DNA of 39,810 bases from NCBI GenBank assembly GCA_904420005.1, contig CAJFTT010000002.1, forward strand, positions 1-39,810, read 5' to 3'. This stretch comes from Candidatus Tabaqchalia intestinavium. Lineage in GTDB: Bacteria > Bacillota > Clostridia > Oscillospirales > CAJFTT01. Numbering within the stretch: the first letter of the stretch is position 1; each line of letters opens with the position of its first letter. A model generated the notes under the pieces. That model made no database searches, had not been told where the DNA came from, and was given only the letters and a program-made list of their open reading frames with translations. Position numbers and translations under genes: made by a program. Below are positions 1-39,810 of this stretch, piece by piece.

Positions 1-497
1 CCTCGGTGGACAAAGGGCAATGCGCCCGGCGGCGACTGAAATGGCCGCATGCGGCGTTCTCGAGCTCGGCGGGCGGCAGCCCGCCGTCCTGCTGCGGCCT
101 TGCCTGCAACCGTTTCCTTCTCCCGCCAGGTCCACGGCGTTTTTCGGGAGGAAAGCGGGCGCAGGCACCACCGATGCGGCAGCCGAGCGCTCGCCCGCGG
201 GCGAGAAAAACGCGGTCGAGCGTCTGTTTGACCCCGAAAAGCCGCGTTTCTCTTTATCCATCGTGTATAAATATTTTTAATTATTACTTTTTGTAATTTA
301 ACTTTGGCAGAAAAATCGCGCAGGGCTGCCCTTGCCGGACGGCGGACGAACCCGCGGTTTTGGCGTCAACCCGTTGGCTGCCAAGGCGCAGCGGGGAGGG
401 GACGCCGCCCCGGGCCGCTGCGTGGGAATTTTGCCACCAGGGCCGCTGGATGAAACAACTCGGTCGAGCGGAAAAGCGAACTGGAAAGGAGACGCCC
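1..497. other. Intergenic, no gene recognised
   Basis: I see no convincing gene here. Short open frames exist on both strands but are arginine-, proline- and alanine-rich, as expected from GC-rich noncoding DNA, and lack ribosome binding sites. Two things stand out: a perfect inverted repeat (CTCGCCC/GGGCGAG) near 190-205 followed by A residues, and an AT-rich island at about 244-305 in otherwise GC-rich DNA. The island could hold a promoter for the downstream lipoprotein, but no well-spaced -35/-10 pair was found. Confidence 0.5.
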
Positions 498-908
498 ATG
501 AAACGGATGTGGATCGCAAGTATGCTGTGCTGCCTGGCGCTCTCCGGCTGCGCGCAGACGCCGGCAGACGAGAGCGCCCCCTCGAGCGCCCCCTCGGCAC
601 AATACGTCTCCATCACGGCGCAGGAGGCGCAGAATCTGATGCAGACACAGGCGGATTATGTGCTGCTCGACGTGCGCACACCCGAGGAATACAACGAGGC
701 CCATATCCCCGGCGCGATGCTGCTGCCGCTCGACGAGCTCGCCGCGCAGGCCGAGACGGCGCTGCCGGATAAAGCGCAGCTGATCCTGGTCTATTGCCGC
801 AGCGGCCGGCGCAGCAAAACGGCGGCGGAAACGCTGCTCTCGCTTGGGTACACGAATGTGCGGGATTTCGGCGGGATTCTGGATTGGCCTTACGGCACAA
901 CATCGTGA
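498..908 (+). CDS. Rhodanese-domain lipoprotein
   Basis: A 136-residue exported lipoprotein with one rhodanese (sulfurtransferase-like) domain. The start is the ATG at 498, preceded by GGAAAGGAG; an upstream in-frame extension has no such site. Residues 1-18 form a lipoprotein signal peptide ending in the lipobox LSGC, so the mature protein should be lipid-anchored outside the membrane. The domain runs from about residue 38 to the end, with YVLLDVRTPEEY, HIPGAMLLP and the active-site loop YCRSGRRS, whose Cys would carry the persulfide. Single-domain rhodaneses of about 100 residues with this loop are common. The physiological sulfur acceptor cannot be told from sequence. The gene stands alone, followed by the AT-rich gene at 1045 on the same strand. 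Confidence 0.9.
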   Translation: MKRMWIASMLCCLALSGCAQTPADESAPSSAPSAQYVSITAQEAQNLMQTQADYVLLDVRTPEEYNEAHIPGAMLLPLDELAAQAETALPDKAQLILVYCRSGRRSKTAAETLLSLGYTNVRDFGGILDWPYGTTS

Positions 909-1044
909 CCGGCCGGCCGCCGGGAAAAGCAGAACAAGCGCTCCCCTCTTGAACCTAACCGATCGCGGCACGGCTACAATGTTGACAACAGGGTAACGCC
1001 CATATCGGGTCATTTAATTGGGTGGGAAGGAAAGGAGGAGAATC

Positions 1045-1584
1045 TTGGAAAAGCTGATAAAGCCCTTTGCACTGCGGCCACGGCAATGGTACAACCTAAC
1101 ACGCTTACAGAAACGATGTTATTTGGCCAATATCGCTGTAAATGATCCCAGTTTTTTGCTACCGCATCAATATGAGGAAAAAAGCATTTTCAACGCCATG
1201 CTGCCGGTCTATGAACGGCAAAAGCCCGCGCACCGCCTTTCCGAATTTATTCATCAATATTTCGACCGTGCATTATATCATACCCGCTTTGTCACCCCGA
1301 TCCACGCGAAAATGCATTATACACTCTATGGATTTTCTGTGGAAATCTCCGTGATGTTCTTCATTACCTGTTGGCGAATGGAATTCGACTATCAAATTCA
1401 AAAAAGCAACGAAATTCCCTGGTTAATTCACAAGGATTGTAATTTCAAAGCGGGTGAGCAGGATATGCTAGGCGCTTTGGTAAATTTTCGGGTGGTGATG
1501 GACTATATCCATCGCGAGGTTGAAGATAAATATTTCACGGAGATGGGGTACAAAACGGCAGAGGCACCGTTGCAATTCGAATAA
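1045..1584 (+). CDS. Uncharacterised AT-rich gene, TTG start
   Basis: I do not recognise this 179-residue protein. The chosen start is TTG at 1045 because AAAGGAGG lies 7 bases upstream; an earlier in-frame TTG at 1018 would place that site inside the gene. The product is rich in aromatic and basic residues (Trp, Tyr, Phe, His, Arg), has no signal peptide, and has one moderately hydrophobic stretch (SVEISVMFFITCW) too short and polar-flanked to be a sure membrane helix. Its base composition is clearly more AT-rich than every neighbour, which suggests recent transfer or a gene under different selection. A TTGACA-like box near 983 has no good -10 partner. No mobile-element genes are adjacent. 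It could be a phage- or plasmid-derived orphan. Confidence 0.7.
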   Translation: MEKLIKPFALRPRQWYNLTRLQKRCYLANIAVNDPSFLLPHQYEEKSIFNAMLPVYERQKPAHRLSEFIHQYFDRALYHTRFVTPIHAKMHYTLYGFSVEISVMFFITCWRMEFDYQIQKSNEIPWLIHKDCNFKAGEQDMLGALVNFRVVMDYIHREVEDKYFTEMGYKTAEAPLQFE

Positions 1585-1864
1585 ATCTTGGAGCCGCCTG
1601 GTCCATCCCTAGCCGCCTTGTGGCAAGCCGCTGCCTTTGTGTTTTCGTAATGCAGCAGCGCTTTGTCCCACAGGGACGCCGGCGCAGGGAAAAACGAAAG
1701 CAAAGCGTCAGAGACAGAGGCCGCTGCGTGCATGGATACAAAACCGTCATTCCCTCCCGCTCTGCCGCGAGCAGGGAGGTGCTGCATTCCGCCTGGCCAA
1801 GCAGCCCGCAGCCATCGCATATGTCCCTCTCGCCTCGGGCCACGCCTCGCCCCGGGCAACACAG
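1585..1864. other. Intergenic with small hairpins
   Basis: No gene is supported. The stretch contains GTCCC/GGGAC separated by three bases (near 1666-1678) and a stronger hairpin near 1751-1780 (CCTCCCGCTC pairing with GAGC-A-GGGAGG). Neither is followed by a T-run on the plus strand. They may stabilise or end the transcript of the gene at 1045-1584, but this is inference. Confidence 0.35.
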
Positions 1865-1929
1865 AAAAGCGCACAGACTGAATATGGAAAGTCGGGAGAA
1901 CCCGTTCCATGTTTCGTCTGTGCGCTTTT
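1865..1929. terminator. Bidirectional terminator after rplQ
   Basis: A 14-bp perfect stem, AAAAGCGCACAGAC (1865-1878) with GTCTGTGCGCTTTT (1916-1929), encloses a second inner hairpin (ATGGAA/TTCCAT with CGGG/CCCG). Both strands end in a T-rich arm. On the minus strand it lies 28 bp after the rplQ stop codon and is the expected end of the ribosomal protein operon. On the plus strand it would stop transcription from the gene at 1045. Confidence 0.9.
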
Positions 1930-1956
1930 TATGGTCGTACCGGAAGAGCGGCGAAC

Positions 1957-2301
1957 TTATTTCGTCAGCTCAATGATGGCCATTTCCGCAGCGTCTCCGC
2001 GGCGCGGGCCGATCTTGTAAATCCGGGTATAACCGCCGTTGACGTCCGCGAACTTGGGCGCGATCTCGTCAAACAGCTTCTTGGTAACCTCTTCCTTGGT
2101 CACAAACGCAAGCACCTTGCGCTTGGAAGCCAGGCTCGGCTCCTTCGCGATGGTGATCATCTTCTCCGCCATGGCGCTGACTTCCTTCGCGCGCGCCACG
2201 GTGGTTTCAATCTTGCCGTTTTCGAACAGGAAGGTCACCATGCCCCGCAGCATCGACATTCTGCTGTCGGTGGTGCGGCCGAGTTTCCTTGTACCGGGCA
2301 T
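1957..2301 (-). CDS. rplQ: 50S ribosomal protein L17
   Basis: L17 is a large-subunit protein near the peptide exit tunnel. The 114-residue product starts [19 protein letters not shown], the conserved family N-terminus, and matches the usual length of the short bacterial form. The ATG at 2301 has AGGAGG about 8 bases upstream. It is the last gene of the operon, 27 bp after rpoA and just before the strong hairpin at 1865-1929. No ECF transporter genes follow, unlike many Firmicutes where cbiO/ecfA genes come next. Confidence 0.98.
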
Positions 2302-2328
2302 ATTCTGAATCCTCCTTTTAGCTCTGGC

Positions 2329-3279
2329 TCAGTCTTCTTCCTTCTTGAAAGAGAGCCCCAGGGTGGCCAGTTTATTAATCACTTCTTCCAGCGATTTGCG
2401 GCCGAGGTTGCGCACCTTCATCATGTCCTCTTCCGTCTTGCAGGCCAGGTCTTCGACCGTGTTGATGCCCGCGCGCTTGAGGCAGTTGAAAGAACGAACC
2501 GACAGGTCCAGCTCCTCGATGGTCATTTCCAGCACCTTTTCCTTGCCCTTCTCGATGGTCTCGATCATGACTTTGGCGTTCTGGCCCTCGTCACTGAGAT
2601 CGACGAAGAGGTTGAGATGCTCGGTGAGGATCTTGGCCGCCAGCGACACCGCTTCCTTGGCGGAAATGGTTCCGTTGGTCCACAGCTCGATCGTGAGCTT
2701 ATCGTAATCGGTGATCTGGCCGACACGCGTGTTTTCCACCGTGTAGTTGACCTTGAGCACCGGCGTATAGATGGAGTCGACGGGGATGATACCGATGTCC
2801 GATTCCAACGCCTGCTTGTTGCGCTCCGCCGAAACATAGCCGCGGCCGTGGTCGACGACCAGCTCCATATAGAACTTCGCGCCGTCCTGCAGCGAGCAGA
2901 TATGCATACCGGGATTGAGGATCTCCACCTCGGAATCGACCTCGATGTCGCCCGCAGTCAGCTCGCGCTCGCCCTCGCCCTTGAGGATGACCTTCTTGGG
3001 TTCAGCGCTGTGCAGCTGGGCCGTGATGCCTTTGACGTTGAGGATGATCTCCGTGACGTCCTCCTTGACCCCGGGGATGGTGGTGAATTCATGCTGCACG
3101 CCTTCGATCTTGACGCTCGTGACGGCGACGCCCGGCAGCGAGGAAAGCAGTACACGGCGCAGGCTGTTGCCCAGCGTCATGCCGTATCCGCGCTCCAGCG
3201 GCTCGACGACGAATTTGCCATAGGTGCCGTCGGCCTTGAGCTCGGCAGTTTCGATTCTCGGCTTTTCGATCTCTATCAT
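2329..3279 (-). CDS. rpoA: RNA polymerase subunit alpha
   Basis: Alpha is the assembly platform of RNA polymerase and contacts upstream promoter DNA and activators. The 316-residue protein has the N-terminal dimerisation domain (about residues 1-230, with [20 protein letters not shown] near the start) and the helical C-terminal domain (about 245-316, with [17 protein letters not shown] and [12 protein letters not shown]). Length and layout are normal. The ATG at 3279 follows AAAGGAGGG. It sits between rpsD and rplQ, the standard alpha-operon position. A hairpin at 3315-3334 precedes its ribosome binding site. Confidence 0.98.
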
Positions 3280-3314
3280 TTGAAAACCCTCCTTTATGGT
3301 AGGTGGTTGGATCC

Positions 3315-3334
3315 GCGCCGGGTGCCCCCGGCGC
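3315..3334. other. rpsD-rpoA intergenic hairpin
   Basis: GCGCCGGG and CCCGGCGC form a perfect 8-bp GC-only stem with a 4-base loop in the 77-bp gap between rpsD and rpoA. No T-run follows on the minus strand, so it is unlikely to be a simple terminator. It could be an mRNA processing or stability element; function is inference. Confidence 0.5.
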
Positions 3335-3356
3335 CGGTCTATTCAGAGGGAGCCGA

Positions 3357-3986
3357 TTATTTGGAGTACAACTCGACGATGAGATGCTCCTCGACCTCGA
3401 GATCGATCTCATCCCGCTCGGGCATACGCACAACCTTCGCGGTCAGCGTGTTCTGGTCCAGCTCCAGCCACTGCGGGATCGGACGGGAACCGTTCTGCTC
3501 GAGGATCATTTTGAATTTCGCGCTGTCACGGCTGCCTTCCTTGAGGGCGATGACGTCGCCTTCCTTGAGCAGCTGCGAGGGGATATTGGCCTTGTGGCCG
3601 TTGAGCGTGAAGTGATTATGCGTCACCAGCTGGCGCGCTTCCGGACGGGAGGACGCGAGGCCCAGACGGTAAACGACGTTATCCATGCGGCTTTCCAGAA
3701 TACGCAGCAAGTTCTCACCCGTGATACCTTCCTGCTTCTTAACCGCCTGCTCGAAATACTTGCGGAACTGCTTCTCCAGCACGCCATAGAAGCGCTTGGC
3801 CTTCTGCTTGGCGCGCAGCTGGATGCCGTATTCAGAGACTTTCTTTCTGCCGTCGCCATGCTGGCCCGGCGCTTTGCTTCTGGTGAGGACGGGGCACTTG
3901 ACCGTATGGCACTTTTCGCCCTTGAGGAAGAGCTTCTGGCCCTCGCGGCGGCACTGTCTGCACACTGCACCTGTATATCTTGCCAT
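3357..3986 (-). CDS. rpsD: 30S ribosomal protein S4, zinc form
   Basis: S4 is a primary 16S rRNA-binding assembly protein and part of the mRNA entry helicase. The 209-residue product carries four cysteines (C9, C12, C26, C31; C-x2-C-x13-C-x4-C), the zinc-binding version of its N-terminal region. The S4 RNA-binding domain follows at about residues 98-160 ([20 protein letters not shown]). The start ATG at 3986 has GGAGGTG upstream. In B. subtilis rpsD is unlinked and autoregulated; here it stays in the alpha operon between rpsK and rpoA, which is the common arrangement in Clostridia. Confidence 0.98.
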
Positions 3987-4012
3987 GTATTTCTACACCT
4001 CCAAATAATCGA

Positions 4013-4417
4013 TTAGACGCGTCTGCGCTTCGGCGGACGGCAGCCGTTGTGCGGGATGGGGGTCACGTCCTTGATCATGCTGACCTCCAGGCCTGCGGAC
4101 TGCAGCGCGCGGATAGCGGCTTCACGGCCCTGGCCCGGGCCCTTGACGTAAACTTCCACCGTGTGCAGGCCGTGCTCCATAGCGGCCTTCGCAGCGGTCT
4201 CCGCAGCGGTCTGCGCAGCGAACGGGGTGGATTTCTTCGAGCCGCGGAAGCCGAGGCCGCCAGCGCTCGCCCAGGAAATCGCATTGCCCTGCACGTCCGT
4301 GATGGTGACGATGGTGTTATTGAAGGTGGACTGGATATGGACTGCTCCACGTTCGATATTCTTGCGGTCGCGACGCCGTTTGACGGCGGTTTTCTTGACT
4401 TGCTTGGCTGCTGCCAT
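4013..4417 (-). CDS. rpsK: 30S ribosomal protein S11
   Basis: S11 lies on the platform of the small subunit near the mRNA exit and the E site. The 134-residue sequence has the family signature [20 protein letters not shown] and the basic C-terminal tail ending PPKRRRV. A lysine/arginine-rich N-terminus precedes the conserved [15 protein letters not shown] segment. The ATG follows AAGGAGGG. Gaps to rpsM (14 bp) and rpsD (26 bp) indicate one transcript. Confidence 0.98.
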
Positions 4418-4431
4418 AACTTTGTCCCTCC

Positions 4432-4797
4432 TTACTTCTTCTTATTCGCGATGGTCTTCTTCGGACCCTTGCGCGTGCGGGCGTTGGTCTTGGTGCGCTG
4501 GCCGCGCACCGGCAGGCCCTTGCGGTGCCGGACGCCGCGATAGCACCCGATCTCCACCAGGCGCTTGATGTCCAGCGCCTTCTCCCGGCGCAGGTCGCCC
4601 TCGACGGTATATTTCGCGACGGATTCGCGCAGCTTCTGCACGTCCTCTTCGCTCAGGTCGCGCACACGGATGTCAGGGTTGACGCCCGTTTCCGCGAGGA
4701 TGTTCATTGCGGTTCTGCGGCCGATGCCGTAAATGTACGTCAGGCCAATTTCCACCCGCTTCTCTTTCGGCAGGTCAATACCAGCAATACGAGCCAT
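4432..4797 (-). CDS. rpsM: 30S ribosomal protein S13
   Basis: S13 is in the head of the small subunit, where it contacts the P-site tRNA and bridges to L5. The 121-residue product starts [20 protein letters not shown] and has the helix-two-turn-helix region and a basic C-terminus ([19 protein letters not shown]), which reaches the tRNA in known structures. GGAGGTG lies about 11 bases before the ATG, slightly longer spacing than its neighbours. It follows rpmJ as in most Firmicutes. Confidence 0.98.
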
Positions 4798-4830
4798 GTT
4801 CAGGAAACACCTCCGTTAATTTTTCTGGGC

Positions 4831-4944
4831 TCAGCCCTGTCTCTGCTTGTGCTTGGGATTCTCGCAGATCACCATGACGCGGCCTTTGCGCTTGATGACC
4901 TTGCACTTTTCGCACATCGGTTTCACCGAGGGTCTAACTTTCAT
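4831..4944 (-). CDS. rpmJ: 50S ribosomal protein L36
   Basis: At 37 residues this is the smallest gene in the operon. The product starts [20 protein letters not shown] and has the zinc-ribbon ligands C11, C14, C27 and H32, so it is the zinc-binding (C+) form. AAGGAGG sits 7 bases before the ATG at 4944. It lies between infA and rpsM, the classical position that starts the alpha part of the operon. L36 stabilises 23S rRNA near the L7/L12 stalk base. Confidence 0.97.
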
Positions 4945-4969
4945 GGGAATACCTCCTTCGAGCACGGGC

Positions 4970-5188
4970 TCATTTCGCCCGCCATGTGATGCGTCCGCGC
5001 GTCAGATCGTACGTGGACATTTCGACCGTTACCCTGTCGCCCGGCAAGATTTTGATATAGTTCATGCGCAGCTTGCCGGAAATGTGTGCGAGGATCTTAT
5101 GCCCGTTGGGCAATTCAACCTGGAACATAGCGTTAGGAAGCGCTTCCACTACCGTTCCTTCAATCTCGATAACGTCGTCCTTCGACAT
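4970..5188 (-). CDS. infA: Translation initiation factor IF-1
   Basis: IF-1 binds the A site of the 30S subunit during initiation. The start chosen is [20 protein letters not shown], giving 72 residues, the normal length; the frame stays open further upstream but AGGAGG at about 5195-5200 supports the ATG at 5188. The whole protein is one S1-like OB fold ([32 protein letters not shown]). It begins 2 bp after the stop of the KOW gene, indicating coupled expression. Confidence 0.98.
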
Positions 5189-5190
5189 AC

Positions 5191-5451
5191 TTAACCTCCT
5201 TGGGGATCGGTGTCTACCCTGTCTCGGCAAGCGCGCAGGCTGCGCCACAGCTGTTTGTTTGTGACGACGTCCACCCGCTGGCCTTCGATCTTGCAGAGGT
5301 GCTTCCTCTGCTTTCGCTTGGGCGCTTCAAGTTTTCTCGCCCTTCCGTTTGCGATATAAACGTAATGCTCGTCGGCAGAAACCACGGCGAACACGCCGCC
5401 CTTGTCCCTGCCTGCCAGAGAGACCACCACGTCTCCGCGGGTTTCCTGCAT
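5191..5451 (-). CDS. Small KOW-domain RNA-binding protein
   Basis: An 86-residue basic protein with a KOW-like motif near its N-terminus ([18 protein letters not shown], about residues 8-25), followed by a strand carrying [19 protein letters not shown]. The family, related to ribosomal L14e/L6e-type KOW proteins, is often encoded between map and infA in Clostridia, but its role is not established to my knowledge. Binding to rRNA or a translation factor is a reasonable inference from the fold and context. The AAGGGGGTG ribosome binding site overlaps the map stop codon, and the stop is 2 bp from the infA start, so the three genes are tightly coupled. Confidence 0.9.
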
Positions 5452-5463
5452 GAGGGCACCCCC

Positions 5464-6213
5464 TTACAGCTGCGTGAGGATCTCCGGTCCGTTGGATGTG
5501 ACCGCGATCGTGTGCTCAAAATGCGCCGAAATGCTGCCGTCCGCCGTGACGACGGTCCAGCCGTCCTTCAGCACCCGCACCGCCGCGCGTCCAGCGGTGA
5601 TCATGGGTTCAATCGCAATGGTAGTGCCGGGGAAGAGCCGCGGACCCGGACGGCCAAACACGAAATTCGGCACGCTCGGTTCCTCGTGCAGATTTTTGCC
5701 CACGCCGTGGCCTTCGTAATCCTGCACAACGGAAAAACCCTGGCCCACAGCATGCTGCTCCACCGCCCGGCTGATATCGACAATCCTGGCACCGGCCACA
5801 GCAGCCTCAATCCCCAGGCGCAGACACTCCTGCGTCGCCTCGAGCAGGCGCCGTGCCTCCTCGGATATGACGCCAGCCGCGAAGGTATACGCCGTGTCGG
5901 AATGATAGCCTTTGTAGTACGCCCCGACGTCCACGCTCACAACGTCGCCGTCCTGAATGATGCGTTTCTTCGAGGGGATGCCATGAATGACTTCATCATT
6001 GAGCGAAATGCAGGCGCTGGCCGGGAACCCGTTATAATGGAGGAACGACGGCGTCGCGCCGTGGCTCTCGATGAATTCCCGCACAGCCTGGTCAACCGCG
6101 AAGGTGGACACCCCCGGCCGGATGACCGCACGCGCTCTTTCCAGCGCGCCTGCCGAAATCTTGCCGGCTTCCCGCATGATCGCGATCTCCCGGCTGTCTT
6201 TGAGAGTAATCAT
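5464..6213 (-). CDS. map: Methionine aminopeptidase type I
   Basis: This enzyme removes the N-terminal methionine from nascent proteins. Starting at the ATG at 6213 (MITLKDSREIAIMREAGK) gives 249 residues, typical of the short type I enzyme without an N-terminal zinc domain; a GAGGCG site lies upstream. Dinuclear metal ligands are visible in order: the two Asp in VDVGAYYKGYHSDTAY, His in GHGVGKNLHEEP, Glu in IEPMIT and Glu in FEHTIAVT. A start 5 codons earlier is possible but would overlap adk. Its place after adk is standard in Gram-positive spc operons. Confidence 0.97.
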   Translation of the reverse strand: MITLKDSREIAIMREAGKISAGALERARAVIRPGVSTFAVDQAVREFIESHGATPSFLHYNGFPASACISLNDEVIHGIPSKKRIIQDGDVVSVDVGAYYKGYHSDTAYTFAAGVISEEARRLLEATQECLRLGIEAAVAGARIVDISRAVEQHAVGQGFSVVQDYEGHGVGKNLHEEPSVPNFVFGRPGPRLFPGTTIAIEPMITAGRAAVRVLKDGWTVVTADGSISAHFEHTIAVTSNGPEILTQL

Positions 6214-6217
6214 ATAT

Positions 6218-6850
6218 TCACGCCTCAATCGCTTCGAGCGTCATGCGAGTGGTATCGGCCACTTCCTCCTGACCGATCACTATCTTGAGCTTGCCCGTCT
6301 TGCCGTAATAGTCCTTGAGCGGCTCGGTCTGCTCATGATACACACGCAGGCGGTCGGCGACAACGTCGGGATGGTCGTCCTTCCGCTGCACCAGCTCGGC
6401 GCCGCACAGCGAACACGTTTTGCCGTCCTTGGAGGGCTTGTATTCGATGTGATAAGACGCGCCGCAATCCGGGCACACCCTGCGCCCCGCCATACGTTTC
6501 GCAATCTTCTCGTCGGGGACCTCGATGTCCACCACTTTGTCAATCTCGACCCCCATGCGGTCGAGTGCCTCAGCCTGAGGCACCGTCCGCGGGAATCCGT
6601 CGAGAATGAAACCGTTCGCGCAGTCGGGCTGCGCAAGACGTTCACGAATGATGTCGATGACAACTTCGTCCGGAACCAGCTTGCCCGCATCCATATATTC
6701 TTTCGCGCGCAGGCCCAGCTCCGTGCCGTTTTTCAGCGCTTCCCGGATGATGTTGCCGGTGGAGATGGCGGGGATGTGCAGCTTCTCGCTGACAACCTCC
6801 GCCTGCGTTCCCTTGCCGGCGCCCGGGGCGCCCAAAAAGATCAGTTTCAT
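6218..6850 (-). CDS. adk: Adenylate kinase, zinc form
   Basis: Adenylate kinase interconverts ATP + AMP and 2 ADP. The 210-residue protein has the P-loop GAPGAGKGT (residues 7-15), the AMP-binding DGFPRT segment (84-89), and a LID domain with four cysteines (C126, C129, C146, C149), the structural zinc site found in many Gram-positive adenylate kinases. The ATG at 6850 follows GGAGGAAG. It is 16 bp after secY and 4 bp before map. Length and motifs are complete. Confidence 0.98.
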   Translation of the reverse strand: MKLIFLGAPGAGKGTQAEVVSEKLHIPAISTGNIIREALKNGTELGLRAKEYMDAGKLVPDEVVIDIIRERLAQPDCANGFILDGFPRTVPQAEALDRMGVEIDKVVDIEVPDEKIAKRMAGRRVCPDCGASYHIEYKPSKDGKTCSLCGAELVQRKDDHPDVVADRLRVYHEQTEPLKDYYGKTGKLKIVIGQEEVADTTRMTLEAIEA

Positions 6851-6866
6851 ACTCTTCCTCCGTCTC

Positions 6867-8168
6867 TTATTCCAGGAAGCCCTTGTAATGCCGCATCATC
6901 ATCTGCGACTCGAGCGTACGCATCGTCTCCAGCGCAACGCCGACCACGATGAGCAGCGACGTGCCGCCGAGAGAGATGTTCATGCCGGTGAACAGCGAAA
7001 GGAAAATCGGACCGACGGCGATCACCGCCAGCAGAAGCGCGCCGATCAACGTGACACGGTGCACAATCTTGCCGATGAAGTCGGACGTCGGACGGCCCGG
7101 ACGGATGCCGGGGATCGTGCCGCTGTTCTTCTTGAGGTTGTTGGCGATCTCGATGGGGTTATACTGGATGCTGACGTAGAAATAGTTAAATGCGATGATC
7201 AGCAGGAAATACACGACCGCATAAAACACGCTCACGCCGCTGAAGATGCTCAGCGCCACATCCCAGAAGCTGCCGGTTTCCGGATTGCAGAAATCCTTGA
7301 TGACGCCGGGCAGGGAAATCAGGGTGGAGGCGAAGATGATCGGCATGACGCCGGTCATATTGACCTTAATTGGAATATGCGTGTTCTGTCCGCCGTACAT
7401 TTTCCGTCCGACGACGCGCTGCGCATACTGCACCGGGATGCGGCGCTCTGCGTCGCTCATCATGACGATGAGCGCGATCGCTACCAGTGCCAGCACAACA
7501 TACAGCGGGGTCATGATCAGGTACAGCACATTGCCCGCCAGACCGATCTGGAAATACGAAATGATCATCTGCGCCGCCTGCGGACCGCGGGAGATAATAC
7601 CGGCGAACAGGATGATGGAAATACCGTTGCCGATGCCCTTATCGTTAATCTGCTCGCCCATCCACATGATGAGCGCCGAGCCGGCCGTGAAGGTCAGCAC
7701 GATGACCGCCGCGACAAAGAAACCGGGGAAACCGCTCGTGACATCGATCGCGCCGGCTTCGTTGCGCAGCACCAGGTAATAAGCGGTGCCAAGCAGCAGC
7801 CCGAACGCAACGGTGACATACCGGGTGATGTTCGCGATCTTTTTGCGGCCGTCTTCGCCTTCCTTCTGCATGCGCTCCAGGGGCGGGATGGCCACCGTAA
7901 GCAGCTGCATGATGATGGAGGCGTTGATATACGGCGTCACGGACAAAGAGAAGATGGATGCGTTGGACAGGCCGCCGCCCGTCAGGACGTCCATATACCC
8001 CAGCAGGTTGCCGGCTTCACCGGAGAACATCTCCAGCAGGGAAGCGTCGTTGAGGAACGGAACGGGGATCGCGCATCCGAAACGGAACAGAAGGATGATG
8101 AAAAGCGTAAACAGCATTTTTTTGCGCACATCGGGGATCGCCCAGGCGTTTCGAATTACTGTAAACAA
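6867..8168 (-). CDS. secY: Preprotein translocase subunit SecY, TTG start
   Basis: SecY forms the protein-conducting channel of the Sec translocase. The 433-residue product has about ten hydrophobic helices, the N-terminal segment RNAWAIPDVRKKMLFTLFII and the GIRPGRPTSDFI cytoplasmic loop typical of the family. The start codon is TTG at 8168, directly after the rplO stop codon (no gap), with GAGGTGAT upstream inside the rplO end; no ATG or GTG fits better. The weak start and lack of spacing suggest translation coupled to rplO. Confidence 0.97.
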   Translation of the reverse strand: MFTVIRNAWAIPDVRKKMLFTLFIILLFRFGCAIPVPFLNDASLLEMFSGEAGNLLGYMDVLTGGGLSNASIFSLSVTPYINASIIMQLLTVAIPPLERMQKEGEDGRKKIANITRYVTVAFGLLLGTAYYLVLRNEAGAIDVTSGFPGFFVAAVIVLTFTAGSALIMWMGEQINDKGIGNGISIILFAGIISRGPQAAQMIISYFQIGLAGNVLYLIMTPLYVVLALVAIALIVMMSDAERRIPVQYAQRVVGRKMYGGQNTHIPIKVNMTGVMPIIFASTLISLPGVIKDFCNPETGSFWDVALSIFSGVSVFYAVVYFLLIIAFNYFYVSIQYNPIEIANNLKKNSGTIPGIRPGRPTSDFIGKIVHRVTLIGALLLAVIAVGPIFLSLFTGMNISLGGTSLLIVVGVALETMRTLESQMMMRHYKGFLE

Positions 8169-8609
8169 TTAGATCACCTCTGCCTTTCCGCCTGCCGCTT
8201 CGATCTTTTCTTTCGCGGCCTGCGAAAACTTCGCGGCCTGGACGGTCAGCTTCTTGCTGATCTCCCCGTTGCCGAGGATCTTCACACCGTCATATACCTT
8301 GTTGATCAGGCCCTTTTCCTGAAGCTTCGCCGCGTCGATCACGTCGCCGTCGGCAAACACATCCAGCGCAGAGACATTGACAAACGCATATCTCGTCGCG
8401 AAGATATTGTTGAAGCCACGCTTCGGGATCCGGCGAGCAAGCGGCATCTGGCCGCCTTCAAAGCCGGGACGAACGCCGCCGCCCGAGCGCGCCTTCTGGC
8501 CCTTATGGCCGCGGCCGGCCGTCTTGCCGTTGCCGGTACCATGGCCTCTGCCTTTGCGCTTGGGTTCCTTCGTCGAGCCAGCCACAGGAGCAAGTTCGTG
8601 TAACTGCAT
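8169..8609 (-). CDS. rplO: 50S ribosomal protein L15
   Basis: L15 is a late-assembly 23S rRNA-binding protein. The start used is the ATG of [20 protein letters not shown] at 8609 (146 residues), because AGGAGG is 8 bases upstream; a GTG further out falls within that site. The Gly/Arg/Lys-rich extended N-terminus ([18 protein letters not shown]) that threads through rRNA is present, followed by the globular C-terminal domain. It abuts secY without a gap. Confidence 0.98.
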
Positions 8610-8651
8610 GATTCGCACCTCCTCAAAAATCAGGATGGGTCATGGCGACCC

Positions 8652-8852
8652 TCATTCAACGACTTCCACCAGATGGCGGATGGTTTCGATCTTACCGCGC
8701 GTCGCGGCATTGTCCGGCTGCAGGACAACTTTGCCAACCTTGTTCAGCCCGAGGGACCGCGCCGTGGCAATCTGGTTGGCCTTTCTGCCGATCAGGCTCC
8801 GAACGAGCTTGATTTTGATCGTTGCCGCAGCTTCTGCTTTCTTCTTCGGCAT
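8652..8852 (-). CDS. rpmD: 50S ribosomal protein L30
   Basis: A 66-residue protein with the L30 signature IKIKLVRSLIGRKANQIAT. A short Lys/Ala-rich N-terminal extension (MPKKKAEAAAT) precedes the fold, making it a little longer than the usual 58-60 residues. AAGGAGG is found 9 bases before the ATG. L30 is absent from some bacterial lineages but kept here between rpsE and rplO. It contacts 23S rRNA domain II and 5S-proximal regions. Confidence 0.97.
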   Translation of the reverse strand: MPKKKAEAAATIKIKLVRSLIGRKANQIATARSLGLNKVGKVVLQPDNAATRGKIETIRHLVEVVE

Positions 8853-8867
8853 GGTTGTGCTGCCTCC

Positions 8868-9368
8868 TTACCCTAAAATATCCTTCACGGACTTGCCGCG
8901 CGTCTGCGCCACCTGGGACGCGTCGCGGAGGCTTTCCAGACCCTTGAGCGTCGCTTTGACGACGTTGGTGGGGTTGTTGGAACGCAGGCACTTGGTCCGG
9001 ATGTCCTTGATGCCCGCCGCTTCCACGACCGCACGCACCGCGCCGCCGGCGATCACGCCGGTACCGGGGCCAGCCGCCTTGAGCAGCACGCGGCCCGCGC
9101 CATATTCGCCCACCGTGTCGTGAGGAATCGTCGTGCCTTTCAGAGAAACCTCGATGAGGTTCTTCTTGGCGTCTTCAATGCCCTTGCGGATGGCCTCCGG
9201 CACTTCGCCGGCCTTGCCCAGGCCGCAGCCCACATGGCCCTGGCCGTCGCCGACAACCATCAGCGCCGCGAACTTGAAGATACGGCCGCCTTTCACCGTC
9301 TTGGAAACACGGTTGAGATACACTAATTTCTCCTGGAGTTCCAGGGTGCTCGCATCGATATTCGGCAT
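8868..9368 (-). CDS. rpsE: 30S ribosomal protein S5
   Basis: S5 sits at the mRNA entry channel and affects decoding accuracy. The 166-residue protein has the N-terminal double-stranded RNA-binding domain ([37 protein letters not shown]) and the C-terminal S5 fold ([21 protein letters not shown]). The loop around VSKTVKGG is where spectinomycin-resistance changes map in other bacteria; it looks wild type. AAGGAGG precedes the ATG. Confidence 0.98.
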
Positions 9369-9385
9369 TCTCTTTCCTCCTTCAC

Positions 9386-9745
9386 TCAGAACTTGAGGCC
9401 GCCCTCGCGGGCGCCTTCGGCCAGCGCTTTGACGCGTCCGTGGTAGATATACCCGCCGCGGTCAAACACGACCTCTTCGATGCCCTTGGCCTTGGCGACC
9501 TCGGCCAGCTTCACGCCGACCTTCTTCGCCGCGTCACAGTTGCCCGTGGCGCCTTCGAAGCCCTTCTCCAGCGTCGACGCGCTGCAGAGGGTCGTCCCGG
9601 TGACATCGTCGATGATCTGCGCATAGATATGGTGAAGAGAGCGGAATACATTGAGTCTCGGCCTCTCTGCGGTGCCGCTGATTTTGGCGCGCACTCTCAC
9701 GTGTCTTTTCTGCCTCGCAGCTTTGCTATCCGGCTTTTTGACCAT
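9386..9745 (-). CDS. rplR: 50S ribosomal protein L18
   Basis: L18 binds 5S rRNA and anchors it in the central protuberance. The 119-residue sequence has the basic N-terminal region [19 protein letters not shown] and the conserved [18 protein letters not shown] and [17 protein letters not shown] segments. Normal length. AAAGGAG precedes the ATG, and 17 bp separate it from both rplF and rpsE. Confidence 0.98.
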
Positions 9746-9762
9746 TGCTTCTCACTCCTTTA

Positions 9763-10308
9763 TTACTTTTTGCCCTTGCCGGCCTTGCCTTCCTTGCGGC
9801 GGATCACTTCATCGACATACTTGATGCCCTTGCCCTTGTAAGGCTCCGGCGGACGCTTCTCGCGGATCTCCGCCGCGATCTGTCCGACCAGCTGCTTATC
9901 CGCGCCGGAAACGACAATCTTGTTGGGAGCCGGCGCATCGATCGTGATGCCCGCAGGCTCGTCATATTTGACCTGATGGGAGAAGCCCAGGTTCATCACC
10001 AGGGTCTTTCCCTGCTTGGCGACACGGTAGCCGACGCCGTTGACCTCAAGCTCCTTGGAGAAGCCCTTCGTCACGCCCTCGACCATGTTGGCCAGCAGCG
10101 TGCGGGTCAGTCCGTGCAGCGACTTATGCTCCTTGCTTTCCGTGGGGCGCTTGACATGCAGGACATTTTCCTCTTTTTCAATGATCATGTCCTGATGCAG
10201 CGTCTGGGTAAGGGTACCCTTGGGGCCCTTGACGGTGACGGTGTTCGCATCCAGCTTGACCTCAACGCCCGCGGGAATCGCAATCGGCATTCTTCCGATT
10301 CTGGACAT
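9763..10308 (-). CDS. rplF: 50S ribosomal protein L6
   Basis: L6 lies near the sarcin-ricin loop and the L7/L12 stalk base and is needed for 50S assembly. The 181-residue protein contains two copies of the L6 fold and ends with the conserved [21 protein letters not shown] motif region. It starts [17 protein letters not shown], the usual N-terminus. The SD (AAGGGGG) overlaps the rpsH stop region, 12 bp away. Confidence 0.98.
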
Positions 10309-10320
10309 ATCTTTTCCCCC

Positions 10321-10719
10321 TTACCAAATAAATGCGAGCACTTCGCCGCCGATGTTTTCCTGCTTGGCTTTCTTGTCCGTCATGATTCCCTTGGACGTGG
10401 AAATGATGGCGGTGCCCAGGCCCTTGAGAACCTGCGGCATATCCTCGCAGTTCGTATAAATCCGCAGGCCCGGCTTGCTGACGCGGCGCAGTCCCTTGAT
10501 GACCGTGGACTTGTTCGGACCGTACTTGAGCACGATCTTGATGTTGCCCTGCTTGCCGTCCTCCGTGACCTGGTAGCCCTTGATATAGCCTTCGTCCAGC
10601 AGAATCTGCGCGATGGCCTTCTTCATATTGGACGCCGGAATCTCGACCGTATCATGCTTCGCGGAATTCGCGTTGCGGATTCTGGTGAGCATATCGGCGA
10701 TCGGATCGGTAATTTGCAT
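10321..10719 (-). CDS. rpsH: 30S ribosomal protein S8
   Basis: S8 is a primary 16S rRNA binder and, in E. coli, the translational repressor of the spc operon. Start at the ATG of [18 protein letters not shown] (10719; 132 residues), preceded by AAAGGAGG; the longer in-frame extension is not supported. The C-terminal signature [19 protein letters not shown] is intact. The 70-bp gap upstream holds a 12-bp hairpin (10747-10789), which is exceptional in this tightly packed operon and could be a regulatory site. Confidence 0.98.
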
Positions 10720-10746
10720 GACCTCGAACCTCCTTTGCAATCTAGT

Positions 10747-10789
10747 GGCATTTTACGCCAGTATCAAAATGCATGGTTGGCAAAATGCC
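10747..10789 (-). promoter_or_regulatory. Hairpin between rpsZ and rpsH
   Basis: Read on the minus strand, GGCATTTT then GCCA pair with TGGC and AAAATGCC, giving a 12-bp stem interrupted by a 2-base bulge, with a 17-base loop containing ATGCAT. It fills the gap between the rpsZ stop and the rpsH ribosome binding site. No T-run follows. In E. coli, S8 represses spc translation by binding an mRNA hairpin; whether this element is the equivalent is inference. An mRNA-processing site is the alternative. Confidence 0.45.
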
Positions 10790-10975
10790 TTACCAGCTTG
10801 CTTTCTTCACACCGGGGATCTCGCCCTTATAGGCCAGCTCCCGGAAGCAGATACGGCAGATGCCGTATTTCCGGAGATAAGCGTGTGGTCTTCCGCAGAT
10901 CTTGCAGCGGTTGTAGCCTCTGGTGGAAAACTTCGGCTCTCTCTGCTGCCGGACTTTCATCGATGTTTTTGCCAC
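10790..10975 (-). CDS. rpsZ: 30S ribosomal protein S14, zinc type
   Basis: A 61-residue S14 of the short zinc-binding type, with C24, C27, C40 and C43 ([20 protein letters not shown]) forming the zinc ribbon. The start is GTG at 10975 ([17 protein letters not shown]) with AGGAGGG 8-9 bases upstream; an ATG five codons in (10960) is less well placed. The long zinc-free paralogue is not in the window. Located between rplE and rpsH as usual. Confidence 0.97.
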
Positions 10976-10989
10976 TTCTTATTCCCTCC

Positions 10990-11529
10990 TCACTTCGCGA
11001 ACGGCGCGCCCAGCTGGGTCAGCAGCTCGCTTGCTTCCTCGTCGGTTTTGGCCGTGGTGACGAAGATGATGTCCATACCGCGCACCTTGTCGACCTTGTC
11101 GTATTCAATCTCCGGGAAGATCAGCTGCTCGCGCACGCCCAGCGCATAGTTGCCGCGGCCGTCGAACGAGTTGGGGTTGATGCCGCGAAAATCACGCACA
11201 CGCGGCAGCGCCACGTTGAACAGACGATCCATGAATTCATACATCTTGTCGCCGCGCAGCGTGACCTTCACGCCGATGCCCATGCCTTCGCGGAGCTTGA
11301 AGTTCGCGACGGACTTTCTCGCCTTGGTCACGATGGGCCGCTGGCCGGTGATGGCCGCGATGTCCCCCACGATGGCGTCGAGCATTTTGGTGTTGTCCTT
11401 GGCGTCGCCGGCGCCGACGTTGATGACGATCTTGTCGAGCTTCGGCACCTGCATGACGCTCTTGTAGCTGAATTTCTTCATCAGCGCAGGAACAATTTCG
11501 CTCTTATACTGGTCTTTCAGCCTTGCCAT
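10990..11529 (-). CDS. rplE: 50S ribosomal protein L5
   Basis: L5 binds 5S rRNA and contacts P-site tRNA and S13. The 179-residue protein is full length, with [18 protein letters not shown] near the N-terminus and the conserved [18 protein letters not shown] segment and the [16 protein letters not shown]-terminal motif. GGAGGA precedes the ATG. Gaps of 16 bp (rplX) and 14 bp (rpsZ) show co-transcription. Confidence 0.98.
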
Positions 11530-11545
11530 GTACTATCCTCCTCCA

Positions 11546-11875
11546 TCAAAGAGAATCGCCGCAATGCTTGCAGATGCGAATCTTCTTCTCGAATTTCTCG
11601 CCCGTCTCCGCGAACTTGTGCGCGACGCGGGTCGGCTTGCCGCACTTCGGACAGACAATCATGACTTTGCTGGCATACAGAGCGCCTTCCGCCTTCACGA
11701 TGCCGCCGGCCTCGCCCATTCTGCGGGGCTTGACGTGCTTGGTGACGATGTTGCGGCCCTCCACGATGATCTTGCCCTCTTCGGGGCTGACCTCCAGGAC
11801 CTTGCCTTTCTTGCCCTTATCCTTACCGCTGAGGATGATGACGGTATCATCCTTTCTGACGTGTAACTTTTTCAT
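11546..11875 (-). CDS. rplX: 50S ribosomal protein L24
   Basis: L24 starts 50S assembly and lines the exit-tunnel opening. The 109-residue product has the KOW motif near the N-terminus (DDTVIILSGKDKGKKGKV), the conserved GRNIVTKHVKP, and a C-terminal pair of CxxC motifs (CPKCGKPT and CKHCG), a zinc-ribbon-like end seen in some Firmicutes L24. TGGAGGTG precedes the ATG and overlaps the rplN stop region. Confidence 0.98.
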   Translation of the reverse strand: MKKLHVRKDDTVIILSGKDKGKKGKVLEVSPEEGKIIVEGRNIVTKHVKPRRMGEAGGIVKAEGALYASKVMIVCPKCGKPTRVAHKFAETGEKFEKKIRICKHCGDSL

Positions 11876-11888
11876 GATCGCACCTCCA

Positions 11889-12257
11889 TCAAAGCACTTC
11901 GGGTGCGAGGCTCAAAATCTTAAGGTATTCCTTATCTCTGAGTTCTCTTGCAACCGGGCCAAAGATACGGGTCCCTCTCGGGGTTTTGTCCTCACGGATA
12001 ATGACCGCCGCGTTCTCGTCGAAGCGGATATGGCTGCCGTCCTCTCTGTGGATGCCGCTCACCGAGCGCACGATCACAGCGCGGACAACCTCGCCCTTCT
12101 TGACGACGCCGCCGGGTGTCACCTTTTTGACAGATGCGACCACGACGTCGCCGATATTTGCGTACCTTCTGCGAGTGCCGCCCAGGACGCGGATGCACAT
12201 AAGCTCTTTCGCGCCTGTGTTGTCAGCAACTCTGAGGTAGGTTTGCTGCTGAATCAC
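11889..12257 (-). CDS. rplN: 50S ribosomal protein L14
   Basis: L14 contributes to bridges with the small subunit. The 122-residue protein has the family signature [20 protein letters not shown]. The start is GTG at 12257 with AGGAGGAAT just upstream; no ATG is available nearby. The C-terminal [24 protein letters not shown] is typical. The gap to rpsQ is 24 bp. Confidence 0.98.
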
Positions 12258-12281
12258 AATGATTCCTCCTTCACGTCGTGA

Positions 12282-12539
12282 TTATTTTGCCTTCTCCAGG
12301 ATCTCGCACAGGCGCCATCTCTTGTCCTTGGACAGGGGGCGCGTCTCCATGATGAGAACCTTGTCGCCGACCTTGCACTCGTTGTTCTCGTCATGCGCTT
12401 TGAACCGGACGGTCTTCTTGATGACCTTCTTGTATAACGGATGGGTGACGTTGTCCGCAATGGCCACGACGATCGTCTTGTCCATCTTGTCGGAAACGAC
12501 CTTGCCCACGAGGGTCTTTCTCAGATTGCGTTCGCTCAT
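12282..12539 (-). CDS. rpsQ: 30S ribosomal protein S17
   Basis: S17 is an OB-fold primary rRNA binder of the small-subunit body. The 85-residue sequence has the signature [19 protein letters not shown] and the [19 protein letters not shown] segment. GGGAGG precedes the ATG. Size and position between rpmC and rplN are standard. Confidence 0.98.
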
Positions 12540-12557
12540 GCTATTTCCTCCCTTCCG

Positions 12558-12764
12558 TTACGCCTGCGCGCTGTCCTTCCGCTCGGAGGCGTGAAGGATG
12601 GTCTTGATGCGCGCGATGTCGCGCTTGACGTCTTTCATGCGCATGGGGTTGTCAAGCTGATTGATCGCGTGCTGGAAACGCAGGTTGAATAACTCGGACT
12701 TGAGCTCCTTGAGCTTCTGGTTGAGTTCGACTTCCGTCATTTCACGCAGTTCTTTCGCCTTCAT
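12558..12764 (-). CDS. rpmC: 50S ribosomal protein L29
   Basis: L29 is a small helical hairpin beside the exit tunnel and part of the docking site for trigger factor and SRP with L23. The 68-residue product reads [20 protein letters not shown] and is predicted to form two long helices. Its ATG overlaps the rplP stop by one base (TAATG), so it is translationally coupled to rplP. Confidence 0.98.
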   Translation of the reverse strand: MKAKELREMTEVELNQKLKELKSELFNLRFQHAINQLDNPMRMKDVKRDIARIKTILHASERKDSAQA

Positions 12765-13192
12765 TATTCATCACCATCCGTTTCCTGCTCTTTGACGACA
12801 AACTTGCACTTGATGGGAAGCTTGTGCATGGCAAGGCGCATGGCCTCGCGCGCGGCCTCTTCCGGCACGCCGGCGATCTCGAACATCACGCGGCCGGGCT
12901 TGACGACGGCAACCCAGTATTCGGGCGAGCCTTTACCGGAACCCATGCGGGTCTCGGCGGGCTTCTCCGTGATGGGCTTATCCGGGAAAATCTTGATCCA
13001 CACCTGTCCGCCACGCTTGATGAAACGCGTCATGGCGACACGGGCGGCCTCGATCTGGTTGGAGGTGATCCACGCCGGCTCGAGGGCTACAAGGCCGAAG
13101 TTCCCGTAGGTCACCTCGGTGCCGCGGCTGGCCTTACCGGTCAGGCGGCCTCTGTGCACGCGGCGATATTTCACTCTCTTGGGAAGCAGCAT
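12764..13192 (-). CDS. rplP: 50S ribosomal protein L16
   Basis: L16 organises the A site of the large subunit. The 142-residue protein starts [20 protein letters not shown] and contains the conserved [20 protein letters not shown] and [18 protein letters not shown]. It begins in a TAATG overlap with the end of rpsC and ends in the same kind of overlap with rpmC. The rest of the operon mostly has 10-30 bp gaps. Confidence 0.98.
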
Positions 13193-13857
13193 TATTTGTC
13201 CCCTCCTTCTGCACGGGGTTTCTTAACCTCCGGGAGAACCTCTCCTTTGTAAATCCACACCTTGACGCCGATGCGGCCATAGGTGGTGTGGGCCTCCGCG
13301 AAGCCGTAATCGATGTCCGCACGCAGGGTCTGCAGCGGAATGGTCCCTTCATGATAGCTCTCGGAGCGGGCGATCTCCGCGCCGCCGAGACGGCCGCCGA
13401 CCTGGGCCTTGATGCCCTTCGCACCGCTGCGCATCGTGCGTCCGATGGACTGCTTGAGCGCGCGGCGGAACGAAATACGCTTCTGCAGCTGCTGCGCGAT
13501 GTTCTCCGCGACGAGCTGCGCGTTCATGTCGGGGTTTTTGATCTCCACGGTGTCGATGATGACCGGCTTACCGAGCATCTTGGACACTTCCGCGCGCAGC
13601 TTGTCGATCTCCGAACCGCCGCGGCCGATGATCATGCCGGGCTTCGCGCAGTGGATGATCAGACGCACGCGCGCCGCGTCGCGCTCGATCTCGATGCAGG
13701 GCACGCCTGCGTTGTAAAGGCGCTTCTTGAGATATTTGCGGAGGTTATAATCCTCGACAATCGTATCTCCCATCGCGCTGTCACTCGTGATCCATCTGGA
13801 GGACCAGTTCTTAATCACACCGACCCTCAGACCGTGCGGGTTAACTTTTTGTCCCAT
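13192..13857 (-). CDS. rpsC: 30S ribosomal protein S3
   Basis: S3 binds mRNA at the entry channel with S4 and S5. The open frame runs far upstream but the true start is the ATG of [20 protein letters not shown] at 13857 (221 residues), preceded by an AGGAGG-type site in the gap after rplV. A type-II KH domain is visible ([20 protein letters not shown], about residues 60-80), then the S3 C-terminal domain ([19 protein letters not shown]). The stop overlaps the rplP start by one base. Confidence 0.98.
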
Positions 13858-13867
13858 AATATACCTC

Positions 13868-14206
13868 CTAGTCCCTTTCCTTGAGCACAAGCGTGACGTG
13901 GGACGTCCTCTTGAGAATCTGGAACGCCCTGCCCTGGGCGCGCGGACGGATCCGCTTGAGCGTCTTTCCCTCGCAGACGAAGCATTCCGAGACATACAGC
14001 TTGGACACGTCCATGTGGTGATTGTTGTCTGCGTTGGCAACCGCAGAATTGAGCAGCTTGAGGAGCAGCTCGCTCGCGGCCTTCGGGGTATTCTTCAGGA
14101 TCGCCCGCGCAAGGGCGACATCTTTATTTCTGATGAGATCCAGCACGATCTTGACCTTGCGGGGCGAGATGCGTGCGTCTCTCAGATGCGCTACTGCCTG
14201 TTGCAT
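13868..14206 (-). CDS. rplV: 50S ribosomal protein L22
   Basis: L22 spans the 50S subunit and its beta-hairpin narrows the peptide exit tunnel. The 112-residue product has the [20 protein letters not shown] start region and the C-terminal hairpin and signature ([20 protein letters not shown]). The tunnel loop looks intact, with no insertion or deletion of the kind linked to macrolide resistance. AAAGGAGG precedes the ATG. Confidence 0.98.
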
Positions 14207-14229
14207 ATATATCCTCCTTTCGGCCGCTC

Positions 14230-14511
14230 TTATTTGCCGTTATTCGAAGTCTTGGAGCCAGCATGGCCCTTGAAGGTGCGCGTGGGAGCGAACTCTCCCA
14301 GCTTGTGACCCACCATATCTTCCGTAACATAAACCGGCACATGCTTGCGTCCGTCATGGACTGCAAAGGTGTGACCGACGAAATCCGGGAAAATCGTGGA
14401 GGCGCGGCTCCAGGTCTTGAGCACACGCTTCTCGCCGGAGTTGTTCATTTCCTGAACCCTTTTGAGCAGAACCGGCTGCACGAAAGGTCCTTTTTTAACA
14501 CTTCTTCCCAT
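14230..14511 (-). CDS. rpsS: 30S ribosomal protein S19
   Basis: S19 forms part of the small-subunit head with S13. I choose the ATG of [19 protein letters not shown] at 14511 (93 residues, the normal length) over an in-frame ATG seven codons earlier, because the AAAGGAGG site lies within that extension. The C-terminal motif [18 protein letters not shown] is conserved. Confidence 0.98.
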
Positions 14512-14538
14512 CGGCTTACAGCCTCCTTTCAAGCATGA

Positions 14539-15372
14539 TTATTTGCCGTTGCGGCGTTTGACGATGAACTTGTTGGTCGGGTTCTTCTTCTTGCGGGTCT
14601 TGTAACCCAGGGTCGGCTTGCCCCACGGGGTCACAGGACCGGGACGGCCGATCGGGGACTTGCCTTCACCACCGCCGTGCGGATGGTCGACCGGGTTCAT
14701 AACAGAACCGCGGACCGTCGGGCGCCAGCCCATATGACGCTTGCGGCCGGCCTTGCCGAGATGCACGTTCTCGTTGTCGATGTTGGAAACCTGGCCGATG
14801 GTGGCAAAGCAATTCAGCGCCACCATACGCACCTCGCCGGACGGCAGGCGGACCTGGGCATATTTGCCTTCCTTGGCCATCAGCTGCGCCTGGTTGCCGG
14901 CGGCGCGGACCATCTGTCCGCCGCGGCCGGGATGCATCTCCACATTGTGGATGAAAGTACCGACCGGGATCGCGGCCAGCGGCAGCGCGTTGCCCGGCTT
15001 GATATCGGCGCTCTCGCCGGAGACAACGACGTCCCCGACCTTGAGGCCGTGCGGCGCGAGGATGTAGCGCTTTTCGCCGTCCTCATACTGCACCAGCGCG
15101 ATGAACGCCGTGCGGTTCGGGTCGTATTCCAGGGTCAGGACCGTCGCCGGCATGTCCAGCTTGTCGCGCTTGAAATCGATGATTCTGTATTTCCGCTTCT
15201 CCCCGCCGCCATGATGGCGAACGGTGATCCTGCCATAACTGTTCCGGCCAGCGGTCTTCTTCATCGGTTCGGTCAGGCTCTTCTCCGGGGCCACCTTGGA
15301 GAGCTGGGAATAATCGGTGACCGTCATATGCCGTCTCGATGCCGTGGTCGGCTTGAAGCTCTTTATCGGCAT
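14539..15372 (-). CDS. rplB: 50S ribosomal protein L2
   Basis: L2 is the largest and most conserved 50S protein, next to the peptidyl-transferase centre. The 277-residue product starts [17 protein letters not shown], has the OB-fold and SH3-like RNA-binding domains, and the C-terminal [18 protein letters not shown] loop, whose His has been linked to peptidyl transfer. GGAGGAAT precedes the ATG. Complete and normal length. Confidence 0.99.
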
Positions 15373-15409
15373 GGATGATTCCTCCTTTTTTCACTCAAAA
15401 ATCCGCAAA

Positions 15410-15709
15410 TCAGACAAGGCCCTCGAAGAACTCGATCTTCTTGGAATCCGCCTTGAGCTTGACGATGGCTTTCTTCCAGTCGGAGGTGTAGCCCTCGTGA
15501 CGGCCGACGCGCTTATGACGGCCGGGCACGTTCATGGTGAACACCTTCTCCACCTTCACGCCCTCGAACAGCTCCTCGACCGCTTTGGCGATCTCGACTT
15601 TGTTGGCGCTCTTCAGGACTTTGAACGTGTATTTGTTCTCCGCCATGGCCGCCATGCTCTTTTCCGTGATGATCGGACGAATGATGATGTCCTGTGCAGT
15701 CTTAATCAT
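15410..15709 (-). CDS. rplW: 50S ribosomal protein L23
   Basis: L23 is at the tunnel exit and docks trigger factor and SRP. The 99-residue sequence shows [20 protein letters not shown], the family signature, and the basic loop with [10 protein letters not shown]. Its ATG overlaps the rplD stop in an ATGA arrangement, implying translational coupling, with an AGGAGG inside the end of rplD. Confidence 0.98.
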
Positions 15710-16329
15710 GCATATACCTCCTCGATGCCGGTCACGGCGTCTTTGAGCAGCACGAGCTTGCCCGCATTGACAATGTCATAGACATTGAGCGTACCGACCT
15801 GCGCGGTCTTGACGCCGGGGATGTTGCGCACGCTCTTGATGACCGTCTGATCGACGCTGTCGAGCACGATGAGCGGCTTCTTCTCGGCGCCGATGGCCTT
15901 GAGGATGCCGGCGGCTTCCTTGGTCTTGATCTCGCTGAGGCCGAAGCTGTCGAGCACGATCAGATCGGAGGACAGCACCTTGCTGGAGAACGCCGACTTC
16001 ATGGCCAGACGCTTGACCTTCTTGTTGAGTGTGTAGCGATAGCTGCGGGGCTTGGGGCCGAGCGCGATGCCGCCGTGCGTCCACTGCGGAGCGCGCGTGG
16101 AACCCTGGCGGGCGCGGCCGGTGCCCTTCTGACGCCACGGCTTGCGGCCGCCGCCGCTCACTTCGGCGCGGGTCAGCGTGGACTGCGTGCCCTGGCGCTG
16201 GTTGGCCAGATAGTTGACAACCGCCGCATGCATGACCGGCACGTTGGGCTCAATCCCAAAGATCGCGTCGGACAGCTCGATCTCGGAAACCTTGTTTCCT
16301 TTATTATCAATCACTTGTACTTTTGGCAT
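15706..16329 (-). CDS. rplD: 50S ribosomal protein L4
   Basis: L4 lines the exit tunnel with its long basic loop, present here at about residues 60-90 ([19 protein letters not shown]). In E. coli L4 also represses the S10 operon; that regulation is not known to hold in Firmicutes. The 207-residue product begins [29 protein letters not shown] precedes the ATG. The last four bases overlap rplW. Confidence 0.98.
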
Positions 16330-16343
16330 CGTTCATTTCCTCC

Positions 16344-16976
16344 TTACGCCTTCACGCTGTCGGCGATGAAAACGACTCCGCCGCGCGGTCCGGGGATAGC
16401 CCCCTTGATGGCGATCAGATTGTTTTCCACGTCGATTTTGACGATGTCGAGATTCTGAACCGTCACCTGGACGTTACCCATCTGTCCCGGGAGCTTCTTG
16501 CCCTTGAACACGCGGGACGGGTCGGAGTTGGCGCCCATGGAGCCCGCGCTGCGATGCACAGGGCCGGTGCCGTGGGTCATCTTGAGGCGGTGCTGGCCGT
16601 GGCGCTTGATAGCGCCCTGGAAGCCCTTACCTTTGCTGGTGCCGACAACGTCGACCGCCTCGCCCACCGCGAAGATGTCCGCCTTGACGATATCGCCCAC
16701 GGAAAGCGCGCTGCAATCCTCGAGGCGGAACTCTTTCAGAACTCTCTTGGGGGCGACGTCGCCCTTCTTGAAGTGACCGGCCAGGGGCTTGGACACGGCA
16801 GCGGGCTTGATGTCGCCGAAGCCGAGCTGCACGCTCTCATAGCCGTCCGCCTCGGTGGTTTTCTTCTGCACGACCACGCAGGGGCCGGCCTCCACCACGG
16901 TCACGGGAATGACTTTGCCATTCTCGTCGAAAATCTGCGTCATGCCGATTTTCTTTGCGATAATTCCCTTTTTCAT
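16344..16976 (-). CDS. rplC: 50S ribosomal protein L3
   Basis: L3 is an early-assembly protein whose extension reaches the peptidyl-transferase centre. The 210-residue protein starts [20 protein letters not shown] and has the finger region [18 protein letters not shown] and [21 protein letters not shown] is upstream. A small perfect hairpin (GTTGGC-AAAC-GCCAAC, 16999-17014) lies in the 57-bp gap before rpsJ ends. Confidence 0.98.
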
Positions 16977-17033
16977 ACGTTACCTCCTTCGGTTATTGGT
17001 TGGCAAACGCCAACTTGACTCGCGCCGGGGAAA

Positions 17034-17345
17034 TCAGTCCTTCAGTTCGATTTCCACACCGGCGGGGAGCACCAGGTTCGTCAGCGCGTCGATGGTCTTG
17101 GCCGACGGCTTGAGGATGTCGATCAGGCGCTTGTGCACCCTTCTCTCAAACTGCTCGCGGCTGTCCTTGTACTTATGGACGGCGCGCAGGATCGTGATGA
17201 CTTCCTTCTCAGTCGGCAGCGGAACCGGGCCGGAAACCTTCGCCCCGGTGCGCTTGGCCGTTTCCACAATCTTCTCGGCGCTCTGGTCGATCAGCTGGTG
17301 GTCGTAGCTCTTGAGTCTGATCCTGATTTTCTCCTTGACTGCCAT
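17034..17345 (-). CDS. rpsJ: 30S ribosomal protein S10
   Basis: S10 is in the small-subunit head and, as NusE, also takes part in transcription antitermination. The start is the ATG of [20 protein letters not shown] at 17345 (103 residues); AGGAGG just upstream rules out the longer frame. The [20 protein letters not shown] signature is intact. It is the first gene of the 31-gene operon, about 380 bases downstream of the promoter at 17732-17760. Confidence 0.98.
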
Positions 17346-17623
17346 TTTAGCTTGCCTCCTCATTTTCTTTTGCATGGACAGGCTGCGTCTCCGAAACTTC
17401 ACACTCGCCCGCGTGTTTCACGCCAGCGCATCAGAAAACCGAAATAAGCATCAGGGTCAAAGCTTACTTCGGAACGGAAATGCCTTGCTAAACAGCTTCT
17501 TTGAGCCATTTGTGCAATTCCTGTCGCCCGATTGTCGGACATACTCCACGGAAATTTTACCCGATTTCTCGGCAACCTCCCGCTTCATCGCATATGCACG
17601 CTTGATTATAATAGCATAACGAA

Positions 17624-17656
17624 GCGGCAATTGCAAGCTTTTTTTGCAATTGCCGC
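17624..17656 (-). promoter_or_regulatory. Perfect hairpin in S10 operon leader
   Basis: GCGGCAATTGCAA (17624-17636) pairs perfectly with TTGCAATTGCCGC (17644-17656), a 13-bp stem with a 7-base T/A-rich loop. It lies in the roughly 380-base untranslated leader of rpsJ. No T-run follows on the minus strand. The arms share the palindrome GCAATTGC, so it could also be a binding site at DNA level. Its role in controlling the ribosomal operon is inference. Confidence 0.5.
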
Positions 17657-17731
17657 CAAAATTTTTGCAGAAATTTCCTCGCCGCCGCGCCGCCCGGCCA
17701 AAAGGCCCACCCGGCGAAGCGGGCGTTGCTT

Positions 17732-17760
17732 ATTATATTATAAATGTAACCGTTCGTCAA
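17732..17760 (-). promoter_or_regulatory. S10-spc-alpha operon promoter
   Basis: On the minus strand, TTGACG (17760-17755) and TATAAT (17737-17732) are separated by 17 bases, a near-perfect sigma-A promoter. Transcription would start near 17725 and give a leader of about 380 bases. It diverges from the pyr promoter: the two -35 boxes are about 51 bp apart. A second TATAAT at 17610-17605 has no good -35 element. Confidence 0.85.
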
Positions 17761-17811
17761 GCGAAACCCTTCTCCCCCGCGAAACATAACACACTATTCA
17801 CAAAAAAAGGC

Positions 17812-17840
17812 TTGCCCGCGTCCCGCCGCTGTGGTATAAT
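17812..17840 (+). promoter_or_regulatory. pyr operon promoter
   Basis: TTGCCC (17812-17817) and TATAAT (17835-17840) have a 17-base spacer. Transcription would begin near 17847, about 40 bases before the PyrR-binding sequence and 176 bases before pyrR, matching the usual layout of an attenuated pyr operon. Confidence 0.8.
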
Positions 17841-17842
17841 AA

Positions 17843-18589
<747 letters not shown>

Positions 18590-18622
18590 CGCCGCCGCCC
18601 CTGTCATGAAAGGAGAGACGCT

Positions 18623-19885
18623 ATGCTCATCATCCGCAACGCCGTCAGCTTCGATACCGGACGGCCGGTCGACGTATTCCTTCACCATGGGCGCATCCAC
18701 GCCGTCGGCGAGCGCCTGCCGGCTGAGCCGGGCGCCGAGGAGCTGGACGCGCGCGGCCTGACGCTTTCCCCCGGGCTGGTGGACATGCACGTGCACCTGC
18801 GCGATCCCGGCCAGACCCATAAAGGCGACATTCTCACCGAGACGGCGGCGGCCGCGGCCGGCGGTGTCACCGGCGTGGCCTGCATGCCCAACACCACGCC
18901 GGCGGTGGACTGCGTCGAGACGCTGGAATATATCCGCACACGCGCCCAAGCGGCTTCGGCGCACGTTTACCCCATCGCCGCCATCAGCGCCGGCCTCGGC
19001 GGCGGGGAATTGACCGACATGGACGCGCTGGCCGCCGCCGGGGCGCGCGGCTTCTCCGATGACGGCCGCCCGGTCGAATCGGACGACATGATGGCCGCCG
19101 CGATGAAAACGGCGGCGCGCCTCGGCGTGCCGATCATTTCCCATTGCGAGGATATGGAATTCGCGCGCGGGGGACTGGTCAACACCGGCGCCGCCGCGCG
19201 CCTCGGCGTGCCCGCCATGCACCCGCAGGCCGAGACCAACATGGTGCGCCGCGACATCGCCCTGAGCGAACGGCTGAGCGTGCCGGTGCATATCGCGCAC
19301 GTTTCCGCCAAGGAAAGCGTCGAAGCCATCCGCGAAGCCAAGAAGCGCGGCGTGCGCGTCACGGCGGAGACCTGCCCGCATTACTGCGCGCTGACCGAGG
19401 CGCTGACGCTCTCGCGCGACGCGGACTACCGCATGAATCCCCCGCTGCGCACGCAGGCGGACGTCGAAGCCGTCATCGCCGGGCTGCAGGACGACACCAT
19501 CGACATCCTCGTCACCGACCACGCGCCGCACGCGCCGGCCGAGAAAGCGGATTTCGCCGCCGCGCCCAACGGCGTCGTCGGGCTGGAGACCTCCTTCGCC
19601 GCCTGCCTGACGCACCTGGTGCGCCCCGGTCACCTGACGCTCTCGCGCCTGGTGCATAAGATGTCCTTCCTCCCCGCCGCGCTGCTGCATGTTCCGCCCG
19701 TCGAGCTGACGCCGGGGTGCGAGGCGGACCTGATGCTTTTCGACCCGGACTTTTCCTGGACGGTCGATCCCGCGCGGCTGCGCTCCAAGAGCCGCAACAC
19801 GCCCTATAAAGGCATGACCCTCACCGGCAAGGTGATGCTCACCCTGCTGGGCGGGAAGATCGTTTACCGCGACGCGGCGTTCTGA
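18623..19885 (+). CDS. pyrC: Dihydroorotase, class I
   Basis: Dihydroorotase closes carbamoyl aspartate to dihydroorotate. The 420-residue protein is a class I amidohydrolase. Zinc ligands are visible in DMHVHLRDPGQTHKGD (HxH), GFSDDGRPV (bridging Asp region), ISHCED, IAHVSAKES and the catalytic TDHAPHAP. Length is typical. GAAAGGAGAG precedes the ATG. Class I enzymes often act with aspartate transcarbamoylase, but pyrB, usually next to pyrC, is absent here. The 140-bp gap to pyrF holds two hairpins (CCGCCGG/CCGGCGG and GGCTGC/GCAGCC) without T-runs. Confidence 0.96.
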   Translation: MLIIRNAVSFDTGRPVDVFLHHGRIHAVGERLPAEPGAEELDARGLTLSPGLVDMHVHLRDPGQTHKGDILTETAAAAAGGVTGVACMPNTTPAVDCVETLEYIRTRAQAASAHVYPIAAISAGLGGGELTDMDALAAAGARGFSDDGRPVESDDMMAAAMKTAARLGVPIISHCEDMEFARGGLVNTGAAARLGVPAMHPQAETNMVRRDIALSERLSVPVHIAHVSAKESVEAIREAKKRGVRVTAETCPHYCALTEALTLSRDADYRMNPPLRTQADVEAVIAGLQDDTIDILVTDHAPHAPAEKADFAAAPNGVVGLETSFAACLTHLVRPGHLTLSRLVHKMSFLPAALLHVPPVELTPGCEADLMLFDPDFSWTVDPARLRSKSRNTPYKGMTLTGKVMLTLLGGKIVYRDAAF

Positions 19886-20025
19886 ACGCCCGCCGCATCC
19901 AAGCGGGCCGCCGGCGGGACGATCCCCGGCGGAAAGGCTGCCGCGAAGCAGCCGTCTCTGGGAACTTGCGCTTTTTGATCTGTTAAATCCCATCGATCAT
20001 TCTATTGAAAAAGGAGAGATCCGCC

Positions 20026-20949
20026 ATGTCGTTCGACCGTTTGTGTGAGAAAATCCTCGCGCTGCGCAACCCTTCCGTCGCGGGGCTCGACCCCCGGCTG
20101 GAATTCATCCCGGCGCATATTCTCGCCGAAGCGCAGCAGCGCTGTGCCGACCCGCTGGAGGCGGCGGGTGAAGCGCTCTATCTCTGGGGCAGCGCCCTCA
20201 TCGACGCGCTGCATGACATCGTTCCCGCCATCAAGCCGCAGTGCGCGTATTACGAGCTTTACGGCTGGCCAGGTGTGCGCGCACTCACGCGGCTGATCGC
20301 TTACGCCAAGGCGCGCGGCATGTTCGTCATGACCGACGGCAAGCGCAATGACATTGGCAGCACGATGGAGGCTTACGCCGCTGCACACCTCGGGACTTCG
20401 GCAGTGTTCGGCCAGGCAGTCGCGGCCTTCGACGCCGACGCGCTGACGGTCAACGGTTATCTTGGCACCGACGGTATCCAGCCGCTGCTGGGCGTCTGCC
20501 GGCAGCAGGACAAGGGGATCTTCGTGCTGGTCAAGACCTCCAACCCCTCCTCCGGAGAGCTGCAGGACCGCGCGCTCGCCGAGGGGGGCACCGTATACCG
20601 CGCGATGGGCGCGCTGTGCGAGCATTGGGGCGAGGACACGCGCGGGCAGTTCGGCTACAGCGCGGTCGGCGCGGTGGTCGGCGCGACCTATCCGCAGCAG
20701 CTCGCCGAGCTGCGCGGCGCGCTGCCGCACACGTTCTTCCTCGTGCCGGGCTACGGCGCGCAGGGCGGCACAGCGCGCGACATCGCCGGCGCGTTCGACA
20801 GCCGGGGCCTTGGCGCCATCGTCAATTCCTCCCGCGCGATCATGCGCGCCTATGAAAAAGAAGGCTGCGATCCCCGGGACTTCGCCGGCGCGGCGCGGCG
20901 CGAAGCGCTGCGCATGCGCGACGAGCTGCGCGAGGCCGCAGGGCTGTAA
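20026..20949 (+). CDS. pyrF: Orotidine 5'-phosphate decarboxylase, type 2
   Basis: PyrF makes UMP from OMP. At 307 residues this is the longer type 2 form (the B. subtilis type 1 enzyme is about 240). Landmarks are AGLDPRLEFIP near the N-terminus, IKPQCAYYE, and the catalytic Lys/Asp segment VMTDGKRNDIGSTM. The start is the ATG at 20026 (MSFDRLCEKI); AAAAGGAGAG lies 8 bases upstream, and an in-frame TTG at 20005 falls before that site. It follows pyrC and is 73 bp before carA. Confidence 0.95.
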   Translation: MSFDRLCEKILALRNPSVAGLDPRLEFIPAHILAEAQQRCADPLEAAGEALYLWGSALIDALHDIVPAIKPQCAYYELYGWPGVRALTRLIAYAKARGMFVMTDGKRNDIGSTMEAYAAAHLGTSAVFGQAVAAFDADALTVNGYLGTDGIQPLLGVCRQQDKGIFVLVKTSNPSSGELQDRALAEGGTVYRAMGALCEHWGEDTRGQFGYSAVGAVVGATYPQQLAELRGALPHTFFLVPGYGAQGGTARDIAGAFDSRGLGAIVNSSRAIMRAYEKEGCDPRDFAGAARREALRMRDELREAAGL

Positions 20950-21022
20950 TATCATCCGGGCAAAACGGGGCGCCCGCCCCTGCTGACAATCGAGAAATGA
21001 GCAAAGAAAAGGAGCGCGAGAG

Positions 21023-22090
21023 ATGAAGGCTTATTTGTATCTGCGAAACGGCGACTGCTACGAAGGCATATCCGTCGGCAGCGCCGGCACGGCGGTCGGA
21101 GAAGTGATCTTCTCCACCGGGATGGTGGGGTACCAGGAGGAGCTGACCGATCCGGCCATGTGCGGCGTGCTGCTGTGCAAAACCTATCCCCTGGCTGGCA
21201 ACGTCGGCGTCAACCCGGAAAACGTGCAGTCGGACCGGGTTTGGCCGGCCGGCTACATCGTGCGCGAGGTGTGCGACGTGCCTTCCAATTTCCGCTGCGC
21301 GGGGCTGTTTGACGACTATCTGCGCTCTAACGGCGTGGTGGGCATCGCCGACATCGACACCCGCCGCCTGACGCGCACGCTGCGCGACCAGGGCGCGATG
21401 CCGGGCGCGATCACCACCGAGCCTGCGCGCCGTGACGAGCTGATGAAAGCACTCGCCGCGTGGCAGGAGACGGCCTGCGTCGCGCGCGTGACCCGCACCG
21501 CTGCCGAAACCTTCGCGCCCGAAGGGGAGAAGCGCTGCCGCATCGCCTGCATCGATCTCGGGCTGTGCCGCAGCCTGCTGCGCGCGCTGACCGCCCGCGG
21601 CGCAGAGGTGGTGGCTTTCCCCGCGTCCGCCTGCGCAGAGGAGATCCTCGCTGCAGCGCCGGACGGCGTCTTCGTCTCCGGCGGCCCGGGCATGCCGGAC
21701 GCCCCCGCCGCCGTGGAAACGCTGCGCGCGCTGACCGCGCAGAAGCTGCCGACCTTCGGCGTCTGCCTCGGCCATCTGCTGCTCGCGCAGGCGCACGGCG
21801 CGCGCACCGTCAAGCTCCCGCACGGGCATTACGGCGCGAACCACCCGGTCAAGGACCTCGCCTCCGGCCGCACGCTCATCACCACCCAGGCCCATTCCTA
21901 CGCCGTGGACGGCGACGCGCTGCCCGCCGGCGTCCAGATCACCTATACCAGCATGAACGACGACACCGTCGAGGGCTTGCGCTATGGCGACGCCTGCTGC
22001 TCGGTGCAGTTTTACCCCGAAGCGACGACCGGCGCCGGCGCGCTGCTCGATCAGTTTGTTGCCATGACGGCGGAAAGGAGCGCTCACTAA
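21023..22090 (+). CDS. carA: Carbamoyl phosphate synthetase small subunit, altered glutaminase site
   Basis: CarA normally hydrolyses glutamine and feeds ammonia to CarB. The 355-residue protein has the N-terminal CPSase domain (GEVIFSTGMVGYQ, IADIDTRRLTRTLR) and a class I glutaminase domain. The nucleophile Cys (C248, GVCLGHLL) and the triad Glu (E333) are kept, but the catalytic His position is Tyr (Y331 in QFYPEA; normally QxHPEA). Other glutamine-contact residues also differ from E. coli as I recall it: A45 for Ser, L252 for Gln, A290 for Asn, S292 for Gly, Y293 for Phe. The reading frame is intact, so this is divergence, not a frameshift. The enzyme may be ammonia-dependent, with CarA retained structurally. 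The stop overlaps the carB ATG (TAATG). Confidence 0.93.
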   Translation: MKAYLYLRNGDCYEGISVGSAGTAVGEVIFSTGMVGYQEELTDPAMCGVLLCKTYPLAGNVGVNPENVQSDRVWPAGYIVREVCDVPSNFRCAGLFDDYLRSNGVVGIADIDTRRLTRTLRDQGAMPGAITTEPARRDELMKALAAWQETACVARVTRTAAETFAPEGEKRCRIACIDLGLCRSLLRALTARGAEVVAFPASACAEEILAAAPDGVFVSGGPGMPDAPAAVETLRALTAQKLPTFGVCLGHLLLAQAHGARTVKLPHGHYGANHPVKDLASGRTLITTQAHSYAVDGDALPAGVQITYTSMNDDTVEGLRYGDACCSVQFYPEATTGAGALLDQFVAMTAERSAH

Positions 22091-25000
22091 TGCCCAGGAA
22101 TCCCTCGATCAAGAAAGTCCTCATGATCGGCAGCGGGCCGATCGTCATCGGCCAGGCCGCCGAATTCGATTACGCCGGCACCCAGGCCTGCCGCGTGCTG
22201 CGCGAGGAGGGGCTCGAGGTCGTGCTCGTCAACTCCAACCCCGCCACCATCATGACCGACAAGGCCATGGCGGACAAAATTTACATCGAGCCGCTGACGG
22301 CCGACGTGCTGCGCCGCGTCGTGGAGATCGAAAAGCCCGACGCCGTGCTGCCGACGCTCGGCGGCCAGACCGGCCTCAACCTCGCGATGGAGCTCGCGGA
22401 GGAAGGCTTCTTCGCCTCCCATGGGGTGCAGCTGCTCGGCGCCGTGCCGGAGACCATCCGCAAGGCCGAGGACCGGCAGGCCTTCAAGGACACGATGGAA
22501 GCCATCCATCAGCCCTGCATCGCTTCCGACGTGGTGGAGACGGTGCCTGCCGCCGTCGCTTTCGCGGAAACCATCGGCTATCCCGTCATCGTCCGCCCGG
22601 CATATACGCTCGGCGGCTCGGGCGGCGGCATCGCCTATAACCGCGCGCAGCTCGAGGAGATCAGCGAGAACGGCCTGCGTCTGTCGCGCGTCAATCAGGT
22701 GCTCATCGAGAAATGCATCTCCGGGTGGAAGGAGATCGAGTTTGAGGTCATCCGCGACGCGCGCGGCAACGCGATCACCGTCTGCTCGATGGAGAATATC
22801 GATCCCGTCGGCGTGCATACCGGCGACTCCATCGTCGTCGCGCCGGCGCAGACGCTCGGCGACCGGGAATACGGCATGCTGCGCGCCGCCGCGCTGGACA
22901 TCATCCAGGCGCTGGGCATCGAGGGCGGCTGCAACGTGCAGTTCGCGCTGGAGCCCAACAGCTTTGAGTACGCCGTCATCGAGGTCAACCCGCGCGTGTC
23001 GCGCTCCTCTGCGCTGGCCTCGAAAGCCACCGGCTACCCCATCGCCAAGGTCGCGACCAAGATCGCCATCGGCTACACGCTCGACGAGATCCCCAACGCC
23101 GTTACCGGCAAGACCTGCGCCTGCTTCGAGCCGACCATCGACTACGTCGTCATCAAATTCCCAAAATGGCCGTTTGATAAGTTCGTGTACGCCAGCCGCA
23201 CGCTGGGCACGCAGATGAAGGCCACGGGCGAAGTGATGAGCATCGCGCCGAATTTCGAGATGGCGCTGATGAAGGCCGTGCGCGGCGCCGAGCTCAAGCT
23301 CGACACGCTGCACGATCCCCGCTTTGACAAATACAGCGACGAGGAGCTGCTCGCCGGCATCGCCAAGTGCGACGACGAACGCCTGTTTTACATCTATGAA
23401 GCGCTGGCGCGCGGCATTTCGGAGGATGCGATCTTCGAGATCTCGAAAATCGACCGCTGGTTCCTCAGCCATATCCAGCGCCTGGTGCAGTTTGAAAAGG
23501 CGCTGGCCGTCGGCACGCTGACCGAGGCGCTCTACCTGCAGGGCAAAAAGCTCGGCTTCCTCGACGAGACCATCGAGCGCATTTCCGGCCAGAAAATCCC
23601 CGCCCCGCGCCACGCCGTTTACAAAATGGTGGACACCTGCGCCGCGGAGTTCGAGGCCGAGACGCCGTATTTCTATTCGACCTTCGACGAGGAGAACGAG
23701 GCGCTGCTGCACCAGACCGGCAAGAAGAAGGTGCTGGTATTCGGCAGCGGGCCGATCCGCATCGGGCAGGGCATCGAGTTCGACTACTGCTCGGTTCACT
23801 GCGTATGGGCCTTCAAGGAGCACGGATTCGAGACCATCATCGCCAACAATAACCCCGAGACGGTCTCCACCGACTTCGACACGGGCGACAAGCTCTATTT
23901 CGACCCGCTGACCGACGAGGACGTCGCCAACATCATCGCAACCGAGCAGCCCTGGGGCGCGGTCGTGCAGTTCGGCGGCCAGACGGCCATCCGCCTCGTC
24001 AAGCTGCTCACCCGCCTGGGCGTGCGCATTCTCGGCACCCCGGCCGACTCCATCGACGCCGCCGAGGACCGCGAGCGCTTCGACGAGCTGCTCGAGCAGT
24101 GCGGCATTCCCCGCCCCGCGGGCGACACCGTCTTCACCTGCGACGAGGCGCTCGCCGTCGCCAACCGCCTGGGCTATCCCGTCCTGCTGCGCCCGTCCTA
24201 CGTGCTCGGCGGGCAGAACATGATCATCGCGCACAACGACGACGACGTGCGCGAATACATGCAGATCATCCTGCGCCACACGCTGGAGAATCCCGTGCTC
24301 ATCGACAAATACATGATGGGCAAGGAGGTGGAGGTCGACGCCATCTGCGACGGCGAGGACATCCTCATCCCCGGCATCATGGAGCACATCGAGCGCGCCG
24401 GCATCCATTCCGGCGACTCGATCTCGGTCTATCCGGCGCAGACGCTGTCCCCGCGCATCCGCGAGACGCTCATCCGCTATACCGAGAAGCTGGCTGTCGC
24501 GCTCAAGGTCGTGGGCCTGGTCAACATCCAGTATGTGGTGTACCAGGACGAGGTTTACGTCATCGAGGTCAATCCCCGCTCCTCCCGCACCGTCCCCTAT
24601 ATCAGCAAGGTCACAGGCGTGCCGATGGTCGATCTCGCGACCCGGTGCATGCTCGGCGAGAAGCTGCGCGACATGGGGTACGGCACGGGACTGTTCCCGG
24701 AAGGGGAATATGTCGCCGTCAAGGTCCCGGTCTTCAGCTTCGCCAAGCTGCGCGACGTGGACACCCACCTCGGCCCCGAGATGAAGTCGACGGGCGAGGT
24801 GCTGGGCATCGCCAAAACGTTCGAGGAGGCGCTGCTCAAAGGGCTGATCGCCGCGGGCTTCCAGCTCAAGCATAAGGGCGGCGTGTTCATCAGCGTGCGC
24901 GACACGGACAAGCAGGAGATCATCCCCATCGCGGACAAGTTCTCCCAGCTGGGCTTCGAGATCTACGCCACGGCCGGCACCGCGAAGCTGCTCAATTCCA

Positions 25001-25269
25001 ACATGATCGCGGCCAACGCCACGCGCAAGCTCTCCGAGGACGGCTCCAAGATCCTCGACCTGCTGGAAAGCGGCAAGATCGACTACGTCATCTCGACCTC
25101 CTCCAAGGGCCGCCTGCCCGCGCGCGACAGCGTCAAGCTGCGCCGCAAGGCGACCGAGCGCAGCATTCCCTGCCTGACGGCCCTCGACACGGCCGCCGCG
25201 CTGGTCAACTGCATCCGCATGAACAAAACGATGCGCGACGTGGAGCTGGTGGACATCACCTCCATCTGA
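22090..25269 (+). CDS. carB: Carbamoyl phosphate synthetase large subunit
   Basis: CarB makes carbamoyl phosphate from bicarbonate, ammonia and 2 ATP. The 1059-residue protein is full length, with two tandem ATP-grasp halves: the first begins KKVLMIGSGPIVIGQAAEFD and the second KKVLVFGSGPIRIGQGIEFD (about residue 550). The C-terminal methylglyoxal-synthase-like regulatory domain (about 930-1059, with FEIYATAGTAKLL and DYVISTSSKGRLPARDS) is present. The ATG at 22090 overlaps the carA stop by one base, with AAAGGAG upstream. In contrast to CarA, no catalytic degeneration is evident by eye. Confidence 0.97.
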   Translation: MPRNPSIKKVLMIGSGPIVIGQAAEFDYAGTQACRVLREEGLEVVLVNSNPATIMTDKAMADKIYIEPLTADVLRRVVEIEKPDAVLPTLGGQTGLNLAMELAEEGFFASHGVQLLGAVPETIRKAEDRQAFKDTMEAIHQPCIASDVVETVPAAVAFAETIGYPVIVRPAYTLGGSGGGIAYNRAQLEEISENGLRLSRVNQVLIEKCISGWKEIEFEVIRDARGNAITVCSMENIDPVGVHTGDSIVVAPAQTLGDREYGMLRAAALDIIQALGIEGGCNVQFALEPNSFEYAVIEVNPRVSRSSALASKATGYPIAKVATKIAIGYTLDEIPNAVTGKTCACFEPTIDYVVIKFPKWPFDKFVYASRTLGTQMKATGEVMSIAPNFEMALMKAVRGAELKLDTLHDPRFDKYSDEELLAGIAKCDDERLFYIYEALARGISEDAIFEISKIDRWFLSHIQRLVQFEKALAVGTLTEALYLQGKKLGFLDETIERISGQKIPAPRHAVYKMVDTCAAEFEAETPYFYSTFDEENEALLHQTGKKKVLVFGSGPIRIGQGIEFDYCSVHCVWAFKEHGFETIIANNNPETVSTDFDTGDKLYFDPLTDEDVANIIATEQPWGAVVQFGGQTAIRLVKLLTRLGVRILGTPADSIDAAEDRERFDELLEQCGIPRPAGDTVFTCDEALAVANRLGYPVLLRPSYVLGGQNMIIAHNDDDVREYMQIILRHTLENPVLIDKYMMGKEVEVDAICDGEDILIPGIMEHIERAGIHSGDSISVYPAQTLSPRIRETLIRYTEKLAVALKVVGLVNIQYVVYQDEVYVIEVNPRSSRTVPYISKVTGVPMVDLATRCMLGEKLRDMGYGTGLFPEGEYVAVKVPVFSFAKLRDVDTHLGPEMKSTGEVLGIAKTFEEALLKGLIAAGFQLKHKGGVFISVRDTDKQEIIPIADKFSQLGFEIYATAGTAKLLNSNMIAANATRKLSEDGSKILDLLESGKIDYVISTSSKGRLPARDSVKLRRKATERSIPCLTALDTAAALVNCIRMNKTMRDVELVDITSI

Positions 25270-25274
25270 ATGCC

Positions 25275-25308
25275 GTCCCCGGCAGAGGCGCAGCCGCCTG
25301 CCGGGGAC
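25275..25308. other. Hairpin just after carB
   Basis: GTCCCCGGCA (25275-25284) pairs with TGCCGGGGAC (25299-25308), with GGCG/CGCC continuing inside. It begins 6 bases after the carB stop. There is no T-run, so it may be an mRNA 3'-end stabiliser or a weak terminator rather than a classical one. Confidence 0.55.
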
Positions 25309-25376
25309 TCGCGCACCTGAGGGAACCGGCATCCCGCCGAAGGCCCCAGCCGCGGCGGGCGACGCCCCTCAGGATC

Positions 25377-25419
25377 GTCTGCGCGGCCTGCGGGGGCCTG
25401 CGCCGCAGGCCGCGCAGAC
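25377..25419. other. 17-bp perfect GC-rich hairpin
   Basis: GTCTGCGCGGCCTGCGG (25377-25393) is the exact inverse of CCGCAGGCCGCGCAGAC (25403-25419), with a 9-base loop. It lies in the 410-bp gap between carB and the secreted-protein gene. No T-run follows on either strand. It could attenuate or protect the pyr transcript. Confidence 0.6.
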
Positions 25420-25450
25420 ACTCGCCGAGGCCGCAAAACCCTGCCCCGCT

Positions 25451-25591
25451 GCCCCCATAGATGCAGGCGTATCAGTGGGAAAGGCAGCCGAGTTTCCCTT
25501 CACAGGCCGCCGTCCCCATAGATGCAGGCGTGCCACTGCCTCTGTGGTTGCCTTTGACGTTTCTGTCGTGCCGTCTCCACGGGTGCAGGCG
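25451..25591. repeat. Short direct repeats with 61-bp period
   Basis: CCCCATAGATGCAGGCGT occurs at 25453-25470 and exactly again at 25514-25531. A diverged copy (CTCCACGGGTGCAGGCG) sits at the same phase one period later, about 25575-25591. The 61-bp spacing is constant, but the sequence between copies is not conserved except for a CC or GCC end. No protein frame across them looks real. They lie upstream of the secreted-protein gene. Confidence 0.7.
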
Positions 25592-25679
25592 CGCCTTGCC
25601 GGCGTCCCTGCGAATCGGCCGGTCCCTGCCGGCGCCGGCAGCGCGCATCCCATTTCGCCAGAAGGAGGTCCGATCTCCC

Positions 25680-26237
25680 ATGACCCGCAAACAGAGCTGG
25701 CTGGTCGCCGGCGTCATGCTCGCCGTCTCGCTGCTGACGGTGCTGCTGTTCTCCCTGCCCGTGCAGGCGGCCCCCGTTTCCTCGCAGGTGTACCGCATCG
25801 GGCAGCAGGAATATGACAGCGTGCTGTATCCGCAGGTGCTCGACACCGCGGCCTCCACCTATGACGAAACGCTCACGCGCTTCACGTTCTCGCACGTCCC
25901 CTCCGGCAACCCCGCCGATTACCGCGAGGTGCGCGTGGTGTTCTCCTGCCGCAAATTCACGCCTGTCCCGTTCCGCACGCTCTCGCTTTCGCTGCCGCGC
26001 GTGCCAGCGCAATATGCGGACAACGTACTGGCCTGCCTGCATACTTCGCTCTACGGCGAGCCGGCGGCGCCCGGGCAGCTCTCTCTGTCGCTGCTGCTTT
26101 ACGTCCCCGGCATGGACGACGCGCAGATCGCCTCCCTCGTGGAGACGCTGACCTTCGACCTCGCTTGGGGCTTCGCCCAGGGCATCGACGGGCATGTATT
26201 CTCCTCCGTGGCGGCCGACTCGATGGAGTTTGTTTGA
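25680..26237 (+). CDS. Secreted protein of unknown function in pyr operon
   Basis: I do not recognise this 185-residue protein. The ATG at 25680 has AGAAGGAGG upstream; the open frame extends further 5' but across noncoding repeats. Residues 7-30 form a hydrophobic signal sequence ending VQA-APV, a likely signal peptidase site, so the mature part (about 155 residues) is probably exported. It has no lipobox, few cysteines and no second membrane segment. Features are YRIGQQEYDSVLYPQVLD and a paired Leu-rich stretch. It lies between carB and pyrK on the same strand but has a 410-bp gap upstream, and pyrK has its own promoter. A role in pyrimidine synthesis is not implied. Confidence 0.8.
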   Translation: MTRKQSWLVAGVMLAVSLLTVLLFSLPVQAAPVSSQVYRIGQQEYDSVLYPQVLDTAASTYDETLTRFTFSHVPSGNPADYREVRVVFSCRKFTPVPFRTLSLSLPRVPAQYADNVLACLHTSLYGEPAAPGQLSLSLLLYVPGMDDAQIASLVETLTFDLAWGFAQGIDGHVFSSVAADSMEFV

Positions 26238-26262
26238 TTTTTTCTTTACGATCTGTTATACT
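26234..26262 (+). promoter_or_regulatory. Internal promoter for pyrK-pyrD
   Basis: TTGATT (26234-26239) and TATACT (26257-26262) have a 17-base spacer and overlap the end of the preceding gene. Transcription would start near 26269, about 33 bases before the pyrK start, leaving no room for a PyrR-type attenuator. It implies that pyrKD can be transcribed apart from the attenuated part of the operon. Confidence 0.75.
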
Positions 26263-26301
26263 GAATCAAAATATTCCATTTTGTAATGAAGAAGAAAGGT
26301 T

Positions 26302-27084
26302 GTGATCTCTGCCGTGCATACCATGGAATTCTGCGAAATTCTCCGCGTCGTGCTCTGCGGCGACAACGGGCGGGACGTCACGGTCCGCGCGCCGCGCATG
26401 GCGAAGCTCGCCATGCCGGGGCAATTCCTGCATATTGCCTGCGAGGGCTTCACGCTGCGCCGGCCGATCAGCATCTGTGAAATCGGCGTGGATACGCTGC
26501 GCTTTGTCTTCGAGGTGCGCGGCAGGGGGACCGACTGGCTGGCGCAGCGCCGGGAAGGAGAAACCCTGGACATCGTCGGCCCCTGCGGCGCGGGATTTTA
26601 CAATCTCGACGCCAGCCGGCATGCGGTGCTCGTGGGCGGCGGCATCGGATGTCCGCCGCTGCTGCCGCTGGCCGGCTTCTTCGGCGGCAACGCGACGGCT
26701 ATCCTGGGCTTCCGCAGCGAGAAGCAGCTGATTTTGCAAAAGGACTTTGAAGAAAAGGCGGGAAGCGTCCTCATCACGACGGACGACGGCAGCGTGGGGC
26801 GGAAGGCTTTCACCACCGAGGTGCTCGCAGAGCGGATCGCGGCCGGCGGCGTGGACTGTATCTTCGCCTGCGGGCCGACCCCCATGCTCAAGGGGGTGCA
26901 GAAGCTCGCGCTGGAAAGCGGCATCCCTTGCCAGCTCTCGCTCGAGCAGCGCATGGCCTGCGGCGTCGGCGCGTGCCTCGCCTGCGCGACGAAGGTGCAG
27001 GACGCGAGCCGCGAGGACGGATTCCGCTATGCGCATGTGTGCAAATACGGCCCCGTGATGGATGCGAAAGAGGTGATCTTCTGA
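26302..27084 (+). CDS. pyrK: Dihydroorotate dehydrogenase electron transfer subunit
   Basis: PyrK passes electrons from PyrD through FAD and a [2Fe-2S] cluster to NAD+. The protein is up to 260 residues, with an FAD-binding barrel ([22 protein letters not shown]), an NAD-binding domain ([31 protein letters not shown]) and the C-terminal iron-sulfur motif [15 protein letters not shown] followed by HVCKYGPVM. The start is uncertain: GTG at 26302 is very close to AGAAAGG, while GTG 26314 and ATG 26323 are more distant. The stop overlaps the pyrD ATG by one base, as expected for a 1B heterotetramer. Confidence 0.93.
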
Positions 27085-27995
27085 TGGCGGACATGCAAGT
27101 GACCATCGCCGGGGTCAAGCTGAAAAATCCGGTCATTGCGGCCAGCGGCACGTTCGGCTTCGGCCGGGAATACGGCGAATTCTTCGACATTTCCAAGCTC
27201 GGCGGCATCGCGGTCAAGGGGCTGACGCTCGAGGAGCGGCAGGGCAATCCGCCGCCCCGCGTGGCGGAGACGCCGGCCGGCATGCTCAACAGCGTCGGCC
27301 TGCAGAATCCCGGCGTCGAGGCCTTCATCGAGCGCGAGCTCCCCTGGCTGCGGGAGCAGGGCGCGACCGTCATCGCCAACATCGCCGGCTCCACGGTGGA
27401 GGATTACTGCCGGATGGCGTGGCGGCTGTCGGAAACGGACGTGGACATGATCGAAATGAACATTTCCTGCCCCAACGTCAAGGCGGGCGGCGCGGCCTTC
27501 GGCACGGACGCCGCCACCGCCGCGGAGGTCACGCGCGAGGTGCGCGCGCATTGCAAAAAGCCGCTGATGGTCAAGCTGTCGCCCAACGTGACGGACATCG
27601 TCTCCATCGCCCGCGCGGTCGAGGCGGCGGGCGCGGACGCGCTCTCGGTCATCAACACGCTGCTTGGCATGCGCATCGACATCAAGACCCGCCGCCCCAT
27701 CCTGCATCAGAACGTCGGCGGGCTGTCCGGCCCGGCGGTTTTCCCCATCGCGCTGCGCATGGTGTGGCAGGTCGCAAACGCCGTGCAGATCCCGGTCGTG
27801 GGGCTCGGCGGCATCGCCTCGGCGGCGGACGCGGTGGAGATGCTGCTCGCGGGCGCGGCTGCGGTGCAGGTCGGCACGGCGAATTTCACCGATCCTTACG
27901 CCATGATGAAAATCCTCGTGGATCTGGAAGAATATCTCGATGAAAACCACATCGCGAGCGTGCGCGAGCTGACCGGCGGCGTGATCCCTTATTGA
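27084..27995 (+). CDS. pyrD: Dihydroorotate dehydrogenase, class 1B catalytic subunit
   Basis: PyrD oxidises dihydroorotate to orotate. The 303-residue protein is a TIM barrel with the FMN-binding [11 protein letters not shown] and GGIAS segments, and the catalytic-Cys motif [13 protein letters not shown], typical of cytosolic class 1 enzymes. The adjacent pyrK makes it class 1B (NAD+-dependent). The start is the ATG at 27084, sharing its A with the pyrK stop. It is the last gene before the terminator at 28039. pyrE, which would act next, is not in the window. Confidence 0.96.
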
Positions 27996-28038
27996 CCGGC
28001 ATATCCGGCCGCCGGCAATCCTCATGCAGGCAACCGGC

Positions 28039-28083
28039 GCGCCGGGCGCAGAAGGAGGCTTCCCTTCTGCGCCCGGCGCTTTT
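28039..28083 (+). terminator. pyr operon terminator
   Basis: GCGCCGGGCGCAGAAGG (28039-28055) and CCTTCTGCGCCCGGCGC (28063-28079) form a perfect 17-bp stem with a 7-base loop, followed by TTTT. It is 43 bases after the pyrD stop codon and separates the pyr genes from the GH42 gene. Confidence 0.92.
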
Positions 28084-28170
28084 CTTGTCCCCGCTCCCCG
28101 CCGATGAAGCGGGGCTTTCCTTACCAGGCGCCCCATCGGCACGCACGGATTTGGCTTGCCGCCGCATCTA

Positions 28171-28199
28171 TTGACAGGGGCGGGGGCGCATGGTATGCT
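28171..28199 (+). promoter_or_regulatory. GH42 gene promoter
   Basis: A consensus TTGACA (28171-28176) and TATGCT (28194-28199) are separated by 17 bases. Transcription would start near 28206, about 50 bases before the start codon. No clear operator dyad was found next to it. Confidence 0.85.
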
Positions 28200-28257
28200 T
28201 AGCGCAAACCGCTCCCTGCCCGGCGCGGCAGGGGCAACGGAAAGGAGCGCGTATCCC

Positions 28258-30234
28258 ATGCACCTGCACCCGCCCTATCTCGGCGCCGCCTATTATCCGG
28301 AGGGACAGTCCCCTCAACGCATCGCCTCCGACATCCGCCAAATGGCGGAAACCGGCGTGAACGTGGTCCGGATCGGTGAATTTGCCTGGAGCCGGATGGA
28401 GCCGGCCGACGGCCAATTTGATTTCTCGTGGTTGCACGCGGTCGTCGATCAGCTGGCCGCCGCGGGCATCGGCGTCATTTTATGCACCCCCAGCGCGACG
28501 CCGCCCATCTGGCTGACGCAGAAACATCCCGAGATCCTGCCCATGCGGCACGACGGCCGGCGCACCACGCACGGCGCGCGGCTGCATTATTGCCCCAACA
28601 ACGCGGTTTACCGCTCCTATATCGCGCGCGTCAACCGCCGGCTGGCGCAGGAATTCGCCGATTGCCCGTCGGTGCTGGGCTGGCAGGTGGACAACGAGGT
28701 GATGATCCCCTTCTGGCAGGGATGCTTCTGCCCCGATTGCCAGGCGGGCTTTCGCGCCTTCCTGCAAAGGCGCTACGGCAGCATCGGCGCGCTCAACGAG
28801 GCCTGGCAGCTGACCCTGTGGAGCCAGGAATACGCCTCCTTCGATCAGATCCCCGCGCCGAACCCCGACGTCTGGCACCATCCCTCGCTGAAGACCGCCT
28901 GGATGGAATTCGGCGAAGCGTCGGTGGTCGACTACGTCGAGCAGCAGATCGCCACGCTGCGCGCCTGCACGGACAAACCGGTGAGCACCGACACAATGCC
29001 GTTTCTGCACGTGGGACATGAAAAGCTGCTGCGGCAGGCGGATCTGGTGATGTTCAACCATTATAACGATCCGGGCAATCTCTATCACGCCATGTTCTGG
29101 CTTGATTATCTCAAGACCGTCAAGCCCGCGCCGCTCTGGGTGACGGAGACCGATCCCTGCGGCAACGGCAGCACCGCGCTTCAGCCCTATAAGCCCCGCG
29201 GCTTCTGCACGGTCAATTCCTGGCTGCCCTTCCTGTTCGGCGGCGAGGCCAATCTCTATTGGCACTGGCGGGGGCACCGGGCCGGGCAGGAGATCATGCA
29301 CGGCACCGTCATCGACAGCGCCGGGCGGCCCACCCACACCTATGAAGAAATCTGCAAGCTGGCGGCAGATCTGAAAAAAGCGGCCCCGTTTCTTTCCGGC
29401 ACGCGCCCGCAGCCCGCGCGGGTGGCCGTGCATCTGAGCGACTTCGCCTTCAAGCTGCTGGACAGCCAGCCAATCTGCGGCGCGCTGCATTATATCGACG
29501 CGGTGCGGGACCGGTTTTATTTACCCCTGCTGGAGGCGGGCGTTCGGGTGGATGTCATCACCCCCGGGCAGGATCTGGCCCCGTATGATGTGGTGTTCTC
29601 CCCGCTGCTGGCCTGTCTGGATGAGGACGGGCTGCGGCAGCGGCTCGCGCAATGGATCGAGCAGGGCGGCACCTGGATCGCCGGGCCGCTGACCGACGTG
29701 CGTAACCGCGACTGCGCGAAGTTCGACGGGCCCTTCGGATCGCTGGAAGCGTGGGGCGGCGTATACCTGCGCCGGTTCCTCTGCGCCGATCCGGCGCATC
29801 CTTTCCGCGCGACCGGGCCGGCCGGCGACACGGCCGCGTCCTTCTGGTGCGACGGTTTTTCGCCTGTGACGGCGACGGCGCTCGCGGTCTATGACCAAGC
29901 GTCCGCGGAGCTCGCGGGCCTGGCGGCCGTGACCGAGAACCCGATGGGGCGCGGGCGCGTCGTGACGCTGGGGACCGTGCCGGACGCCGCGTTCGTGGCG
30001 GCGCTGGCGCAGCGCTACGCCGGCGCGCCGGACCGCGCCTGGGACGCCTCATCCAACGTCTGCTGCGTCGCGCGGCAGGGGGAAGCCGGCGACGGCCTCC
30101 TGCTGGCGGAATATCGCAATCAGCCCGGCAGCCTTACGCTGCGCCGGCGTGCCGTCGATCTGCTCACCGGCCGCGCCTATGAGGGCATGGTGCCCATCGC
30201 ACCCTATTCGGTCATGGTTTTGCAGTTTGCGTGA
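28258..30234 (+). CDS. Beta-galactosidase, family GH42
   Basis: A 658-residue GH42 beta-galactosidase, acting on terminal beta-galactosides such as short galacto-oligosaccharides. The start is the ATG at 28258 (MHLHPPYLGAAYYPEG) with AAAGGAG upstream. The TIM barrel spans about residues 1-385: acid/base Glu is E147 (GWQVDNEV), nucleophile is likely E297 (VTETDPCG). C112, C156, C158 and C161 match the spacing of the zinc cysteines of the Thermus GH42 enzyme. A trimerisation domain and small C-terminal beta domain follow. No signal peptide, so it is intracellular. No transporter or regulator gene is adjacent, so it may rely on uptake genes elsewhere. Confidence 0.95.
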   Translation: MHLHPPYLGAAYYPEGQSPQRIASDIRQMAETGVNVVRIGEFAWSRMEPADGQFDFSWLHAVVDQLAAAGIGVILCTPSATPPIWLTQKHPEILPMRHDGRRTTHGARLHYCPNNAVYRSYIARVNRRLAQEFADCPSVLGWQVDNEVMIPFWQGCFCPDCQAGFRAFLQRRYGSIGALNEAWQLTLWSQEYASFDQIPAPNPDVWHHPSLKTAWMEFGEASVVDYVEQQIATLRACTDKPVSTDTMPFLHVGHEKLLRQADLVMFNHYNDPGNLYHAMFWLDYLKTVKPAPLWVTETDPCGNGSTALQPYKPRGFCTVNSWLPFLFGGEANLYWHWRGHRAGQEIMHGTVIDSAGRPTHTYEEICKLAADLKKAAPFLSGTRPQPARVAVHLSDFAFKLLDSQPICGALHYIDAVRDRFYLPLLEAGVRVDVITPGQDLAPYDVVFSPLLACLDEDGLRQRLAQWIEQGGTWIAGPLTDVRNRDCAKFDGPFGSLEAWGGVYLRRFLCADPAHPFRATGPAGDTAASFWCDGFSPVTATALAVYDQASAELAGLAAVTENPMGRGRVVTLGTVPDAAFVAALAQRYAGAPDRAWDASSNVCCVARQGEAGDGLLLAEYRNQPGSLTLRRRAVDLLTGRAYEGMVPIAPYSVMVLQFA

Positions 30235-30255
30235 GCGCGCGGCGCGCCGGAAGTC

Positions 30256-30284
30256 TTGACATTTCCGGTAAATAATGGTATTGT
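30256..30284 (+). promoter_or_regulatory. Promoter of GLUG-protein gene
   Basis: TTGACA (30256-30261) and TATTGT (30279-30284), spacer 17 bases. Transcription would start near 30291 and the leader would include the nested hairpins at 30316-30414. The promoter lies 22 bases after the GH42 stop codon. Confidence 0.7.
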
Positions 30285-30315
30285 TCAGTATAGTGAAAAG
30301 TGGGCTTCTGCCCGG

Positions 30316-30414
30316 AAAGGCAAACCTTTTCGTTCTGTATCCAAAAGCGTTTTTTCTCCCTGTATACGGGGGGAAAGAACGCTTTTTTAGGTTGCGGGAA
30401 AAGGTTTGCTTTTT
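30316..30414 (+). promoter_or_regulatory. Nested terminator-like hairpins in leader
   Basis: An outer stem pairs AAAGGCAAACCTTTTC (30316-30331) with GAAAAGGTTTGC plus T residues (30398-30413) and ends in TTTTT. An inner stem pairs AAAAGCGTT (30343-30351) with AACGCTTTT (30378-30386), with CCC/GGG inside, and is itself followed by TT. Each looks like a rho-independent terminator. They may end GH42 transcription, but they also lie between the promoter at 30256 and the GLUG gene, so transcription of that gene would need read-through or regulated antitermination. No known riboswitch was recognised. Confidence 0.6.
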
Positions 30415-30463
30415 CATTCCAAGCAAAATCTTTGAACAAAGGAACGAAAAGAGGTTGAACCGC

Positions 30464-33208
30464 ATGAAGCAAAAACACAGGATCTTGTCGATGCTCCTGA
30501 CCTTATGCATGGTATTCGGTCCGTTCGCCGCTGGGACGGCCGTTGCCTCTGCGCAGGGAGGAGAACTGACGGGGAACGGGACGGCCGAGACGCCGTATCA
30601 GATTCAGGACGCCGCCGACCTCATGGCTTTCATCACCCTGGTGGAGGCGGATCCGGACGCCTGCGCGGTGCTGACAGGCGATATCGACGTGCAGGATCTC
30701 GCGCTGACGGCCGCTCCCATCTATTCCTACGAAGGGACGTTCGACGGCGACGGCCATACGATCCGCGGCCTAACGATCGGCGGGACCGGCGGCAACAAAG
30801 CCATTTTCCGCACGCTTTCTGAAGGCGGCGTTGTCAAAGACCTCAACGTCAGCGGCGCGGTGTCGGGCACCTCTAATGTAGCCGGAATCGTAGTGACGAA
30901 CTACGGCACGATAGAAAATTGCAGCTTCACGGGAACTGTGACGGGAACATCGTATCCTGTCGGCGGTATTGTCGCGCAAAACAGCGGGCAGATCATCGGC
31001 TGCACCAATCACGCGGCCGTGACCGGCGCCTTTCATGTCGGCGGCATCGCCGGGCGAAATGGGAGCACAAGCGCGGCGGGCTCGATCGAGGACAGCGTCA
31101 ACCAGGGCGCCGTAACGGGAACGAACGAAACCTCCGCGTCGGGCGGCACCGGGGGAATCGCCGGGACGAATTTCGATCTCATCGACGGCTGCCAAAACCT
31201 CGCGGCTGTCACAGGCTGCAAATATGCCGGCGGCATCACCGGATATAATCAAAAGGCCTCCGGGTTCGATACCATGGTCATCAACAGCCACAACGCGGGA
31301 GACATCCAGGGCTTGCAGTATGCGGGCGGCGTTGCGGGCTATCAGTTCGGGGCAAAGATCGCTTCCTGCTATAACGAAGGCAGCGTAAGCGCGGCGGAAA
31401 ACGCAGTCGTCAGGGCCTATATCGGCGGCATCGTCGGCTGCATGGAAGCGGCCAGCTCGAACCCGACCACGGTAAGCCACTGTTACAATACAGGTACAGT
31501 GACGGCGAGCGGAACCAGCCAGCGCGCCGGCGGGATCGTGGGCGCAAATAATTCTTCCGGCGCCGTGATCGAAGCCTGCTATAATATCGCAACGGCCAGC
31601 AACAGCGTCAATGCAGATAATGCAGGCAGCATTGCGGGCAGCAACGCTGGAACGGTGAGAAGCTGCGTTTATCTCACAAGCACAACGGCCATTGGCAGCG
31701 GCAGCGGCGCGACTGCCGACCTCACGCCTGCAGAAGAGGCGGCTCTCTCCCAGGCGGAAACCTTTGCGGCGTGGCCGGATTTCGATACTTACTGGACGAT
31801 CGACCCGTTGCTGGGCCGGCCGGTGCTGACGAACGCTTCCGAGAGCGGCGGACAGGGCACGGAGGAAATCCCTTATGAGATCCCCGATCTGGATACGCTG
31901 ATGCTGATCCGGGATCGCGTCGAAGAAGGGTTCGATTTCAGCGGCTATTATTTCACGCTTTCGGCGGATCTTGACCTGCAAGGCAGCGCCGACAATCCCT
32001 GGACGCCCATTGGAACGGATAATATGCACCCGTTCAACGGCATCTTTGACGGCGGCGGGCACACCATCCGCGGGCTGTATATCGACAGCAACAGCGACAA
32101 TCAGGGCCTGTTCGGCTATATCGGCAATTCCGGCGCGGTCAAAAATCTCACCGTCGCAGGGCAAGTCACGACAACCGGGCAGCTGGCGGGCGGCATCGTC
32201 GGCGCAAACCGAGGCGATATCATCAACTGCCACAGCACAGTGGATGTGACGGGCAGCATGCAGGTCGGCGGCATTGCCGGCATCAATCGCGGAACGATCG
32301 AAAGATGCACCTATACCGCAGGGACCGTCACCGGCGAAATGTATCAGGGCGGCATCGCCGGTTACAACGAAGAAGGGACGATCACCGACAGCTATAACCG
32401 TGGCGAGATCAACGGCGGCGACTGGACAGGCGGCATTGCCGGAAGCAATGCCAATCTGATCAAAAACTGTTACAGCGTGGGAGAACACATCACAGGGCTG
32501 CCGACAACCGGCGTGACCACCGGCACGGTCTTAAACAGCTATTACCTTGCCGAGCAAGAAGAAGCAACCACTACCGGCACCGGCAAAACGGCCGAGCAGT
32601 TCGCTTCCGGCGAGGTGACCTGGCTTCTCAACGAAGGGAAAACCGACGCGACGCAGACCTTCTATCAGACCTGCGGCGAGGGCTACCCGGAATACACGGG
32701 CGACACCGTGTATCAGATCACAAATTATCATTGCCCGGGCGATAAGACCGGCGTGAAGGCCTACAGCAACCATAGCGAAGGCACAACGGGAACGCACCGC
32801 TTCACCGCGGAAATCGAGGCGGAGGCATACCTGCACACCGCCGGCACCTGCACAAAAGAAGCCCTCTACTACAAATCCTGCGAATACTGCGGGGAAGCGT
32901 CTCCCAGCGAAACCTTCACAGGGCAGAAGGATCCGAGCAATCATGCGCATCTCGTCAAGGTAGAGGCCAAGCCCGCTACCTACGAGGCGGCAGGAAACAT
33001 CGAATACTGGCGCTGCGAGGACTGCGGCAAGTATTTCGGCGATGCAGCGGGAACGAAGGAAATCACACCCGAGAGCACAATCCTCGAAAAACTCACGCAG
33101 TCCCCGCAAACCGGCAGCAGCAGCGATCTGCTTCTCTTCGGCGCTGTCATCTTGTTCTCCGGCGCCGCGATGCTGTTCCTGACGTTGAAACGCGCGAGGA
33201 TTCGCTAA
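30464..33208 (+). CDS. GLUG-repeat cell-wall-anchored surface protein
   Basis: A 914-residue surface protein. The ATG at 30464 is preceded by GAGG; residues 1-30 are a signal peptide (cut near ASA-QGG). Two blocks of GLUG-type repeats (about 100-430 and 575-740), with units such as VGGIAGRN, AGGIVGAN and GGIAGYNEEG, should form beta-solenoids and often include an ENCSFTG-like turn. A linker region (about 440-560) precedes the second block. The C-terminal part has paired cysteines (SCEYCGE, RCEDCGKYFG), then SPQTG (residues 880-884), a hydrophobic stretch and KRARIR. SPQTG is an (N/S)PxTG-type sortase signal, so wall anchoring is likely. The ligand is unknown; adhesion is a guess from fold and location. 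Confidence 0.88.
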   Translation: MKQKHRILSMLLTLCMVFGPFAAGTAVASAQGGELTGNGTAETPYQIQDAADLMAFITLVEADPDACAVLTGDIDVQDLALTAAPIYSYEGTFDGDGHTIRGLTIGGTGGNKAIFRTLSEGGVVKDLNVSGAVSGTSNVAGIVVTNYGTIENCSFTGTVTGTSYPVGGIVAQNSGQIIGCTNHAAVTGAFHVGGIAGRNGSTSAAGSIEDSVNQGAVTGTNETSASGGTGGIAGTNFDLIDGCQNLAAVTGCKYAGGITGYNQKASGFDTMVINSHNAGDIQGLQYAGGVAGYQFGAKIASCYNEGSVSAAENAVVRAYIGGIVGCMEAASSNPTTVSHCYNTGTVTASGTSQRAGGIVGANNSSGAVIEACYNIATASNSVNADNAGSIAGSNAGTVRSCVYLTSTTAIGSGSGATADLTPAEEAALSQAETFAAWPDFDTYWTIDPLLGRPVLTNASESGGQGTEEIPYEIPDLDTLMLIRDRVEEGFDFSGYYFTLSADLDLQGSADNPWTPIGTDNMHPFNGIFDGGGHTIRGLYIDSNSDNQGLFGYIGNSGAVKNLTVAGQVTTTGQLAGGIVGANRGDIINCHSTVDVTGSMQVGGIAGINRGTIERCTYTAGTVTGEMYQGGIAGYNEEGTITDSYNRGEINGGDWTGGIAGSNANLIKNCYSVGEHITGLPTTGVTTGTVLNSYYLAEQEEATTTGTGKTAEQFASGEVTWLLNEGKTDATQTFYQTCGEGYPEYTGDTVYQITNYHCPGDKTGVKAYSNHSEGTTGTHRFTAEIEAEAYLHTAGTCTKEALYYKSCEYCGEASPSETFTGQKDPSNHAHLVKVEAKPATYEAAGNIEYWRCEDCGKYFGDAAGTKEITPESTILEKLTQSPQTGSSSDLLLFGAVILFSGAAMLFLTLKRARIR

Positions 33209-33306
33209 ACATCAAAACGATGTCCGGGTCCCTTTAGAACTTGCCCCAGATCGTCCGGACAGCACAAAAAGACCCCCTGGTAGGGAAAAGAATCGCTCAT
33301 AGAATC

Positions 33307-33346
33307 GCCCCCTGATGTAGTTTATTTGCCTACATCAGGGGGCTTT
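33307..33346 (+). terminator. Terminator after GLUG gene
   Basis: GCCCCCTGATGTAG (33307-33320) and CTACATCAGGGGGC (33330-33343) form a perfect 14-bp stem with a 9-base loop, followed by TTT. About 100 bases after the stop codon. Confidence 0.9.
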
Positions 33347-33367
33347 GTCTATTGTCCGTTTTTATTG

Positions 33368-33407
33368 GTCCGATTTCACTTTGTCGTGCTATTCGGACTT
33401 TATTTTT
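33368..33407 (+). terminator. Second, weaker terminator
   Basis: GTCCGA (33368-33373) pairs with TCGGAC (33393-33398), with a long loop, followed by a T-rich run (TTTATTTTT). It is a possible back-up terminator. The GTCCG motif recurs nearby (33222, 33257, 33355), which may be chance. Confidence 0.45.
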
Positions 33408-33745
33408 CTTCCGCGGCTCCTTCCAGTCCGCAGCGTCCCTGTTACCGCCCCGCGGCTTTCGCCGGGAAAACCGCGGGGCGCGCCGTGCGGGTCCCGGCAC
33501 AGCATCCCTGCACGGTCGGCCAAGCTGTGCAAATTTGTCCCGTTCCAGCGGCCGCAGGTTCCCGGCCGGAAGCGGCAACAGACGCCGCCAGCGCTGTCCC
33601 GGCCGCGCGGACGGCAGGAAGGGAAGGCCGAAGCCGCACCGGGCGGCGCGAACGGCTCGACGGGCGTCCGACTGAATGCCTACCGAAAAGCGCGCAGCAA
33701 TCCCCGAACACCCACGCGCCGCAGCGAGGGCTTCGTTTTGGCCCG
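33408..33745. other. Intergenic, no gene recognised
   Basis: No gene is supported. Frames on both strands are arginine- and proline-rich without ribosome binding sites. A hairpin (CCCCGCGG/CCGCGGGG near 33452-33480) is present. No clear terminator is seen on the minus strand for the lipoprotein gene that ends at 33746. Confidence 0.4.
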
Positions 33746-34183
33746 TCACGCTACGCAAAACGGCGCGGCGAGCAGACGCTCCTCTCCGTCCCCGAGCCAG
33801 ATGGCCTTGACCACACGGTATTCGCCCGCGGGCAGCGTCCCCTCCCACGTCACGGAGAAACGGTTGGTTTCCCCCGGCGCGAGAATCGCCGCCAGATCCG
33901 CGAACGCCCGGTCGTCCTCGTCCATCGCGTACCAGGCGTCGCCCCGCTTGCGCTCAAGAGAGAATTCCATGCCGTAGGTCATTTCCCGCGCCGTCGCGTT
34001 GGTGATCAGCAGCGTCAATCCGGATTCGGTCAGGCTCCCCTCCTCCACGGCCATGGACACCTCCGCCGCCGCGGCCAGCGGCGCGCGCTCCGTCGGATGG
34101 GAAAACCGCGCCGTCCCGCAGCCGGCCAGGCCCAGCGCCAACAGCAGCGCCCCAGCCGCAATCGCAATTCTTTTGGTCCGCAT
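33746..34183 (-). CDS. Small lipoprotein with Ig-like fold
   Basis: A 145-residue lipoprotein: residues 1-22 form a signal peptide ending in the lipobox LAGC. The mature part resembles a bacterial Ig-like beta sandwich, with GLTLLITNATAREMTYGMEF, the WYAMDEDDRAF segment, LAPGETNRFSVTW and LPAGEYRVVKAIW. Proteins of this shape are often found beside sigma/anti-sigma genes, but the function is unknown. GGGAGGGG lies about 12 bases before the ATG. It is downstream of the two-TM gene at 34268 by an 84-bp gap and may be in the same transcript. An alternative is a stand-alone surface protein. Confidence 0.8.
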   Translation of the reverse strand: MRTKRIAIAAGALLLALGLAGCGTARFSHPTERAPLAAAAEVSMAVEEGSLTESGLTLLITNATAREMTYGMEFSLERKRGDAWYAMDEDDRAFADLAAILAPGETNRFSVTWEGTLPAGEYRVVKAIWLGDGEERLLAAPFCVA

Positions 34184-34267
34184 CGGCTTCTCGTCCCCTC
34201 CCTTATAACGCCGGTAACGCCATTCCCAGCGCGCCGGTCCGGCGCACAGGCTGCGCCGTCTTACGCT

Positions 34268-34924
34268 TCACGGGTTCTCGGGCCGCGGGCGCTTCGCCTG
34301 CTGCCGCTTCTTCATCCGATGCAGCAAGACGGCGTACAGCCCGCCGGATAACGCGAGCGCCCCCGCCACCAGCGCGGCCACCGACCAGATGCGCAGCAGC
34401 GTGACGGGGAAGTCCCGCCCGCCAATGCTCCCGGTCGTTTGCTGCGCTTCCGGCTGCTGAGAAGCGAACCCTTCATAGATCTCCTGCCCCGGCTGCGACT
34501 GCACCGCATCCATGCCCGAATCGCTCTGCCCCGGAGGGCTCTCGGACACGATTGTGCCCGGCGCCTGCGGCAAATTCTCCTCCGGCTGTGTGTCCGCCCC
34601 GGCCGCGGATGACGTTACCGCATCCTCCCAAGCGACGCCATCCCCCGTACCGGCGCCGTCCCTCCAGCCGCCCCAACCATCGCTGCCGCTCTGCATGGAC
34701 AGCGACATGCCCAGCTGCGCAGACAGGGCAAACGGCATTCCAACGCAAAGCAGCAGCGCCGCAAAGCAACAGGAAACCGCCAGCGGCAGGCGGCGCACCC
34801 GCCAGGCATCCCGGCGTCTCTCCCGGCGCGCCACAGCCCGCAGGCAGGCTTCTTTCACCTGCGGGCGCAATGTTTCGCGCGGCCGCAGCGTCCCCAGCGC
34901 GCGGCGCAGCTCCTGCTTTTTCAC
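34268..34924 (-). CDS. Two-TM membrane protein, putative anti-sigma factor
   Basis: A 218-residue protein with a basic cytoplasmic N-terminus (residues 1-45, MKKQELRRALGTLRPRETLR), a membrane segment at about 46-68, an outer region of about 105 residues rich in Ser, Gly, Gln and Pro, a second segment at about 175-201, and a basic tail. The start is GTG at 34924, overlapping the sigma-factor stop by 4 bases, so the two are translationally coupled. This layout fits a membrane anti-sigma factor that holds the upstream-coded sigma, though no HCC zinc motif is visible. The low-complexity outer region has no evident sensor domain. Function is inferred from context. Confidence 0.7.
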   Translation of the reverse strand: MKKQELRRALGTLRPRETLRPQVKEACLRAVARRERRRDAWRVRRLPLAVSCCFAALLLCVGMPFALSAQLGMSLSMQSGSDGWGGWRDGAGTGDGVAWEDAVTSSAAGADTQPEENLPQAPGTIVSESPPGQSDSGMDAVQSQPGQEIYEGFASQQPEAQQTTGSIGGRDFPVTLLRIWSVAALVAGALALSGGLYAVLLHRMKKRQQAKRPRPENP

Positions 34925-35442
34925 GATCTTCTCCCCTTCCCGACGCGCGGGACCGCCTCGTCCTCTTGCTCCAGTTCCAGCCGCAGCGCGGCGCGCGCCC
35001 GCAGCAGGCGCATCTTGACCGCGCCGGGCCGCAGCTGCAGGATGCGCGCCGTCTCCTCCACGGAATAGCCCTCATAGTAATGCAGCACCACCGCCGGGCG
35101 GTAAGCCTCCGGCAGCGCGAGCACCTGCTCGAGCACTGCCTGCTCCGGCGGCGGGGCGGCGGCGGTCATCGCCTCCTCCAGCGGCGCCGTCGGATGCCGC
35201 GCCCGGGTACGCAGCATATTCTTGCAGAGGTTAACCGCCACGCGGCACAGCCACCGCCGCTCATGCGCCTCGTCCCGGAATTGCGGCGCGCGGGCATACA
35301 GGCGCACGAACGCTTCCTGCACCGCGTCCTCGGCGTCCGCCGTGTTTTTCAGGTACAGCAAACAAAGACGGAACAGCATGGCGCTGTACCGGTCGTATTG
35401 TTGCGCAAAATTCTGCGGGTCAGGTGCCAAAGGCGCAGGCAT
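34921..35442 (-). CDS. ECF-type RNA polymerase sigma factor
   Basis: A 173-residue ECF sigma factor. Region 2 is seen in YLKNTADAEDAVQEAFVRLY (about residues 30-49) and region 4 in YYEGYSVEETARILQLRPGA, the helix-turn-helix that reads the -35 element. No region 1.1 or 3, as usual for ECF factors. AGGAAGGG lies upstream of the ATG at 35442. It is the first gene of a minus-strand cassette with the two-TM protein. Its regulon is unknown; the housekeeping-like promoter at 35616-35644 may express it. Confidence 0.92.
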   Translation of the reverse strand: MPAPLAPDPQNFAQQYDRYSAMLFRLCLLYLKNTADAEDAVQEAFVRLYARAPQFRDEAHERRWLCRVAVNLCKNMLRTRARHPTAPLEEAMTAAAPPPEQAVLEQVLALPEAYRPAVVLHYYEGYSVEETARILQLRPGAVKMRLLRARAALRLELEQEDEAVPRVGKGRRS

Positions 35443-35615
35443 CCGCGTTCATTCCCTTCCTGTTTATAAAAACCCCGGCAGACAGGCCTTGGTCACGCTT
35501 CGCCGGAATTTTTTCTTTCTTTTGCGCCGGGGCGACAGGCGTCGCCGGACCGGGCGACCCGCGCGGCGGATTCCATGCAGCGCGCTCCGCCGTCGCAATT
35601 CCCATCCAATTGCCA

Positions 35616-35644
35616 TCAGTATAAGAGATCATTTTCAAAATTGC
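35616..35644 (-). promoter_or_regulatory. Promoter of ECF sigma gene at 35442
   Basis: On the minus strand, TTGCAA (35644-35639) and TATACT (35621-35616) are separated by 17 bases. The start would lie near 35609, giving a leader of about 167 bases. It resembles a vegetative promoter rather than an autoregulated ECF type. Confidence 0.7.
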
Positions 35645-35764
35645 AAATTTTTACCTATGGAAGCTGCCGTTTGGCAGCGCAACGGCGCGCCGTATGCCTC
35701 CCCTACTCCTTTGACCCGGGGCATTGCACGCTGGGGACACACATCCTGCATCTATGGCATGAAG

Positions 35765-35810
35765 AAAAAGGCATCGCGAAGGAACCACAATTCCTCCGCG
35801 ATGCCTTTTT
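35765..35810. terminator. Bidirectional terminator after RsgI-like gene
   Basis: AAAAAGGCATCGCG with AGGAA pairs with TTCCT and CGCGATGCCTTTTT, leaving a short loop. Both ends have A or T tracts, so it works on either strand. It is 32 bases after the minus-strand stop codon at 35842 and isolates that cassette from the sigma gene at 35442. Confidence 0.9.
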
Positions 35811-35841
35811 CCTATTTTGACTATTTTTCCCCGCGGGGCGA

Positions 35842-37830
35842 TCAGTCATCGAGCTCCCATTTGATGAAATTGCCGGTGGTCGCGTCGATCTCGAATTCGT
35901 ACTTTTTGCCGTTTTGGATCGCTTCGCCCTCATAGCTCGCACGGCCGTCGTCCCGGTCAAGCTCAAGCTCCCGGATGGTGCAGCCGGGCAGGCGCTCCTC
36001 CACGAGCGACCTAGCTTTGTCGGTGCCGATATAGCCGGTGCTGCTGCCGGTATTGCCGCCGGAGCCGGTATTGGTGCTGCCGGAACTGGTATTGCCCGAG
36101 CCTGTATTGCCGCTGCCCGTGTTGTTGCCGGTATCGATGCTGCCGCCCTCGGAGCTCCATTCGTACACGTCGCCGGTGCTCGCGTCGATCGTGAATTCAT
36201 ACTCCGTGCCGTCCTTGTACGCTTCGCCTTCATAGATCATGCGGCCGTCGTCCCGATCCAGCTCCATCTCGGTGATCGTCGCGCCCGGCACACGGCTGAG
36301 GACGATCTCCTTGGCTTTATCAAAGCCGATATAGCTGCCGTTGTCCTGCACCGGCGTGCTGGAAATCGTGCGAACCTTCCATTCCCGCACATTGCCGGTC
36401 GCGGCGTCGATCTCGAATTCATAGCGCTCATTATCTTTGACCGCTTCGCCTTCATAGATCATCGTGCCGTCATCGCGGTCGAGCTTGAGCTCGGTGATGG
36501 TCGCGTTCGCCGCGCGCCCGAGCACAATCTGCTTGGCCTCGTCATAGCTGATCAGATCCTGCGTCGATGTGTCCGTACCATTCCCGGTGCCCGGCGTGGT
36601 GCCGCCCGTCTGGGTGATCAGCTCCGCTTTCCATTTGAGCACTTCGCCGGTCAGCGCCGCGATGGCAAATTCATATTCGGCCGTGCCGTCATAAGCCTCG
36701 CCCTCATAGACCACCTGTCCGTTTTCCCAGTCGAGCTTGATCTCGGTCAGCGTGGCGTTCGCCGCGCGGCCCAGCACGATCTCCTTGGCTTTGTCGTAGC
36801 CGATATACTGGTCGTTATCGGGAATCGGCTGGTCGTCGCCGTCGGACATTTCGCTTCTCCACTTCACGAACTCCCCGCTCGTCGCGTCGATCGCGAATTC
36901 ATATTCCACGCCGTCAAGATACATCTCACCCTCGTACACCGCGCGGCCGTTTTCATAGTCGAACTCAATTTCCGCCAGCGTGGCGCCCGGCAGGCGTTCC
37001 TGCGCGAGGCTCTTCGCTTTTTCCACGCCGATATAATTCTGCTCACTCACCGTCCCCGTCAGGTTCTGCTGCACCGAGGGGTCCTTGGCCAGCGCCAGCA
37101 GCGACAGATCGTTGATCGTCAGGCCGACCAGCGTCGCCTCCGACTGGGTGGGATCGTTTTTGAGAATCTGCTGGATGAGCGCCGCTTTCCCCACGGAAAT
37201 GCCGTACTGGTTCGCCATGGCACGCAGCGCCTCGCTCTCCTCCACCGTCTGGGTCAGCACGGCGCCGGAAATCGAATTATTCAAAAGCGCGGTATTGATC
37301 TCCTCCGTGAGCTGGTTTTCCAGCGCGACGCCGCGCGCGGCGTCGCTGTTCTCCACCGAGACGAGAACCGAATTCTTCGCTTCGTCGATATAGCCGTTTT
37401 TCACCATGGAACCGATGAGGGCGTTGACCGCGACCTTGAGCTGCGTCCCTTCCAGCTCCATCCCGTCGAGCACCAGCTCGGCGTCGCTGTTGAGCGCCTG
37501 CACCTCCAGCACGCGCTCGTTGCGGCTGGTTTTGAGCTCAATGCTGGGATTGACGTCGATGGCGATGAGCGAATCGACGGCGTTGAAATACCGATATCCC
37601 AGCACGCCGCCGCCCACGGCCAGCATCACCACGGCGGCCGCCGCCGCGGTCCATCCGATCCATTTCCGGTTCTTTTTCTGTGCGGTGTTTTCCATTGTCA
37701 CTGTCTGCTCTGTTTTCATGGCAAGGTTCCTCCTCTGCACTTCACGAGCAGCACGGATCTGATCCATCACGTCGGGCGTCGCCTGCGAAACAGCCCGGCG
37801 CAGCGCCTGTTCAATCTCCTTGTTACGCAT
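35842..37830 (-). CDS. RsgI-like anti-sigma protein with five PepSY-like repeats
   Basis: A 662-residue membrane protein (ATG at 37830; an ATG two codons earlier at 37836 is closer to GGAGGGGG). About 56 cytoplasmic residues precede one membrane helix (about 57-78). Then comes the RsgI-type juxtamembrane domain, with AIDVNPSIELKTSRNERVLE; the Asn-Pro there corresponds to the reported self-cleavage bond of RsgI proteins. Five repeats of about 62 residues follow (about 266-327, 342-403, 426-487, 500-561, 600-662), each with a Y/L-I-x-x-x-x-A-K/R start, LDRDDGxxxYEGEA and a YEFxIDAxTG end, resembling PepSY domains. A Gly/Asn/Ser/Thr linker (567-598) precedes the last. It overlaps the upstream sigma gene by 8 bases. 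Confidence 0.87.
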   Translation of the reverse strand: MRNKEIEQALRRAVSQATPDVMDQIRAAREVQRRNLAMKTEQTVTMENTAQKKNRKWIGWTAAAAAVVMLAVGGGVLGYRYFNAVDSLIAIDVNPSIELKTSRNERVLEVQALNSDAELVLDGMELEGTQLKVAVNALIGSMVKNGYIDEAKNSVLVSVENSDAARGVALENQLTEEINTALLNNSISGAVLTQTVEESEALRAMANQYGISVGKAALIQQILKNDPTQSEATLVGLTINDLSLLALAKDPSVQQNLTGTVSEQNYIGVEKAKSLAQERLPGATLAEIEFDYENGRAVYEGEMYLDGVEYEFAIDATSGEFVKWRSEMSDGDDQPIPDNDQYIGYDKAKEIVLGRAANATLTEIKLDWENGQVVYEGEAYDGTAEYEFAIAALTGEVLKWKAELITQTGGTTPGTGNGTDTSTQDLISYDEAKQIVLGRAANATITELKLDRDDGTMIYEGEAVKDNERYEFEIDAATGNVREWKVRTISSTPVQDNGSYIGFDKAKEIVLSRVPGATITEMELDRDDGRMIYEGEAYKDGTEYEFTIDASTGDVYEWSSEGGSIDTGNNTGSGNTGSGNTSSGSTNTGSGGNTGSSTGYIGTDKARSLVEERLPGCTIRELELDRDDGRASYEGEAIQNGKKYEFEIDATTGNFIKWELDD

Positions 37831-38398
37831 GGTCATCCCCCTCCGTCAAAGTCCTTCTGAGTTTCGCGAGCGCGCGCCGGTATTTCGTCAGCGTCCCGGT
37901 GAGCGTAAGCTGCAACATTTGAGCGATTTCGCGGTGCTTGAGGCCCGCGACTGCATGCAACATGACAATCTGCCGTTCTTCCTCTCCCAGCGTCTGCAGC
38001 GCCGCGGAGAGCAACACGCGTTCTTCCGTCAGATCTTTGGGCGCGGGCAGCTTCTCCAGAAGTTCAAAGCCGTCCGGGGCGTTTTTCGCCGTTTCCCGCC
38101 GGCGCATGAGCGCAAGGTTGCGCGCGATAGCCAAAATCCACGCCATCGGCTTGCCCTGCGGCTGATACGTCCCGGCGGCGGCATCCACCCGGAGATACAC
38201 GTCCTGCATCAGTTCCTCTGCATCGTGTTCGTTGTTCACAATTGATAGAATGAATCCATAGACCGCCGTGCTGGTCTGCCGGTATAGGCTCTCGAGCGCC
38301 TCCCCGTCGCCGGCCGCGATCCTCGCAAGCAGCGCCTCGTCCACGACCGGCGCACGCCTGGAGATTGCTTGTTCGGTTTGCAACATCCACAACAGCAT
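37823..38398 (-). CDS. ECF-like RNA polymerase sigma factor
   Basis: A 191-residue sigma-70 family protein. The start chosen is the ATG at 38398 (MLLWMLQTEQAISRRAP) with GAAAGGG 9 bases upstream; a GTG at 38416 would include that site. Region 2 shows NNEHDAEELMQDVYLRVDAA and the WILAIARNLALMRRRE helix; region 4 shows LGEEERQIVMLHAVAGLKHR and EIAQMLQLTLTGTLTKYRRA. It overlaps the RsgI-like gene by 8 bases, so the pair is probably a sigma and its regulator. Whether it is a true SigI or another ECF group needs a family search. Confidence 0.9.
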   Translation of the reverse strand: MLLWMLQTEQAISRRAPVVDEALLARIAAGDGEALESLYRQTSTAVYGFILSIVNNEHDAEELMQDVYLRVDAAAGTYQPQGKPMAWILAIARNLALMRRRETAKNAPDGFELLEKLPAPKDLTEERVLLSAALQTLGEEERQIVMLHAVAGLKHREIAQMLQLTLTGTLTKYRRALAKLRRTLTEGDDHA

Positions 38399-38500
38399 CT
38401 TACGGATCCCTTTCACTTGAATAATGCACGACCTCGCCCATTTATTGCACCATTCAAAAAAATTTTTTCAAAGCATTTCCCTCGGTGGACGGCGCGGAAA

Positions 38501-38514
38501 ATGCCGACCGGCAT
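38501..38514. other. Small inverted repeat in sigma leader
   Basis: ATGCCG-AC-CGGCAT is a perfect 6-bp dyad (extending to AAATGCC/GGCATTT) about 100 bases before the sigma-gene start. It could be an operator or a leader hairpin. Confidence 0.4.
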
Positions 38515-38543
38515 TTGCGCACGTGCGCCGTGGGTATGATCTG

Positions 38544-38572
38544 ATTGTATCACACCAGGCGGGCCGATGCAA
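38544..38572 (-). promoter_or_regulatory. Promoter of sigma/RsgI-like cassette
   Basis: On the minus strand, TTGCAT (38572-38567) and TACAAT (38549-38544) are separated by 17 bases. The leader would be about 140 bases and include the inverted repeat at 38501-38514. A second, weaker TTGAAA-based candidate lies near 38470. Confidence 0.65.
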
Positions 38573-38845
38573 GCCCGCCCAGCCCTGCCAGCATTCTTCT
38601 CGGCCGCCAGTTTTTTGCCTTTTTGGCGAAACCTTTCGCTTGCCGGCCGCGCCCGCTTTCCCAGCCCGTTTGCAGGCATACGCCGCAAGGCCGTCCAAGA
38701 CCTGGCAGGATGGTTTTGCGGCGCGGCGCAAATGATAAAAAAGCGGAGCATTCTGTTGGAATCCGCAGAAAACGCATAAATTTATCTTGCTGCGCCGGCA
38801 GCAAAACATGCAGAAAAATCATTTGAAAAGAAAGGAAGGATTGTT
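38573..38845. other. Intergenic, divergent leader region
   Basis: It separates the minus-strand sigma cassette from the discoidin gene. No gene is supported. A hairpin TTGCTGC/GCAGCAA sits near 38787-38806. A weak promoter for the downstream gene (GTTGGA and TAAATT, 16-base spacer, near 38755-38782) is possible but not convincing. Confidence 0.35.
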
Positions 38846-39532
38846 ATGATGAAAAAATCGCTTGCGCTGGCCTGCGCGCTTTCCATGGCGCTGGGCATGG
38901 GAACGGTCGCCTTCGCCTCGAATGACGACACGAACATCGCCATGGGAAAAACGCCGATGGCAAGCAGCGACAAGGTGCAGACCACATCCGACGGCACGGT
39001 GCTGAGCATGGACAAAGCGCTCGACGGCAACACCTCCACCCGGTGGGGCATCGACGGCGTGACGCCGGACGAAAACGGTAATTTCACAACGGACGTTTGG
39101 TTCGGCGTGGATCTGGGCGCCGAGGGGACGTTCAATAAGATCGTAATTCTCTGGGAGAACGCCCGTCCGGAGCAGTCCGCGGAGGGCTATACGCTGCAAT
39201 ACTCCAACGACAACGAAACCTGGACGGACATTGACGCGCGCTTTGAATATGGGGCCGAGAAAACCAACGATGCGTATTACACCGACACCGCGACCTTCGA
39301 CTCTATCACTGCGCGGTATGTGCGCGTGAACATGCACAAGGGCGCGCCGCTCAACGACGAATTCAAGGGCAACCCCTCGATCTTCGAGTTTGAGGTATAC
39401 GGCACGATGAACGGTGCGCCGGCTACGCCGGATACGGACGCCGACACCATGATCCCGATCGCGCTGGCCACCGCCGCGCTGTCTCTGGGCACCTTGATGT
39501 TCACCGTCCGCCGTTCGGCCCGGGAGCAATAA
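38846..39532 (+). CDS. Secreted discoidin (F5/8C, CBM32-like) domain protein
   Basis: A 228-residue exported protein. Tandem ATGs at 38846 and 38849 follow AAAGGAAGGA. A signal peptide (residues 1-25, cut near VAFA-SND) is followed by one discoidin-type domain (about 28-185): NIAMGKTPMASS, ALDGNTSTRWG, DVWFGVDLGAEGTFNKIVI, YTLQYSNDNETWTDI and ITARYVRVNMH are characteristic. These domains often bind sugars. The C-terminus has a hydrophobic segment (about 203-221) and RRSAREQ, like a sortase substrate tail, but the preceding TPDTDAD is not a clear LPxTG motif, so membrane retention is an alternative. No enzyme domain is fused. Confidence 0.88.
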   Translation: MMKKSLALACALSMALGMGTVAFASNDDTNIAMGKTPMASSDKVQTTSDGTVLSMDKALDGNTSTRWGIDGVTPDENGNFTTDVWFGVDLGAEGTFNKIVILWENARPEQSAEGYTLQYSNDNETWTDIDARFEYGAEKTNDAYYTDTATFDSITARYVRVNMHKGAPLNDEFKGNPSIFEFEVYGTMNGAPATPDTDADTMIPIALATAALSLGTLMFTVRRSAREQ

Positions 39533-39577
39533 CCGTTCACCAGCTCCCAGTAACAGCTAGCTTTATAACAGCACAGT

Positions 39578-39617
39578 AAACGCGTCCGGCTACGGTTACC
39601 GCTTGCCGGACGCGTTT
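39578..39617 (+). terminator. Terminator of discoidin gene
   Basis: AAACGCGTCCGGC (39578-39590) and GCCGGACGCGTTT (39605-39617) form a perfect 13-bp stem with a 14-base loop. A short T-run is part of the right arm, then CGTTATG. It lies 46 bases after the stop codon. Confidence 0.85.
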
Positions 39618-39631
39618 CGTTATGCTTAAGC

Positions 39632-39660
39632 AAAAAAACGGACATCCTTTCGGATGTCCG
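39632..39660 (-). terminator. 5S rRNA / rRNA operon terminator
   Basis: On the minus strand, CGGACATCC and GGATGTCCG form a perfect 9-bp stem with a GAAA loop, followed by seven T residues. It lies about 10 bases after the 5S 3' end and marks the end of the rRNA transcript. Confidence 0.93.
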
Positions 39661-39670
39661 CCATATGCAA

Positions 39671-39786
39671 GTTGGCATCGACCTATTTTACCAGGAAGCT
39701 TCCTTCCAAGTATCGTCGGCACAGATGAGCTTAACTGCCGTGTTCGGAATGGGAACGGGTGGGACCTCATCGTCATAGACACCAAC
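39671..39786 (-). rRNA. rrf: 5S ribosomal RNA
   Basis: About 116 bases with the 5S hallmarks CCCGTTCCCATTCCGAACAC and CGGCAGTTAAGCTC. The ends are set by the helix I pairing GTTGGTGTC (5') with GATGCCAAC (3'), so they are good to within a few bases. It is followed by the terminator at 39632-39660. The bases beyond 39787 are probably the 23S-5S spacer, with the rest of the operon outside the window. It converges with the discoidin gene. Confidence 0.95.
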
Positions 39787-39810
39787 CAGATATGCACTTG
39801 TGGATTTGAC

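Follow-up and report, generated by a model that had tools for sequence, protein, structure and literature searches.

An RsgI_M protein with five PepSY repeats, a putative anti-sigma factor for an ECF sigma factor in Candidatus Tabaqchalia intestinavium

The gene pair and the architecture of its membrane protein

The window analysed here, a stretch of 39,810 nucleotides from contig CAJFTT010000002.1 of Candidatus Tabaqchalia intestinavium (assembly GCA_904420005.1), carries on its minus strand a gene at 35842-37830 that codes for 662 amino acids and a stop when read from ATG 37830; an alternative ATG two codons upstream gives 664 amino acids. The original prediction had placed the gene correctly, naming no strand. 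Its product, a putative anti-sigma factor, consists of an N-terminal domain, a transmembrane segment, an RsgI_M (SEAL) domain and five PepSY repeats, as read from the open reading frame and Pfam. Directly upstream on the minus strand (37823-38398) lies the gene of an ECF sigma factor with Sigma70_r2 and Sigma70_r4_2 domains (Pfam), the stop of which overlaps the anti-sigma start ATG 37830, and an adjacent sigma factor had indeed been predicted. The listed sigma start, GTG 38416, sits within the likely ribosome-binding region, and ATG 38398 is therefore the likelier start.

Residues 1-55 of the anti-sigma protein (37666-37830) are basic (pI 10.8), with two predicted helices, and form a putative sigma-binding domain; in Pfam the N-terminus matches no sigma-binding family, and RsgI_N (PF12791) has no match in the protein at E up to 1. 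One transmembrane helix follows at residues 58-82 (37585-37659), with positive charges on its N-terminal side. The RsgI_M (SEAL-like) domain occupies residues 87-221 (37168-37572), scores 101.9 bits against a Pfam cut-off of 25.3 and is supported by a fold match; no other RsgI_M protein was found in the genome. Near its start, residues 92-99 read DVNPSIEL, in which Asn94-Pro95 (37546-37551) is the predicted self-cleavage site by alignment with PDB sequences.

A PDB sequence search with the window protein matched the RsgI periplasmic domains of C. thermocellum and B. subtilis, and the C. thermocellum chains start at the proline matching Pro95, directly after the cut. Self-cleavage of RsgI central domains is described in PMC12203970 (excerpts). 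Structure prediction, proposed earlier as a check, was carried out with AlphaFold2 on residues 1-410 and 40 relatives, and gave a model with mean pLDDT 84.6 and pTM 0.63 that is unreliable at residues 39-75. Predicted strands at 87-92 and 96-101 flank the Asn-Pro loop. By VIA-align, 8hdj_B superposes on model residues 95-255 (Z 17.2, rmsd 2.4, 150 residues), 8t9n_A on residues 85-219, which cover the cut (Z 15.2, rmsd 2.3, 128 residues), and the PepSY structure 4exr with Z 10.9, rmsd 1.6 and 66 residues, the PepSY comparison covering repeats 1-2 only. 4exr, 2gu3 and 5boi are among the solved PepSY structures nearest in fold. The predicted fold thus agrees both with solved, self-cleaved RsgI domains and with PepSY.

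The outer part carries PepSY repeats at residues 266-328 (36847-37035), 342-404 (36619-36807), 426-488 (36367-36555), 500-562 (36145-36333) and, at the extreme C-terminus, 600-662 (35845-36033). PepSY (PF03413) reaches 186.7 bits in five stretches of the protein (Pfam), and in a whole-genome Pfam search all five single repeats pass the cut-off of 24, at 54.6, 48.9, 48.4, 45.6 and 33.0 bits, which upholds the earlier assignment to PepSY. Homologous repeats of about 62 residues plus a Gly/Asn/Ser linker had been predicted; the repeats stand, as units of 63 residues with 35-62% mutual identity, while the Gly/Asn/Ser/Thr linker (residues 563-599; 36034-36144) lies inside the array, between repeats 4 and 5, and not behind it. 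Because the nearest match of each window repeat is another repeat in the same protein, the array looks expanded or homogenised within its own lineage. Outside this protein, the nearest repeats, up to 54% identical, come mostly from one relative (L028). Of all 268 repeats, 226 are nearest to a repeat of another protein, mostly of the same position class. The only other PepSY match in the genome (27.0 bits) is a 469-aa ORF on contig C64, which looks like YpeB.

Several further genes lie nearby. A second ECF sigma gene with SigM-like NCBIfam matches (34921-35442, minus strand) is overlapped by a gene for a membrane-like product with no family above cut-off (34268-34924, minus strand), and these two probably form a further sigma/anti-sigma pair next to the one described above. 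Just downstream of this second pair, an ORF (33746-34183, minus strand) codes for a lipoprotein-like product that contains a Big_14 Ig-like domain. On the plus strand, 30275-33208 encodes 977 amino acids that include GLUG repeats and end in SPQTG plus a hydrophobic tail, an ending which we take to resemble a variant sortase signal. The divergent gene at 38846-39532, also on the plus strand, codes for an F5/8 type C protein that looks secreted and has a hydrophobic C-terminal segment.

Relatives in Clostridia and placement relative to RsgI

The query for a scan of named genomes was an alignment that joined residues 1-248 of the window protein to four relatives and contained no PepSY. At least 540 relatives were confirmed, and the best 80 of these were kept. 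A PepSY HMM built here detected the domain in all 80, with one copy in 3 relatives, two in 18, three in 40, four in 12, five in 4 and six in 3; these copy numbers are minima, as contig ends or masked bases truncate some of the proteins. An ECF sigma gene lies directly upstream in 79 of the same 80, and the sequence of the one relative without a visible sigma gene (L090) extends only 62 bases upstream. Part of the DVNP conservation among the relatives is a product of the selection itself, as the motif was contained in one of the two patterns used for the scan. In alignment A5, which joins the window protein with 40 of the 80 relatives, Pfam finds PepSY in 40 of 41 proteins, RsgI_M in 41 and RsgI_N in none. 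The domain and repeat matches of the window protein are far beyond chance.

RsgI_M as such is present in 200 of 398 genomes of a phylum sample. Among the best 30 RsgI_M loci of that sample, used as a control, RsgI_N was found in 28 and PepSY in none. In a FastTree phylogeny of 119 RsgI_M domains, all 87 PepSY proteins form one clade (0.888), a larger clade (0.997) adds four ECF-partnered proteins without PepSY, and 28 SigI-type RsgI_M sequences fall outside the latter. The simplest reading of this tree is one switch to ECF partners followed by a single gain of PepSY. The original prediction of an RsgI-like protein is thus borne out by the RsgI_M domain and the Asn-Pro, and fails where RsgI identity is concerned. 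With RsgI_N missing (0 of 41 proteins versus 28 of 30 in the control) and a partner that is not SigI but an ECF sigma factor with regions 2 and 4, the window protein is not RsgI proper, and its designation as a true RsgI was rejected.

A conserved partner gene beside the sigma/anti-sigma pair was likewise rejected. When the frames flanking 79 loci were clustered, no neighbour gene common to the pair emerged: apart from sigma, RsgI/PepSY and antisense shadow frames, the clusters are small, the largest of them being transporter-like and present at only 13 of the 79 loci. The pair represents a signalling family that is widespread in gut Clostridia and apparently undescribed.

A promoter-like motif and its copies in relatives

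Upstream of the sigma gene, the window contains an exact match to a motif of the family, TGCAATAAA-N13-GCATTA (38422-38449, minus strand), and, upstream of its -35-like element, an A6T7 tract (38456-38468, minus strand) of which a similar form is kept in the family. The family motif has a rigid layout of A/T tract, TGCAATAAA, N13 and GCRTTA; in the alignment, about 8 bases separate the A/T tract from TGCAATAAAA, 12 bases separate TGCAATAAAA from GCATTA, and the ribosome-binding site follows about 7 bases later. TGCAATAAA is matched at 8 or 9 of its 9 positions in 82 of 87 upstream regions, and the 8-mer GCAATAAA occurs in 73 of the 87, compared with 1.7 expected from Markov-regenerated sequences. 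With three mismatches allowed, the window holds this single match, and none lies ahead of the divergent gene at 38846-39532.

A motif model built from 63 sites was run over 245 genomes of the order and matched in 58 of them; because 24 candidates were scored per genome, misses in this search carry little weight. Among the best 30 matches with loci, 29 are at a sigma-RsgI pair, 26 of these with PepSY in view, and the remaining one (L231) lies ahead of a secreted-looking protein. In the window's genome the model picked out a single site, the one at 38422-38449. We predict that the motif is the autoregulatory promoter of the sigma factor. It might instead be bound by a different regulator or act as an RNA element, as TGCAATAA and TGCATTA, spaced about 21 bases apart, resemble a direct repeat and the motif lies very near the start codon, ending about 7 bases ahead of the ribosome-binding site. 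This is improbable, however, since the best matches of the genome scan are almost only at the ECF sigma pair, and since two blocks and an upstream A/T tract fit ECF promoters.

Further copies of this candidate promoter point to possible targets. In 37 of the 80 named genomes, 68 sites were found at up to one mismatch versus 16 for the reversed pattern; 34 are at a sigma gene and 34 elsewhere, and all 34 extra sites were inspected. Seven of them lie ahead of clear PepSY proteins that pass Pfam, with five PepSY domains (L159), three (L170, divergent from sigma) or Cu_amine_oxidN1 and two PepSY each (L173, L182, L184, L186 and L188). Four lie ahead of short membrane proteins of weak PepSY type, namely L172, L174 and L175 (13.8-14.6 bits with PepSY in Pfam, below cut-off) and L187, assigned outside the Pfam scan. 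At the other 23 the PepSY HMM built here detected no PepSY frame downstream. The seven exact extra sites comprise four clear PepSY targets, three weak ones and no other, and a tract with 11 or 12 A/T per 12 bases is found at seven extra sites, which are exactly the seven clear PepSY ones. At another locus (L101), a PepSY gene divergent from sigma is preceded by a variant of the motif (GCGATAAAA, GCATTA).

The exact pattern was also searched in wider samples, where no PepSY targets were added in either the order or the phylum. Across 394 genomes of the order, 33 sites were found, 30 of them with loci, 23 at the sigma pair and 7 away from it. Six of these seven lack an A/T tract, are mostly within coding sequence and look like chance matches; the seventh (L253), which does have the tract, lies ahead of a protein that looks secreted and lacks PepSY. 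In the 398 phylum genomes, 13 exact sites beyond the window's genome divide into 5 at the pair and 8 elsewhere. The protein behind the motif at L231 is acidic and, by eye, resembles the Cu_amine_oxidN1 type without obvious PepSY. As the motif at L253 and L231 precedes secreted-looking proteins without PepSY, the regulon may exceed PepSY.

The link between promoter and PepSY proteins is present in about nine of the genomes examined and is not universal. In the window's genome, 32 matches at up to three mismatches versus 24 for the reversed pattern are near chance and reveal no second promoter copy, the best other site having two mismatches; no other sigma target was found there, nor any Cu_amine_oxidN1 protein (the genome is 82% complete). 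In relatives, the fact that extra motif copies often precede secreted PepSY proteins suggests that receptor and regulon share one module.

Proposed working, rival readings and known systems

The gene product is probably a membrane protein that holds the sigma factor inactive until its outer PepSY chain is pulled off or bound. Starting from the domains, fold match, gene pairing and motif conservation computed above, we infer sigma binding, cleavage, signal and regulation as follows, and consider it fairly likely overall that the protein is a membrane-anchored ECF anti-sigma factor on a self-cleaving RsgI (SEAL) scaffold with a five-fold outer PepSY array. Residues 1-55 would keep the ECF sigma factor inactive. 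The RsgI_M domain would cut itself between Asn94 and Pro95, and both pieces would remain joined through the beta-sheet until ligand binding to the PepSY array, or a pull on it, strips off the outer piece; a force-sensing model has been proposed for SEAL domains. A RasP/RseP-type protease would then cleave the helix, and the window's genome encodes an M50 site-2 protease (211 bits). A cytoplasmic protease would remove the N-terminal fragment, and the conserved Ala-Ala could turn into an XAA degron. Ala65 and Ala66 of the transmembrane helix are invariant in alignment A2 and kept in at least 90% of alignment A5, and their role as a ClpXP-type signal is plausible, at the level of a motif match, because XAA motifs of the RsgI helix are ascribed this function (PMC12203970, excerpts). 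The freed sigma factor would use the TGCAATAAA-N13-GCRTTA promoter to transcribe the operon that encodes it and, in some relatives, appears also to transcribe secreted PepSY proteins.

What the array senses can be read in several ways, and the earlier suggestion of a wall, peptide or protease signal is a reasonable conjecture. The array could be a purely mechanical tether that crosses the wall or attaches to it. The receptor would then respond to strain in the envelope, a role proposed for RsgI of Bacillus subtilis, and repeat number would set its reach. The range of one to six repeats among the best 80 of at least 540 relatives and the flexible linkers are consistent with such a tether, as is the work of the PepSY proteins CopD and TseB in wall assembly (PMC10653890, excerpts). 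A spacer, however, would need neither the strongly conserved acidic and aromatic residues of the repeats nor the recurrence of PepSY in proteins behind the same motif, and we regard a tether as somewhat unlikely. The repeats, being PepSY by Pfam, might alternatively bind or inhibit a peptidase outside the cell, in the way known for PepSY in M4 propeptides, so that the pathway would report protease activity; the PDB search also returned a sequence match to the PepSY-peptidase M4 propeptide 9vy3. This is doubtful, as the flanks of the 79 loci hold no widely conserved gene beyond sigma, RsgI and PepSY, peptidases included. A pathway that senses cations, with metal ions or other cations bound by the repeats, is quite improbable. 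The PepSY region is acidic in the window protein (pI 4.18, 82 Asp/Glu in 401 residues) and across 87 proteins (median pI 4.24), but a fold match of Z 7.3 is within the range of common matches and no other gene is widely recurrent beside the pair.

On the anti-sigma model, a homotypic loop can be imagined, and we offer it tentatively, as a conjecture with the odds against it. The PepSY receptor would free the sigma factor, the resulting secreted or membrane PepSY proteins would bind the same ligand and turn the signal off, and repeat number would tune the set point; the window species would have retained the autoregulated receptor alone, its array enlarged in a lineage-specific way.

In many Clostridia, ECF sigma factors would be served by a self-cleaving RsgI scaffold in which PepSY replaces polysaccharide sensors. 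The precise candidate promoter makes a testable regulon available for a family without an account in the literature searched. PepSY is common and yet poorly understood, and a domain common to receptor and outputs would give a handle on what it binds. A literature search for PepSY with RsgI, anti-sigma or ECF, most subscription papers being outside its range, returned no account of the system; both domains, RsgI_M and PepSY, are already in Pfam.

Among known systems, SigI-RsgI of Bacillus subtilis and Clostridium thermocellum resembles the window in having a single-pass anti-sigma factor in an operon with its sigma factor, and an RsgI_M/SEAL domain with an Asn-Pro cut (predicted in the window protein) and a variable outer domain (PMC12203970, excerpts). 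The window pair differs in the absence of RsgI_N, in its ECF partner with regions 2 and 4, where SigI-type sigma factors have no region 4 (PMC6056542, excerpts), and in its distinct RsgI_M clade; the outer part of RsgI consists of carbohydrate-binding or enzyme modules, whereas that of the window protein is PepSY. The sigma24C-Rsi24C pair of C. thermocellum (Cthe_1470-1471) is likely an earlier case of an RsgI-like anti-sigma factor with a sigma24-type partner, ECF-like by name, as in the window. Compared by description, the outer domain of Rsi24C resembles GH5 and the pair is up on plant biomass, unlike the window (PMC3990059, excerpts).

PepSY proteins have been tied to wall synthesis (PMC10653890, excerpts). 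YpeB, YpmB/TseB, CopD and the CD1622 lipoprotein (4exr) place PepSY outside the membrane like the window protein, but have neither RsgI_M nor a sigma partner. In the order, PepSY-repeat proteins at four loci (L013, L014, L015 and L019) adjoin, by eye, histidine-kinase-like frames, and these pairs resemble the PepSY-two-component modules of PMC12714742 (excerpts). Those modules, which include DbfQ-DbfRS of Vibrio cholerae, place PepSY in envelope sensing (PMC12714742, excerpts). As described there, the DbfQ-type PepSY is a separate small protein that acts on a histidine kinase, whereas in the window it sits within the anti-sigma factor itself.
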